A stretch of 64,000 bases of DNA. Source: Colletotrichum lupini (lineage: Eukaryota; Ascomycota; Sordariomycetes; Glomerellales; Glomerellaceae). The stretch spans positions 806,001 to 870,000 of the forward strand of contig NC_064681.1 in NCBI RefSeq assembly GCF_023278565.1, given 5' to 3'. The stretch's first letter is position 1, and each line of letters begins with the position of its first letter. Below the pieces are notes generated by a model that made no database searches, was not told where the DNA came from, and worked only from the letters and a program-made list of their open reading frames with translations. Shown piece after piece: positions 1-64,000 of the stretch. Position numbers and translations under genes: made by a program.

Positions 1-493
1 GAAGTTTGGGGTTACCCTTGGTCAACTTTAGCTTTGATGGCGATCATCAACACTCGGGTTCAAGAATACCTTCTAGAATGATCAGGTCAAGCCACAGGGC
101 TGACAAATTTCGTGGCTTGAGCGAAAGACCCATATGGAGGGGCGAAACCAATCAGGTGCCTGGACTGATACGGCTTAGCGTTCTGGGGCGGTGCCGAGTC
201 CAGCTGCCAGTCAGGAAAATCGGGAGGCTGGAAGACCAGGGACCGATTGGTCAGAAATAGAAGAGACTAGTACACAGAAGGTTGCAGGGATGAGCTTCCC
301 AGCTGGGTTAGAGCTGGCTCATGGTGGATGCGAGCTAAGATTGGCCAAAGTTATGCGACCAAAACGAGTTTACCCCAAGGAAACATCTGGGCGCGTCTTC
401 ACGGGCATTGTTTTGAAGCGATGCGATATGGCGGTATGGATTGGCGGGGAAGAGCCCATAGATGGGCGACGATGGATGGCCGATGCCTTGTCG

Positions 494-518
494 ATGCCAT
501 GCCATGCCATGCCATGCC
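494..518. repeat. (ATGCC)5 pentanucleotide repeat
   Basis: Five perfect tandem copies of ATGCC. It lies in non-coding DNA and may vary in length between strains. Confidence 0.9.
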
Positions 519-1617
519 CTGCGATCTGACATGACTGATTGCTTGCATGAGCACATGTATCCGTACTAGCTGGGAAGCGGTATTCTTTGGTGGGGCCGGG
601 ATGGATGCTGTTCTTGTGAACTCTCTCGCGGTCTCACTCACTGTGCTGTCTGCCGTGCGCGTGAGAGAATGCTGCCATGTTGTTGGAATGGGCTGTCTGG
701 ATTGGCTACGGATGCGGCTGTAGCAGCGGCAGCCACACGGATCGTCTGTCTGCGAGAGGCAACGGCATTGGACGATCGAATGGAGACGTCTCCTGGGTGG
801 TGCATGAGGCCATGGTAAAACAACAAAACAACTGCATGTTGAAGCCATGAGTTGATTTTGGGTTGCAAAGCTGACCTTCTGCATGCAGTAGGTAGCTGCC
901 TGTTCCAGGTAGCTGACTGAATAAACTCACCTCCTGCATTTGTTTCCTAGGTAGAGTGGCAGAGCCCCCCATGCTATGCATTGCCCGCAATCTTGAGCTG
1001 ATGTCCCCATTTTCTCGTCCCTGCAAATGCCGCCCCAGTGGCTTTGCTACGTCTCGATGAATGGATCCCAATGGTCTTCGCTAAGGCATGTTGAAATTGA
1101 GGGCTTTCAGATGAATGCTTAGAGCTGAGCTGGGCGACGATGATGACGATGATGGGCAGATGACTAGCTGTTCGCCTGGGTAACTAAGGTAGGATCCTAG
1201 GTACTTGACCCAACCAAGGTCAATTTACATACATAAGACGGGTAGATAGTAGTACGGCAGATCATGGATAACGACGGGAATATGGAGAGAGGTGCGGCTT
1301 AAGTCACTGCTAGTGTGATGATGTGTTGTTGAGCTGCTGTCAGTTGATGGCCGGCTTGCACGCCACAGCTAGGGATCATAGCACATTATCGATAAGCACC
1401 CGTTATTCGTACAACAAGAAGGCCATTATCCACCCAGTCCGCGAACGGATGCAAATGGCACGAATGGGGCTGTCGCAAGGCAAACTGTCAGGTACCCGAA
1501 GTTGTGCAGTTGCACAGTCATAGGTGCAGGCATTCTGCAGCTCCACGGTGGAACCCAAAAGACAGCGAGACCTGGCAAGCACCCTGCGTTCTGGACAGGC
1601 ATGAGGGGTGGAATTGA

Positions 1618-1657
1618 CAGGCACAGGCACAGGCTCAGGCTCAGGCTCAGGAACAGG
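1618..1657. repeat. Hexanucleotide repeat (CAGGCW-type)
   Basis: About six tandem six-base units alternate between CAGGCA and CAGGCT, followed by a degenerate CAGGAA unit. It is non-coding. Confidence 0.8.
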
Positions 1658-1989
1658 AATAAAATGGATAGTCGTTGAGATGGGTCTCGCCTGTTGCTAT
1701 TCCCAGTCAGGAGACGGGGGGAGCACAACTCTCGTCTAAACCACACTCCATCTGGGTCCTGGACTCCTGGCCACCTGGTCTAAAATCACTTGTATCCATC
1801 CATATACTCCTTACACAGTGGTTGTGCACGCATGCCGTAACGCGTGAAGGGGGAGAAGCGCATCACTGGTGGTGAATAACAATGCCCTTGTTGGGAATAT
1901 TCTCATGCTCTACGCAGTGCTGTGTACTGTATTATGGAAGTGTGGATTGTGTAAGGAAGGTATGAAGGAACAATTTGAGGATACTTGAA

Positions 1990-4189
1990 AGTGAGAGAGG
2001 ATCCCCTCGTGCCTTCCTCTTTCCACTCTCCTCCTTCTCTCTTTCGCGACTTTGCCCTTTCCCAAATTAATTACTAACCCCTTCCACGTTCTCTCCCTCC
2101 ATCCCTCCTTCTCCTCCCTTTCCCCTCCTCGTCGTCCGTCGTGTGTCTATCTCTTTCCTTTTGCCGACGCCGACACCCGCCGACCGTCGCCTCCGTCCTT
2201 CCTTCTTGTGCTTCCATCCAGTCGCGTCACTCTACTCAGACGGGCATCGACCTCGTTGTTCCTTTGCGACCTCGAGTCTCCCCTTCAGTTTGGAGCATCG
2301 CGCCAGGAGAAAAAGACACAAGACCAGCAACAAATAGCGTCACAGGAAAGAAGAACCTTGTTGCCGAATAAAGACGAGGACGTAATTGTCTATCGTCTTG
2401 ATCATCGCGACTTGGACTCTCTCTTTCTCCTGCTTTCCGTGCTGGTTCGGGGGCATCCCATCTTTCTTTCCACCTTTTTTTTTTTCTCGTTCTAATTTAT
2501 ACTGCCTTTTTTCTATTCAAGCTTTTGTTACTAGTTACTCCCACCTTCCCTACAATCGCCCTAAAAACGAACAGGTATCTTACCTGCAGCTACCCGACCT
2601 TATTCCTTCGCTATCTTTCTACGGGCCAATACCCGTTCCGTTCTTTCTGACCTAGTTTTTGGTCCGACTCTTCGCGCCTTCCTCCGTCTGCCGCTGCCGC
2701 CGCCACCTCCGCGTTCCGCTATACGTCAATCTTCCCGACCGATCGGTTTGCGACTCTGCTCAAGCCAATACCACCTGGTGCTACTTTACCTTACCTTACC
2801 GTATAGGTAGATCTAGCTACCTTAGGAGAGTCAGAGGGACACCCCCAACGGTCCTATCTCGTCACCTCACTGTTCACCGCCGCGCGTGGTCGCCTCGTAT
2901 TACCGGCCCGTAATCATCTGCAGAATAGTCTCAACTGAGACCTCAGCGCTCTTCGAAAACGCCAGCTCATTTACTTTTTCTCCCCTGGCATCTTTCGCTT
3001 CTATCCGCCGACACTCACGGGAAACGGCAGACGTTTCCGTAATAATCCCATTGTCTTATTCTTTGCCGCCGTTTTTTTTTGTTTCTCACTGTCCCTTTCC
3101 CCGGACATAGGCCGCTCTTGCACTGCACACAGTCACGCAACACACGCCAACAACCCCCCGGTCGTTCGTTGCCGTCTCCAAAGCACCAACCGCTTTTAGG
3201 TTCTTAACCTTCCGCCGTCTGGTTCTTTCTTCTGCCCATCGGATCCTGCGGCTTTCTAAAAAGGTACGTAAAAGTGTCTGTGTGTCGAGAAGGGGAAGAG
3301 AACCAAAAAAAAGGGACGAAAAAGACAAGAGAAAAAAAAAATAGACCCCCAAAAAACACAACGCCGACCTGAAGTTCTGGCGCAAGAAAACAAGAGCAAC
3401 CACAAGGAAAGGAAAAGGTGCGGGCGCGCCTAGCTCATCCCACCACCCCGTCCCATCCTCTTAGCTGCATCCTCCGTGCAGATACTCAAGGCCAAACAAC
3501 AAAGCAGACAGGCACTGCCTTGCTTCTACTGGTCGCGTAGCGCATTTTTTTCTGCAGGCCCTGACCATCGCTCCATAGGACCACCACACACAACCCGCCA
3601 GCGCCTGCGCCTGCGTAAGGAACCACTGGGGACCGCATTCCAGTCAACAACACAACAATTCATCGCACCGCAATCGCTGTCCTCTGTCCTTCTCAGGTCA
3701 GCTGTGGGAGGGGGAACACAAACAACAAAGCCCCCCGTCAACGTCAACAAAAAACATCACGCACCCCCAGTAAACACCACTCTCTTCCACCTACTTCCCT
3801 TTGCGACCAGCCCCGACTTGCGCCTTCAATTCCTCGGCTTTCAACTCTTTTCTACCTTCCCTCGTTTATTCCTCTCCTCCTCTCGGGTTTTCTCTCCCAC
3901 GTGGGTGACGACATCTTCCCCTTCTGCACACGGCAGCCGGCTCTGCACGCCCCGCGCTTGTGTTGCAGCTCATTACCTCAGGTCGCCCTATCCCCCGTTC
4001 GGTACCGGCTATTTCCCTAAGCTTGCTTGACTCAGCCGATAATTGCGACAGCACAACTCTCTGTCTACAACCGCACCACCAGCAATCAAGGCCTACGAGA
4101 CGACAACAACATCGCTGCTCCGCGGATACGTGCACTGGATGTCGCCACAACGTATCTGACGGCGGCATCCCCCATCGTTTCCACCCAAC
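1990..4189 (+). promoter_or_regulatory. Pyrimidine-rich putative promoter and long 5' leader of apsA
   Basis: From about 1990 to the apsA start codon the + strand is strongly C+T-rich, with many runs of CT, TTTC and CCTTCC, and holds no conserved reading frame. Long pyrimidine tracts upstream of the start codon are typical of filamentous-fungal promoters and 5' UTRs around transcription start sites. Many short ATG-started frames occur here, so any long leader would carry upstream ORFs. A possible leader-intron donor (GGTACGTAAAAG) is at about 3263. The transcription start itself cannot be read from the sequence. Confidence 0.45.
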
Positions 4190-7100
4190 ATGGCTACCTC
4201 ACTCGCCGTCGATAAACCCCATCTGCCGCCTGTTGAAGCGGATATGAATGATCCTTTCGTATCCCCGCCTGGCCCAGCCCACAATCGCTACTCTACCTAC
4301 GACAGCCAATCCTTCAGCTCGTCGCCAGGCCAGGCGAAGCGCGCACTACAAGCACATATTGCAGATACTGAACGACGACTTGACGAAGCCGGAAAGCTAG
4401 GAACTGCACTGGTCCACCAGCGCAAGGAACTTGCAGAACGATTGAAGGAAGTGGAAGAGCAGGAGACAGAAGGCGAACTCGCTCCCGAGTTGCGCGCCAA
4501 GCTCGCCGATATCGAAAAGGAGTACAATGATGTTGCTCGAGAGACTGCCAGGGCTTTCTTGCCCAAGCAGAGAGTTCCCAGCAATGAAGCCGCTGGAGGC
4601 TCACCCTACGTCCCTGATGGAAGAATAGGAAGAGTAAGTCTGCGCCGAATACATGTGGCGCATGTCTGTTCCGGCTAACCATGTAATAGCGCTCCGTCAG
4701 TCCATCCAAATTTGAGAAGCTCGAGATTCAGGCCACCGGATCGCCTAGTAAGCTCAGTGTCCCGAACCGCAAAGTTAGAAACCAGCCCGCCAATCGCATC
4801 CACGATATCGAATTTGCCGCCGAAATCAGCACATCCTTGATTGCCCAGGTTCGCAACCTTCAATCACTCCTATCCGAAAAGGATGAGGAGCTTCGCGACA
4901 TCAAGGTCGACAAGTCCAAACTTGAAATCGAGAACGAGAACTTTCAACAACGCGTTAAGACTCTGGACGAAAGCGAGAATCGGTACAAGGACGAGAACTG
5001 GAACCTCGAGACTCAGATCCATGATTTGATCGCTTCGCAAAAGGACGCCGCGGATCGAGAGAAGAAGCTCACGCAAAGCCTCAATGTTCTCCAGGTGGAG
5101 AAGAACTCGGCGCAGAAGGAGCTTGATGATGCTAAAGTCTCACTTGCCAAGCTCGCCGAGGAGCATGAGCGAGCTGTGAAGCACCTGGACCTCGACTTGA
5201 CCACCGCCAAGCGAAATGCGGCCACGGCGGAAACCGAGAGAAACGCCTTGCGAAGAAAGGTTGACGACTTGATGAGCCAGAACACGGAGCTCGCCAAGGC
5301 TATTTCAGTCCAGCGCGGCCGCATGTCCGATCGCGACTTTGTTCGTGGCGTTAGCGACGAGGACTTTGAGACTGCGACGGACGGTTTCACCCCCGAGCAC
5401 TCACCGCCGCCATCGCCCATCAAGGGTACTCCTCGCCATGCTATGCTCGAGTCCGAGACTCTCAAGAGCTCTCTGTTGCATGCCCAGCGAACCATCCAGA
5501 GCCAAAAGACTGTCATTCACCGTGAAAAGACCGAGAAGCTCGAGCTTAAGCGACTCCTCCAGGACACGCGCGATGAGTTGGAGAAGCTTCGTACTGACGC
5601 CGCCCCGGCCCCTGCTCGTCGCACCCGCAAGGTTGAGTCGCGAGAGTTCAAGAAGCCGTCCCGCGGCTTGCTCGGCGGTCACCGTAGCAGCAGGAACGAG
5701 GTCTACCAGGACGACAACGAATGGGAAGAGGCCACTGAAATTGGTAGCCCGAGAACTTCACCCACCCTTCGCTCCAACTCCGCCGTCCGCAGACCCGGCA
5801 GCCGACCCGGTAGCAGCTACAGACCCCAATTCACCGACGTCAGTGACGCTTTCGAGACTGCCAACGAGACTAGCGACGCTGCCTTTGAGACTGCCAACGA
5901 GCGTGGCACGGAGACGGAGGACTTCCAGACCGGCGTGGAGGACTTCTCTGGAGGCGACGACACCGAGACTGAGACAGAAAGCCCGTCTAAGGGCCGTGAG
6001 CTGCGTCCCCAGACTCTTGCAATGGGAGGAGGCCGAAACTCGTACGACAGCACTGCGTCAACCTCAGCCGATGAGGATGAAGAGTACATCGAGTACAGGA
6101 CGCCAACATCGCAGTACAACAACCAGCGCATGCGCGTCAGACTTGGACGAGGATTGATGAACCGCCGTTCTAGGCAGGTCAGCGAAGAGCCAAACTTCCA
6201 GAGCAGCCCCGCCAGTGCTGCTACAGGCAGCGCTACAGGAACACCACAGCCTACAGAGGGCCAAAGCTTGTTCGCAGAGCTCGGCGAGCTCGAGAACAGT
6301 GATGCTGAGAGCATTGAAGAGACACCAAGCCGTGCTAGATCCGCAACCGCCGATTCGACATCCACTCCGGCAGTGCCCACTCTGTCGCACGATTCAGTCA
6401 ATACCGGTAGCATGACGGACCCTGTTAAGAGAGCGGCCGCAGCTTCGAGGCCCTTGATGGTCGACTCTGGTATGATGACAGAGCCCATGATTGAGTCGCC
6501 TCCGTTGTCCCCTGTTAGTGTTGTTCACGACGAGAAGGCCGAGTCCTTGGGATCTATGATGGCCGCCAGCCAGCTCGCCCGTCACTTGTCCCAAGATGAT
6601 GCCACGGACGGAGTGCGCTCCAGACCGTTGTCTACGCTTTCGTACAGTGACTCTGGTGCTCAGTATGATCGGGATATGGAGGCTAAGCTGGCACAATTCC
6701 CAATGCCGCCATCTAGCCCGCAGCACTTTGTCCTGCCGCCGCCTCCCGAGCTCAGTTTGTCATCCATTGACACTCAGGATATCGAGCCAGTTGTTGAGCC
6801 CGTGACGCCACCTCCTGCTCCAGCTCCTCTGACCATGACATCTCTCGTGTCAGAAATCGTCGAGCCCGTTGCAGAGCCCGAGATTCCGGCTCCTGTCTTG
6901 GCCTTCACTTCGCTTGTCTCGGAGATTGTCGAGCCGAAGGCTGAATCCCCGATCCTGCCTCCGACCCTGAGTATCTCGACATATCTCTCAGAAGCGGTCG
7001 AGCCAGTGGCCGAACCTGAGGTGCCGCCTCCGGTCTTGAGTCTGTCGGCTCTTCATGCCCACAACCTTGAGCCCGTGGCCGAGCCCGAGACTCCCCCGCC

Positions 7101-10081
7101 GACGCTCTCACTGTCGGCCTTGCATGCTCATAACCTTGAGCCTGTTGCAGAGCCTGAGGCGCCAGCTCCTGCTCTTAGCCTGTCGGCGCTGCACGCCTAC
7201 GACCTGGAGCCGGTAGCTGAGCCTGAGATTCCTCCTCCGGCTCTCAGCCTCTCTGCTTTGCACGCACACAACCTCGAACCCGTCGCGGAGCCGGAGGTCG
7301 TGATCCCGGTGCCAGACCTTACCTTGTCGGCTCTCTTGTCCGAGCACATTGAGCCCAAGGAGGAGCCTGAGACGTCCAGATCTCTCGCGGCGATCCCTGC
7401 TCCCATCCCCGTGCCAATCTCAGCACCGGCGCCAACCCTCACTCTATCGTCGATTGCGTCCGAGAACGTGGAGCCGCGAGAAGAGCCCGAAGTCCCCGTC
7501 GTTGTGCCCACGCTCAGTCTTTCAGCAATCGCCACTGAGCATGTCGAGCCCAAGGCAGAGCCTGAAGTCGTCTTACCGGCGCCTACCCTCAGCCTCTCAG
7601 CGCTATACTCTCACAACCTGGAACCTCAAGCAGAACCCGAGGTGTTGCCTCCCGCTCTCAGCCTGTCGTCCATCGTGGCCGAGGATGTCGAGCCTAAGGC
7701 CGAGCCCGAGATCATTCCGGAAGTACCGGCGCTCTCGTTCTCGTCTATTGCAGCTGAGAACATTGAGCCAAAGGCGGAGCCTGAGGTGATTGTGCCCGCT
7801 CCAGTACTCAGCCTCACATCGATTTCTTCCGAGAACATCGAGCCCAAGGCCGAGCCTGCGCCAGCTCTTACCATGTCTTCGATCTCATTCGCAAACATCG
7901 AACCTATCGCAGAGCCCGCGGTGTTGCCACCATTGCCCCCAGCCCTCACCCTCTCTTCCATCTCATCGGAGAACATTGAGCCCAAGGCAGAGCCCGAGGT
8001 TCCAGCTCCTCCGCCCGCACTCCTCGCGTACTCGGCGATCTCATCTGAGCACGTCGAGCCTCGCGCTGCTCCTCAGCCTGTTCTGGACTTCTCATCGGTG
8101 TTATCTCAGCACGTAGAGCCCACCATTGCGCCAGAAACCGCGGCGCCCAAGCACAATTTCGGTTTCTCCACGATCGAGTCAATTGAGACGCAACCCATTT
8201 CGCCCAGAAGCCCGAAGCGGGATGCTTTTATTCTTCCCCGCGACATGGATTCGCCATTCGATGAGAAGGATGCGCCAAGGACGCCCTCCAAGAATGCTCT
8301 GATGAGCTCCGTCTTTGGTCGGGGAAAGAACAAGGCCTCCGACAGCCTTATTATTGCAGAGGACGATACTCGGCAATCGCCTAGCGACGAACGTCTGTCC
8401 GAGACTCCCGAGTCCCAACGGCCGTTCAAGGAGATTTCAACTAACGCCACCGGCCGCCCTGCACCCAAGGTCATCGTTCCCATGTCTGATTCAGGCGCCC
8501 AGACTTCCCTAACCGCTGATGCGATCGATGAGATGCTCCTCGCAAAGACCAAGGCCACGTCCGACAAGTCATTGTCGAGCTTCGGCACCCCGAGCACTCC
8601 TGGCACCGTTCGCATTCGCCGTCCTTCTCACGACAGCCTCAGCAGTTTCTCCACCGAGAACAAGATGGATACAGCATTCAGAAGGCCAGGAAGTGCCAAC
8701 AGCAACCTCGCCCCTACTCAACCGCTACCTCCTCTCCCGCCCAACCACAAGGAAGCCATTGAGGCTGCGAGAACTGGATCGTCGCATAGTGCGGTTATGG
8801 GCCCTCCCTTGTGGCCTGCCTCTGCCATGAGAAACCAGCGACCACAGACTCCCAACGGCGCCGCCAGACCGCAGTCACCGCTGTCGATCTCGACATCAAT
8901 GAAGGCAACTCCTGTTGCTCGCGGCACGCGCGCTGGTTCAGCGTACGGCACCGCTGAGGTTCACTCGCCGACTAAGTTGTCTACTATGAGCAGACACTCT
9001 TCGGTGTCGTCGTTTGTTTCTGAGATTGACCACCGTTTCAACCCTCAGGCTGAGCTGGCTGCCGCAACAGGCTTCGGTCCTAACACCGATCCCCGCATGA
9101 TCCAGGCCATCACACAGACCATGATTGGCGAGTACCTCTGGAAGTACACCCGCAAGGCCGGCAGGGGAGAAATGTCCGACAACAGACACAGACGCTACTT
9201 TTGGGTTCACCCGTATACTCGGACTCTGTACTGGAGTGATCGCGACCCGGCCACTGCTGGTCGTTCTGAGCTCCGTGGCAAGAGCGTTCCCATCGAGGCC
9301 GTTCGTGTGGTCACCGACGACAACCCAATGCCACCCGGCCTACACCGCAAGAGTTTGATCGTCATTTCTCCCGGCAGAACGATCAAGTTTACCTGCACGA
9401 CTGGCCAGCGCCATGAGACGTGGTTCAACGCCTTGTCGTATCTACTGCTTCGCACAACCGACGAGGGCCAGTCCGATGTCGAGGAGATGGCCGGCGCCAT
9501 CACTCAGGCCGACGTAGACGAGTTCAACCCGCAATTTGGCCGTCGCACCAACTCCACGGCCCGTCCCAGGCCGCCTCCGTCTCTGTCATCATACAATTCA
9601 CGGACAACTCGTAACCAGTCTCCGGCAGTCGACATGTCAATGAACGTGCCTACGCTTACCCCGAACAAGCACTCGATTGCTCAGGCTCAGAGACCCACCA
9701 TGGCTGGTAGGATTAGTGGCTACTTTGGCACCTTCTCGAGTCTGAGGAGCCGCTCCGCTGCGGCCCCGACCCCAAGCATCTACGAGGCTAGCGAGGTGCA
9801 CGACAGCGCCGAAGACCTCCGGGAGATTATTGAGAGACAAGATCGGGACGCCGACAGGCTCGAGAACGTGCGCGCCTGCTGTGATGGTGAGTTGCCCTTA
9901 CATTTGTGTTGGAATGGATTTACGTTGCTAACAATGACTAGGCAAGCACGATGTTGGTACTCTTCACCACCACCCTAAGAGGGGTCGGCCTTCTGGCGCC
10001 CATTCTCACTCTCACTCTCACTCCCAGTCTGGACCATCAACGTCTGCCACACCCATGAGCACCGTAAGGGCGCGATCATGA
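4190..10081 (+). CDS. apsA: ApsA/Num1-type cortical dynein anchor, PH domain
   Basis: Predicted 1926-aa protein from three exons: 4190-4633, 4690-9886 and 9942-10081, with a 56-nt and a 55-nt intron. The family (Aspergillus ApsA, yeast Num1) sits at the cell cortex, where a C-terminal PH domain binds phosphoinositides and an N-terminal coiled coil recruits dynein for nuclear migration and tethers mitochondria. Visible here are coiled-coil segments near residues 65-130 and 185-300, a low-complexity Ser/Thr/Glu-rich middle, 19 repeats built on an E-P-x-x-E-P core (about residues 840-1300), and a PH domain from about residue 1625 beginning IGEYLWKYTRK and containing HRRYFWVHPYTRTLYWSD. The last exon encodes a short His/Ser-rich tail (HSHSHSHSQ). 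The start is the first ATG that joins in phase to the second exon. Confidence 0.93.
6772..8130 (+). repeat. 19 intragenic protein repeats in apsA
   Basis: The reading frame contains 19 consecutive copies of a roughly 22-30-residue unit, consensus LSLSxLxxxxhEPxAEPExxPPx, where h is I, V or L. Units 4-8 are nearly identical to each other (for example SALHAHNLEPVAEPE), which suggests recent expansion, while the outer units are diverged. Yeast Num1 also has a central repeat block, but of a different, longer unit. Confidence 0.9.
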
Positions 10082-11686
10082 AGTCGCTGCCAACGTTGCC
10101 CTTGAATATCTGTCTACATGCGGCTGTTGAGCAGTCTATCGTAATATAAACCAATGAAGCATCCTTCAAATCCACTCGCTACGCCAAGAAACTGGCCCTC
10201 CCCGTGGGAACACCTTCCCCACTCATGATCAATTCGCTCCCACGCAACGGATCACGACGTCTATGACAACCATCTCCTTGTCGTCTTTGCCTAGGATGCC
10301 CCGCCGTCCCGCAAGAGCCCAGGCCCCATTCTCCTTCCGGTTTCGACCTAATATAGCTTACGACTGCATCCAGGACCCTGGCGTCCTACGACCAAATTTC
10401 ATTAAACGCGTCCTGCCTCACATGGCCTGTCTCGATTATCAAAACACCATTGCTCGACTACTGCCAGCCAACATCCGAATACCCCCGGATAATTGCTATC
10501 CATGCTTTGTCCTGTCCGACTCTGTTTTTCCGCTGTTTTTTGCCGGGAGCGACCTTGTCATGGTTTTAATTGTTTCATGGCACCGGCGAACTTGGGAAGG
10601 AAATTAAGAATGGGGTCCCCCCCTTTCAGGGAAGAGAGAACAGAAACATTGGAGTATTGTACTACCAGCTGTAATGGAGTCCAGTCTTGCTTCGTGTTCT
10701 TCTTGTCTCTCTTGTTGGATTGGCCACGGCAGGCAAACAAACACCACCCGAAATGGGAAACCACAAAAAAACAACAACCAACCACCCAACTTTTTCTATG
10801 TACACCTTTTTCTTCGGCTTTACTTTTCTTTGGGAACGTCAAAGTCTGTTTTTTTTTTTAATTCATGTTCAGTAGCTCCTTTTTTTTTCAGGGGTCAACC
10901 AGGCAAAAATGCCTAGCCCGGGGAGACCCGGGAGGAGTTTTTGGGGACACTATTGTAGATGTAGTTACTTGAATTGCCCTATTTTGCCCTGACCTGATGT
11001 TGCTCATTCCCAACCCGCATTGATAGCGACTGTGTGAGGATTGATGTGCGGCCCATGTTGCGGGTAGGTGAGACTTTTGACGGGACTGTCCGAGTCCGTC
11101 TGGCGCGTTCTCGGGAACGAAGAAAGTGCCCAGAGTCAAACGCGAGGGTAAGAAACACGGCAACATTTGCGCGTTCTGGGTGTGGATCGTTTTGCACGGG
11201 ACGTTCAATCTCCGTCCCTTTTTTCCGCTACGGCTAATGAAATGTGACGGATACGGATCAGGCGCGTTATATTGGTTTCGTTGTTCGTGTTCAGACATGA
11301 CTGGGATCACCCGCTCAGCACAGGTCGTTGACCCCAGTTGGGGGGTGTTTTGATGAGCTTACTTGGCATGAGACCATCACCGCCATCGCGAGTGATTCTG
11401 TTACAAAGCGAGAAAAAGCATGGATTTTCCGTACACGCTGGAGTAGAGCAAAGACGTGTGTGTATGTGTATGTATATATGTACGCAATGTATACGGATCA
11501 GAATCTGGTATCCTACACTCTTGGGAAGAATAAATAGTTCAAACTCCATGATCCGCTTCTCCCGATTCCCTAAACCCCCGATCCCATCCCATAATCAATG
11601 AATGCCATATGCTCACGCCTGATGTCATGATGCCCAACTCCAACAAAACCCATCCGGAACAAACGCAGACACTCCGCCAAGAATCA
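10082..11686. other. Intergenic region between convergent apsA and nvj2 genes
   Basis: About 1.6 kb between two convergent stop codons, so it should hold both 3' UTRs and polyadenylation sites. It contains T-rich and A-rich runs near 10750-10900 and an alternating GTATGTATATATGTAC stretch near 11462. No gene, RNA gene or mobile element was recognised. Confidence 0.5.
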
Positions 11687-14600
11687 TTACTTCACCTCGA
11701 CGCTCGGCCTCCCGTCCACGCTGACGACACCCTCATCCTGCTCATCCATCCACGCGGAATAATCGTCGTTGTCCTCGTCGACACCAGAGACATCCACCGG
11801 TTTAGCCACAATAGGATCGTCAAGCTTCGTATCCCGACGCTGCGGTAACGGCGGTGGCGTCCTGCTCTTGCTCTCCGCCTCCTCTTCATTTCCGTGCCCC
11901 TTCTTCTCGTCGACCACGATGCGATCTCGACCCCTCGTCCTTTCTTCCCGAGCCCCGGTATCCCTTTCGCTGTCAGAGACGTCCTCGGCCCAGGGCTGAA
12001 CGTACGCCGGCGGAGGCATACTCTCCTCCATGGGCGTCGAGGGTTCCGAGTCGAGCGGCGCTTCCACAACCAACAAACTCTCGCCACCGCCGTCCGCGTT
12101 CTTTCTCGTGTCCAGATGACGCCGCGAGGGCAGGGGCGGGGGCGGCACGGGTCTGCGCTCCGATTTTGCCTCCGACGTTGCCGCCGAGTGAGGCCGTTCA
12201 GGGAGATTCGGCGGCGCGATGGGCTTGCGCTTCGGCACGGGGATTGTCGTCACCTTGGAGCCTCTGACAGGCGGGGGCAACGGCGTACCTGGTGGAGGCA
12301 GAGGCTGACCCCTGCCCATCGGCTGGTTGAGGTCGAGCGGGGGATTCTGCTCCGTCGAGGCGCCGTTCTTGGCGTCCTTGTGTTTCTGTATCGCGTTCCA
12401 TCCCCACTGTCTCGCCGTGACCGCAGCGTTGGCAACGGCAGCGAGCGTCGTGCGCTTTCCCTCGCCGTTTGTCGATGCAGTCGAGTTCGTACTGCCAGTG
12501 TTCTCTCTCCGGAAGAGGCCCTTGGAGATGGAGCCCGTAGCGCTTCTGACTGAGGCTCTTGAAGATGTGGTGGGTGAGTTTGGGTCAGTCGATTCGTTAT
12601 TGCGCATCGATTCCGAAGACGAAGCTGTGCCACGGCGTTCCTTGGCCATCGGCGTGCGATCCGTCTCGTTCTCGTTATCTGTGGCTTCGCGCGAGGATGC
12701 GGAGGACTGGCTCGGCGCCTTTGCGACGGGTGGTGGTCTGGCGGGTGTCTCGGAGGGCGTCGTCACCGGCGTTGACCTTGCAGACAGCGCTGCCATCATG
12801 CTGTATGCATGATCTGGTGGTGACGAAGAAGGCTTGAACACGTCTGCGTGCGCAGCATCGGTGCCGACCACGGGGTTTGCTGGGCTAGATATCGATGGCG
12901 ACCTGAACGGCTTAGGTATCGGCGTCGCGGTACTAGGTGAGCCCATGGCATCAACGCTAGTAGAAGAGCTATTCAAAGGGCTGTTTGGCCCCTTGTTCTG
13001 TATCTTCCTGCCGAACAGGCCCGTCGGCGGTGTGTTCTCAACGATCGGCATACTGTGGCTCTTTTCGATCGGTCTCATGTCGCTTTGCACATCGCCCGTC
13101 TCTTCGAGGTGATCGACACCCTCCACGTCGCCCTCTCCAGCCACGTTGGTCTCCGCGCTCAGTGAGCTGACAACCGCATCGTCGTCATCCCAGATTCCGC
13201 CCCGCCATTTCTTGTGCTCCGTGTTGAAGAAGGGCATGTCGTCCCAGAAGGGCTGTACCAGAGTCTCGGCGATAACCTCCTTGATCCGGTTCTCAATCTG
13301 TCGTAAAATAATGGTGTACGTAATCTGCCTCGCGCTCACAATTGGCTCGATTGTCATTTCAATCTTTGGCATGCTGTGGAATGACAACCATATTCTGTTA
13401 CTCGGCGGGGGCTTGATTTTGAATAGCATGTGGCCCTCGAGCTTCTTGATGACCACTGCGAGAACGAGATCGACCTCGCGGACTTTGAAGCGTGCGCCCA
13501 AGTCGATGCGGGCTGTAGCGGCAACCTCCATTCGGAAATTGCCCGTGTACCGCACATCGGCCTCCATTACGCATTCTCCCTCGACGTTTAAATCTTTGTG
13601 ACGCGGGTTTGTGATTATAGGTGCAGACTCGCCGGTGTCGATGCGGCGAATTGCAATGTTGGTGAGGAACGAAGGGCGCTTGACACGGGCAATCTTTTTG
13701 GTGAGCTTCTCACGGATCAAGTGCTCGAGGTCCGTCGTCCTGTAGATGCCCAGGAACACACGACCAATCATGGCATTCAACCACCTCGTGGATAGGTGCT
13801 CCTCGGATGAGTGCAGCTTCTGTACCAACGCAATGATGTTCTTGACCTCGAATTGTTTCGGCCTGGGTGCTTTCCTCTCAGCGCCAAAGTTTTGCTCCTG
13901 GTTACGGAGCATGGCAAAGTAAAAGTCCTCCTTGGCGGAACAATTCTCTGAGAAGAGGTAGAACGGCTTGGATAGCTGGCTGTCCGGTCCGACCTCGGGG
14001 CCATCTGACCTCCTCGATAAACACAGCGCATTCCTCTTGATGTAAAGCTCGCCTTCTGGTGTGACATCTCCTCCCGAGTATATGCTAATGTCGTGGTGCA
14101 ACAGAGAGACTACGTGCCGGACCTCGATTTGTTCGTCGTCGTCGAAGAGCATTAGATGCCCGTGTCTGTGGCAAGTTAGTCTCTGGAGTAGACGAGCAGT
14201 TGCAAACGGATCGCGAGGGGGGTCGCAAACCTCAGTACGACATAGAAGACATTACCAGCATTCTTGGGACGCTGGCTCAGCCCATTTCTGTTATCCAAGG
14301 GTCGTGGCGTCGGTTTCCGCTCGAATATGCTCTTGTACATGGTCTGATAGACGCTCTGGCTCGGCGCGGCGACGGTGGTTGGGCCGGTCGGGGTGGACCT
14401 CTCGATGGGCTTCGCGTTGATGCCCATGGGAGTGTACTCTCTACACACGGCAAAGTACCCCGCCGCGACGTCGTTATCCTGCGCCGAGCGCTTCGTAGCT
14501 GCCGCAGTGGCATCGTCCTTTGCCGCGGCCTTCACGGCCTCGAGAGCGGTGAGGTCGTCGCCGGCTTGGACGATGGAGCCCGGACCGCCGGTAGCGGTAG

Positions 14601-14751
14601 CGGCGTCGACAACTGGATCGCGATTCGTGTCGGCATCCTGTCGGTATGGGAGAGTGAAGTAGGCGTGAGCGAAGACGGTGAGAATCACCAAAGGCAGGAA
14701 GGTCAGGCCTCCTAGGAGGTAAGTGATGAGGAAGCCGGTCCAGCCCCCCAT
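11687..14751 (-). CDS. nvj2: Nvj2/TEX2-like SMP-domain lipid-transfer protein
   Basis: Predicted 999-aa protein in two exons on the minus strand (14751-14231 and 14165-11687), with a 65-nt intron that has a GTTTGC donor and CAG acceptor. Nvj2/TEX2 proteins are anchored in the ER, carry an SMP (tubular lipid-binding) domain and move lipids such as ceramide at ER-Golgi or nucleus-vacuole contact sites. Seen here are an N-terminal transmembrane segment (about residues 8-30, LLGGLTFLPLVILTVFAHAY), a PH-like region beginning near residue 174 (HGHLMLFDDDEQIEVRHVV), and an SMP region at about 290-500 (starting near TRWLNAMIGRVFLGIYRTTD and ending near VQPFWDDMPFF). The long Ser/Pro-rich C-terminal half is low-complexity. 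TEX2 lies near REV3 and SLU7 in other Sordariomycete MAT neighbourhoods, which supports the call. Confidence 0.88.
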
Positions 14752-16194
14752 CGCGCAATTCCCGGAGCCTTTGCCGGTTTGATTCCCTCTCGCACTTTGT
14801 CTGAACTCCTCACTATTCGCGCGGCACCTGTAGCAGTGCTGCTAACGGAAGGACAGCAGACAGAGAGGAGAGATAGGCGGGACCATCGGCGCTTAGGTCG
14901 TTTACGAGAACGAAGAGTGTTCGGGCGGGGGAGAGTCGTATTGGATCGGCAGCGTGAGGCGGCGGTTGGTGGTGGTGCTTGTGGAGAGAGATGGAAGCTC
15001 TTTGTTTCAGGATGGGCAAGTCAACGGAAGCTTGGTGTGCTTGCTGCTTGGAGGCGCAACTATTCGGTAACTTTTTTTGTGTGTGGTGGACAACAGAAAG
15101 TGGACAAGATAGCTCTCATGGATCTGGGTCTTGGCCACAGGGCGTTTCTGGATCGATAAAATGGATCAGGTAAGACAATGGAGAGAGATGCAGGTCACTG
15201 GGAACCTTTGGGGTGGACGTCCAATAGGCCGCTCTGACGCCGTCATGTGATGGTAATGGTAGCTTTGCGGCGTCCCTTGTGAAAGCTGGCAGCAGCAAGC
15301 GAATGGATGGGACGGACGGAGAGAGGGTTGCAGCACTACTCAGCAGACCAAATGTTAATGGAAGACAGGAGATGGTTCAGGGCGGATCGAGAGCCAAGGC
15401 GACCTAGAAGCTGTTGAAGAGAAAGTATGAAGTGGCCTTACGGTGTGCCTTCGCTTTCCAGATTGCCCGAATGTGGAGAGTGGAAGGTGGAAAGTGAAGC
15501 GGTAACCACTAAGTTGAGGGTTCCGAGTGACCCGCAGACCGCTGTTCCCTACCCTCTCTGGGCAAGCCCCCAAGACTCCAACTGCCCTGTGGGTTGTGGC
15601 TCTGGCCCCAATCTAAGGTACGGTCGAGCCGGTAATGAGCATCCCTGCACCTCATCTTTCCTAGGTAGCTAACCTTTTACCCCGCGAGAAACAAGGAGAG
15701 GGGACCCCTGGCGAACAGTGAGGTCACTAAGCAGCAGTAGCTCGTACGAAGTAGCACTGAAATAGTTCGGCTCTTGGATCGCTTTTCCCCATCTCCTCAC
15801 GATGTCATCAGCCAGTCAATAAACCGCCATCTCTACCCTTAGTGCGTGCGTCTGATAAGTATGTGCTTGTCTGTCGCCTCTACCAGTACTCCATTCTATG
15901 TACACCGAATCGGACGGAGCCGTGTCCGTCCAATCCCTTCCACCCACCTTACTCAAAACAGTGGCCTGCCCTTGCCGTGACATCATAACCTCCTTATCAA
16001 TCATTCTATCTGCGAGAGGGCCGTAGCGCTATACCCGCCCCATCATCTTTAGACCGATCACCAACACCGACTTCATCCCCACTGTGTAAGATATCCAGCC
16101 TCCATGGTATTATCCAGCCAAACACCCAAAATGACAATGGCCACACCCATAACACCCGTAACAAAAATCGTGATCCGTTCACAATCGTACAAAA
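14752..16194. other. Intergenic region upstream of nvj2 and downstream of rev3
   Basis: About 1.4 kb containing the nvj2 promoter and the rev3 3' end, both genes being on the minus strand. No gene, tRNA or mobile element was recognised. Confidence 0.5.
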
Positions 16195-19100
16195 TCACCA
16201 CTCCAACGCGGCCCTCCCAGCCTTCGCAACCAGCTCCCGAATGACAGGCTCCAGCGCGCTCTTCTCCGTCTTCAGTCGCGCGCTCTGCTTGACCCGCGAG
16301 TAAAACACGGGACAGTCCTTGCTGTCGCACGGCACCTCGTCCGCCGCCGGGAGCGCTGAACAGCTTCGACAAATCCTCAACACGTCCATGTACTTCCTCT
16401 CCTCGTCCTTGAGTCGCGTCTGCAGGTTAAATAGCGAACTCGGCGCGTCTTGCTGGCACCTCCCACATAATACGCCCTCCACCTGCATCTTGATATTACA
16501 TGAGATGCACGACGCCGACTTGAGGTACGACTCCAACGTCTTCTTGCTGCCGAGCCCACCGGCCGCCCCAAGTGTCTGATCTACCCGCCGGATTCGCTGC
16601 ACTTTAGGCATCTCGTCGTACCACTGCCGGACATTGGCGCCAACCAGGTTAAAGATCCTCTCCAGTGGTGGGATCAGGTTCTTGGAAATGTAGTACTCCG
16701 CGTCCAGCTGCGAGTGCGAGTCGTTGAGCAGGTCTTCGGGCGCTACGCACCGATCGATCAGACGCGCCCCGGGAGCACCCGTGATAACGACGTACGGCAC
16801 CCGTTCTCCGTACTGCGGCTCGGCGCGCGCGTCTTCGAGCATCTTCTTGGTGCTGATGAGCGCACCCGGTGGCGGCGGGCCCTTGTCGCTATATGTGCCG
16901 AGCTTCACCTCCCTCGCGTAGCAAAAGTCTTGCACCGAGACGGACCCGCGCATAATCTTTTCGCACTGTTTCTGGAAGTAGGCTTTGACCTCGCTGAGGT
17001 TCGCCGTCTCGAAGAGGAGCTTGAGAGCTTTCTCTTCAATCTTTTGCTCCGCCGGCGTCCCGTCACGCCTCACCGTCTCGATGCCTTTGGCGTCGAACTC
17101 AGGCGTGACCTGATCCTTGCTCTCGTACTTGTAACCCACGTAGCGCTTCTTCGCCAGGAGAACACACGGGTGATAGACCTTTTCAAACTTGAGCTTGATC
17201 GGCCTGGGGTTCATATCGGTGATGGCTTTGGCAATTTCGTTGCCAATGTCGAACGCCTGGTCCTTGGTTCGGCCCTTGAGATACACGAACAGACTGTCCG
17301 TGTCGCCGTAGACGACTTCCGCTCCCCATTGCTCCTGTGAGTGAATAAACGCGATCGCTCGCTCGAGCGTCTCGCGGCCTGTTTGAACTATACTGTCGGC
17401 AATCTCCGAGCAAGGCATACGACCAGAGAAAGATGCTGATGTGTATCCGTAGGTAACGTTAGCCAAAAGCTTCAGCGCCAACTGCCTGTTATTCAGCAGC
17501 GCCTGCAGCGTTTTGTCGTCCTTGTCTTGCTTCATCCCGCTCTTGACCATGACTCGGGTCTCCAAAATCTCACAAAGCATCTTTGCGAGGAGAGATTTCC
17601 GAATCTCGGGCCGGACGTACATCATTCCATTGGGCGTGATGTTGATGTGATCCTTTAGGAGCTCTAGTAGCCTCTTGTGCCTCTGATACTCGGTGAAGCC
17701 CATCTTGTTCATCCCCCGCCAATTGACAATCCTGCCTAGGAATGTCGAGTAGCACAAATTATAGGCAATCATGACACTGGGATACAGACTCTGAAAGTCG
17801 AGCACCAACAGCGGGCTGTTGTAGAAGTCGCTTTGGGGTTCCATTACCAGCGGGAGACATTCCAATGCGTTTTGGCCGCCGACTTGCTTCCGACTGGGGG
17901 AAACTAGCATAAAGTTCTCGGGTTTTGCAATTCTGAACATAATGGACTCGACCTTGAACTGTGAACCGCGGGAAAAGACCGAGAAGAAGTCCACTCCCAA
18001 CAGTCTGGCTTGCTCACTTGTTCTCGGAATGAGCTCGTTTGACTCCAATATCTGAATATCAATCCTCGTTCGTGTGAGGTAGTAGCGCGTCAGTTTGTCG
18101 AGGTCCCTCTGCCTACTGCTGTTGTACCATTGTGTCAGGGTTCTCCAGGAGTAGTGAGGTATGCGGCGGTGCAGAACGTGCCAGACGACATTCTCCATCG
18201 TATATTGAAGCAGGTTCAATTCTCCCCTCATGGCTCGCCAAATGTTGATCATGTGTCTGCCAGTCACGCGGATCGTCGACGTTGTGTTGAAGCCCCACCG
18301 ATCATTCTCCTTTCCGATACGGCCGTGAGAGTTACTCTTCATACGTGAAAACTCATCGCACAGATCGTAGTCGTACTTTACTCGGGCGCGCTCGATGAGA
18401 TAGCCCCATGAGCTGCCGTGAACCTCATAGCCTGTAAGGATATCAGGGTCGTGGTCTCTGACGATTTGCACCATGCGAACCATGACATCGAGCTCGGACG
18501 ATTCCTCGATAACCTCTGCAGAAACATAGCGCCGCATCCTCTGGGCGAGGGAACCGTCTGGCGATAGGACAACGACACCAGCAATGATCCCCCCTGAAGC
18601 TTCCTGACTACTGCTAGCGGTGCCATCTGCTTTGATAGACCAGAATATGCACTGGACCTCATCCTCGTCAGGATTAGGAACAAACTTGCCCCTCGTGTTG
18701 ACGTGAACCTCGAGGGCCATAGTACTCATGTATTGCGCTTCATGCTTGACACTGGTCGACTTTTTCTTGGGCGAGTATTTGAAGCCATGCTTGTTTTTTG
18801 GGGTAGGTCCGTCAATCTGGGAGAGGTCGCGCCTTGTAGATTGAGGAGTGCCCGTGATCTTTGCAGTGACATTCTTTTGCGCTTTCTGCAGGACATGCTT
18901 CTTGTTCCACCAATCTTGAACTTCCTTAGCGCTTGGAGGTGGTTGAGCTATCTCCCAGCTTCGGTATGAACATAAGCTTGCTTGGGCCTCATAACGCACG
19001 TCGTTCTTGGCCTTGTCAATGGGTGTGTCCGATTTGATGCCGATGCTGGCGGCAGATGTCCCAGTTGGATCAAACTCCGCCAGGAACGGTAGAGTATTAC

Positions 19101-21393
19101 TCTCGAGCCGAAATTCCCGACCGGCATACTCCCTGGGACGAGCCGGGACATCCTTCTCTTTGCTGTAGTAGGCATCTTGGTAAATCATATCGGGAATCTG
19201 CAGCTCCTTCATTGTCGACATGATAAGTTTTGGCGCGGGAGGCAGGACGCCGATCACACACTGGCGTTTTGCGGAAAAGGATCCGATTGCTGTCTGTATC
19301 CGATGAAGAATTGTTTCTGTTCCTGCTTCGGTCCCTGGTGAATCCGTTGTAGGAGTGGCAATTCGAACCTTCTTTGCTGGAGTGACCGGACTGGGCTTGC
19401 TACGTGTCTCCTCCGATGCTAAATTGAAGCAAACACGTTTTTGAGAATCCTTTTCAGCTTGTTGCGAGGCTCGAGGCGGGTTCATCTGGCTCAATCGAAG
19501 TTTCGTGCCCGGGTCCTCCTGGCTTTTGACTACTGGAAATCCCAATAACTGATTGGCCGCAGATTTCGAGCCTGCATTTTGAGACGATCGTGGCTTGTCT
19601 TGGGAGTTTGGCGGCAACATCGTGACCTGATGCTTCTCAGAGGCTGTGCTATTACTTAGGATGCCTTTGAGTGACGGTTTGGGCACTACTGCATCGGACG
19701 CCGGAGCTACTGGAGGCTCGGTTCTCGGACGTTTGGTAGAAGACGCTATCGCATGCGGTGATATCGATCGCTTGACAGATTCCGTACGGCGATGACCTAG
19801 GCTTGATGGGTCGCCCAATTTTGACACAAGCCCTTCCTCCTCGGCCATATCGAGCAGATCGTCCCAAACCGGCACCGTTGGTGGGTTCCCAGTCTTCAAC
19901 CTGCTGGCACAGACGCCTTCGTATATAGATCCCAGCCCGTTGACGGTCTTCCTGACTGTCAGATCGCCAGCGACGGGTTCGCTTCTTGAACCAGTACCAC
20001 TAGTGACTGATGGCTTTCCGTTAATACCAGTGCTATTGATTTGGTCATCCTGTCTTGCCTTCGGCTCGCCCATCTGAAAGAGATCCTCTTCGTCAGAATC
20101 GGCTGGATAAGGGTCGTAATCGTCAACACCGAGATCGAGTACGCCCTTTTCGTCAACTTCGATGCTGCTGGTTGGATTCTTGTTTGCTGGAGCGTGGTTC
20201 GACGGCAGTCCAAGAGCCGGTAGCAGGTTGGCGGGATACAAATCTTCTACTGACTGGAGCGCAGTCTTGACGGCAGCCTCAAGCGGCGAACGCTCCACGA
20301 AAGTCTCAAAGCTCGGCGGCGCGGAATCTTCCAACCCCTTTTCGATTTCAATGAGTTTTGCGACTTCTTCTCTGTACTCTTCCTCGTGGATCCATCCTTG
20401 CGGTTGCGAGTCACGTTTATTCGCAGACATTGAGACCAAAACTTCTGCAGGAAAAGGGCTGCTTCCTGGGTCCGCATTGGGTATTTTCATTTTGCGGCGA
20501 CGCGTCTCGTCTTTCCATAGACCAGCCATACTGTAAACAAGCTTGATATCTGCTGGGATAGGTTTAACACGCTCAACAAAGTCGTGGTGCAGCCGACGCT
20601 CCTTCACCATTCGCCGATTGGTGATGTGTTGAACGCAAATGTCTACCTCGATAGAGCAGTGGCTGACCCTCGGCAGAGTCAGATCGTCGAGGACTCGAGT
20701 CTTAGGAATCGTCCGGTCATGCCAAAGGTGTTGAGAGTTCCCCTCTTGATCAAATGAAGGGATAGGGCCTCTGAAGTATACATCAGATACATCCAAGTAG
20801 CCACACCCGTACAGGTTGTAGTCGGTCATGAACTGTAGCAGGTACTGGAGGTGGGCTTCGTAAGGTTGGAACTTCTGCTTAAGAATAACGCCCTGTTGGA
20901 GCAGATCGGATAACCTTGTCATGACGATGGGATTGAACATGTAGATCTTCAGAAAGAAGCGGTACCCAACGTGGAAACCGTAGAATGGCACTCCTTTGAC
21001 AAGGGTGATGCGGGCGACGAACTTTGCATTTTCTCCGAATTGATCACGTCGGTAGCTGACAGCCAAGGCATGGTCAATAGAGAGATGAAGTCGATAGATG
21101 TACGCGCCCACTTTTAGCAGTTAGCAAGGTCCATTATATGGTTCGAGGACTTATGTACCATCCTCGGGCTCTAAACTGCCACGATACTCGACGTAGACGT
21201 ATGGGAAAGCGCCGTGTATGTGAGCGCAGACTTTCTGCCCCGTTTCGGTCGACCCGAAAACCCTCACGACCGGAACCTTGGGGCCTTTCTTCGCCTGTGC
21301 AGGACCGACATCGTTCCGTAATTGGGGATCGTAATGCGTCGGCGTCGCCTGGTAGTGGTCTATGCAGTTCAACCGAACGCGGAAGAGGTCCAT
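16195..21393 (-). CDS. rev3: DNA polymerase zeta catalytic subunit
   Basis: Predicted 1716-aa B-family DNA polymerase in two exons (21393-21159 and 21110-16195; 48-nt intron). Rev3 with Rev7 extends past DNA lesions in the nucleus and causes most damage-induced mutation. The N-terminus (MDLFRVRLNCIDHYQ) is family-typical. Polymerase motif A (DFQSLYPS) is near residue 1182, motif B (KLLANVTYGYTSASFSGR) follows, and motif C (YGDTDS) is near 1346. The two C-terminal cysteine clusters, CISC..CGRC and CRSC..CDSKDC, lie at about residues 1610-1680 and correspond to the zinc and Fe-S sites that bind accessory subunits. The middle is a Ser/Pro-rich linker. An in-frame ATG six codons upstream at 21411 is possible, but the MDLF start matches relatives better. 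It is divergent from slu7. Confidence 0.95.
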
Positions 21394-22051
21394 GGTGGAG
21401 GCTGTAAACACTCATGGAGGATGAGATGGTAGGACGGAGAACAATGTCATGATAAGGAAGAGCAGCGGTCGGCTTGGTGCATGGTAAGACGGGTTCAATG
21501 ACACTAAGCAGCGAATTCACGACGCGACAAGGTCATGTTGATGCAGAATCCGACGCGTGCTGGGCCAAGAGAAAACGCCCAGGGTCCGCGCAGTCATGTG
21601 GCAACACGCGTGACAGTTTGCTCCTTCGGGACGCCATCCTGCCTGGCCATCATCCACTAAAGCAAAGTGCCTTGGTGTGGGGCATTTTCCAGCACATCTC
21701 ACTGAAGCAGGCTTAAGCACCTTCTACTTCACTATAGGGTCGCCATTCATCATTGATTCAGCCATGAACTTGCTGGCGGATACACTTGAAGCTTTGATGT
21801 TGGATTAATCGAGATTTTCAATTCCACAAGAATATAGCGTGCTTATTCAAGACAGAACCAAAAGAGAATTGGATGCGTAAATCTAGGCCATTTTGTATCA
21901 ATACCTTAGCCATGCATGAAATCTGAGAGTGACTGCTTACATAAGGAGCCGCAACACCTGTGCTTTTCCCGACCCAAATTCACGACGTGAATGCGCCGCC
22001 GCCCAAACTTTCTCTAGCAACAACCCTCTCATACCCTCACCAACCGCCAAG
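21394..22051. promoter_or_regulatory. Shared promoter region of rev3 and slu7
   Basis: The 658 bp between the divergent start codons of rev3 and slu7 must contain both promoters. No specific regulatory motif could be assigned. In-frame codons upstream of the slu7 start are open back to an ATG at 21929 but lack family sequence. Confidence 0.6.
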
Positions 22052-23440
22052 ATGCCGCCGCCGCCACCGCCGCCGAGAAAGACCGACCCCAAGGCGTCCG
22101 CTGCCGCAAAGGAGGAGAATATCTACATTCCCTCTTTCATCAGTAAACGTCCCTTTTATGCCGGCGAAGAAGGCGATGACCAGACCGACTACCTTGAGCA
22201 TCAGCGTATTCAGAAGAAAAACGAGCAGTCACAATGGTACGATCGCGGTCGCAAGGCTGGCCCGGCAGCCACAAAGTATCGGAAAGGCGCATGCGAAAAC
22301 TGCGGCGCCATGACGCACAAAGCCAAAGACTGCCTCAGCCGGCCAAGGGCGAAAGGCGCAAAGTGGACTGGCAGGGACATTCAGGCCGACGAGGTCGTTC
22401 AGGACGTCAAGCTTGGCTGGGATGCCAAACGCGATCGCTGGAATGGATACGACCCTAAGGAGTATCGAAACGTCGTCGAGGAGTTCAACGAGATGGAGAA
22501 GCTAAGGAAGCAGGCGCTTGCCAAGGGCGAGACGGAGGAGGAGGAGCAGGACGATGGCGATAAGTACGCAGAGGAAAACGACATGAGCAAGCATCAGAGC
22601 ACAGCTACACGCCAGCTGAGAATACGAGAGGATACGGCAAAGTACCTGGTCAACCTGGACTTGGAATCCGCAAAGTACGACCCAAAGACGAGATCCCTCG
22701 TGGACGGCGGCGCAACGGTGGACAAAGCCGCGAATCTCTTTGCAGAGGAAGGCTTCATGCGCGGCTCAGGCGACGCCGGCGAGTTCGAGCAAGCACAGAG
22801 ATACGCTTGGGAGGCCCAGGAGAAGAGTGGTGACACCACAAAACATTTGCAAGCCAACCCCACAGCTGGAGAGTTCTACAGGAAGAAGGAGAAGGAAGAG
22901 GCCGAGAAGAAACGTGCGGAGCGGGAGAAGAAGCTCAAGGAACTCTACGGCGATAACTCGCAATACACCATGCCCGATGAGTTGAAGAATGTCATAACCG
23001 AGTCGGAGAAATATGTCGAGTATGACGAGAGCGGCCTCATCAAGGGCGCGCCCAAGGTTATCGCCAAGTCAAAGTACCCCGAGGACGTGTACATCCACAA
23101 TCACACATCTATCTGGGGCAGCTGGTGGTCAAATTTTCAATGGGGCTACGAATGCTGTCACTCGGTGGTCAAGAACAGTTACTGCACGGGTGAGGAGGGC
23201 AAGTTGGCTTGGGAAGCGTCTGAACGGCAACGGACTGGTGCTTCGTTGGCGCTGCAGATGGAGCAACAAGCAGAGATTCCAAAGGCGGATGATACTCCGG
23301 TGAACAAGCCGGCGACAAAGCGGACAGCGGAAGAGATGATGGGCGGTGTCACTGAGGAAGAGATGGAGGAGTACAGGAGAAAGAGGACAGCGGCGAACGA
23401 CCCGATGGCTAAGTTCCTGGGCAAGGATGAATTGGTCTAG
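22052..23440 (+). CDS. slu7: Pre-mRNA splicing factor SLU7
   Basis: Single-exon gene for a 462-aa protein. Slu7 acts in the nucleus in the second catalytic step of splicing, helping choose the 3' splice site. A CCHC zinc knuckle is complete (C81, C84, H89, C94 in [14 protein letters not shown]). The family-specific [20 protein letters not shown] segment follows, then the conserved region around [18 protein letters not shown] and the basic, coiled C-terminus ending in a Lys/Glu-rich tail. An in-frame ATG at 21929 would add 41 residues without family similarity. The start at 22052, with A at -3 (CAAGATG), is preferred. It shares its promoter with rev3 and converges on rps9. Confidence 0.95.
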
Positions 23441-23733
23441 ACTACCTAGGTATTTAGGCATGGCTTATGAGCATTGCATTGGACAAACATGATACCCATT
23501 TCCCTGTCAAACGTTCGCATACAAGACGGTGCCTCGAGGTGCCCTGAACTGAACAAGAAAAAGACTTTTGTGTAACATTCATTCGTGGTATCCGTATTTG
23601 ATGCAATCATTCCATTTTGCCTCTGGCGAACGCCGTGACTATTAACACCCCGATGATCCCAATGGTTGGATTTTGGTGTGCCAACCATTCCCAGAGTTTT
23701 TTTGACCAATCCTTAGCATAAATGGCGGTGCAT
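23441..23733. other. Short convergent spacer between slu7 and rps9
   Basis: The 293 bp between the two stop codons must hold both 3' UTRs. Nothing else was recognised. Confidence 0.6.
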
Positions 23734-24525
23734 TTACTCGTCATCCTCCTCGTCGTCACCACCGTCACCCTTGGACTCGGCGGCAGCAGCCTTCTTTCTG
23801 CGGACACGGCCGGGACGGCCACCACCGAAGGGCGAGGTAAGGGCGAAGTCAATGTGCTTCTGGGAGTCGAGACGGACGATGAAGGAGGGAACGTTGACGA
23901 TCTGTTTGCCGACGCGGATGTGACGCTGGCGAATGAGGACACGGGCGTGGTGGATGGACTTGGCGAGACCGAGCTTGTAGACGCAAGTCTGGAGGCGGCG
24001 CTCAAGGAAATCCTCGACCTTCAGGGCCAGGACGTAATCGAGCTTCATGCGGGACTCATCGAGGACACCGACGCGCACGAGACGGCGAATGAGGGCATTG
24101 CCTTCGAACAGACGCTTGGGGTCCTTCTCGTCGAGGGTCAAAAGCTGACTGTGGTGGTTGTTAGCCAAGAGGGTGTTCCTCACGCGACCGTTTTGCGACA
24201 GAGCCGAAATCACATACCGGGCAGCACGACGAATCTTGGAGAGGGTAAGCTGGACACGCCAGACCTCACGCTTGTTGCGGAGACCGTACTCGCCAACGAG
24301 CTTAAGCTCGGAGTCACTATTATCGTATCGAAGTCAGTGGTGTGATTCACGACTTAAACAGAGCAAGCTCTTGTTCAGTGGCCGGAGAATACTGACAGAC
24401 GGGCGGCCTCGAAGGGACGGTTGGGGACCTTGGAGGTCTTGGAGTAGGTGAGGCTGTTGCGCGAAATCGAATTAGCATATTGAATTTGGCGGTGCGACTG
24501 CGATTCGGTCTACTTACGGCGCCAT
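23734..24525 (-). CDS. rps9: 40S ribosomal protein S9 (uS4)
   Basis: Predicted 192-aa cytosolic small-subunit protein in four minus-strand exons: 24525-24518, 24453-24397, 24316-24218 and 24148-23734. Introns are 64, 80 and 69 nt, and the first coding exon is only 8 nt (MAP plus part of a codon). uS4 is a primary rRNA-binding protein that helps shape the mRNA entry channel. Sequence hallmarks are [40 protein letters not shown] and the S4 RNA-binding loop [20 protein letters not shown], followed by [17 protein letters not shown]. The C-terminus is basic then acidic (DDEEDDE). Several introns in a ribosomal-protein gene, the first just after the start codon, are usual in filamentous fungi. It is divergent from rpl21. 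Confidence 0.96.
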
Positions 24526-24862
24526 CTTGCCGACTCGTCGATATCCTTCGAATTGTGGTTGACGAAGAAAACGAAAAGGAAAAAAAGAAGAGCCTCTCGT
24601 GAAACTTGCAACACTCAATGCGAAAAATGGCTGTGGGGAGCGAGGGCTGACTAGCGCCTGTCAAATTGTGGGTCCTGTTCGCCTACGATCACGTGCAGTG
24701 CCCTTTTCACAACGAAAAAAGAATTACGGGACTGAGTCAGCAAAGCACACACACGTCGCCGATTTTTTGCCTTGCCCGTTGTGTCTGGAACTTCGTGATC
24801 TTTTCCAAGACCCGACAACACCATCACCAAATTCCGCCCTCTACGACAACCACTCCGGCAAA
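24526..24862. promoter_or_regulatory. Bidirectional ribosomal-protein promoter
   Basis: The 337 bp between the rps9 and rpl21 start codons is the only space for both promoters. It contains a CACGTG E-box (24690-24695), as bound by Cbf1/USF-type bHLH factors, and a TGAGTCA site (24733-24739), the Gcn4/CPC-1 general amino-acid control element. C+T-rich tracts lie close to the rpl21 start. Binding is inferred from motif identity only. Confidence 0.65.
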
Positions 24863-25536
24863 ATGGGTCACCCAGCGGGTCTTCGCGCGGGAACGCGCGT
24901 ACGTATTGCCCAGCTACGAATCATCTCGAGATTGCGGCCGGATTGCTGACGGTTAGCTTGCAGTATGCGTTCAGCAGAAACTTCCGTGAGAAGGGTATGA
25001 TCAAGCTCTCCACGTACCTTCGCCAGTACAGAGTCGGAGATATCGTCGACATCAAGACCAACGGTGCCGTCCAGAAGGGGTAAGCGAACAACCCACCCTC
25101 GAACACGAATTGCGACAATTGGGAGACTCGAGGTCTTAGTTGGGAGGAATTGCGAAAATAGGCATAATGCGTGCAGGAGCAGAGGGCTGACTTGTTGGAT
25201 TACAGTATGCCTCACAAGGTCTACCACGGCAAGACCGGTGTCATCTACAACGTCACCAAGTCCGCCGTCGGTATCATCATCTACAAGAAGGTGAAGCACC
25301 GCTACATCGAGAAGCGCATCAACATCCGCGTCGAGCACATCTCCCCCTCCCGTTCGAGAGACGACTTCATCCGCCGTGTCAAGGAGAACGCCGCCCTGAA
25401 GAAGAAGGCCCAGGCCGAGGGCAAGGCCCTCACCCTCAAGCGCCTCCCCCTCATGCCCCGTGAGGCCCGCACCGTCGACTTCAAGGAGAACAAGCCCCAG
25501 ACGGTCACCCCTCTCCCCTACGAGACGACGATTTAG
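24863..25536 (+). CDS. rpl21: 60S ribosomal protein L21 (eL21)
   Basis: Predicted 160-aa protein, exactly the usual family length, from three exons: 24863-24898, 24964-25079 and 25206-25536 (introns 65 and 126 nt). eL21 is a eukaryote/archaea-type large-subunit protein. Family sequence runs through the protein: [50 protein letters not shown] and the C-terminal [10 protein letters not shown]. The first exon encodes the conserved [12 protein letters not shown]. Both splice junctions restore the frame with GT..AG ends. In other Sordariomycetes this gene also sits next to SLA2. Confidence 0.97.
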
Positions 25537-26994
25537 AGTGTCTTTTGGGTGGTTTGCGGGTTCTTCTTTTGCATGTGGTGTTTACGTGAGGAACGGAAGA
25601 ATTCTAGCATGGAACGGCATCACGTTTTCGGCAACGTCCATAGGGAATGGGAAAAAAAAAGACCAATGACACTTCATCGTTCACACCTACACGAGGAAAT
25701 GCTACCTGTGAGACCCGTTGGTCCTTTTGCGATCCTGCCGCGATGCCTCGGGTCCTGCCATTGTCAGGTCGGAGGCATTGGCACAGGTTCTAGTGTATGG
25801 TGTTGTGTGCTCGTGGGGAACAAGGTCAATGAGAGATGCCTGTGAAAGGCAGGCGAATAGTTGGCCCTGCTGCCCGCCGGGCCCTCATGATACCCTCAGT
25901 CAAATGAAGAACACGACCTATGATCATTTCTCAAGTGCAACTATGTCATTGTGAACTCACATGTCGCTTGGACAGGCAAAGTATCAAGCTCGTACGCGGC
26001 CAATTCCTTGAGTGAGTATGAGCTATAGCTACTCTGTGAGCTGCTAGCCAGCGAAATGCCAACCTGCGGCTCTCAACATCGGTTAACTATAAAGCAGACG
26101 TGGTATAATTGAGCTATACTTTCTGCTCTTGCACTATTCTCGTCATCCAGAAGTATCAAAAGCACAACCTCGTATTGTCGGGCTCAATCCTACCTAGTTA
26201 CTGACAGGAGCTTATTAGTTCAGACCTGATACACGCAAATGCGCTTTTGTGGCTACGTTCCACCTAGACGCAAAACCATATCAGTGGCCTCTCTCACATA
26301 CCAGTTGCTATGCACCTACCAATCACTGGATTTTCCCAAAGCTGATTTCTGATTACTCGTCGAGTAGTCTGATACTAAAGCCATGCCATGTTCTGCCATC
26401 GTTAGGTTCTAATGGAATCCAACGATTGTTTGCTGTGAGCGCAGGGGCCTTTTGAACCAACTTTGGTGGCATGAACCCCACCATTATCGTCATGGGATTA
26501 GATCGGACAGGCATTCGCCTGTGGCTTCAGGTGCTTTGCCTGCGCTGGGACGCTGGAGGGGTGACACTGACACCGCTGCGTCCGCCGGATTAGCATTGTT
26601 CCAGATTTCATGCCCAACCTAAACCCAGTGGAGGATCGCAACGACGACGGCTTGGCGCAATCCCCGGAGCTTGCGCATGTTGCAGAACCCAGCCACACTC
26701 GAGCTGCTTTAGACATCTTGAGAGCTTGGTCAACGCTGACGACTCTTTCCCGCCTCTCCCACTTGGCACGGAAGTCGCTCACAATATCTTCTTCCCCTCC
26801 GATTCCTGCGAATTCTTCTCCCTCTGCATCTTTCACTGGGCTTCGCTGAGATTCTTGGGCATCATTGCGTGCACGTGGAGCTGTCTCCTTAAACCGTCGG
26901 GAGACGTCATTTCCTCGAACCATCCGAAACCCCCATTAAGCGCCCTTCACCTCCGACCACCACCAACGACCCCGCGCACGAAGGATCGCCCATC
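25537..26994. other. Intergenic region rpl21-sla2
   Basis: About 1.46 kb containing the rpl21 3' UTR and the sla2 promoter. A minus-strand open frame of 141 codons near 26498-26923 has no family similarity and overlaps the likely sla2 leader, so it is not called. No RNA gene or mobile element was seen. Confidence 0.5.
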
Positions 26995-29900
26995 ATGGCT
27001 GCCGTGCCCGATACCAGGCATACTAAGTCCGTAATCCTCAACCATCTTGAGACTTTGTGGCCCAATCGTGGCAGCCTCCCCGACTTTGCGACTGTGCACT
27101 GACACTCTATGAAGGACCGACCAGGAGTTGGCGATCAACATCAAGAAGGCCACGAACCCCGACGAGACGGCGCCGAAGCGGAAACATGTGCGCAGCTGCA
27201 TTGTGTACACATGGGACCACCGGTCTTCTCAGGCCTTCTGGGCTGGGATGAAGGTGTAAGTGAACTGTTGTAAGTCGGGAGATGGCCCGATCGCTGACAG
27301 ACGGCGCCGCGTTGTAGGCAACCCATTCTTGCCGACGAAGTTCAGACTTTCAAAGCTCTGATTACGGTCCACAAAGTCCTCCAAGAAGGACACCCGAACA
27401 CGCTGAGGGAGGCCATGGCGCAGAGAGGTTGGATCGACAGCTTGAATCGCGGCATGGGAGGAGAGGGAGTGCGCGGATACAGCCCTTTGATCCGGGAATA
27501 CGTTTACTACCTCCTGGCGAAGCTTTCTTTCCACCAGCAGCATCCCGAGTTTAACGGAACCTTCGAATACGAGGAGTACCTCAGCTTGAAGGCCATCAAC
27601 GACCCCAATGAGGGGTATGAGACAATCACAGACTTGATGACACTGCAAGATAAGATTGAGCAGTTCCAGAAGTTGATCTTCTCACACTTCCGTCACGTTG
27701 GAAATAACGAGTGTCGTATTTCCTCTCTTGTGCCCCTCGTGCAGGAGAGCTACGGTATTTACAAGTTTATCACAAGCATGCTTCGCGCCATGCACTCGAG
27801 TAAGTTGCATCGGAACCCCCCCCTAGGCGGGCAAGGGTGATTTCGCTAATCGGGCACAGCCACCGGCGACGTCGAGGCGCTTTCGCCCCTACGAGAACGA
27901 TACGATGCCCAACATTACCGCCTCGTCAAGTTCTACTACGAGTGCTCCAACCTGCGCTATCTGACCAGCTTGATAACGATCCCCAAGCTGCCGCAAGACC
28001 CTCCCAACCTGTTGGCGGAAGACGACGAGGCACCCGCACTTCCGGCGCGCCCGAAGCAGGAAATTGAGAGACGCCCCACTCCACCCCCTGAACCGAAATC
28101 ACAGGAGCCAGATGATATTTCCGAATTCTGGAAGAACGAGCTGGAGCGCCAGAACCGAGAGTACGAAGAGCAGCAGAGAGTCCTCGAGGAACAACAGCGT
28201 CAGCAGATGTTGATGCAGCAACAGGCGCAGCAGCAGGCACAACGGGACTTTGAGGAGCAGCAGCGACAGTTGGCGGAGCAGCAGCGCAGGGAGCAGGAGG
28301 CCCTGATGCAGCAGCAAATGCAGTATCAGACCCAGGGTCGGCTTGCAGAGTTAGAACAGGAGAACTTCAATGCGAGAGCCCAGTATGAGCGTGACCAGCT
28401 TATGCTCCAGCAATACGACCAGAGGGTCAAGGGTCTGGAGAATGAGCTTGCACAGATCCAGGGACATTACGGCCAACAGATCACGAGCAAAGATGAGCAA
28501 ATCAGAGCTCTACAGGAGCAGGTTAACACGTGGCGGACGAAGTACGAAGCGCTCGCAAAGCTGTACTCCCAGCTTCGCCACGAGCACTTGGATCTGCTCC
28601 AAAAGTTCAAGTCTGTGCAGCTCAAGGCTGCCTCGGCTCAGGAGGCCATTGAGCGGCGAGAGAAGCTTGAACGCGAGATCAAGACGAAGAACCTTGAGCT
28701 CGCTGATATGATCAGAGAGAGGGACCGCGCGCTCCATGACAAGGACCGCCTGCAGGGCGCCAACAAGGATGAGCTCGAAAAGCTCAAGCGAGAGCTCCGC
28801 ATGGCCCTGGATCGTGCCGATAACATCGAGAGAAGCAAAGGAAACGAGCTCTCAACAATGTTGTCTAAGTACAACCGTGAGATGGCCGATCTCGAGGAGG
28901 CCCTGCGACTCAAGTCTCGCGCTCTGGACGACGCCCAGGCCAAGATCAGGAATGGAGACTCTGACCTTGAACAGCTTCTTCGCGACAAGGAGGAGGAGTT
29001 GGAAGTCTACAAGGCCGGCATGGATCAGACACTTATCGAGCTCAACGAGCTGAAGTTGAACCAAGGCGATACCGACACCGTTATTGACGGACAGATTGAT
29101 GCCTTGATCATGGCCAACCTGGACAAGATCAACGACATCATCGACTCTGTGCTGCAATCCGGTGTGCAGAGAGTAGATGATGCGCTTTACGAGTTGGATT
29201 CAACGATGCAGGCAGGAAACCAGAACGCTTCTCCATCCTACGTGCTCTCGCAGATTGAGAAGGCCTCGTCCAGCGCCATGGAGTTTGCTACCGCATTCAA
29301 CAACTTCATCGCCGACGGCCCCAACGCGACACACGCCGAGCTTATCAAGGCCATCAACGTCTTTGCTGGTGCTCTTGCGGATGTCTGCAGCAACGCCAAG
29401 GGTATCACCCGTCTGGCAACCGACGAGAAGAAGAGCGATGCTCTGATGAACGGCACCCGGCAGTCCGCTTCTTCCACCGTCAAATTCTTCCGCGGCCTTC
29501 AGAGCTTCCGCCTGGAGGGCATGGATCCCATCCAGAAGACCGACGTTGTCATCAACAGCAATAACGAGGTGCAGATGAACCTTCAGAAGCTGAACAAGCT
29601 TGTCGAGACATTCGCGCCCAACACTGGCAAGCTCGCGGGCAAGGGCGACTTGGGCGATATTGTCGATTCCGAACTCAGCAAGGCGGCCGATGCCATCGCG
29701 GCCGCTGCTGCTCGCCTCGCCAAGCTGAAGAACAAGCCTCGCGAAGGGTACTCTACCTACGAGCTCAAGGTCCACGACGGCATTCTCGATGCCGCCATGG
29801 CCATCACCAACGCCATTGCGCAGCTGATCAAGGCCGCCACGGTGACGCAGCAGGAGATTGTTCAGGCAGGCCGAGGTTCGTCCTCGAGAACCGCCTTCTA

Positions 29901-30523
29901 CAAGAAGAACAACAGATGGACCGAGGGTCTTATTTCAGCCGCCAAGGCCGTGGCGTCCTCCACCAACACCCTGATCGAGACCGCAGACGGCGTCTTGTCG
30001 AACCGCAACAGCCCCGAGCAGCTCATTGTGGCATCCAACGACGTGGCAGCCTCCACGGCTCAGCTCGTCGCCGCCAGCAGAGTCAAGGCTGGCTTCATGT
30101 CCAAGAGCCAAGAGAACCTCGAGCAGGCCAGCAAGGCTGTCGGTGCTGCATGCAGGGCGCTCGTGCGCCAGGTGCAGAACATGATCAAGGACCGCAACGC
30201 GGAGGACGAGGCGGTCGACTACTCCAAGCTCGGAGCCCACGAGTTCAAGGTCCGGGAGATGGAGCAACAGGTACGTTTAATTGATTCGCGCATCGTGAAC
30301 TATGCCAACTGCCGTATAACGCCGGTGGCCGGAGACAACTCCGTCGCAGCCATCCTCGTCATTTGCGGCTAGTGCCTTGCTTGGCGACCGAAAGAGAAAA
30401 GAGAAATGCTGACGCGTGCGGCGCTACCACTTTTAGGTCGAGATTCTGCAGTTGGAGAACTCCCTCTCGGCCGCAAGACACAGGCTAGGAGAGATGCGCA
30501 AGATCTCTTACCAGGAGGACTAG
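26995..30523 (+). CDS. sla2: Endocytic actin adaptor Sla2/End4
   Basis: Predicted 1050-aa protein from five exons: 26995-27026, 27115-27255, 27318-27799, 27860-30270 and 30437-30523. Sla2 links clathrin-coated endocytic sites to cortical actin. The N-terminal ANTH domain (about residues 1-270; APKRKHVRSCIVYTWDHRSS, KALITVHKVLQEGHPNTL) binds PtdIns(4,5)P2. A Gln/Glu-rich coiled coil follows at about 330-640, then the C-terminal talin-like I/LWEQ (THATCH) actin-binding domain ending LGEMRKISYQED. The 28-residue last exon was recovered by splicing a 166-nt intron. The first intron has a weak donor (AA|GTCCGT); I chose the acceptor at 27111-27114 because it follows a CTGAC branch site and yields KTDQELAINI. 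SLA2 is the classical flank of ascomycete MAT loci. Confidence 0.93.
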
Positions 30524-33500
30524 GGGGTTGCCGCGCCGACAAAGTGAGCCACAGTATCCGTAGCGGCAGTCATTTTTTACGTTCCACGGCCCGGAGTTGG
30601 ACTCCGACGAGAGGGAGAAGGAGCGCGAATCTTTTGTGGATTACGGGGTCGCCTTCTTCTCGCAGTTCTATCTGGAATCATCGTACCTCGGTGTACTTCG
30701 GTCGTTTCTTCTTCGCAAAAGGACTGGAGGGGAGGTGTTTGTTTATCATTTGAACATGCTTCTTCATTGAAGATCTATCTCTCCTCCATTCCCGGTAGAT
30801 AAATCCGGAGTGGGGCGAAGATCTCTTCTCGTGTGAGGTGATGGGAGCATAGGTCATCTATTTGATACAAGTTTTTTGTTGAACCTCCCTTTCTTGTGCC
30901 GGCTGTGTTGAATCTGCTTGAGCGTTTACCCAGAGCAGGGCGACTAGCAGATGTGACGATGTTCTGAGGGAAACTCTACGGTACATTCAAGCCTCGTTAC
31001 CTCAACCCTTAACCCTTAACCCGGTCTTCGGGTCTCCGGATCTATCTCCGGATCTAGTCCCAGATCTCGTCTCCCGTTCAAAAAGTGCCTGGTAAGTCAA
31101 GCGTGGCTTTTTTCTCGGCTTTCCTCACATGGCTATGCGAGGCTTGCACCCAAATTTCCTACCTATCGTACTTCCTCCACACCCCGTGATGGCGTACCCG
31201 GAACCACGACGGATTCAGGGTTCATGCTCCGGACCATCTATCCTGCACTGGTTCATGCGAATCGGCGGTGCGCGGGTTCGGTTGTCGCTAGTAGCGGACC
31301 ACGCATGGCAAGGCAAGGCTGAAAACGGACGAAGGAGGGATGAGGGGTGGAAAAGGGGGACAACAAAACTCCTCCAGCCTTTTTTATGTTCCCTTGTCAA
31401 GCCCCTCCGTTGGAAGTTGACCCAGGCTAAGAAGAAGCCTAAATGTGTAATCTTTGGACGCCTCTTTTCTCGCGCACCCTAAGCTTTCACCCCCTCCCCT
31501 TTTGATAGTCCGGTAGAGGGAACACGTCCGATTGAGCGGCATTATACATCCTCCCACCCTGCCTTGCCTTACAGACCTGGTGCCTTGGGATTTTGCAGCG
31601 GGTTTATTCCGGAGGGGTTGCGCGTGGCTTGAAGCCATTCCCTCCATCCCCCACCTACTAAGCACCTACCCTAGGAACACAATCAGAACCCGTGAGAAGA
31701 TGGTTTGCCCTGTCAACCCGGTTCTCGGAGACGTGAGGAGAAAAACGAAAAGCCAAAGCTAGGCTGTGGATGGCATCGTTGTATCATCGTCACACCTGTG
31801 GCGTTTGCAAAGTCCACCCCTCCCTCTGAAGCCTAACCGGGAAAAGCCTCTAGAGAGAATGAGAGGAGAGTGAAGAGTGAAATATGAACAAGTATCTCGA
31901 GACGACGGTTGAGGTACCCTCCCCTCTCATGAAGATCCCAAGCTTCCCTAGCACGCCCAGCGAGACTCTTGAATCGGTCCCTGGAATTCGGTTAGCACTG
32001 TGGCATTTTTGGAATCATTTTCTCTGCGTCTTGCGGGATTACCGGGAAGATGGCCCGGTTAGAATTTTGGAGAGAATGAAGTATGACGATGTCATGTTGT
32101 CTCCTTCTCATATCATCATCATATGAAATGTAAAGTTGTGTTACACTAGTTGTCTTGGAGGTGTTGGAGAAGCTACCCCACGACGAGGAACATAGATATT
32201 TCTCTCCATGTTTCTCTGAACCTGTGTTAGATATGGTTCACTGAGGCCCAATCTACCTAGGAGAATCTCATGGTTTCTTCGAAATTCGCTACAGTTTCTC
32301 ATTTCCTTGGGTCTTCAGAAGTAATCATGTCAAACAGCAGCAAACATCTCACGCTCTTCGAGGCATTGACATCCAAGCGACCGTATCAAAAAGATAGACT
32401 CTCATCGGCGTCACCGTAAATCATTCACAACAGTCGGATACGCGCGTTACCCCTTCATTCTATGTTTTACGCAAGAAAGGGCGTATATCCAACATGCCCT
32501 GTCCAATTGTCCCGTGAAAGCCGTCCGACCCGCCTGGGCAGCTCTAGCACCCTCCCTAGATCATTCCTCCCCGACCCAATCGCCGTCGTTCCAGCTGTCA
32601 CTGTCGAAAAAGAATTCATTGGCGAAGAAGAAAAATCCCACGGCACGCAACGAAACAAGTTGGTCTCCTGCGGTCGAGCTTGACGTTTTGCGTCGATGCG
32701 GCACGCGGCTTGGCCTTGGTATTTCTCCGCAACCGAAGCCGTGTAAGCGAGCCATCCAGCCAGCCCAACGACGGGAAGTAAGGTAGTAGTAGTGCTGGGC
32801 TCTGCAGTCTACCCAAATCTCTCTCTCTCAGACACTTGACTCAGGTCTAAGCCGTCCGAGATCCCGCGTTGACTCAGACACTAGAGTTCCCGTGCCGGCA
32901 CCAAGCCTCCCGCTGCTTCGGAGAAGGGCCCGGCTCCCCGAGATCTGGCGCGGGCCCTCTTCAGGCTTCAAGCGCGAGTCCACCTCCCGAAGGTTCCCGG
33001 GGTCTCCGCTGTCCGTCCGAAGTCGAGGCTTCCAACTTCATCAGCGGGGCCCGTGGCTTCGACGGCTTGAGAGGAACGCGCACTCCCCCCCTTCGTCGGA
33101 AGATGCCCACCTAATCACACATCGACTCCTCTCGTTGCTGTCCTCTCGTGGTGTCTTCCAGAAGAAAGAAGATAGCATGTAGCTATATTCCCATCGGACG
33201 CTAGTCGGTAAGCAGCAATGCGCTTGTTTTCGACCCCTCTACGACGTATCTCTGTGAATGATCCAGGCGGAGAAGAGACTGATTCCAGGTCGACCGCACT
33301 GACGCTATGAGAACGATCGAGAACCAAAGCATTTTCCTATTCCGTTCATCAAACGTTCACCTAGTCTTCGTCCGTCAGGTTACCCCAGAGTCTGAAAATA
33401 CAGGGCAACCTAGGATGACCTAGTTTGGTAGTCAGCAAAAGAGGTTTGAGCGTCGAAAGCTCGCCCAGTCAGCGAATTTCGAGTATTCTAGCTCGTTTAT

Positions 33501-36002
33501 TTTGCCTGCAAAAAGACTCTGTATTTACAATCAATTAAGATTCTCCGTAAAAGGATCGACTGCAAGGCGGGCATCATCCCTACTGTGGCCTCTTGAGGGC
33601 CGATAAGGCTTTTTTGATTGATGGCGGTACGTGCTCTCGCCCGGTTCATTTCAGTCGCCCTTCGTCGCCAGGGAAGCAGACTCGGTAAAAGAGCCTTCAC
33701 ATTGGCGGGAACCCGCTGAAGGCGACCAGGAGGAGATGGCTACCGGGTTCCTGGTGAAGAATGGCTTCTTTTGTTGAGTTAGCGCAAGCTTTGGCGCCTT
33801 CATCCTGCTCAAGATTGTGCCATGTTGCCGAGACGCCAAGGTTAGGTGAGACGCCATGTTAGTCCCAGAGAAACCGTTTGCTTTACGTTATTGGCACGGT
33901 TTGATGAAAGTTGAGTCGTCTACTCCCTGGCCGAGACGTCTTGCCTTGCTCCCTTTGATCCCGGTCGCTCAGCCCTGCTCGGAGGCCACGAGATGAAGGT
34001 TCGGTCCCGAAGTCGAGCCGGACAAGAGGTGTCCACACAAACAAGGAAGTACAGGTGATGGACAGGGCTAGGGGGAAGCGTTGAAGTGAGCCTGCAAGCA
34101 ATCCGATTAGGACGCATCCTTGAGTTTATGAACGGCGACCAAAAGACTTGGGGCGGGGCAGTCCAGGGGTTGCTCGCAGCCACGTCGAAAATGGCTGCTG
34201 GAAGGCTCGGATCGCAGCCTGTCACGGATTCACGATCTTTGTGACAAAAGAGTTGTGTGACCACACGTAAATGATCCATTCTTCGACCAAGAGCCACCGA
34301 AGCGCGGCCGTATAAGTCGCCAATGGTCCTGCCTCATAGAAGGCGCCTGTACAGCACGTATGGCAGCATCTTCGCGCGATAAATTCCCCACGTAACGTAG
34401 TCTCCATTCGTATCCTGAGGGCGGCGTAGTACGCCATGTCGGCTAAGAGTAGCCAGCTTGTGTACAGTCACATCATCGAACGCGCGCCTAGGGCCAATCT
34501 CTTACCTGTCACTGCCAACTCTTTGCGCTTCCTCATGGGATACTGACTGCTGCCCTGAAATAAAGTGATCGGCGACTCTGCCTCCGTCTTGTCTCCTACT
34601 AGGCTAAAGCAGACTGGAATTTCAAATAATCCCTGTCTCGACCGTTGCTCTATGTCAAGCATCTTGCTCTAATGTTAGAATCGGTGCAGTGAGTAATCTT
34701 GTCGATTCCTTCCCGCAACAAACAAGACTGACGCTTCAGATCTGCTCCTCTGGTCTCGACTTCCTTCTTCTTAGTGGTTGATGGTAAACAGCCAAGGACC
34801 ACTACTATCGACTGCGTTCGTATCGGCAACCCTTGCGAGCCAAGACGCGAACCAGGTAGAAGGAAACAGCTGAAGGCACTCAAAACTTCAATCCAGCCAG
34901 CGAAGTTGAAATTCCACTAGGACAGAGAAGTAGAGAGAACATCGGACCATAGCCACGGCGGGATCCTAGTCTGGTAGTGGGGTCCGAGGGCGCTCCAGTC
35001 ACGCAGCGCATGACTGTCACAGCCCCAGGGCGGCCGCCTATCTTGGCGAGGAATAGCAGTATAGGGTCAAGTACCGGGTTCATGAAAGTTGGGGGGCCGT
35101 CGATGTGGCTTTCGGTAGGAATGTCAACGCTGACCCTGAGGATGATCCGTCGGACGGAAACCAGGTACCGCTAGTTGGTCATAAACGTCTTGCGGGATCC
35201 GTCGGATGTTGCCTGGTGGGGTACAGGCGAATCTGTTCTTGTTTCCTCCCTGCTTATCTGCGGATATTTCTCAGGCGTTTCTCTCGTGTATGGTGTCAGT
35301 GGTCGTCATGGCGGCGGCCAGGACGGACAGTTCTTGCCGATCCTAGGGTCTTCAAGTCTGTTCGAGGCGGTGACGGTTTCTTGCCCTCGATACGTACAGT
35401 TTGCTAATCACTTTGTCGAAATCGGACGTATAGGCGGGTTGAAGGAACCGGAATGAGCCGTGTGCATATCTTGGAAGTATCAGTCGACAGTTGCGGTCTA
35501 AGCCTTCGTTTTACTCGACAGATGATGTCGGTGAGTGAGGTGGCCTGACCTGCCGCGATGGAATTAAAAATAAGTAGCATACACTTCGATTAATCTGAAG
35601 GAGGGTAAACCCGTGAATGACTCCGACTGCCCCCCGTTGCCGGGGCTGTGGCTGCAGACTGCGGGATGTCGCAAGTCAGGGCAGGTGGCTGATGCGTACA
35701 GATGCCACAGAGTGTCTGGATCCCGATGGAGAAGGCTGGACTAGTAACAATGTCTCTTTCCATTTCTTTGCTCTCGTCGATGAAGGCAAAGCTTGGAAGA
35801 AAAGAGAGAGAAAGAAGGGGGAGCAGGGAAGAGGCTAGTAAGGCCGCAACCAACTATACCTTCTTGAGCCAGCATGCGTTGCATGAAGCGAAGGCAGGGA
35901 TGAACGACAGTAGGTACTGCGTTGATGCAGACTGAGCGGACCGCCCGCACATCTTGAGTCCGAGGTAGTGGCTTAACCAAAAGGCGCCCCCCAGTCAACC
36001 AA

Positions 36003-36040
<38 letters not shown>

Positions 36041-37315
36041 CACTTGAAGCGCAGCGCAGCCTTCTCCCTGTCTCAACATCATCATTGGCGTTGCAAGAAA
36101 CTCGGGTCCATCAGAGTGCTAGATCCAGGCGTCGATCTCGACCAATGCGGGGAGATGTTTGCTGGCGCGGCTATGGAGTATGGCATTGGTGGCTTTGTTC
36201 TTGCGGTCAGGTTGTCTTGCATTGGAAGTTGGAGGGATGTGCCCACCACATCAGGCTCGATGTGAGTTGCAATACGAGTGAGGCGTGGCAGGTGTGGGTG
36301 GTAATTCTCCTAGTGTACTTGGAAGCTGTTCTTCTTCTGCTCCTTTTCCCCTTGTTCCGTGATGATGTGGTGATGTCTTGCGATAGCTCTCCCGCATATT
36401 TGAAGGGTGAGACAGCAGATTGAGCTTCGGGGAAAGAAATGGGCCCGTGAAACGCAGCAGTGGGTGACAGAGTGGGTAAGTGCCAGATGGGACGATCTGT
36501 GCGTCCTTGGCCATGTACCCACAGGCACACAGGGCGGGCAGGAAAGGGCGACAAGGTACCCATGTCCATAGCATGGCTGAGGCTGAACCAATAGGGTTTA
36601 GTCCGGCTGCTAATCTCGACGTCCCTCGTCTAACCCCCCAATCATGCAGCCAACATGCCAACGTTTGCTCCTTCTTGCATCTCTCGGTAACCAATCATAA
36701 TGGCCTTCACGAAAACCACCGTTGGAACATCAAGGTTCCTTTGTTGTTTGCTCCCTCCTACAGCCCTCTTCCAGGCCTCTTCCAGCATCACATGGCTCTG
36801 GTTTGCTCCGGCTGTCTCCATTGGCGTGCGTGGTCATCGACCTCTCCGCATAATCTGACAGGGGCAGACGCGTGAAGGGTAAATATGCAAGTACTCTGTC
36901 TGAATTCTTTTGCCCAAATTGCTTCTTTCATTATTCTTGATCAACACGCCTATCCTAAAGTGATCCAGCCACGTGAAATGATGGCAACTGGCACAAGAAA
37001 GGGTATGGCCATCACCAAATCCTAGTCCCTGCCTTTGCTCCCCACCGCCTTTCCAAAGCCAGACTGTAGTAGGTTTGCGCCTGGAGAGGCGGTCAACTCA
37101 TTGCTGAAGATCAGCAGCTAGCTCCTTTGAGTCGGCCTCTACTGTTTCAGAAGAATGAAGAAATGGTCGTTTGCCCTTTCCACCTATCCTGAACTCCGTC
37201 ATAGTAGCCCCATTGCAGAAAATGGCCCCCAACTTTCCTTCTTTACTGTCCTCAATTTGCCTCCCATGCCTAAACCCGACAAATAGAAAATTTAAAAAAC
37301 GAGCAAGGCAAAGTT
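30524..37315. other. 6.8-kb gene-poor spacer between sla2 and the MAT-linked gene
   Basis: This is the longest stretch in the window without a recognisable gene. Open frames reach about 147 codons but overlap on both strands, show no family sequence and lack coherent splice structure. There is a (CT)n microsatellite at 36005-36037 and short CTTAACC/GATCT-rich repeats near 31000-31070. No MAT1-1 alpha-box fragment, transposase or reverse-transcriptase-like sequence was recognised. SLA2 often lies much closer to the MAT genes in related fungi. Confidence 0.5.
36005..36037. repeat. (CT)n microsatellite
   Basis: An uninterrupted CT dinucleotide repeat of about 16 units in the spacer between sla2 and the MAT-linked gene. 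Confidence 0.95.
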
Positions 37316-38328
37316 TCATCGTTCCTTCTTGGCCGTGGCTGAACCATCTCCCACCTCGTTTGGATTGCCTCTTACATTGGTTTCGTCAAAGTCGTAGCTG
37401 GCATCGTGCCTCTGGCGAAAAAGCTCGTCGAATGCCTGTTCATCCAGTGACAATGTCTGGGGCGAAAGCGTCATGGTTGTGAAAGAGTCATTCATCGTGA
37501 AATTCTCTCCGTGGACGCCCGTGTCGAGTGATTCTTGAGGAGTGAATAGCCCAAGCCCACTGAGATTGTCTGCCGCGGAATGCTGAAGTGCCTCATGGTA
37601 TGAGTTACTGTGGGAAGTATTGACAACCAGCGAATCCTCCCGACGTGAATATTCACTAGTGGCGTTATCCGATGGAAAGCAGATAATATTTGAGCCATGT
37701 GTCGATATTCGCGTCATTCCCCTGTCTTTTTCCACGGGACTCGCGCGCTGTGCCGCTATTGATGAATATGCTGGCGGACTAGAAAGGAGGGCAGCACTAC
37801 CCCGAGAAAAATCATCGGCCGGGACGTCGAAAGGAATGTGCTGTTGATCCATCACCTGGACATCCAATGCTGTCGGTTGGTAACTGCTTTGCTCCTGTAG
37901 CAGAGCATTGTTGAGATGGTGTTGCTGCTGGCCAAAGGCGGAAGCTGTCTGGTGGTGATCTGTGTTACGTCGGCTCTGGCATGCTGCTCAAGATCAGCTT
38001 TTGAAAAGTCATTTTACCAATCGCGCAACTCACTCGGATCATAGTGATAGACTGTGCAGTGCTGATAAATTTCTTCTTGATTTGTCACTGCGGAGAGGCT
38101 GACCAGTGGTATTGGCGCGCGTACTTTTTGCCCCTGGGCATCTCGCACGCAGTAAGCGGCCTGGAATTGGTGAGGCTGACCGACCTCAGAGAGCTCCCAA
38201 CTCCCGTGCGGGTACGTTCCAGCAGACGTGAACATGTCGAGATCATGACGCGGTAAGACTTCGTTCATACCCTGGGTCCTCAAAACAACACGGGATTCCG
38301 TCGGTGATGATTCCTCGTTGTGAGACAT
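37316..38328 (-). CDS. Uncharacterised MAT-linked protein, 320 aa
   Basis: I do not recognise the family. Two minus-strand exons (38328-38034 and 37983-37316) join across a 50-nt intron with a good GTGAGT donor, an AGCTGATC branch-like region and a GCAG acceptor, giving 320 residues. Splicing keeps phase 1 and bridges two separate open frames, which supports a real gene. The N-terminal 100 residues look folded (for example GSWELSEVGQPHQFQAAYCV, then IYQHCTVYHYDP). The rest is polar and Gln/Ser-rich (FGQQQHHLNNALLQEQSSYQ) and becomes acidic towards the end (DEQAFDELFRQRHDASYDFD). No signal peptide, membrane segment or known DNA-binding motif is visible. It is divergent from MAT1-2-1 across 2.3 kb, so it could be an accessory mating-locus gene; that is inference. 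Confidence 0.6.
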
Positions 38329-40666
38329 TGTGCCTTGGAAGAACGGGCACAAGATTGTTGGCGAAGGCGAAGCGGTAAGTGTGGTGAGCGGATAGTGGCG
38401 GTAAGTGTGGTGTAAATGCATGTAGGGATGGTGGGGAGTCTCAAGTACAAAAGAGAAATGATGGTAGGAACCTGGTAAGAAGATGAGGTCAAAATAGCTT
38501 TTTGGGGGTGCGATGAGAAAAGAAAGAAGAGACAGCACCAGGTTGTATAAGCCAAAAATGACCCTTGACCGAATGCAGCGCTCGCGATAACATCTGACGG
38601 AGACTTTAGGGGAAAGGCTGGCCCAAACACTGGAGTATCTTGGAGACAAGCGTGGCAGGAACAAACCAATCCAAGAAATTACACCTCGCCTATTCGCCTA
38701 AGCCTTATTGAGCTAGCAGAATTTGCACAATGTGGTGCGGCAGGAAATTCTCGAAAAGAGGCTACAAGTCAACTGTTGCCTCGTCCCCGACAAGTGTCCC
38801 ATCTCGTCGTCAAAACTTCGTAAAAGCAGTTTGGACAGCTTGTGAAAATCTGGGGCTGTGATACGTTGGCTTACGACTTTGATTGAGATGCAGGTACATG
38901 TCATCGAGTACGGGCGATGCCATACTCTCATCCAGGATGCTGAATTCTCAAGTTGGCGGGCAATCGTTTTGTGTCGAAGCCAGCCTGGCATGTTCCTTGC
39001 ACTGACCGCCGCACATATGCTTTCTGCTTGATTCTCAACCGGGCTGTTGGTGTTGCTTCCGCCGTCGAAGGGAATTATACGCGAGAGAAAACGTTGTGTG
39101 CGTCGTTGGTTTCTTTCAACTCGTATGCACAGCCCGCTAAGCGCGCAGGCGACAGGGACACAAGGGAGTTATCAGCATGAGAGCGAGTGATCGAGTTGAG
39201 CCGTAGACGTGATGCTGAGAGAATGATCACCGAGTCGGCGATCTGAATTGTACAAACACGTACGCTCAAGTAACGTGTGATAGAAGGCTTTAGCTTGCTC
39301 GCTACATCCCCTCGTGCCCCCAGCGTTGATACGATACAGTTCCCAGACTTTCTGGGCCCTTTAGGACGCGGTTTCGGGACGGCTTCAGCATCATAGTACT
39401 CGCGCACGGCTGGAGGATCGCCAACGCGGAGAGGACACAAAGCGGTGGTTCTTGACTTCTGGTATAAATCAGCAGCAGGTCAAGCATATGCGGGAAGAGG
39501 GGATATCCTTGAATAGAGACTGCCGCAGGTATCTGTGAGGTAAGCCAAGGTAGTGGTAGCGAAGGGAGGCTGCAGCTGGCAGTGCCGAGGACGGAGGAGC
39601 ACAAAGATTCGCCAAGGGACCGTCGGCGGCCGTTGACAAGGTAAGGTAGATGACAGCCGGAGGCTTGCTGCGTGGGCTCGCGGTGAGGTAAGGTGAGCCT
39701 GGCTTCTGTTGCTTGAGCCAGGCCGAGGTACCTGCATCTTCGGGCCGTGATCCAGACAAAGTACCGTTCTATCAGAGGGGAGCCTCCTGGATACCTATGG
39801 TGATTGAAGAGAGACAGGCCCCTCGAAGGATACAAGTGTGCACAGTGTGAGAGATACCGTGTCCCAAACCGGGATCCGATCGTGGAGGTCCCCATCTCCA
39901 AATTCGAGGTTGGCACAGATGGGTTTGGTAAGGCAGGCACGTTGGTAAGGAAGGTGAGTAAAGTAAGGTAAGGTGACGAGAGGTAAGGTATGACAAGTAC
40001 CTGGGTATTCTCACACCCCCAGAGCTTTCACCCACCCCCATCCGAAGAGGAAAGACAACCCCGGCAAGTCTAAGGTAGTGTCTGGCCAGACCTGGAGTGG
40101 GAAGCAACCACCACACGCGCACTTACACACACCCACACACGTACCTACACCTACGTACACCCACGTACACCCCCCCCCCCCCTGCAGCTTTCACCTCCTC
40201 CTTCCTCCTCCTCAAGACATCGTCCCACAAAAATTACTAGGCCTTCCACACCACAACCAACCGTCCTCGGCCAATTCTATGAGGTGACTTCGTCGCTTCC
40301 TGAGGGGAAGGTGGCGCTTTCTCCCCCAATTTAGGACTTCCTTCCACCTCCATGGGCTACTCCAGAAACATCCTGGTGCGGACCATGTTGTCTCCCTCAA
40401 ATCTCTCCCGCCATAAGTCCCGGATATCATCCGTTGCCATCCGCATCCACGTTGGATTCCGCTTGATCTGATCTCTTATTTATGACCATCGGCACAGCCA
40501 GCTTCAAATCAAGATTCTTCCATCACAGCCCAGAAAAAAGTCACCACTTTATCAGAACCTTATTTGATTTGTTACTCAATATCTCCAAGAGACACAAGAC
40601 ACGCAAGACACCCCCTAACAACCTATTGATACGGCATTCCACCTTACACCGCCATTTACATTCATC
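38329..40666. other. Divergent spacer upstream of MAT1-2-1
   Basis: The 2.3 kb between the divergent start codons of the unrecognised gene and MAT1-2-1 should hold both promoters. It contains scattered AGGTAAGGT repeats (about 39640-39990), an AC-rich and poly-C tract (40113-40182), and a minus-strand open frame of 212 codons (39302-39940) that lacks family similarity. No other gene was seen. Confidence 0.5.
40113..40182. repeat. AC-rich tract ending in a poly-C run
   Basis: CACACA and TACAC repeats followed by a 13-base C run at 40170-40182, about 0.5 kb upstream of the MAT1-2-1 start. It is probably length-polymorphic. Confidence 0.85.
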
Positions 40667-41472
40667 ATGGCGTTGACATTCAACCCTGGCAACATCGTTG
40701 CTCGTGACATTGATCCTACCCATGTGCACCCTGAGATCCTAAAGATTGTGACAGAGATCTTGGACCTTCGCCTCAACACATTCGAGTCCACCATAGCTGT
40801 CTCTGCAAGAGATTACTTTGCTTTTGGCGAGGAGGGTCGGCTCTTCATGGCATTGCAGATGGGGTACGCGTCCATATCTACTTTGTGCCTGTCTAATACC
40901 ACTCTTTCATAAAGTCTCTAACATTCATCACAGGCGCATATTGGGCCAGCCCGTCATGTGGGTCAAGGACGGAATGCATTCTAGCGTTGATAGATGGGTT
41001 CTTGGGCCTTGTGAGAGGTTCATTGCCGGTCCACACATGATTGTCTCCGTCAACGGTATTGCTGTCGTCGTCCCTCGACCACCACCACAACTCCTCGAGG
41101 AAGCACCCGGTGCAACCACCCAGTTCGTCAACGCTCCTGAACGAAGAGTCAAGATCACACGACCTCCCAACGCCTTCATCCTCTACCGCAGCGACTACCA
41201 AGCCCAAATCAAACAGATGAACCCTCAACTCCAGAACAATGATATCTGTAGGTGACTGAATTTCAACAGCCCTACACCATCTCGCTGACCTTTGAAAAGC
41301 CGGAATCCTAGGAAAAGCTTGGAATAATGAGTCTCATGAAGTCCGCGAAAGATACAAGGCTCTCGCGAAAGCCTACAAGGAGCGCCACAACAAGATGCAC
41401 CCTGACTATCGGTACACGCCACGCAAGCCTTCCGAGAAGCGTCGTCGCAACCGGAGGAGCACTTCAGCCTAA
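40667..41472 (+). CDS. MAT1-2-1: Mating-type protein MAT1-2-1, HMG box
   Basis: Predicted 227-aa transcription factor from three exons: 40667-40863, 40934-41247 and 41300-41472 (introns 70 and 52 nt). MAT1-2-1 defines one mating type and controls pheromone-response and fertilisation genes as a nuclear HMG-box DNA-binding protein. The HMG domain spans about residues 139-213: ITRPPNAFILYRSDYQAQIK, then NDISGILGKAWNNES and RERYKALAKAYKERH, ending in a basic RKPSEKRRRNRR. The second intron splits the serine codon of NDI-S (residue 171), the diagnostic conserved intron position of fungal MAT HMG genes. The protein stops about 14 residues after the HMG box, so the C-terminus is short. Neighbours apn2, cox13, apc5 and sla2 confirm the locus. 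Confidence 0.95.
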
Positions 41473-42264
41473 TCGTCCCTGCCACCCCGTTCTAGAGATG
41501 GAGATCAAGGATCGTAGGAGCAAGAAGCGATCCATCACAACGTCGCTGCATTAGTTCCTACCATGCTAGGTCTCAATGACTGTGCAAGAATTTTCGCGAC
41601 TACAAGTTGCCGCGAAGGAGCACCTTCGTCTGCTGCCTTAGGCCGAGTATGCCTCGTCTTCCCTCAGAGCCATGTCCCAGCTCGCGCCGAGAAAGTCGAA
41701 AAAACACCAACACTTGATGTTTGGGCCAGAACTAAGCAGACATGCCGTGCCCGGCACTCACCCTTACCATGCTCAGCCGGAGCAAAAGAGACTTCTTCTG
41801 CTAACTTAGGGGCCTGTCGAGACCAGGAAAGGCTCGAATTCGTGTAAGGCTCCAAAGCCACTTCGTGGAGTTTTACCTGCTCTACTCACAAGATGGGCGA
41901 ATTCCGGACGCATCATTGGGCGGAGACGGTGGCGACGCTCTTGATGGGGTTCAAGCAAAGAGTGAGCTACTTCAAGCAGAGCAAGACTCGAAAGGATAGA
42001 GCAATTCGCGTCGTCGCTGCCGAAGAATCGGATGTCTAACTCTGCCATGATGCGAAGATGAGCCACCACAAGACCGATATAGAATGCTTGATAGATTTAC
42101 TAAAACGATAATGGAATCATAATGTTCATGTCTCATTGCCTTAATCTTCTTCTTCTGCACGACTAAACTACCTAGCTGTCTCTTTTCGATAGTAACGGTT
42201 ACAGCTCGTCACACTGTTCGTCGAATCTCGCGTGACTCCACATCGCCCCTTAGAAATGTATAGA
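41473..42264. other. Convergent MAT1-2-1/apn2 spacer (ApMat-type marker)
   Basis: The 792 bp between the MAT1-2-1 and apn2 stop codons contain two 3' UTRs and no recognisable gene. In Colletotrichum the equivalent interval is the ApMat phylogenetic marker, so it should resolve the species. Confidence 0.6.
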
Positions 42265-44660
42265 CTACGACGCTTGAGACTGGCTCTTTTTCCAATCACT
42301 GCTCCATATAAAAGTACCGCACCTCCACTCCGTCCCCTTTTCCTTTTCTCCGGATTTCCCCAGAGGACGGGCGCAGATGAAAAACGACCTGCCTATGTGG
42401 ATCATCAGCTATGAATGGGGGTCGAGGGGGGGCGGGGGCAGAAAGATCGGGATATGTCGGGGGACGAGAGAGAGGAGGGTAGGACAGAGGCCTCGGTGGA
42501 CGCATAAACGAGTAAGAAGGGGGTAAGGCGTGTGTGTGGTGTGGTTGGGTTTAGACTTACCACAGTTGACGCCCGGCTTCTTGGTCTGGAAGCTGATGCA
42601 GGGCTCACCGTGCTCGCACTTTGGCACGACCCTCTTTCCCAGGTTGAACTTTGACCAAGACTCCTTGACTTCAATGGGGTCAAAGACCTTTTCCGACGTC
42701 GCCGTCTCGAATGGCTTCGCGGAGGATGAAGGAGGCGTGGGTTCTTTGCCGCCGCCGTTGCTGCCGGGTTGTTCTACCGTGCCCACCGCTTCTGATAGTC
42801 CCGATAGGGAACGGATAGGTCCAGCAGCAGCACCACCATCACTTGCGGCTTTGTTCTTGGTGAAGGGCGACGGTGGATGATTGGTCTTTGCCGCGTCTGC
42901 TTGAGTGGGCGAAGACTGGGTTGGTGGTGGTTGTGGCGGGTTCTTTGGCTTGAAGAAGCCTATGAGGGTGCTCTGGGCCTTACCGTCGGATTCGTTGGTT
43001 TTCGACTTCTTGGGGGCTCGTTTAGCTGATGCTGCCGATTCGGCTGGTCGTTTTACGAGCGGGTTGGTGCTTTGTGACGAGGAGAGTGTCGACTTGGGGG
43101 GTGGTGACCTTGCCGTGTTGGACTGCATGGATGCCTGTGAGGCAGCGGGCATGTCTTCGGTCGTCGTGGTTGCCTGCGAGGCTTCAGGGTCTTGCGTCTC
43201 TTGAGTCGTCACGGGGTAGTCGCCACCATCTTCGGTTGGAAGACTGTGTAACTCGAGAGGAGTCGATCCGGGGCTTGGTGCGGGCTTTGGGATGGGCTTC
43301 TTCATGAACATGTCGCGGATGTTGCGTCTTCGGTCGAACTCGGGGATGAGCTTCGCGGATAGGGGAAGAAGATCCTTTTGTGACCATTCCCTCAGCCGTT
43401 TACCGTCGTGGAACATACCACTGGGGTTGATCACGTCGAGTACGGGTGACTCCTTACCGTCCGTTGTGACGACGTCATTCATGACTGCGAATACGGGGCA
43501 GTGGTCCGATCCCATCAGCCCCTCCTGAATATTTGAGTCCGTGAACCAGTCCTTGATGCCCGACGAACATAGGATATAGTCTATCCGGCTGCCGTTGTTC
43601 GCTGGGCGGGTATTCCTCTTTGTGTCCCAGCAAGTGAACATGCTCTGCCTGGTGGGGTGGAAGATGCGCGTCAAGTCATGGAGGACGGGCTTCTCCTTTC
43701 CTTCGTCGCGTTCACCGACGACCTGGCCACCGACGACAAGCTGGTTGATGAAACGACGGCTTGGCCCCTGCATCCACTCTTCCACAGTCATGCCCTCCTT
43801 GCGGAGCGTCTCCCTGAGGTTGCAGGTGTCCATCTCCTCGCGAATGACGTTGAGGTCACCCGTCAAGATGACCTGCTTCCCGGCCGCGACAAGATTCCTC
43901 ACGCGTGCATCGAGGGCGCCGAGGTAACCCAGTCGGAAGTCGTCGCGAGACGAGTCGCGGGTGGCGGGGCTGTAGGTGCCGATGAGCACAAAGGCCGGGA
44001 ACTCGAGGATGACGCACCGGCCTTCCGAGTCGAGCGTCGCCTCATCTACTTCGCTGGAGAGCTGGCTCGCGCGCGGGTAGCCGCCGATCTGCTGGTCTTC
44101 AGGCAGGTCGCGAAAGCTGGTAGTTGAGTTTGGAACTGGAAGGACGCCTGTGATGCCTTCTTCGGCGCGGATGGGGCAGCATGTTGCGTTCCGGGTATAT
44201 ATCGCGACACCGGAATATCCTGGGGTGAGAGGTGAGAAACATACTGAGGGACGATGACCGCTGTGAGCTCACCCTTCTTGTACTTTGGTAGGCTGAAGAA
44301 TACATCCCAACCAGGTACTAGTACCATGTCATCTTTGAGGTCTTTGCGTTGAATTTTCGTCTCCTGCATGACTACAATGTCCGCCTCGAGGGTTTCGAAC
44401 ATTGCCTATAAGCTTTTGTCAGTAACAAGTGGGAACCCGCGAGGAAAGAGGATAACGGACCTGAAATGTTCGTTGTGTGCTCCATGGCTGGTACCCAAAC
44501 GGATTTCTCGGTAGTGTCAATTGAAGTACATGGATATTCTCAGTTGAAGAAGACATACCTGATGCCGTTGACTGTGATACAAGGATCGTGAGCGAGCGGG
44601 AACATTTGTCAAATGATGGGGACCCAACTCACCATTCCATGTCACAATACGCAACCCCAT
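42265..44660 (-). CDS. apn2: AP endonuclease / DNA lyase 2
   Basis: Predicted 668-aa class II apurinic/apyrimidinic endonuclease, which cleaves DNA at abasic sites in base-excision repair. Six minus-strand exons: 44660-44633, 44571-44559, 44506-44461, 44405-44273, 44219-42561 and 42392-42265. The second exon is only 13 nt. The N-terminal exonuclease III fold is clear (LRIVTWNVNGIRNPFGYQPW, VVMQETKIQRKDLK, then TGDLNV and GSDHCPV with catalytic Asp/Asn/His). A long Ser/Pro/Thr linker follows, including a PCNA-binding-like QSTLIGFFKPK. The C-terminal zf-GRF domain (CEHGEPC..CGRSFFICARPLG) was completed by splicing a 168-nt intron into the last exon. All junctions keep phase. APN2 is the standard flank of Sordariomycete MAT loci. 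Confidence 0.95.
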
Positions 44661-45458
44661 CCTGGCCGGTGATTTGCTTGCTCCTGATATCACGATTGGA
44701 AAAGACTCGAATTCACAAACGCCGAGATCACGTCGCTTTCATGCCCATGCCCGAGATGTCAAAGGTTGGGTTGCTGCATCAAGCCCAGAGGTTCAAGTGC
44801 TATCTTCGCTTCCAATTGTGGAAATGGATGACTAGGGTATCAAAATTGCGAGTTGAATTTCAAAAGAATCAAGTTGCATGAGAACCGACGCTGGGACGCC
44901 TCAATTAAACTGTCAAGCCCTGGTCAACGCGACGTAGCTGCCGTCATTGAAGTGTTGAACGCGACGGTTTGCGCGGTGTCCCGTGATTGCCTACGCACGT
45001 GACCAAATGCGACATACTGCAAGTTGCTGCAACACATGAACGCGACATATTCTGCTATCTTAATCATGTGTCTCTCAGTGCAAATAAATTTCCTAGAATT
45101 ATTGCACTAATTCTTTTTTGATCATTCAACATGAAGAAGTCAGGTATCTGAGTCGAAGTCAGGAAGGTAAGCCGAGACGAGCATCTGGTGTTGGTTGAGG
45201 TACGTACCGAACCCGGGCCCTCCCTTCCTGCTTTCTCCGCAAATGACCTGACATCATTTAGTCATCCCCAAAAGCCATCTTTAGGCCTTACAATCCAGGC
45301 ACTTGCAAGGCCGTGAACGTTCCCGCTAGCCGAGCTCTGGATAGAGAATGACCTGATCCTCCGACTCCCGACTTCACAAAACCTCGAAATCCACCACCAA
45401 CGCCCACCCGGCCGAAATCGAAACCTCTCCCCTCCACCGATATCTTCCAAACACAAAG
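44661..45458. promoter_or_regulatory. Shared promoter region of apn2 and cox13
   Basis: The 798 bp between divergent start codons must carry both promoters. No specific element was identified, and no additional gene was seen. Confidence 0.55.
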
Positions 45459-46322
45459 ATGCAGCGCCAGCTTCTCTCCGCCGCCGCGCGTGCCGCCCGC
45501 GCCCCGGCCGTCCGCTCCACCGTCCAGCGCCGCTTCGCCAGCACCACCGAGAACGCCTTCATCAAGGAGCGTGAGGCTGCCAAGCACCACGCCGCGCAAA
45601 CCACCGGTTCGTTCTCTCCGCCCTGTTCGAGTCCGACATGCTTCAATGTTTCGAGTTTTGGGGAGCCAATTGGGCTCAATTGACCCATCGAGCGGCGAAG
45701 GGAGGACCCGGACTAGATACAAAAAGGAGGGAAAAAACATGAGATGCTAACATATTGACTAGGCCTCTGGCGCAAGATCTCCATCTAGTATGCACACCAC
45801 CCCTCCAGAAATCTCAGTCGAGGTCTCCTCAAGCACCGAATCTGTCGTCCCGCCCGATATCTGCCCGGCCACCTCAGCCAATGCCGCTATAATTGAGTAT
45901 CACGGAACAGCCGGAAAAGAGCGCGGGATTTGATTCGGGAACTGCTGGGGAGACATGGGAGACTAATATCAAGAGTGCAAATGCTGACCCGATGCTCCTC
46001 ACCTTCACAGCGCCTGCATCCCCGCCCTCGGCCTCGCTGCCGCCAACGCCTACGTCCTCTGGAACGAGCACTGGGACCACTGGAGCCACATGCCCCCTCT
46101 GGAGGAGCGCGTCGAGTACTCTTACCAGAACATCCGCACCAAGAACTACCAATGGGGCAACGGTGACAAGACCATCTTGTACGTTTTCATCATTCTCCTC
46201 CGGTTCCCTCCCCGCTCAATTTTATGCACGCGGCGGGACGAGGAAGTGAATTTGTGGGAGAGACTAACACTGAAAACAGCTGGAACGACAACGTCAACTA
46301 CCACAACCCCGACAAGGCTTAA
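45459..46322 (+). CDS. cox13: Cytochrome c oxidase subunit VIa
   Basis: Predicted 127-aa mitochondrial inner-membrane protein from four exons: 45459-45606, 45763-45787, 46011-46178 and 46280-46322 (introns 156, 223 and 101 nt). Cox13/COX6A is a peripheral regulatory subunit of complex IV that stabilises dimers. Residues 1-30 form an Arg/Ala-rich presequence (MQRQLLSAAARAARAPAVRS). After LWRKIS comes one transmembrane helix (about 57-78, YACIPALGLAAANAYVLW), then the conserved YQNIRTKNYQWGNGDKT and FWNDNVNYHNPDKA. The second coding exon has only 25 nt. It is a conserved companion of APN2 at MAT loci and converges on apc5. Confidence 0.94.
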
Positions 46323-46575
46323 ATTAAGCCTGTCTAGTTTGAACGTGATATCGCTGAATTCAGGAGACGAAGGAGCGATCCATAGACTCGGGGTGTGACA
46401 CGCCTGCTGAGGGGGTAGACTATCCTGTACATTTTCCCTATGTCACAGCAATCGAGAGATGCGGCCTTTTTCAAAAACTTCAGGAGTGTCATCGTGAAGG
46501 GTATTGATGCGTTGTGCTATGTGAACTTGCTGCTTATCATATCCCTCTGCAGGTATTCCGGGGGTTGCTAACATG

Positions 46576-49058
46576 TCATATCGCAAGTGCTGCCGCCTCT
46601 TTGCGCAGGGCTACATACGCAGCCGCGTAATCCGCTGCCAGCACCTTATCCCCCGCAACCTTCATGATGGTTGCCTTCTTGGCCATCATCTCACACTGCC
46701 TTGTGATATCCCCGATACTCGAATAATGATCGAACGCCTTTTGTATGGCACCCGTAGCCCGGGTCAGGTACTCCCGCCTCTTGGCCGACTGCGGTGCCAT
46801 CGTCCCCGCGATGCCCATGTTGGCGTCGGCTAGGTACGAGTACAGCTGCCCGCTCAGCGCTGCGGAATCGCACTCGAGACTCCGCGGCAGGACGGCCGTG
46901 AGGAGCTGCACCGAGGCGTCGAACTCGCCCAGCGACGTCAGGATATTCGCAACGGCGCCGATGGCCTGCCACAGGCAGGAGACCAGCCTCGCCCTCCATG
47001 CCATGCTCGCGGCGCGCATGGCGATGGTGAAGCCCCGCTGCGGACGCCCGCACTTGTCATAAAGGTGAACCTTGATCAGCATGAGCCGCACGCGGAGCGA
47101 AATGTCTCTCTTATCGTCGCGAATCGCCGCCAGCATGTCTTCGACCTTGTTGAAAGCCGCCTGTAGGTCACCCCGCCGCGTGAGGCAGTCGATGTGGAGT
47201 AAGTCGACGACAAAGGCCATGTCCGGTTCCAAGTCGTCCTTTTTGGACTGCAAAAGCTGCGAGAGCAGCTGCTCTGCACCGTCGAGGTTGTTGTGGTGCA
47301 GGTCCCGCTTCAGTTTGATGATGCCCCGGTACTTGTACCAGTATTGGCTCGGTTTCCATGATCGCAGGGCGTTCTCGTCGAGGGCCTCCAGTTTCTGCAA
47401 CGCCTCGTCAAACTTGCCTCTCGCCGCGAGCTGCGACGCCAAACGAGATGTGACCTTGAGCTCGTCGTCGAATATCGAATGTCTCGCGTGACACCGTAAG
47501 AAAATCTCACAGTCCATGGCCGAGAGCTGCGACAGCCCCAGCCTATCCCACAGAGCAATCAGGATGGACAGCTGGGCGCCAAACATATTCTTCATGTTCC
47601 GCTCGACAATGAGGTGAGAGCTGCGAACCACAAGTTCGACCGATGTCGCCACGCTCTCGCCGTTTGCCAGGCCAAGCTTCGCTTCACTGAGCAGCACTGA
47701 CGCCCACAATGTCCACATTCCCGTCTCCTTCGCCTTGACTCGCAGGTAGGAAAGACTCTCCTTGGCTGTGCCGAGGAGACTGTCTGCCTCCAGGTCTCTC
47801 ACAAGGTCCGGGTGTGCTCTGCCAAAATGGAAAAGCCAGCTAAGTGCAAAGTTTAAGCAGGTCATGTCGCGGTTCTCGCGGGCCGTTGATACGGTTTCGA
47901 GCATGGCTGCGACGGCTTCTCTGTAGCACCCAAAGTCTGCTTGCAAAACTGCCAGGTTCATCAAGGCGTATTGATAGAATAGTCTGTCTCGGTTCTGCAT
48001 CGTGTAGTCAAAGTATTGATGGAGGAAATCAAATGCTGTAGGATAGTCGCCTGATCTCCAAGCATCGAGGAAACTGCAGAATATTAGCAAAAGTGTTCAT
48101 CAACAACGGTCGGAGTGAGTTGCCTTAGATAATGCCTCAAGCTAGGCACGAGAAAACTGTCGCCAAGAAGATCATGAAACTGGTTCCTCAGTTCCAATGG
48201 TATTCGGTTGCCGAATTCTACTCTTGTCAGCTTTGGATCCTGAAAACCTAGAAAGATTTGCTCACTCTGCATCTGCTCGATCTGGAACTCCAGCAAAAGC
48301 TCAATGTCGTCTGTGCTCACCGGCACAGCAGCAGGAGTACCGTTCCTCACCATATCGCCATAGACGACAGATGTGAGCGCCGCAACACCCTCCAAGTCCC
48401 ACTCCGATTGCTCGCCCGTCATGAGAACATTGTCGAAGCTGAGCCGGCCAAAGGAAGGGTTCCTCTTCCGGAGGTACCCCGCCGTAGGCTGCCGATACTG
48501 CACGAAACCCGTCCAGAGCTGCGTCGCATCGTGGAACAGCAGCCTTGTGAACTCGAGCTGGCACCGCCGCACAAACTGACCCAGCGGCGAGTTTCTTGAC
48601 AGTGTGATCCCAGGCTTCTGTTGCTGCTCCTGCAACAGCTGCGCGGCAATGGTCTCGTCGCCGCCCGCCGCCCGCAGCAGCTCTTCCTTCGTCTTGGCCA
48701 GACACTGCGACTGGCGCGCGAAGAAGTCGTGGAGCAGATCGAGAGAGTTGATCCCCCACAGCTTGGCGAGGAACGTGTCCCATAGCTTCCGCCCCGGCAG
48801 GCCGACAACGACGGAGTGGGCGCTCAGCAGCTTCTCAAAGTCCTTGATGCCGATGACGAGGCTGACGGTGCTCTCGGCTTTCCTCCAACGCGTGTCCTTG
48901 CTGGCGGTGTTGGTGAAGGACTGAGGGTCTGGGTCGAGGAGATGTGATGTGATGAAGGAGAGCACGGGGATGATTGCCGTGGCGGGGACATGTTCGTCCG
49001 TGTACAGCTCGATGAGAGCGAGGAGGCCAATCTTGGCAGGCGTGAGGTATCGAGCCAT
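46576..49058 (-). CDS. apc5: Anaphase-promoting complex subunit 5
   Basis: Predicted 810-aa protein from two minus-strand exons (49058-48124 and 48073-46576). Apc5 is a TPR-type scaffold subunit of the APC/C ubiquitin ligase that triggers anaphase and mitotic exit. The N-terminus (MARYLTPAKIGLLALIELY) and the core APC5 region after the junction (FLDAWRSGDYPTAFDFLHQY, then RLFYQYALMNLAVLQADFG) are family-typical, with helical TPR-like repeats to the end. The 50-nt intron has a GC..AG boundary (AG|GCAACT ... CTGCAG) with a TTGCTAAT branch site. No GT donor gives the required phase 2 join. It sits between cox13 and cia30, as in related MAT neighbourhoods. Confidence 0.92.
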
Positions 49059-49866
49059 TATGGGCTCTGCTCGCGGAAGTTACGCAGCTTCGTCAGATAT
49101 TCAGTCCCAATGAGGTTGGCTTGCCCGGAAGCTCATCAGTTTGGCGTGAACGGTGAACCCGTGGGCGTCGTGGTTGACCATGTCACTTGAGCTAGGTGAG
49201 GTCAAGCAGCATGGCGCGTCGCGCCTGCGTCAACTGAAGGTCCCGTAGCAACCAAATTTCAACCAGGAGATGTCAGCCGGGCGAGAAGTGATTACAAAGC
49301 ACGAAACAACGTCCGAAATCCTGGCGGCTAGAGCTGTCCTGTTTGTTAGTCTCGATGTTGACAGTGAGGTTTCTGTGATGTTGCGCGTCCCCACAGCAGC
49401 CAGCGAGAAATGTGATTGGTCACCAATGCTTGTATGGCTCATGAACGTCTGTTTCGCGACTACCTTCACGACACACATCGCTGTCGAGTATTATACGTCG
49501 AAGTTGTATTTTTTTCTCAAAGACGATTGATTCTAATTGAGTGGCAAATCTTCAAAATCACAGTAGCGATTCAACCAAAGAAGATTTATTCTGAGGTGTT
49601 ACGTGGAACGATGTCATCTCTTCCCCAAAGCGTTGCACCTGGTTCTTGACATGATGCATTACATTTGTACCTTATCTTACAGATATTCTTACAATATTTG
49701 ATGATGGGCTGAGGTCTTCGGCCGGGCCGGCTGTTGAACTCAAATTCTCTCCCAAGCCAGCATGTGACCTCTAGCGAACCTGCTCTGTTCAGGAGCTTGT
49801 GATGCATTCCCAGACCGGCACTCCCGATTTCGAAGTCAGCATCTGTTCAAAACTTCTCCGATTTTC
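49059..49866. other. Intergenic region between apc5 start and cia30 stop
   Basis: About 0.8 kb containing the apc5 promoter and the cia30 3' end, both genes being on the minus strand. No further gene was recognised. Confidence 0.55.
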
Positions 49867-50781
49867 TCACGTCTCTTTCCAACGAATGCTCTCCCCCTGC
49901 CGATTCCTCAACTCGCTCTCCCGCGCCTCTCTCGCCTCATCCGCAGCCAAAATATCACTCTCACTGCCCCCATCAACTTCATCAACATCATTCGTTGCCC
50001 AAATCCTCTCGATGCAGAGCTCAAATGGCCCCGGCACCCGATCCGTAAGCCCCACGCCAACCGTCGTGACCTTGGACCTTAGCATCTCCGTCTGCGGCTC
50101 AATAACGAAGCCGTGATTCGTCCTTACGAACTCGTTCCACTTGACAAACACCGTCTCCCACTCCCCGGGCCGCTTGGCGAACAGCCTGTGCTGGTGCAAA
50201 TCCGTCGGTACCACCGAGTCCGTCTGCAGGTTGATAAAGTAGCTCCGGCCGTCCGACTTCACGCGCATCGCGAGGTAGGAGTACGGGTCAATGTCCCAGA
50301 CGGCCTTGCCGAAGAGCGTGGGCTTCTGGTCTGGCGTCCGCCATGCCGCGAAGCCTGTGCGTTGAATTTTGGGGTCGTTTTTGGGGAGGTCTGTTGATAT
50401 TGTACCGTGGAAGCGGGCGTGGCCTGCGCTTGTCGTCGGCGTGCTTTGTGGTGATCTTGTCGTCGCTGTCGAGGAGGGGGTGGAGGAGACCCATTCGAGG
50501 GCGCTGTGGGAGAAGCCGCCAATCTCTTGGTCGGACATGAGTTTGCAGTCGTCGGTCGAGCCCGGTGCGCGGAAGTCTTGGAGGATGTAGGGACCCGAGG
50601 GGCCCTTGATGCCTTCGGCTTTTGCGACTGTCGCAATGTTACGTTAGCTTTCTTGACCCGTACAATCCAGGTAAGGGTAACTAGTGTATAGTCGGAACTT
50701 ACCAATACTTGCGCGACGCTTGAACTCGTCCATGGTTCGGGAGAATATGCCCTTGGCCATCAGTGAGGGCGTCGCGCGCAT
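49867..50781 (-). CDS. cia30: Complex I assembly factor CIA30
   Basis: Predicted 279-aa protein from exons 50781-50703 and 50627-49867 (75-nt intron, GTAAGT donor). CIA30/NDUFAF1 proteins bind assembly intermediates of mitochondrial NADH dehydrogenase (complex I). The N-terminus is basic and poor in acidic residues (ATPSLMAKGIFSRTMDEFKR), compatible with mitochondrial import. The CIA30 domain covers about residues 40-250, with a galactose-binding-like beta-sandwich pattern: FHGTISTDLP, YLAMRVKSDGRSYFINLQTD, WETVFVKWNEFVRTNHG and VTTVGVGLTDRVPGPFELCI. A charged tail follows. The in-phase ATG at 50781 is the first that joins through the intron. Good family match, no defect seen. Confidence 0.92.
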
Positions 50782-51825
50782 CTTTGCGGTCGTTTCGCCG
50801 GCGCCGCCGACAGGTTAGCTTTGTAAGTGATTTTTCGGCTGTTCGGATTCGAAGCTCGCTCGCGCGATGCGCCCGTGGTGCTGTCGAGTCTGTGGGCGGC
50901 GATTGGCAATTGACCTCCGTGCCTCTCTCCGTGTCCCGTTTTGGCGGGAAATTTGGCAAGTTTAGCTCTCCGGTTACGATCGTCAACTGTTGCTCAGAGT
51001 AATATTCCCGGTTGCTTGTCTTGGAGCTTTCGGCACCAATGTAAGGTACATGGGTACCAGTACAACGAGCTCGAGCTTCCATGCGGGGGAAAGAAAGACC
51101 GTGTTCCGCCTTCAACGACACCTCATCTCCCATTCCCTACAACCACCATTCATTGGAGGTCATCATAGTCTAGGCCTTGCCGTGGAAAATGCGCAAAGCT
51201 GTCCAGGATTACACTACTGGGTTTTTACAGTCTGATCCGTTCAATTCGTTACACTGCTGAGTTCAAAACTCCCTCAAACCTTTAACAAACCGATTGCCCG
51301 TGAACCTCTATTGCCTCTGTAAACTTTCAGCCGACTTGGGGAGCATTATCACGCGCCAGCACCACTGACCCCGTCTCTGAACAAGACAGTCGATTTACTC
51401 CATGTCCACTACAAGTGTATGACGTTCAGTATGTCACAATCACATGCGAAGTGGGAGGCTCAAAAAGGTCTACTCAAGCGTGCATTCCTGACTAATCTAT
51501 CCGTAATGGTAGTGAATGTCCTTACACCTCGAGTAGACAACGGTGCTTTCTGCACAAAACCCAAGTTCATCTATGATCCCCAATTCCTGTTCTCTATAAC
51601 CGAGTCATTCCGATCATTCGAGTACAAGACCAAGGTCCTGGCATATTTGAACCCCTCCAATGCTTTCAAGTTCCCACCGTATCTGAAGAAAAAAACCACC
51701 AAACTTTTGTTGAAGAGGAAAATCTTGTAGTAAAACACAAGATTCGAAGAAGGGTAAACACACTATTTGGAACCCAAAGAGGATTCGAAAGAAAGATTTG
51801 GAATGAACCAAGAGAAGTCCGGAGT
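50782..51825. other. Intergenic region between cia30 start and the RRM gene stop
   Basis: About 1 kb containing the cia30 promoter and the 3' UTR of the RRM gene. Open frames of about 103 codons on the + strand (51419-51730) have no family match and probably overlap the antisense 3' UTR, so they are not called. Confidence 0.5.
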
Positions 51826-54608
51826 CTAGTTGGAACGGTCGGAGCCGTCAGTGACGAAGGCCTGGTTGACATCACTCATGACAGGCTCGGACTGCATCAG
51901 ACCAGTGAAGGGCATCTGAGGGTGGTGGGCCGGGGAAGAGTGCGGCGCGAAATCGCGAGTGAACGGAGTCCAGAGAGGAGTGCCGTGGCCGTAGCCCCAG
52001 AAGCCAACGGGAGACTGCTGAACAGGGGTCTGGACGGGGCCACCCTGAGCGTAGTACGGCATGCCATTGTTGTTGTTGTGCATAGGAGTTCCCATCTGAG
52101 AAGGAACGGGGGGAGGGGCCATGGGGTACTGGACCGGAGTCTGCTGCATGGGCATTCCCTGGGCCATGGGCTGGCTGATCTGCTGACCCATGGGCTGCGC
52201 GTTCATGGGAGCCTGCTGAATCATCTGCTGGTTCATGTTGTGACCCATGGGCTGCGCATTCATGGGAGACTGCTGAGCGATCTGGTTGTTCATATGGGTG
52301 CTCATCTGGTTGCTCATGGGCTGCATGTGCATAGGAGAGTGCATAGCAGGCTGAACCTGCTGCATCGGGCCAGGCTGCATCTGCATCTGCGAAACGATCT
52401 GGTTGTTCAAGGGCTGCTGAGTCTGGATCTGCATGCCCTGGTTGCTGTTGATCTGTGGGTGCATCTGAGTCTGAGTCTGGATGCTCTGCATGTTCTGCTG
52501 CATGTTCTGCTGCACGCTCTGCTGGGTGTTCTGCTGCATGTAATCGCCATTCTGCGGAGCCTGCAGCGACTGCGTGCCAACCATCAGGCCATGTCTGGGG
52601 TTGAGAGGATAGCTAGGTGGCATGACAGTCAAGGTGCCCTGGGCAGCCTCGGAGGAGGGAGCAGCCTCGATGGCCAGGCTGGTCAGGCGCTGCTGAACAT
52701 GGCTAAGACGAGCAGGAGTAGAAGCGACACTGCCATGGTAGCTGTTGTTCTGAAAGGCGCGGTTGCTGCCGCCGCCGTTGAAGCCGCCGTAGCGACGACG
52801 TCTATCCATACGCTGTTGAACGCGGATGATGTGGTCCTCGACGAGGGAGTCATTCTAGTGAGCAAGTCAGCTTGAAGGTTCTTCACACTTCAGTCAAGTA
52901 AGACTTACGAAACGCTCAATGGCAGACCGGGCATAGCTGACGTTGGTGAACTCAACAAAAGCAATCTGCTTGGGACCGTCTGTGCAGCTGTCAGTTTCGT
53001 TCACATAAGCATAGGAGGTATTGATTGAGACTCACCCTCGTAAGCGCACTGCTGGGTATGAACGGCAACCACACCTCCAATTTGATCCATGAGGTTGCGA
53101 ATCTTGTCCTCGGTGAAACCGAGGGGGAGATCACCCATGAAGATGGAACGGCCGTCACGCTCTGCAGTGTTGTTCTCCATGGGAGGACGGTGAGGCATGC
53201 GAGCGCGGATCTGCATGGCCTTCTTGAAGTCGTACGACTCAACCCTGTATGTGTGGTTCATGCGGAAAGCCCGAAGCACCTGCTGAGAGGGATCATGAAC
53301 AGCGAACTGGACACGAACAGTGACCGGAAGTCCGAGCTTCTCTTGAATCTCCTTGTCCAAAAGGTTGATTCTGTCAAGGGCGCCGAATGGAGTCAAGAGC
53401 TCCTGGGCCTCCTCAACCGTCATATTAACTCGATCATGGCGGTAGATGATGTAGGTGCCTATGTCAGAATGTCAGCTTCAATCACGAGAACGTAAGGAGA
53501 ACGAACTCACGGTTGGCGCGAACAGTCTCGGTGCGGCACGGGCGACCAAGAATCAAGCTTCCTCTGCCCTGGATGCGGGCATTCTCGGCATCCTCCTTCG
53601 TCTGTGATTGTGTTAGCGAGGCTGTCGAGAGTGAATACCATTTGGAAAGCTGCTTACATTGAATTGAACGAAGGCGTAGGGCATGCCGCTTCCATCGCGA
53701 CGAATCTTGACGAAGACAACGCCGAAGCGGTCGAACTCGCTGATCACAGCGGCCTCGAGAGTAATGTCATCCTTGTACTCAGGGAGGCTGATATGATAAA
53801 TTAGTGTTGAGCACTGATGAGCTTCTCTCGAGATTAGAACTTACTTGGCAACGAAGATGCAAGAACCAGTAGGGAAGCCGAACTGAGAGGTATCGGCGAC
53901 ATTGCGCACGAAGGAAGAGATGCCCTTGCTGGGAGAGCCACCGACATACTCATTGCGCTGAGACATGCCATTGGCACCAATCTCCGAGGTCTGGAGGTTG
54001 CTCTGACCGAGGGTGTAAGACAAGGCCGTGACCACGGGATCCTTGCCTGAGCCAGACGCGGTCTCGGTGAAGACGTCGCTAGCGGTGGTCTCAGGGATGG
54101 TGGAGCGGCTGCCACCCCTATGAAACAAAGTCAGATTATGTCCAGAACGTGATGGAAATTCCAAACTTACACAGCGGCTGTGGCGGACGAAGTAGGACGC
54201 AGCGCCTTGGCGGCATCCTTGGAAGAACGACTATCAAATGTCAGTGGTGATGAGAAAATGCCGTAGAACAGATGTCACTTACGAAGGACTGCCTCTCAGA
54301 GAAGAAGTGTTCAACTGCGCCGAGCTCTCAGCTGTCTCAAGAGACGCGAGCAAGCCGTACGGGTTACCCGCGAGGTACTCGTTGGTAAGGCGGACGCCGC
54401 CGCCAGTCTCACCATCCTCCGAGGAGGAGGAGGACTTTCCGGTGGACTTGCGACCATTGCGGTCGCCAGCCTGGCCAGCATTCTGCGAGGCCATCGCAGC
54501 AACGCGGAGCGCCTGCTCACGGTCGTGCTGGATTCCCAGCTGCTCAAGGCGCTCCATGAACATGGCTCTGTCAGCCGGGTCAGCCAGGAGATCGCTCATT
54601 GAAGCCAT
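51826..54608 (-). CDS. RNA-binding protein with RRM domains and Gln/Met-rich tail
   Basis: Predicted 800-aa protein from eight minus-strand exons: 54608-54283, 54230-54171, 54117-53845, 53787-53658, 53601-53511, 53458-53036, 52979-52909 and 52854-51826. All seven introns are 52-57 nt. Two clear RNA-recognition motifs are visible: one starting near SCIFVANLPEYKDDITLEAA with its RNP1-like MPYAFVQF, and one starting near RSIFMGDLPLGFTEDKIRNL with IAFVEF. A weaker RRM-like segment (TYIIYRHDRVNMTVEEAQEL) lies between them. The last 270 residues are extremely rich in Gln, Met, Pro and Asn, a prion-like composition seen in stress-granule and mRNP proteins. I cannot name the ortholog. The frame is open upstream of the chosen ATG, so a longer N-terminus is possible. 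Confidence 0.88.
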
Positions 54609-57191
54609 CGCGAATGTGTATGCTGAAGTTGTTAATTTCGCAAACGACGGTTTCGAGGATTGAGAGCTTCGAGAATGATGAGATTGGATATGAGAAAGTG
54701 ATGTAGGCAAGAAGCAGTGGAAGCTTGAGATGGGAATGGGTATGGGTTGTGGGTATGGGTTGTTGTGTGAAGAGAAGTGTAGATATTTTGACTGCTGATG
54801 TGTGAGTTGTGGAGGTTGAAGAAGGTAAACAAACAGCAAAGGGTGGGTGAATTTCCGAGAGGTAGAGGAATCCAGAGGATAGAGAGATCGTGGGATTCAG
54901 ATTCAACCCACAGGGCAAGGCTAGGGCTTGAAATGAGGCTATCGTGGGTCACTCACCTCTCGCAATAGTTGCTGAGAGGGCGGGAGCAGCCTCATGGGCT
55001 GATGCCCGGCCTGCTCCCGCCTTCTGTGAGGTCATGACCTCACTCACGAGAGTTGCAAAAAGGCGAGAGCAGCCTCGTCTGTTCCCGCCCTTTGCGATGA
55101 AAGGCCATAATCTCACAGAAGAGGCGAGAGCAGCCTCATGAACGAGAGCTCTCACCTGTTCCTGCCCTTTGTGAGATCATGACCTTAAATCACAAAGGGT
55201 AGGGCAGAGAGCAGCCTCATGAGTGACAGGCTTGTCTGCTCTCACCCCTTTGTGAGGTGTTTGTGACCTCACTCACGATAGTTGCAGGGTGGGCAGGAGC
55301 AGCCTTGTCGATGATAGCTTGCTCCCGCCCTTCGTGAGGTGAGGTCATGACCCGACAGGTGATTGCAAGGAGGGCGAGAGCACCCTTGTAAACAAGGGGC
55401 TCTGCCTGCTCCTGCAGTATTGTTTGAGCGAGTTATTCGAGCAAATTTTCGAGCAGATTTTTCGAACAAGTTTTTGAAGCAGATTGTTGTAGTTTTGAAG
55501 CAAAATATCGAGAGAGCTGTTCAGCAAGTCAGTTATCAGAATTCCGATTGAAAGAATAGGTATGGGATGCTCTCACCAGCCCACTCATCGTTTCTTGTGC
55601 GGCGATGAGATGGGCTGCCCTCATCGCGATTTTGGGACGGCAGCTCTCGTCTGATGTGGGTGAGAACAAGTTGAGAAGGAGTTTGTGCGCTCCAAGTGGA
55701 GAGACTTTGTTCACCCGGGGAAATCTGGGAAGCAGGCAGAATACGACTGACGAATATGGCAGGTACAAGTTGAAGACTCCTGCCTCAGGCGATACTCAAC
55801 CCATCATGAGGGTTGCTCCTGCCTTCCGTCTGATGCATCTACGTTACATGAAGGTGACCAAATATTGCGGTCAAGTTTCACCAGTGAGGGATGAGGCATT
55901 GAGGGTTCTAAGACGAAGATGAGCTGTAAGACGAACACGAGCTTTACTCACTTCATCGCTAATATTACCGCTGAAAGAGACAGCAAGACAATGACATCAT
56001 GAGATTTATGGATTTTTTTCTAAACAAATGAAAGTGTAAGCTGAAGTACAATATTCTTTGTCGAGAATATGGTGATGAAAATGCCTTGCGGAGCATTGGT
56101 TCCTGCTCATCCTCCTACACTCTCCCTCCACACCTCTTCCACACAGGCAACTTGAACAGTCTCTTTTTTCTTATGTTTCTTCAGTTATTTCGTCCATCGT
56201 CTGTTCCCCCTTCAAAAAATCACTTTGATTTCCTATTTTCTTCTAGCCTCATGGTTTGTGGAATGTGCCCTTTGGAAGATGTAATGACAATCATACTGAA
56301 GAATTGATTCGATATGGAATAGGCTTACACATTAAATGTGTATATAATGTGTCCTCAATTATCCAAGTCCAGTCAGTAGAGCTCATGCCTGATTATTGGG
56401 GGACTCGTCGATGATGATACTTCATCATCGTTTGGTTCAAGTTAGGTAGCTTAGGTTTCCCAGGTTGCAAACATCGCACTGCTTCCAAGAGGGAAAGATC
56501 GACAATGATGAATCTCAGCATTCAAGAACGCATCTCATTGCGGGCTGAGAGGGCAGGGCAATTGAGGTCACGCCAATACTCCTTGAAGAAGGTACTCGAG
56601 TACATCTTCTGCTGAACAGCACACGAAAGATTCTGTAAGCGGGAAGGCCCTTGGCGTCTCCCATTCTTACCTCAGGGCACTCTTGGCCTTATCTTGTCTC
56701 TCAGTATCCCGATTCAGGCCCAGGTATGTGCATTAGCAAGACTGAATACGACATGGCTGAACCTTCCACTCCAGAATCTATGTGAGTTGACACAGGGGCC
56801 TGTGAGGTACCTACTTGGATCCTCGCGCAGCTCTAGAGCGCTACTTCCCAGATACTCAAAAGCTTCATCGGGCAAGGACGGTTACCGTCCAGTTCGTCTT
56901 CGCGATCTTCGCCCAACACAACACCTGCCTGATAAATCTGAGATCTCTGTGGTACCTTAGGCAGGTTGGAAGGTAGAAACTTCCTCCAATAAAGTAGTAG
57001 TGGGTGGAAGGAAGACGACGATCGGCGAGGACATAAGGGCATGTCTGCCTCTCCCACGTCTCCTTTCTATTTCCGAGCTACATCACACCAACACATCATC
57101 ACCCGCAGGCATAATCACAGCTATTCTTTTCTTGGCACTTCGCTTGAACTATTCAATACCAGACACTCAAGTTCAAACAAAATCTACAGAC
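54609..57191. other. 2.6-kb spacer between the RRM gene and the MFS gene
   Basis: The divergent genes on each side leave this region for both promoters. 54609-54950 is probably the RRM-gene leader. The hairpin array (54975-55415) and a following AT-rich stretch with repeated TTCGAGCA-like words (about 55430-55510) lie in the middle. No gene was recognised in 55500-57191. Confidence 0.5.
54975..55415. repeat. Tandem array of palindrome-containing units
   Basis: Six degenerate units, each starting with a GGGCGRGAGCAGCC-like arm and ending with a complementary CTGCTCYCGCCC-like arm, so each can fold as a hairpin. The GAGC word of the left arm recurs at 54984, 55067, 55128, 55209, 55297 and 55378 (spacings 83, 61, 81, 88 and 81 bp). 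Between hairpins lies a second palindrome, perfect over 18 bp at 55026-55043 (GTGAGGTCATGACCTCAC) and degenerate in later spacers. Units differ by several substitutions, mostly transitions. No coding capacity was seen. It could be a minisatellite or the footprint of a miniature inverted-repeat element. Confidence 0.8.
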
Positions 57192-59319
57192 ATGGTCGAC
57201 GACGGTGTAGTCAGGGTGGTCCGAAACCCGCAAACGCAACAAGCTTCTCGAGGAGAAGCCGTCATAAATGACGACTGCTGGGACTTCGAAAACATGGGAA
57301 GCCATCTCCAGGTAACACACATCGGTGGGACCGTCCGGAATGTGGACAGGGACGCTCTCGGCACTACCATCTCGTCAGAAAGTGGCAGAATCTGGCTATT
57401 GATGTTGGTAAGTAATCCATTCCATCTTGTTGTTGTTATTAAATCTGACTGATACACTCCAGGCCCAATCATTGGCCATCACAGCTGCGTTTCTGGGTTG
57501 GGTAGCACCCGGAAACACGAGGTACGTGCTGTGATCATGAACACAATACGGCCTCCCTTGGCTCATACTAATGACAAACAATAGTGTGCTGTTCCATACA
57601 GACCTACCTCAGACAGACAAGGTGCATTGGACGCCAATCATGTAGTTCATGGGAAGCTCCATCGGATTTCTCCTCCTCGGTCGGCTTTCAGACCTGTACG
57701 GACGGAGGCACTTCATTGTCGGAACCTCCCTTCTGGGAGTCGTCGGCTGCCTCCTCGGCTCCTTTGCGCTCAACGCCGAGATGCTCATCGCCGCCAATAT
57801 CTGCAACGGAATGGCTGCTGCCGCCCAGCTACCTCTTGGAGTTGCTGTAGCCGAACTCGTGCCGAACAAGGACAGAGCAAGAACAGTTGCCGGTACTTTA
57901 GTACTGCCATTCCTTGTTGCTGGTTTGGGCTCTGCCATAATCCCATCATTGTTGGACGATGGCAGCCCGGTGCAATGGCGTTGGGGCTATTACACGGGAG
58001 CCTTTCTGGCTTTCGTCTCCTTTCTCTTGTATCTGGGACTCTATCGCCCACCTTCGTTCTAGCAGCTCAATGTGGCTGGGAAGACCAAGCTTGAGATGAT
58101 CAAGCATTTGGACTTTGTCGGCATCTTCCTTTACGTCTCTGGCTGCGTTTTGTTGCCACTCGGGTTCTGTTTGGGAATCTCCTCGTACCCTTCTGTCAGC
58201 AAAGAGATCATTGGAACCCTAGTCGGTGGTTTCTCAGCGCTTGTCTTGTTTGTAATATACGGTAAGGTTGGATCGCATTCGAATATTCTGACATATCTTC
58301 TAACGTATCGCAGAAGCATTTTCCACCGCCGAACAGCCTCTCATGCCTCCAAAGATGTTCAAGAATGTCCAGTTCGCAAGTCTCGTTGCTTGTGCAACTT
58401 TCTCCTCGATGGTTTTTTATGCCCTCACCGTCCTCTGGCCATTTGTTATCGGAAAGGTTTTCAACAAGGACTCGCACACGGTTGCTTGGTCTGCCTCATT
58501 GCTACCCTTTGGTGCCACACTCGGAATAGCCTTGACAGCTGTTCCGTCACTACGTGGTGAACGCTTCAGAAAACAGTGTATGGTAGCGTCAGGTGTTGCT
58601 CTGGCTCTCATGGCTCCATTATGCACAATATGGTTTGACATCCGCCATGGACTAATTGTTCTGGCGGGCATATGTGCGTCTTTTGGTAAGTCTTGCGGCG
58701 ATCGCCAGGCGTTGCCTGAGAGTTTTTGACTGATACATACGTCTTAGCTCTTGGCCACATTGTTGCCGTTGCCATCACTGGTGTCACCCTTGTGTGGGAA
58801 CCGCAAGATATCGGCCTCGCATCAGGAGTCCTCGGCTCAATGTGTAGCTTGGGCTGTGCCTTCGCAAGGGCATTAGTTACCTTGTTATTGAGGAAAAAGC
58901 TGGAGGAGGAGCTGACCAAGTCCGTCACGCCAGTTGTCTTGGACGCTATCCTGCCCGGCCCCATTTTGAAACAACTGGCCACCACCATCCGAGAGCAAGC
59001 AACAATGAACGGGAAAACCAACTTGACGGCGTTCACATCAGTGAGCATACTCTCCAGGTTTGCAATTACCAACGCAATTCAAGCCGGATACAGTTATTCG
59101 CTTCGATCGATCTTCCTTGCCATCATCCCTTTCTCCGCTATTCTCCTGATCGCCGCTTGCTTCGTTCCAAATCTGGACCAGTTCAATACTCTGAAAGTTG
59201 CAAGAAGATTGCAAGGCCCTGATGGAAACGCCCCACAGAATGATGAAGAAGCGGCCGAAGAACCAGGACTTGAGTTGTCGATGCTTGGTCGGCCTGTGTC
59301 AGCCGCAGATGTGATTTGA
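57192..59319 (+). pseudogene. TRI12-like MFS transporter with two in-frame TAG codons
   Basis: Five exons in consistent phase: 57192-57407, 57463-57521, 57585-58261, 58314-58685 and 58748-59319, 631 codon positions before the final stop. The family is a major-facilitator drug/siderophore/trichothecene-type proton antiporter of the plasma membrane. MFS motif A is present (GRLSDLYGRRHF), and hydrophobic segments run through exons 3-5, for example GSSIGFLLLGRLSDLYG and YYTGAFLAFVSFLLYLGLY. Two codons are stops: TAG at 57643-57645, just before FMGSSIGF, and TAG at 58060-58062, between RPPSF and QLNVAG. No frameshift, TAA or TGA interrupts the frame, and all splice sites are canonical. It is either a recently inactivated gene or one whose UAGs are read through or edited. 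No substrate can be assigned. Confidence 0.8.
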
Positions 59320-60003
59320 TCTGTCTCAAGTGTTTTTTTGTTGACGGCGGCTTAGTAGGATGCTGGGTCATTGGGGGTTGGGTCACATCGGATTGTTTTC
59401 GACCAGCATTGCTTTAGTGTTAGAGGAGGAAAGACAATAAACGCATGAACTGTTTCCGCAAAAGGCGTTTTCTAGATCCGCTCATGAGTTGTTTCGCGAA
59501 TTGCAGGCGGCACAAAGGGTTCAGGTACGGGAGAGCGTAGTAATTCGACGGAATCCGGGGATTGCCTCATATCGAACGACTGGGATGGTGACAGACGATG
59601 ATAACAGCTGTTGCGAGACCAATGAGACCAGGTTCTTATTCACCGGATGCTGCAATCGATGTTCGTCAGATCCCGGCCGGTCTTTGGATTGACGATCATT
59701 GGATCGTTGGCTGAGGTGGTGGGGTGTGGAGACTGAAGTTTGTCAATGGAAGTGGGAAATATCTTGTCCATCGACAGCCAAAGCTCCGATGGCGGGGCAT
59801 GGCGGGGTGCAACCGACGTCGGTCGCTCACCCCAAAAATTATTGGGCCGGGGCACCGCCCGCGACATGCCACTCTCCCCTTGACTCACATTGCCAACCCG
59901 CCCAATTTCTCTATTTATCTCCAAGCTGTGGCCCTCGCTGATTCAGTCCAATTCCTCCTTTTCGACAATTGATACCCTCGATACCCCTTCGTCATCTTTC
60001 ACA
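59320..60003. promoter_or_regulatory. Intergenic region and presumed hom2 promoter
   Basis: 684 bp containing the MFS 3' end and the presumed promoter of the aspartate-semialdehyde dehydrogenase gene. A C+T-rich leader with TTCTCTATTTATCTCC lies about 90 bp upstream of the start. No TGAGTCA amino-acid control element was seen. Confidence 0.5.
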
Positions 60004-61320
60004 ATGGGCGAATTCCCCGTCAAGAAGTGCGGTACGTTTTAGCCCCTCCACCCCGCCATTGCCGCCCTTCCGCCATCGGGAAACCTCGACATCGGCAGAT
60101 TGCAAACTTTGGCGCCTTTCAAGATGTATCCAACAATCCAAAGCTAATTCAGAGTCCACCTCAAGGCGTTCTCGGCTGCACCGGCTCCGTCGGCCAGCGC
60201 TTCATCCTGCTTCTGTCGCAGCACCCGTACCTCAAGCTCGTCGCTGTCGGCGCCTCGTCCCGCTCCGCCGGCAAGAAATACCGCGATGCCGTGAGGTGGA
60301 AGCAGGCCTCGCCCATGGGCGCCGTCGCCGACCTCGTCGTCCGCGAGTGCAAGGCCTCTGAGTTCAGCGACTGCGACGTCATCTTCAGCGGTCTCGACTC
60401 TGACGTTGCCGGCCAGATTGGTGAGTATTCCCAAGTGCTGCTATTCCAACGCCTGCGAAGGAAGGACTGCACTCGCCTAGATTGAGAAACAATGGCTAAC
60501 CACCACGGCCAAAACAGAGATGGAATTCCTCAAGGCCAACCTCGCCGTCTTCTCCAACGCAAAGAACTACCGCCGCGACCCCCTCGTGCCCCTCGTCGTC
60601 CCCACCGTCAACCTCCCCCATCTCGACCTGATCCCCCACCAGCGCAAGCAGCACAACCTCGAAAAGGGCTTCCTCGTCTGCAACTCCAACTGCGCCGTCA
60701 TCGGCCTCGTCATTCCCTTCGCGGCCCTGCAAGCCGTCTTCGGCCCCGTCGACCAGGTCTCCGTCGTCACCATGCAGGCCGTCTCAGGCGCCGGCTACCC
60801 GGGCGTCTCGTCCATGGACATGATTGACAACGTCGTCCCCTTCATCTCGGGCGAGGAGGACAAGCTCGAGACGGAGGCGCAAAAGATCCTCGGCACCATC
60901 ACCTCGGACCTCACCGCGTTCGAGGACCAGAGCCAGCTCAAGGTCAGCGCGGCGTGCAACCGCGTGCCCGTGCTCGACGGCCACACAGCCTGCGTCTCGC
61001 TCAAGTTTGCGCGCCGCCCCGCGCCCTCGGCCGAGGAGGTCAAGAAGGCGCTGCGCGAGTACGTCTCTGAGGCGCAGAAGCTTGGGTGCCCTTCCGCGCC
61101 CGAGAGCCCTATCCTCGTGCACGACGAGCCTGACCGGCCGCAGCCGAGACTCGATCGCGACCTCGGTAGGGGGTACACCGTCAGCGTTGGCCGTGTCCGG
61201 GAGGATGAGAGCGGAATCTTTGATATCAAGTTTGTTGCGCTTAGCCACAACACTGTCATTGGCGCTGCTGGCTCGTCGATCCTCAATGCTGAGGCTGCTG
61301 TGCTCAAGGGCTTCGTTTAA
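60004..61320 (+). CDS. hom2: Aspartate-semialdehyde dehydrogenase
   Basis: Predicted 361-aa enzyme from three exons: 60004-60031, 60166-60420 and 60518-61320 (introns 134 and 97 nt). It reduces aspartyl-4-phosphate to aspartate-4-semialdehyde with NADPH, the branch-point reaction towards threonine, methionine and isoleucine, in the cytosol. The NADP-binding loop is [13 protein letters not shown] and is followed by [11 protein letters not shown]. The active-site Cys is at about residue 153 in [10 protein letters not shown], and the catalytic His lies near residue 250 in [32 protein letters not shown] and [14 protein letters not shown] are also family-typical. No defect is visible, in contrast to its two neighbours. 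Confidence 0.95.
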
Positions 61321-61960
61321 GCATCTTTGAGATGGAGAGGAAACGAACAAGTGGAAACGGATAAGATTTGAGGATGGCCGGGTATTTATCATGAGGGATC
61401 ACAAAAATATTGGTGTATGGGTGCACGGTTGGTCGCATTTACGGCACGGAAATATCACAATTGAAACAGCATGAAGGAGAATCTGGACGTACGGTAGATG
61501 AAAAGTAGGTATACCGATTGCGATGGATTTCCCGCTTTAAAATGTCTTGAGGCCTTACCTGAGTGCGAAATGAGAGTGACGGGCGTTTGAGTGACAGTTT
61601 TGTCGGCAGTCACTACTGGCGTATTTTATGCTGGAAACGGGATCCTACCTGAGGTACCTTAGGTAGGTTTCTCGGGTTTGAGAGGCTGCCTCGTTGAGTG
61701 GAAGGCGTATGCATACTACTGCGGCTGCAGTCAGCAAATCCTACACGGAGGTGAACCTGGGCAGGCATGCTGCATCCCGAACCAGCCTTCAATCGCTCGG
61801 TATGGCTAATTAAAGATCAAGCTGCATCGAAGAAAGACATTCCCTGTGTCTGCAATTCTATCATAGGTCTTTTATCTCCCATCTCGCCTTGGCTCATGTT
61901 CTTCTATTCCAACATGCTCTTCTGCGTATTCTCCGATCAACGTCGCCGATAACCATCACG
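61321..61960. other. Intergenic region between hom2 and the DUF6536 gene
   Basis: 640 bp holding the hom2 3' end and the promoter of the next gene. It contains a short palindromic CCTGAGGTACCTTAGGTAGG stretch near 61649. Nothing else was recognised. Confidence 0.5.
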
Positions 61961-64000
61961 ATGGGTAGACCCAAGTTCTCCCAAAGTCGATGGCGACAAG
62001 CTGCGTTTTACTTCGCCGTGGCAGCCTTCTCAACTTTTTTCATCAACTTTGTATTCACACCATGGGCGAGCATCCAGAAACGTGACACGATAAGTGACGG
62101 TGTCGGTATTCTGCTTGATACGGACTGTTCAACCATCCGAATACTAAATATCGGGATCCATATTCTGATCAACGTCCTCGATATAATTCTTCTTGCGGGT
62201 AGTAATTACTGTACGCAAGGCTTAATGGCACCAAACCGACCAGAGATTGACGATGCACACGCCAGACAACAATGGCTCGACATTGGGGTCGCCAGTGTTC
62301 GAAACTTTTGGAACATCACATAGAAGAAGAAGATTTTCTGGCTATTGATTGCAGCTTCATCCCTTCCATTACGTCTGGTGTAAGTATGGTTATTACACTT
62401 CCTCATCTTCTCTTTTACTGTTTCTCCCCCCTCGGAGCCCTTACTGATCAACAATCAGATACAACTCCATCATCTTCAGCTCGACATCAGTGAACGACTA
62501 CAGCGTCTTGAATACGAATGCGTACATTTCAAGGAACAAGACCGAAGGCGCACTCGACAGTGCCGACTAGAAGAGCATGTACTTAAATTTTCTTGGCGGT
62601 AACGTCGAGGAAATAGATGCAACACGATGCATCGACGCCCACCGAGTCGCTTTCCTGTCCTCACGAGGAAACTTACTCCATGTATCTGATGATAAGAAGG
62701 AAGAAAATCGTACGGCTGAGGTCTTCGATATTTCGGGATACCCATATCTTTGGATGTGCGGCCAATCAGGTGAAAGAATTGCCGGCATACCCGCTGGTAA
62801 CTCGACATGCGAGGACTATCTGGTCGAATTGCGAACTACGTCGGGAGGCTGGAAGCCTCTGGGATCAAGCGTCAAGGAATGTTACAGCCAGAAGACCGGA
62901 TAGCATTGCAAGCTCCTCTTCAGCAGCACTTTCTGCTGGACTGTGACAGCGTTTAACTTTGCCAAAGGCGTCTTGATGCTCTTCGTCGCCTTCGGAATGG
63001 GCGAAGAAGATCCTCTGATGACCATTGGAGATGCAGTGACCTCTTTCCTTGAAGATCAGGATGAGTCGACTGCGGATATGTGCCTCAAGTCCAAGGACCA
63101 CTTTGTTGCCCAACATTGGTCCAAAGGTCCAATACAATGTGATCTCAAACCGCAACGGAAGTCTGTCGCCATTGGCCCAGCGGCTTGGTTTCTTTGCTTC
63201 TTGTTGTATGCTTGTGTTTCCCTCCTTTCATTATATCTACATGCTGACAACGCCACCAGGTACTTTGGACTCATCATCGCCTGTGCAAGTTTGCTGGTTG
63301 GAGGCCTGAATCACATGTTAGGTGGCGGCGATATCACAAAGCTTGGTCTCGGCGCCATGCAGACCAAGACCATCCTGAACACGGATGACATGAGTCAAGG
63401 ATCTATACTTGCTAATCTTCTGCTTGTCAACACGCCTCAAATTATTCTGTCACTCATTTACTCCACTTACAATGCCCAGTACACCAGTATATCCTTGATT
63501 GCTGAATGGGACAGGTTTGGCAACGAGAAGGAGGCAAAGAGTCTTCGCGTCTCGTCTACACGCAGAGGAGCTCAGCGAGATACCTACTTTCTTCAACTGC
63601 CGTACCGCTACTCGTTCCCTCTTGTAACATTTTCAGGGGGACTTCACTGGCTCATTTCTCGGAGCTTCTTCCTCGTCAACCTGGAGGTATATGTCCCTTC
63701 AGCTGATGGCAGGTCTATGGTACGACTAGTAGAGGGGAACTCGTTTGCCGGTGTGACAGCCTGCGGGTGGTCGCCACTCGGGGTTTTTTGTGTTCTCGTG
63801 GTAATTATCTTCATGATGGGATTTCTCATTGTCACGGAGAGATGTCCTTTGCGATTCGGGGTCATGTCCTTGGCGGGCAGCTGCAGCGCGGCTACCCCTG
63901 CTGCGTGTCACCCTGACTCGGACGAGGGAAAGATGTGGGAGAAGACTCTGAGATGGGGCGTAGTGGACTCATCTACCGTCGGGCACTGTTCTTTTTATTC
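61961..64000 (+). pseudogene. DUF6536-family membrane protein with three in-frame TAG codons, 3' end beyond window
   Basis: Three exons are visible in consistent phase: 61961-62379, 62459-63205 and 63260 to the window edge. The sequence matches the fungal DUF6536 multi-pass membrane family of unknown function: QSRWRQAAFYFAVAAF, then NIGIHILINVLDIILLAGSN, RQQWLDIGVASVRNFWNI, HCKLLFSS and the late CHPDSDEGKMWEKTLRWGVV and VGHCSF. Hydrophobic helices alternate with the conserved loops. TAG stops occur at 62321-62323, 62568-62570 and 62901-62903. Apart from these, about 1.9 kb of coding sequence has no TAA, TGA or frameshift, and both introns (78 and 54 nt) have GT..AG ends. It is either decaying or translated through the UAGs. 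The true C-terminus lies outside the window. Confidence 0.78.

What the first reader, a model, noticed from the sequence alone, without database searches (positions are those of the whole stretch)
57192..64000. Two neighbouring genes interrupted five times, every time by TAG
The MFS gene carries TAG at 57643 and 58060; the DUF6536 gene carries TAG at 62321, 62568 and 62901. Across about 3.8 kb of otherwise family-like coding sequence I found no TAA, TGA, frameshift or broken splice site. If the three stop codons were equally likely, five TAGs out of five would occur about 0.4% of the time. Established knowledge: Sordariomycetes such as Fusarium and Neurospora perform A-to-I mRNA editing during fruiting-body development, strongly favour A preceded by U, and rescue some premature UAG genes by recoding to UGG. 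Inference: these two genes may be functional only in edited, sexual-stage transcripts. The main alternative is recent loss by a few G:C to A:T changes.
Basis: partly seen in the sequence, partly recalled or inferred. Interest (0 to 1): 0.87.

Follow-up and report, generated by a model that had tools for sequence, protein, structure and literature searches.

The report
Conserved TAG inside a fungal transporter
Two neighbouring genes of a plant-pathogenic fungus are interrupted only by TAG stop codons; in one, the main TAG seems to be shared by a group of species that keep the rest of the gene intact, as expected if the fungus corrects it in its messenger RNA, while the other gene looks more like ordinary decay.

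Summary
The five in-frame TAGs are real and are the only lesions found: the MFS gene (631 codons) has TAG 57643 and 58060, the DUF6536 gene (649 codons) TAG 62321, 62568 and 62901; all six introns are GT-AG. Five of five TAG is about a 1% event (11% under a RIP-like model), so the count alone proves little.

Relatives separate the genes. At 57643, 36 of 42 wider TRI12 relatives have Trp. None of the 12 closest proteins (Colletotrichum acutatum complex, C. orchidophilum, one unnamed) encodes that codon; 8 of 12 models remove it by the same 24-nt pseudo-intron, the annotation scar known from edited Fusarium genes. I read 57643 as a conserved premature stop recoded by A-to-I editing. Neither RNA nor the other species' DNA was seen.

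The DUF6536 gene shows signs of relaxed selection: more divergent than the MFS gene between close species, less between distant ones, and its 62901 codon is Glu in relatives. It is more likely decaying. A HET-domain gene elsewhere has two TAGs; the second is Trp in 4 of 4 closest relatives, the first in 3 of 4.

The parts
57192..59319 (+). MFS transporter gene, Pfam TRI12/MFS_1, five exons, 631 codons and TGA; exons 57192-57407, 57463-57521, 57585-58261, 58314-58685, 58748-59319
57643..57645 (+). TAG at codon 112; Trp in 36 of 42 wider relatives; not encoded in any of the 12 closest proteins
57622..57645 (+). 24-nt stretch beginning with GT and ending with the TAG; removed as an 'intron' in 8 of the 12 closest gene models; taken here to be a false intron
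   Evidence: that it is false is inference from its length and from the Trp-bearing motif it would remove
57637..57651 (+). predicted 5-bp stem with a 5-nt loop holding the A of TAG 57643 (seen in 31-, 41- and 101-nt folds, not in the 61-nt fold)
   Evidence: 69 of 981 window TAGs meet the same criterion
58060..58062 (+). TAG at codon 251; close relatives have Lys 4, Arg 1, Leu 1 or skip it (6) of 12
60004..61320 (+). gene between the two: semialdehyde dehydrogenase family, no interruption noticed in the part examined
   Evidence: domain match on 60481-61317
61961..64000 (+). DUF6536 gene, three exons 61961-62379, 62459-63205, 63260-64043 (the end lies 43 bases beyond the window), 649 codons and TGA
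62321..62323 (+). TAG at codon 121; Trp in 9 of the 12 closest relatives, 7 of 41 wider ones
62568..62570 (+). TAG at codon 177; Trp in 11 of the 12 closest relatives, 1 of 41 wider ones
62901..62903 (+). TAG at codon 288; Glu in 9 of the 12 closest relatives, skipped in three clade-1 gene models

Best explanation
Two different things lie side by side. (1) The MFS gene is a functional gene with an old, conserved premature TAG (57643), probably read as Trp after A-to-I editing of its mRNA, most likely by the Tad2-Tad3-Ame1 system of Sordariomycetes in sexual tissue; an unedited transcript would give a 111-residue stub. Shown: the TAG, the intact remainder, Trp in wider relatives, the shared skip in gene models, conservation on both sides. 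Inferred: that the other species carry TAG in their DNA, and the editing itself. The second TAG (58060), apparently confined to clade 1 of the complex, would have to be edited as well or is a newer weakening. (2) The DUF6536 gene is most likely a decaying gene in this lineage: an older stop at 62901, then two more.
For: 57643: Trp in 36 of 42 wider relatives; encoded in 0 of the 12 closest proteins, 8 of 12 with the same 24-nt skip, the annotation pattern reported for the edited CHE1 stop (PMC11169179, passages) and for AMD1 (PMC5496914, part 1 of 5). Conservation before and behind the stop, and no window residue departing from 290 otherwise invariant columns. About 5.9 stops expected under free drift since C. 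orchidophilum (P of one or none 0.02). The A lies in a 5-bp/5-nt hairpin with U at -1. DUF726-family genes, the family of Ame1, are present. DUF6536: 29 of 468 differences from C. tamarilloi against 11 of 587 for the MFS gene, reversed against C. godetiae; 15 unique changes in 419 conserved columns with mean BLOSUM62 -1.2.
Against: No RNA and no DNA of other species seen. Skips also occur in models of intact DUF6536 genes, so a skip alone does not prove a stop. 58060 is not at a Trp site. The species is probably one described as asexual. The hairpin is absent in the 61-nt fold, and 7% of window TAGs have one as good. DUF6536 relaxation is not clear-cut: C. phormii has as many unique changes (15 of 421, milder), C. 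limetticola only 2 of 199, and 7 radical of 15 is not far above the 31% of random changes; no indel was found.
Confidence: 0.5

Rival explanations
1. Both genes are ordinary decaying genes that lost function by point mutation; TAG only is chance.
For: 5 of 5 TAG is p about 0.01, and 0.11 if RIP-like, in genes picked for it; 58060 and 62901 are not at Trp sites; clonal lineage; DUF6536 fits.
Against: MFS gene conserved across the complex with only these two lesions in the window and the same codon avoided in all 12 closest proteins.
Confidence: 0.25
2. Both genes, all five sites, are premature-stop-correction sites used in the sexual stage.
For: All have U at -1; three of five sit at Trp sites of close relatives, p 0.02-0.10 under transition-type models, 0.32 under a RIP model; a HET gene has two more TAGs at Trp sites.
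Against: Signs of relaxed selection in DUF6536; Glu at 62901 and Lys/Arg/Leu at 58060 in close relatives; only 57643 lies in a stable small hairpin loop.
Confidence: 0.12
3. The 57643 TAG is passed by another route: ribosomal readthrough, or splicing that removes the stop (for instance the annotated 24-nt intron).
For: The gene models in public records assume such an intron; no RNA here contradicts it.
Against: 24 nt is very short for a fungal intron (recalled), and removing it would delete the family's two Trp residues around it. Readthrough would not explain Trp as the wider family's residue.
Confidence: 0.13

Closest known systems
Premature-stop-correction (PSC) genes of Fusarium graminearum: PUK1, AMD1 and about 70 others (PMC11156358, parts 1-2 of 3; PMC5496914, part 1 of 5)
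   Same: In-frame TAG in an otherwise intact gene, hidden by a wrongly predicted intron in annotation; U at -1.
   Different: Another gene (AMD1 is a 1386-residue MFS-domain protein; this one has 631 codons); no editing shown here; genus without a PSC report in my searches.
CHE1 / OLD-ZAO module (PMC11169179, passages; PMC12754623, part 1 of 3)
   Same: Conserved TAG with erroneous small introns in relatives' annotation.
   Different: Not a zinc-finger factor; nine OTT_1508 deaminase matches in this genome, none on the window's contig.
TRI12 transporter family (PF06609)
   Same: Family match on two separate pieces of the gene.
   Different: 36 of 42 wider relatives examined have Trp where this gene has TAG; substrate unknown.
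DUF6536 family (PF20163)
   Same: Strong match, 124.9 bits, on the piece before the first stop.
   Different: Three in-frame stops and signs of relaxed selection; the other two genome matches show one TAA, which I read as intron, and none.

Membership tests
PSC-edited gene (MFS, 57643) | in-frame TAG, otherwise intact gene on both sides | tested here: met
   (a second TAG, 58060, lies behind it)
PSC-edited gene (MFS, 57643) | relatives have Trp at the site | tested here: met
   36 of 42 wider relatives
PSC-edited gene (MFS, 57643) | stop conserved in related species | tested here: inconclusive
   only indirectly: 0 of 12 closest proteins encode the codon, 8 of 12 the same skip; DNA not seen
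PSC-edited gene (MFS, 57643) | U at -1 and hairpin loop | tested here: inconclusive
   U met (true of every TAG); hairpin in three of four fold lengths
PSC-edited gene (MFS, 57643) | A-to-G in transcripts | not testable with these tools
   no RNA data
PSC-edited gene (MFS, 58060) | relatives have Trp at the site | tested here: not met
   0 of 42 wider relatives; close ones Lys, Arg, Leu or skipped
PSC-edited gene (DUF6536) | relatives have Trp at the sites | tested here: inconclusive
   met for 62321 (9 of 12) and 62568 (11 of 12), not met for 62901 (Glu 9 of 12)
PSC-edited gene (DUF6536) | purifying selection kept behind the stops | tested here: inconclusive
OLD-ZAO type module | OTT_1508 deaminase gene adjacent to the target | tested here: not met
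   nine matches in the genome, none on contig 8
RIP-mutated gene | raised TA/AT and lowered (CA+TG)/(AC+GT) | tested here: not met
   0.57/1.35 and 0.66/1.19

The most novel reading that the evidence does not exclude
A premature TAG in a membrane transporter has been kept since before the C. acutatum complex split from C. orchidophilum, so a whole group of largely asexual plant pathogens still gates this protein by UAG recoding; further TAGs at Trp sites (DUF6536, a HET-domain gene) would be newer sites of the same system.
Probability: 0.3. Interest if true: 0.72.

Novelty: new member of a known kind. Interest (0 to 1): 0.5.

Why it matters
If confirmed it would take premature-stop-correcting editing into Colletotrichum, for which my searches listed no report (in one search, 20 of 89 papers were listed), and would mean that some genes annotated with tiny introns in these species are edited genes. 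It also poses a testable puzzle: how a recoding site tied to the sexual stage is kept in species thought to be largely clonal.

Tried and rejected
Genome-wide excess of TAG: not found in three large families. Matches whose in-frame stops are of one type only, my count from the tables: kinases TAG 7, TAA 6, TGA 7 of 136 matches; p450 5, 5, 4 of 106; Fungal_trans 6, 6, 9 of 148. Many are probably introns read in frame: in the 7 of 7 TAG-only kinase matches that I fetched the TAG looks like the end of an intron, by inspection. HET-domain matches: TAG-only 6, TAA-only 3, TGA-only 2, mixed 2 of 133; suggestive, but at least some look degenerate, with further stops nearby. The MFS_1 and Sugar_tr searches scored only 9 of 732 and 9 of 520 candidates and say little.

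DNA methylase (family of the known PSC gene RID): no stop inside the four matches; the rest of the genes was not read. PUK1: no orthologue sought by sequence, none recognised. OLD-type deaminase on the window's contig: none. RIP: not supported by the indices, though single hits cannot be excluded. NCBIfam gave only bacterial MFS matches far below their cut-offs on one piece and none on three. Hairpins as a general argument: rejected, since 45-58% of 800 sampled TAGs fall in hairpin loops in the two shorter folds. One search used wrong MFS exon limits for its stop list, codon usage and probabilities; these are replaced. One search had the same slips at exon ends, which lie outside the folded stretches shown. 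The first try at filing this report was garbled in form and was not filed.
Full report
Where it is. The window is G000 contig 8, 806001-870000, of a 63.44-Mb genome in 12 contigs. The protein named C. lupini (P0065) is 97.5% identical over 484 columns, partly because of gene-model artefacts, and C. abscissum 99.3% over 557. I therefore say 'clade 1 of the complex, probably C. lupini' (inference; the clade assignments of species are recalled). The neighbourhood is ordinary: family B DNA polymerase, Slu7, an I/LWEQ-ANTH protein, an APC5 subunit, CIA30.

What is there. The MFS gene has five exons, the DUF6536 gene three; all six introns have GT-AG ends; the only in-frame stops before the terminal TGAs are the five TAGs. 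Its statistical weight is smaller than claimed: 5 of 5 TAG has p 0.009-0.010 under four mutation settings and 0.11 if only CpA>TpA changes occur.

MFS, first TAG (57643). I searched with the piece between the two stops only. In 36 of 42 wider relatives (P0066-P0107) the residue at this codon is Trp; one His, one Tyr, one Phe, three not readable. Among the 12 closest proteins (P0054-P0065) none encodes this codon. Eight join '...DLPQTDK' (once DLPQSDK) directly to 'FMGSS...', which on the window's DNA means removing 24 nt that begin with GT and end with the TAG itself. The models of C. fioriniae, C. melonis and C. orchidophilum avoid the codon by other junctions, and P0056, from an unnamed contig, starts at the Met just behind it. 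The CHE1 study in Fusarium describes this pattern: automated annotation put in a small false intron to splice out a conserved edited stop (PMC11169179, passages); the AMD1 stop likewise lay in a wrongly predicted intron (PMC5496914, part 1 of 5). So the stop is probably shared by the complex and C. orchidophilum. I have not seen the DNA of those species, and skips also occur in models of DUF6536 genes that have sense codons at the sites, so this is inference.

MFS, constraint. Identity to the window is 98.1% for C. tamarilloi (587 columns), 87.5% for C. fioriniae (561), 71.2% for C. godetiae (579) and 64.3% for C. orchidophilum (571). The exon before the stop is less conserved than the stretches behind it in C. 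fioriniae (73.9% against 86-92%) and C. orchidophilum (52% against 58-82%), similar in C. godetiae (73% against 66-86%). In the window no residue departs from 290 otherwise invariant columns; the same is true of four other clade-1 species. Had the gene drifted freely since the C. orchidophilum split, about 114 changes would have brought about 5.9 stops (P of one or none 0.02); for C. godetiae 4.7 (0.05), for C. fioriniae 2.1 (0.39). Multiple hits are ignored.

MFS, second TAG (58060). The position is mostly polar and variable in 42 wider relatives, never Trp. Close proteins have Lys (4 of 12), Arg (1) or Leu (1); five models (C. melonis, C. limetticola, two of C. abscissum, C. costaricense) join straight to the residue behind it, and the one named C. 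lupini drops the whole stretch. It looks like a clade-1 novelty. Editing there would give Trp at a non-Trp site; this is the weakest point of a wholly functional reading.

Hairpin. In short folds the A of TAG 57643 lies in a 5-nt loop on a 5-bp stem; 69 of 981 TAGs on both strands of the window do as well, and none of the other four sites does. In a 61-nt fold this hairpin is not formed. Mild support only.

DUF6536. At 62321 Trp stands in 9 of the 12 closest relatives and at 62568 in 11 of 12, but in the wider family the sites vary (Trp 7 of 41 and 1 of 41). At 62901 it is Glu in 9 of 12, and the three models from C. tamarilloi, C. paranaense and C. limetticola skip it; in C. limetticola the model resumes exactly at the codon behind the TAG. 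So 62901 may be the oldest stop and is not at a Trp site. The window's copy has 15 unique changes in 419 conserved columns, 7 of them radical, mean BLOSUM62 -1.2; six species outside clade 1 average between -0.2 and +1.25, random missense changes -0.49 with 31% radical. Against this, C. phormii has as many unique changes (15 of 421, mean +0.47), and within clade 1 C. paranaense (11 of 227, mean +0.36) and C. limetticola (2 of 199) look milder. The stronger sign is relative: the window differs from C. tamarilloi at 29 of 468 sites here and 11 of 587 in the MFS gene (p 0.0003), although at greater depth the DUF6536 gene is the more conserved (C. godetiae 93 of 570 against 167 of 579, numbers from the percentages). 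About one stop is expected for neutral drift since C. tamarilloi (P of two or more 0.28, three or more 0.09), so the stops need no special cause. The absence of indels is mildly surprising. The comparison of 15/419 with 0/290 (p 0.0007) rests on different sets of species and is rough.

Wider signs. Among HET-domain matches, TAG-only stops occur in 6 of 133, TAA-only in 3, TGA-only in 2, mixed in 2; kinases, p450 and Fungal_trans show no TAG excess. One HET gene (contig 9, 1115849) has two TAGs in a frame given as 903 aa; in its four closest relatives the second is Trp in 4 of 4 and the first in 3 of 4, the fourth model skipping it; in 58 wider relatives the second is Trp in 51, the first in 2. 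It was chosen for its TAGs, not for Trp. Counting it, 5 of 7 TAGs sit at Trp sites of close relatives: p 0.0007-0.011 under transition-type models, 0.10 under a RIP model. As cases were selected, this is suggestive only.

Machinery. Ame1, the activator of mRNA editing, has a DUF726 domain (PMC11087585, passages); this genome has five DUF726 matches at three places, one with a TAG that I did not examine. Which is the Ame1 orthologue was not tested, nor were Tad2 and Tad3. Editing is called a common feature in Sordariomycetes (same paper). A 2014 study found no evidence of editing in infection-stage RNA of C. graminicola (PMC4194422, passages), which does not test sexual tissue. C. lupini is called presumably clonal (start of abstract), though rare sex is not ruled out (passage).

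Verdict. The two genes should be treated apart. The 57643 TAG is the interesting part: probably a conserved, recoded premature stop, a new member of a known kind. The DUF6536 stops are more likely decay. The weakest links are the missing DNA of the other species and the missing RNA.

Literature. Searches for editing with Colletotrichum or Glomerella listed no report of premature-stop editing in this genus; I saw listings and the passages named, and supplements were not looked at. DUF6536 is named in one held paper, unrelated in subject (listing).

Noticed in passing
L042 (G000 contig 9, 1114800-1118000): HET-domain gene with two TAGs eight codons or fewer apart in a long open frame; the second is Trp in 4 of 4 closest relatives, the first in 3 of 4.
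   Followed up: partly
L043 (G000 contig 5, 2094500-2097000): HET-domain match with one TAG in the stretch 'WFSRR*VIQE', where other HET matches here have Trp.
   Followed up: no
L044 and L046 (G000 contig 2 near 953152; contig 1 near 873530): HET-domain matches with TAG where I expect the family's Trp; both have further stops nearby and look degenerate.
   Followed up: no
G000 contig 1, 1178258-1178683: HET-domain match with 8 TAG and 3 TAA, no TGA, as a RIP-mutated copy might look.
   Followed up: no
G000 contigs 2, 3, 5, 6, 7: Nine OTT_1508 deaminase matches, the family of the OLD editing enzymes of Neurospora.
   Followed up: no
L072 (G000 contig 6, 2679352-2679927): DUF726 match with one in-frame TAG, possibly an intron.
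   Followed up: no
P0055: A close transporter relative is labelled LOW QUALITY PROTEIN in its public record (name cut, read as C. acutatum).
   Followed up: no
P0054: C. tamarilloi has Leu at the position of TAG 58060 while its near relative C. costaricense skips it, so the stop may have been lost again in one species.
   Followed up: no
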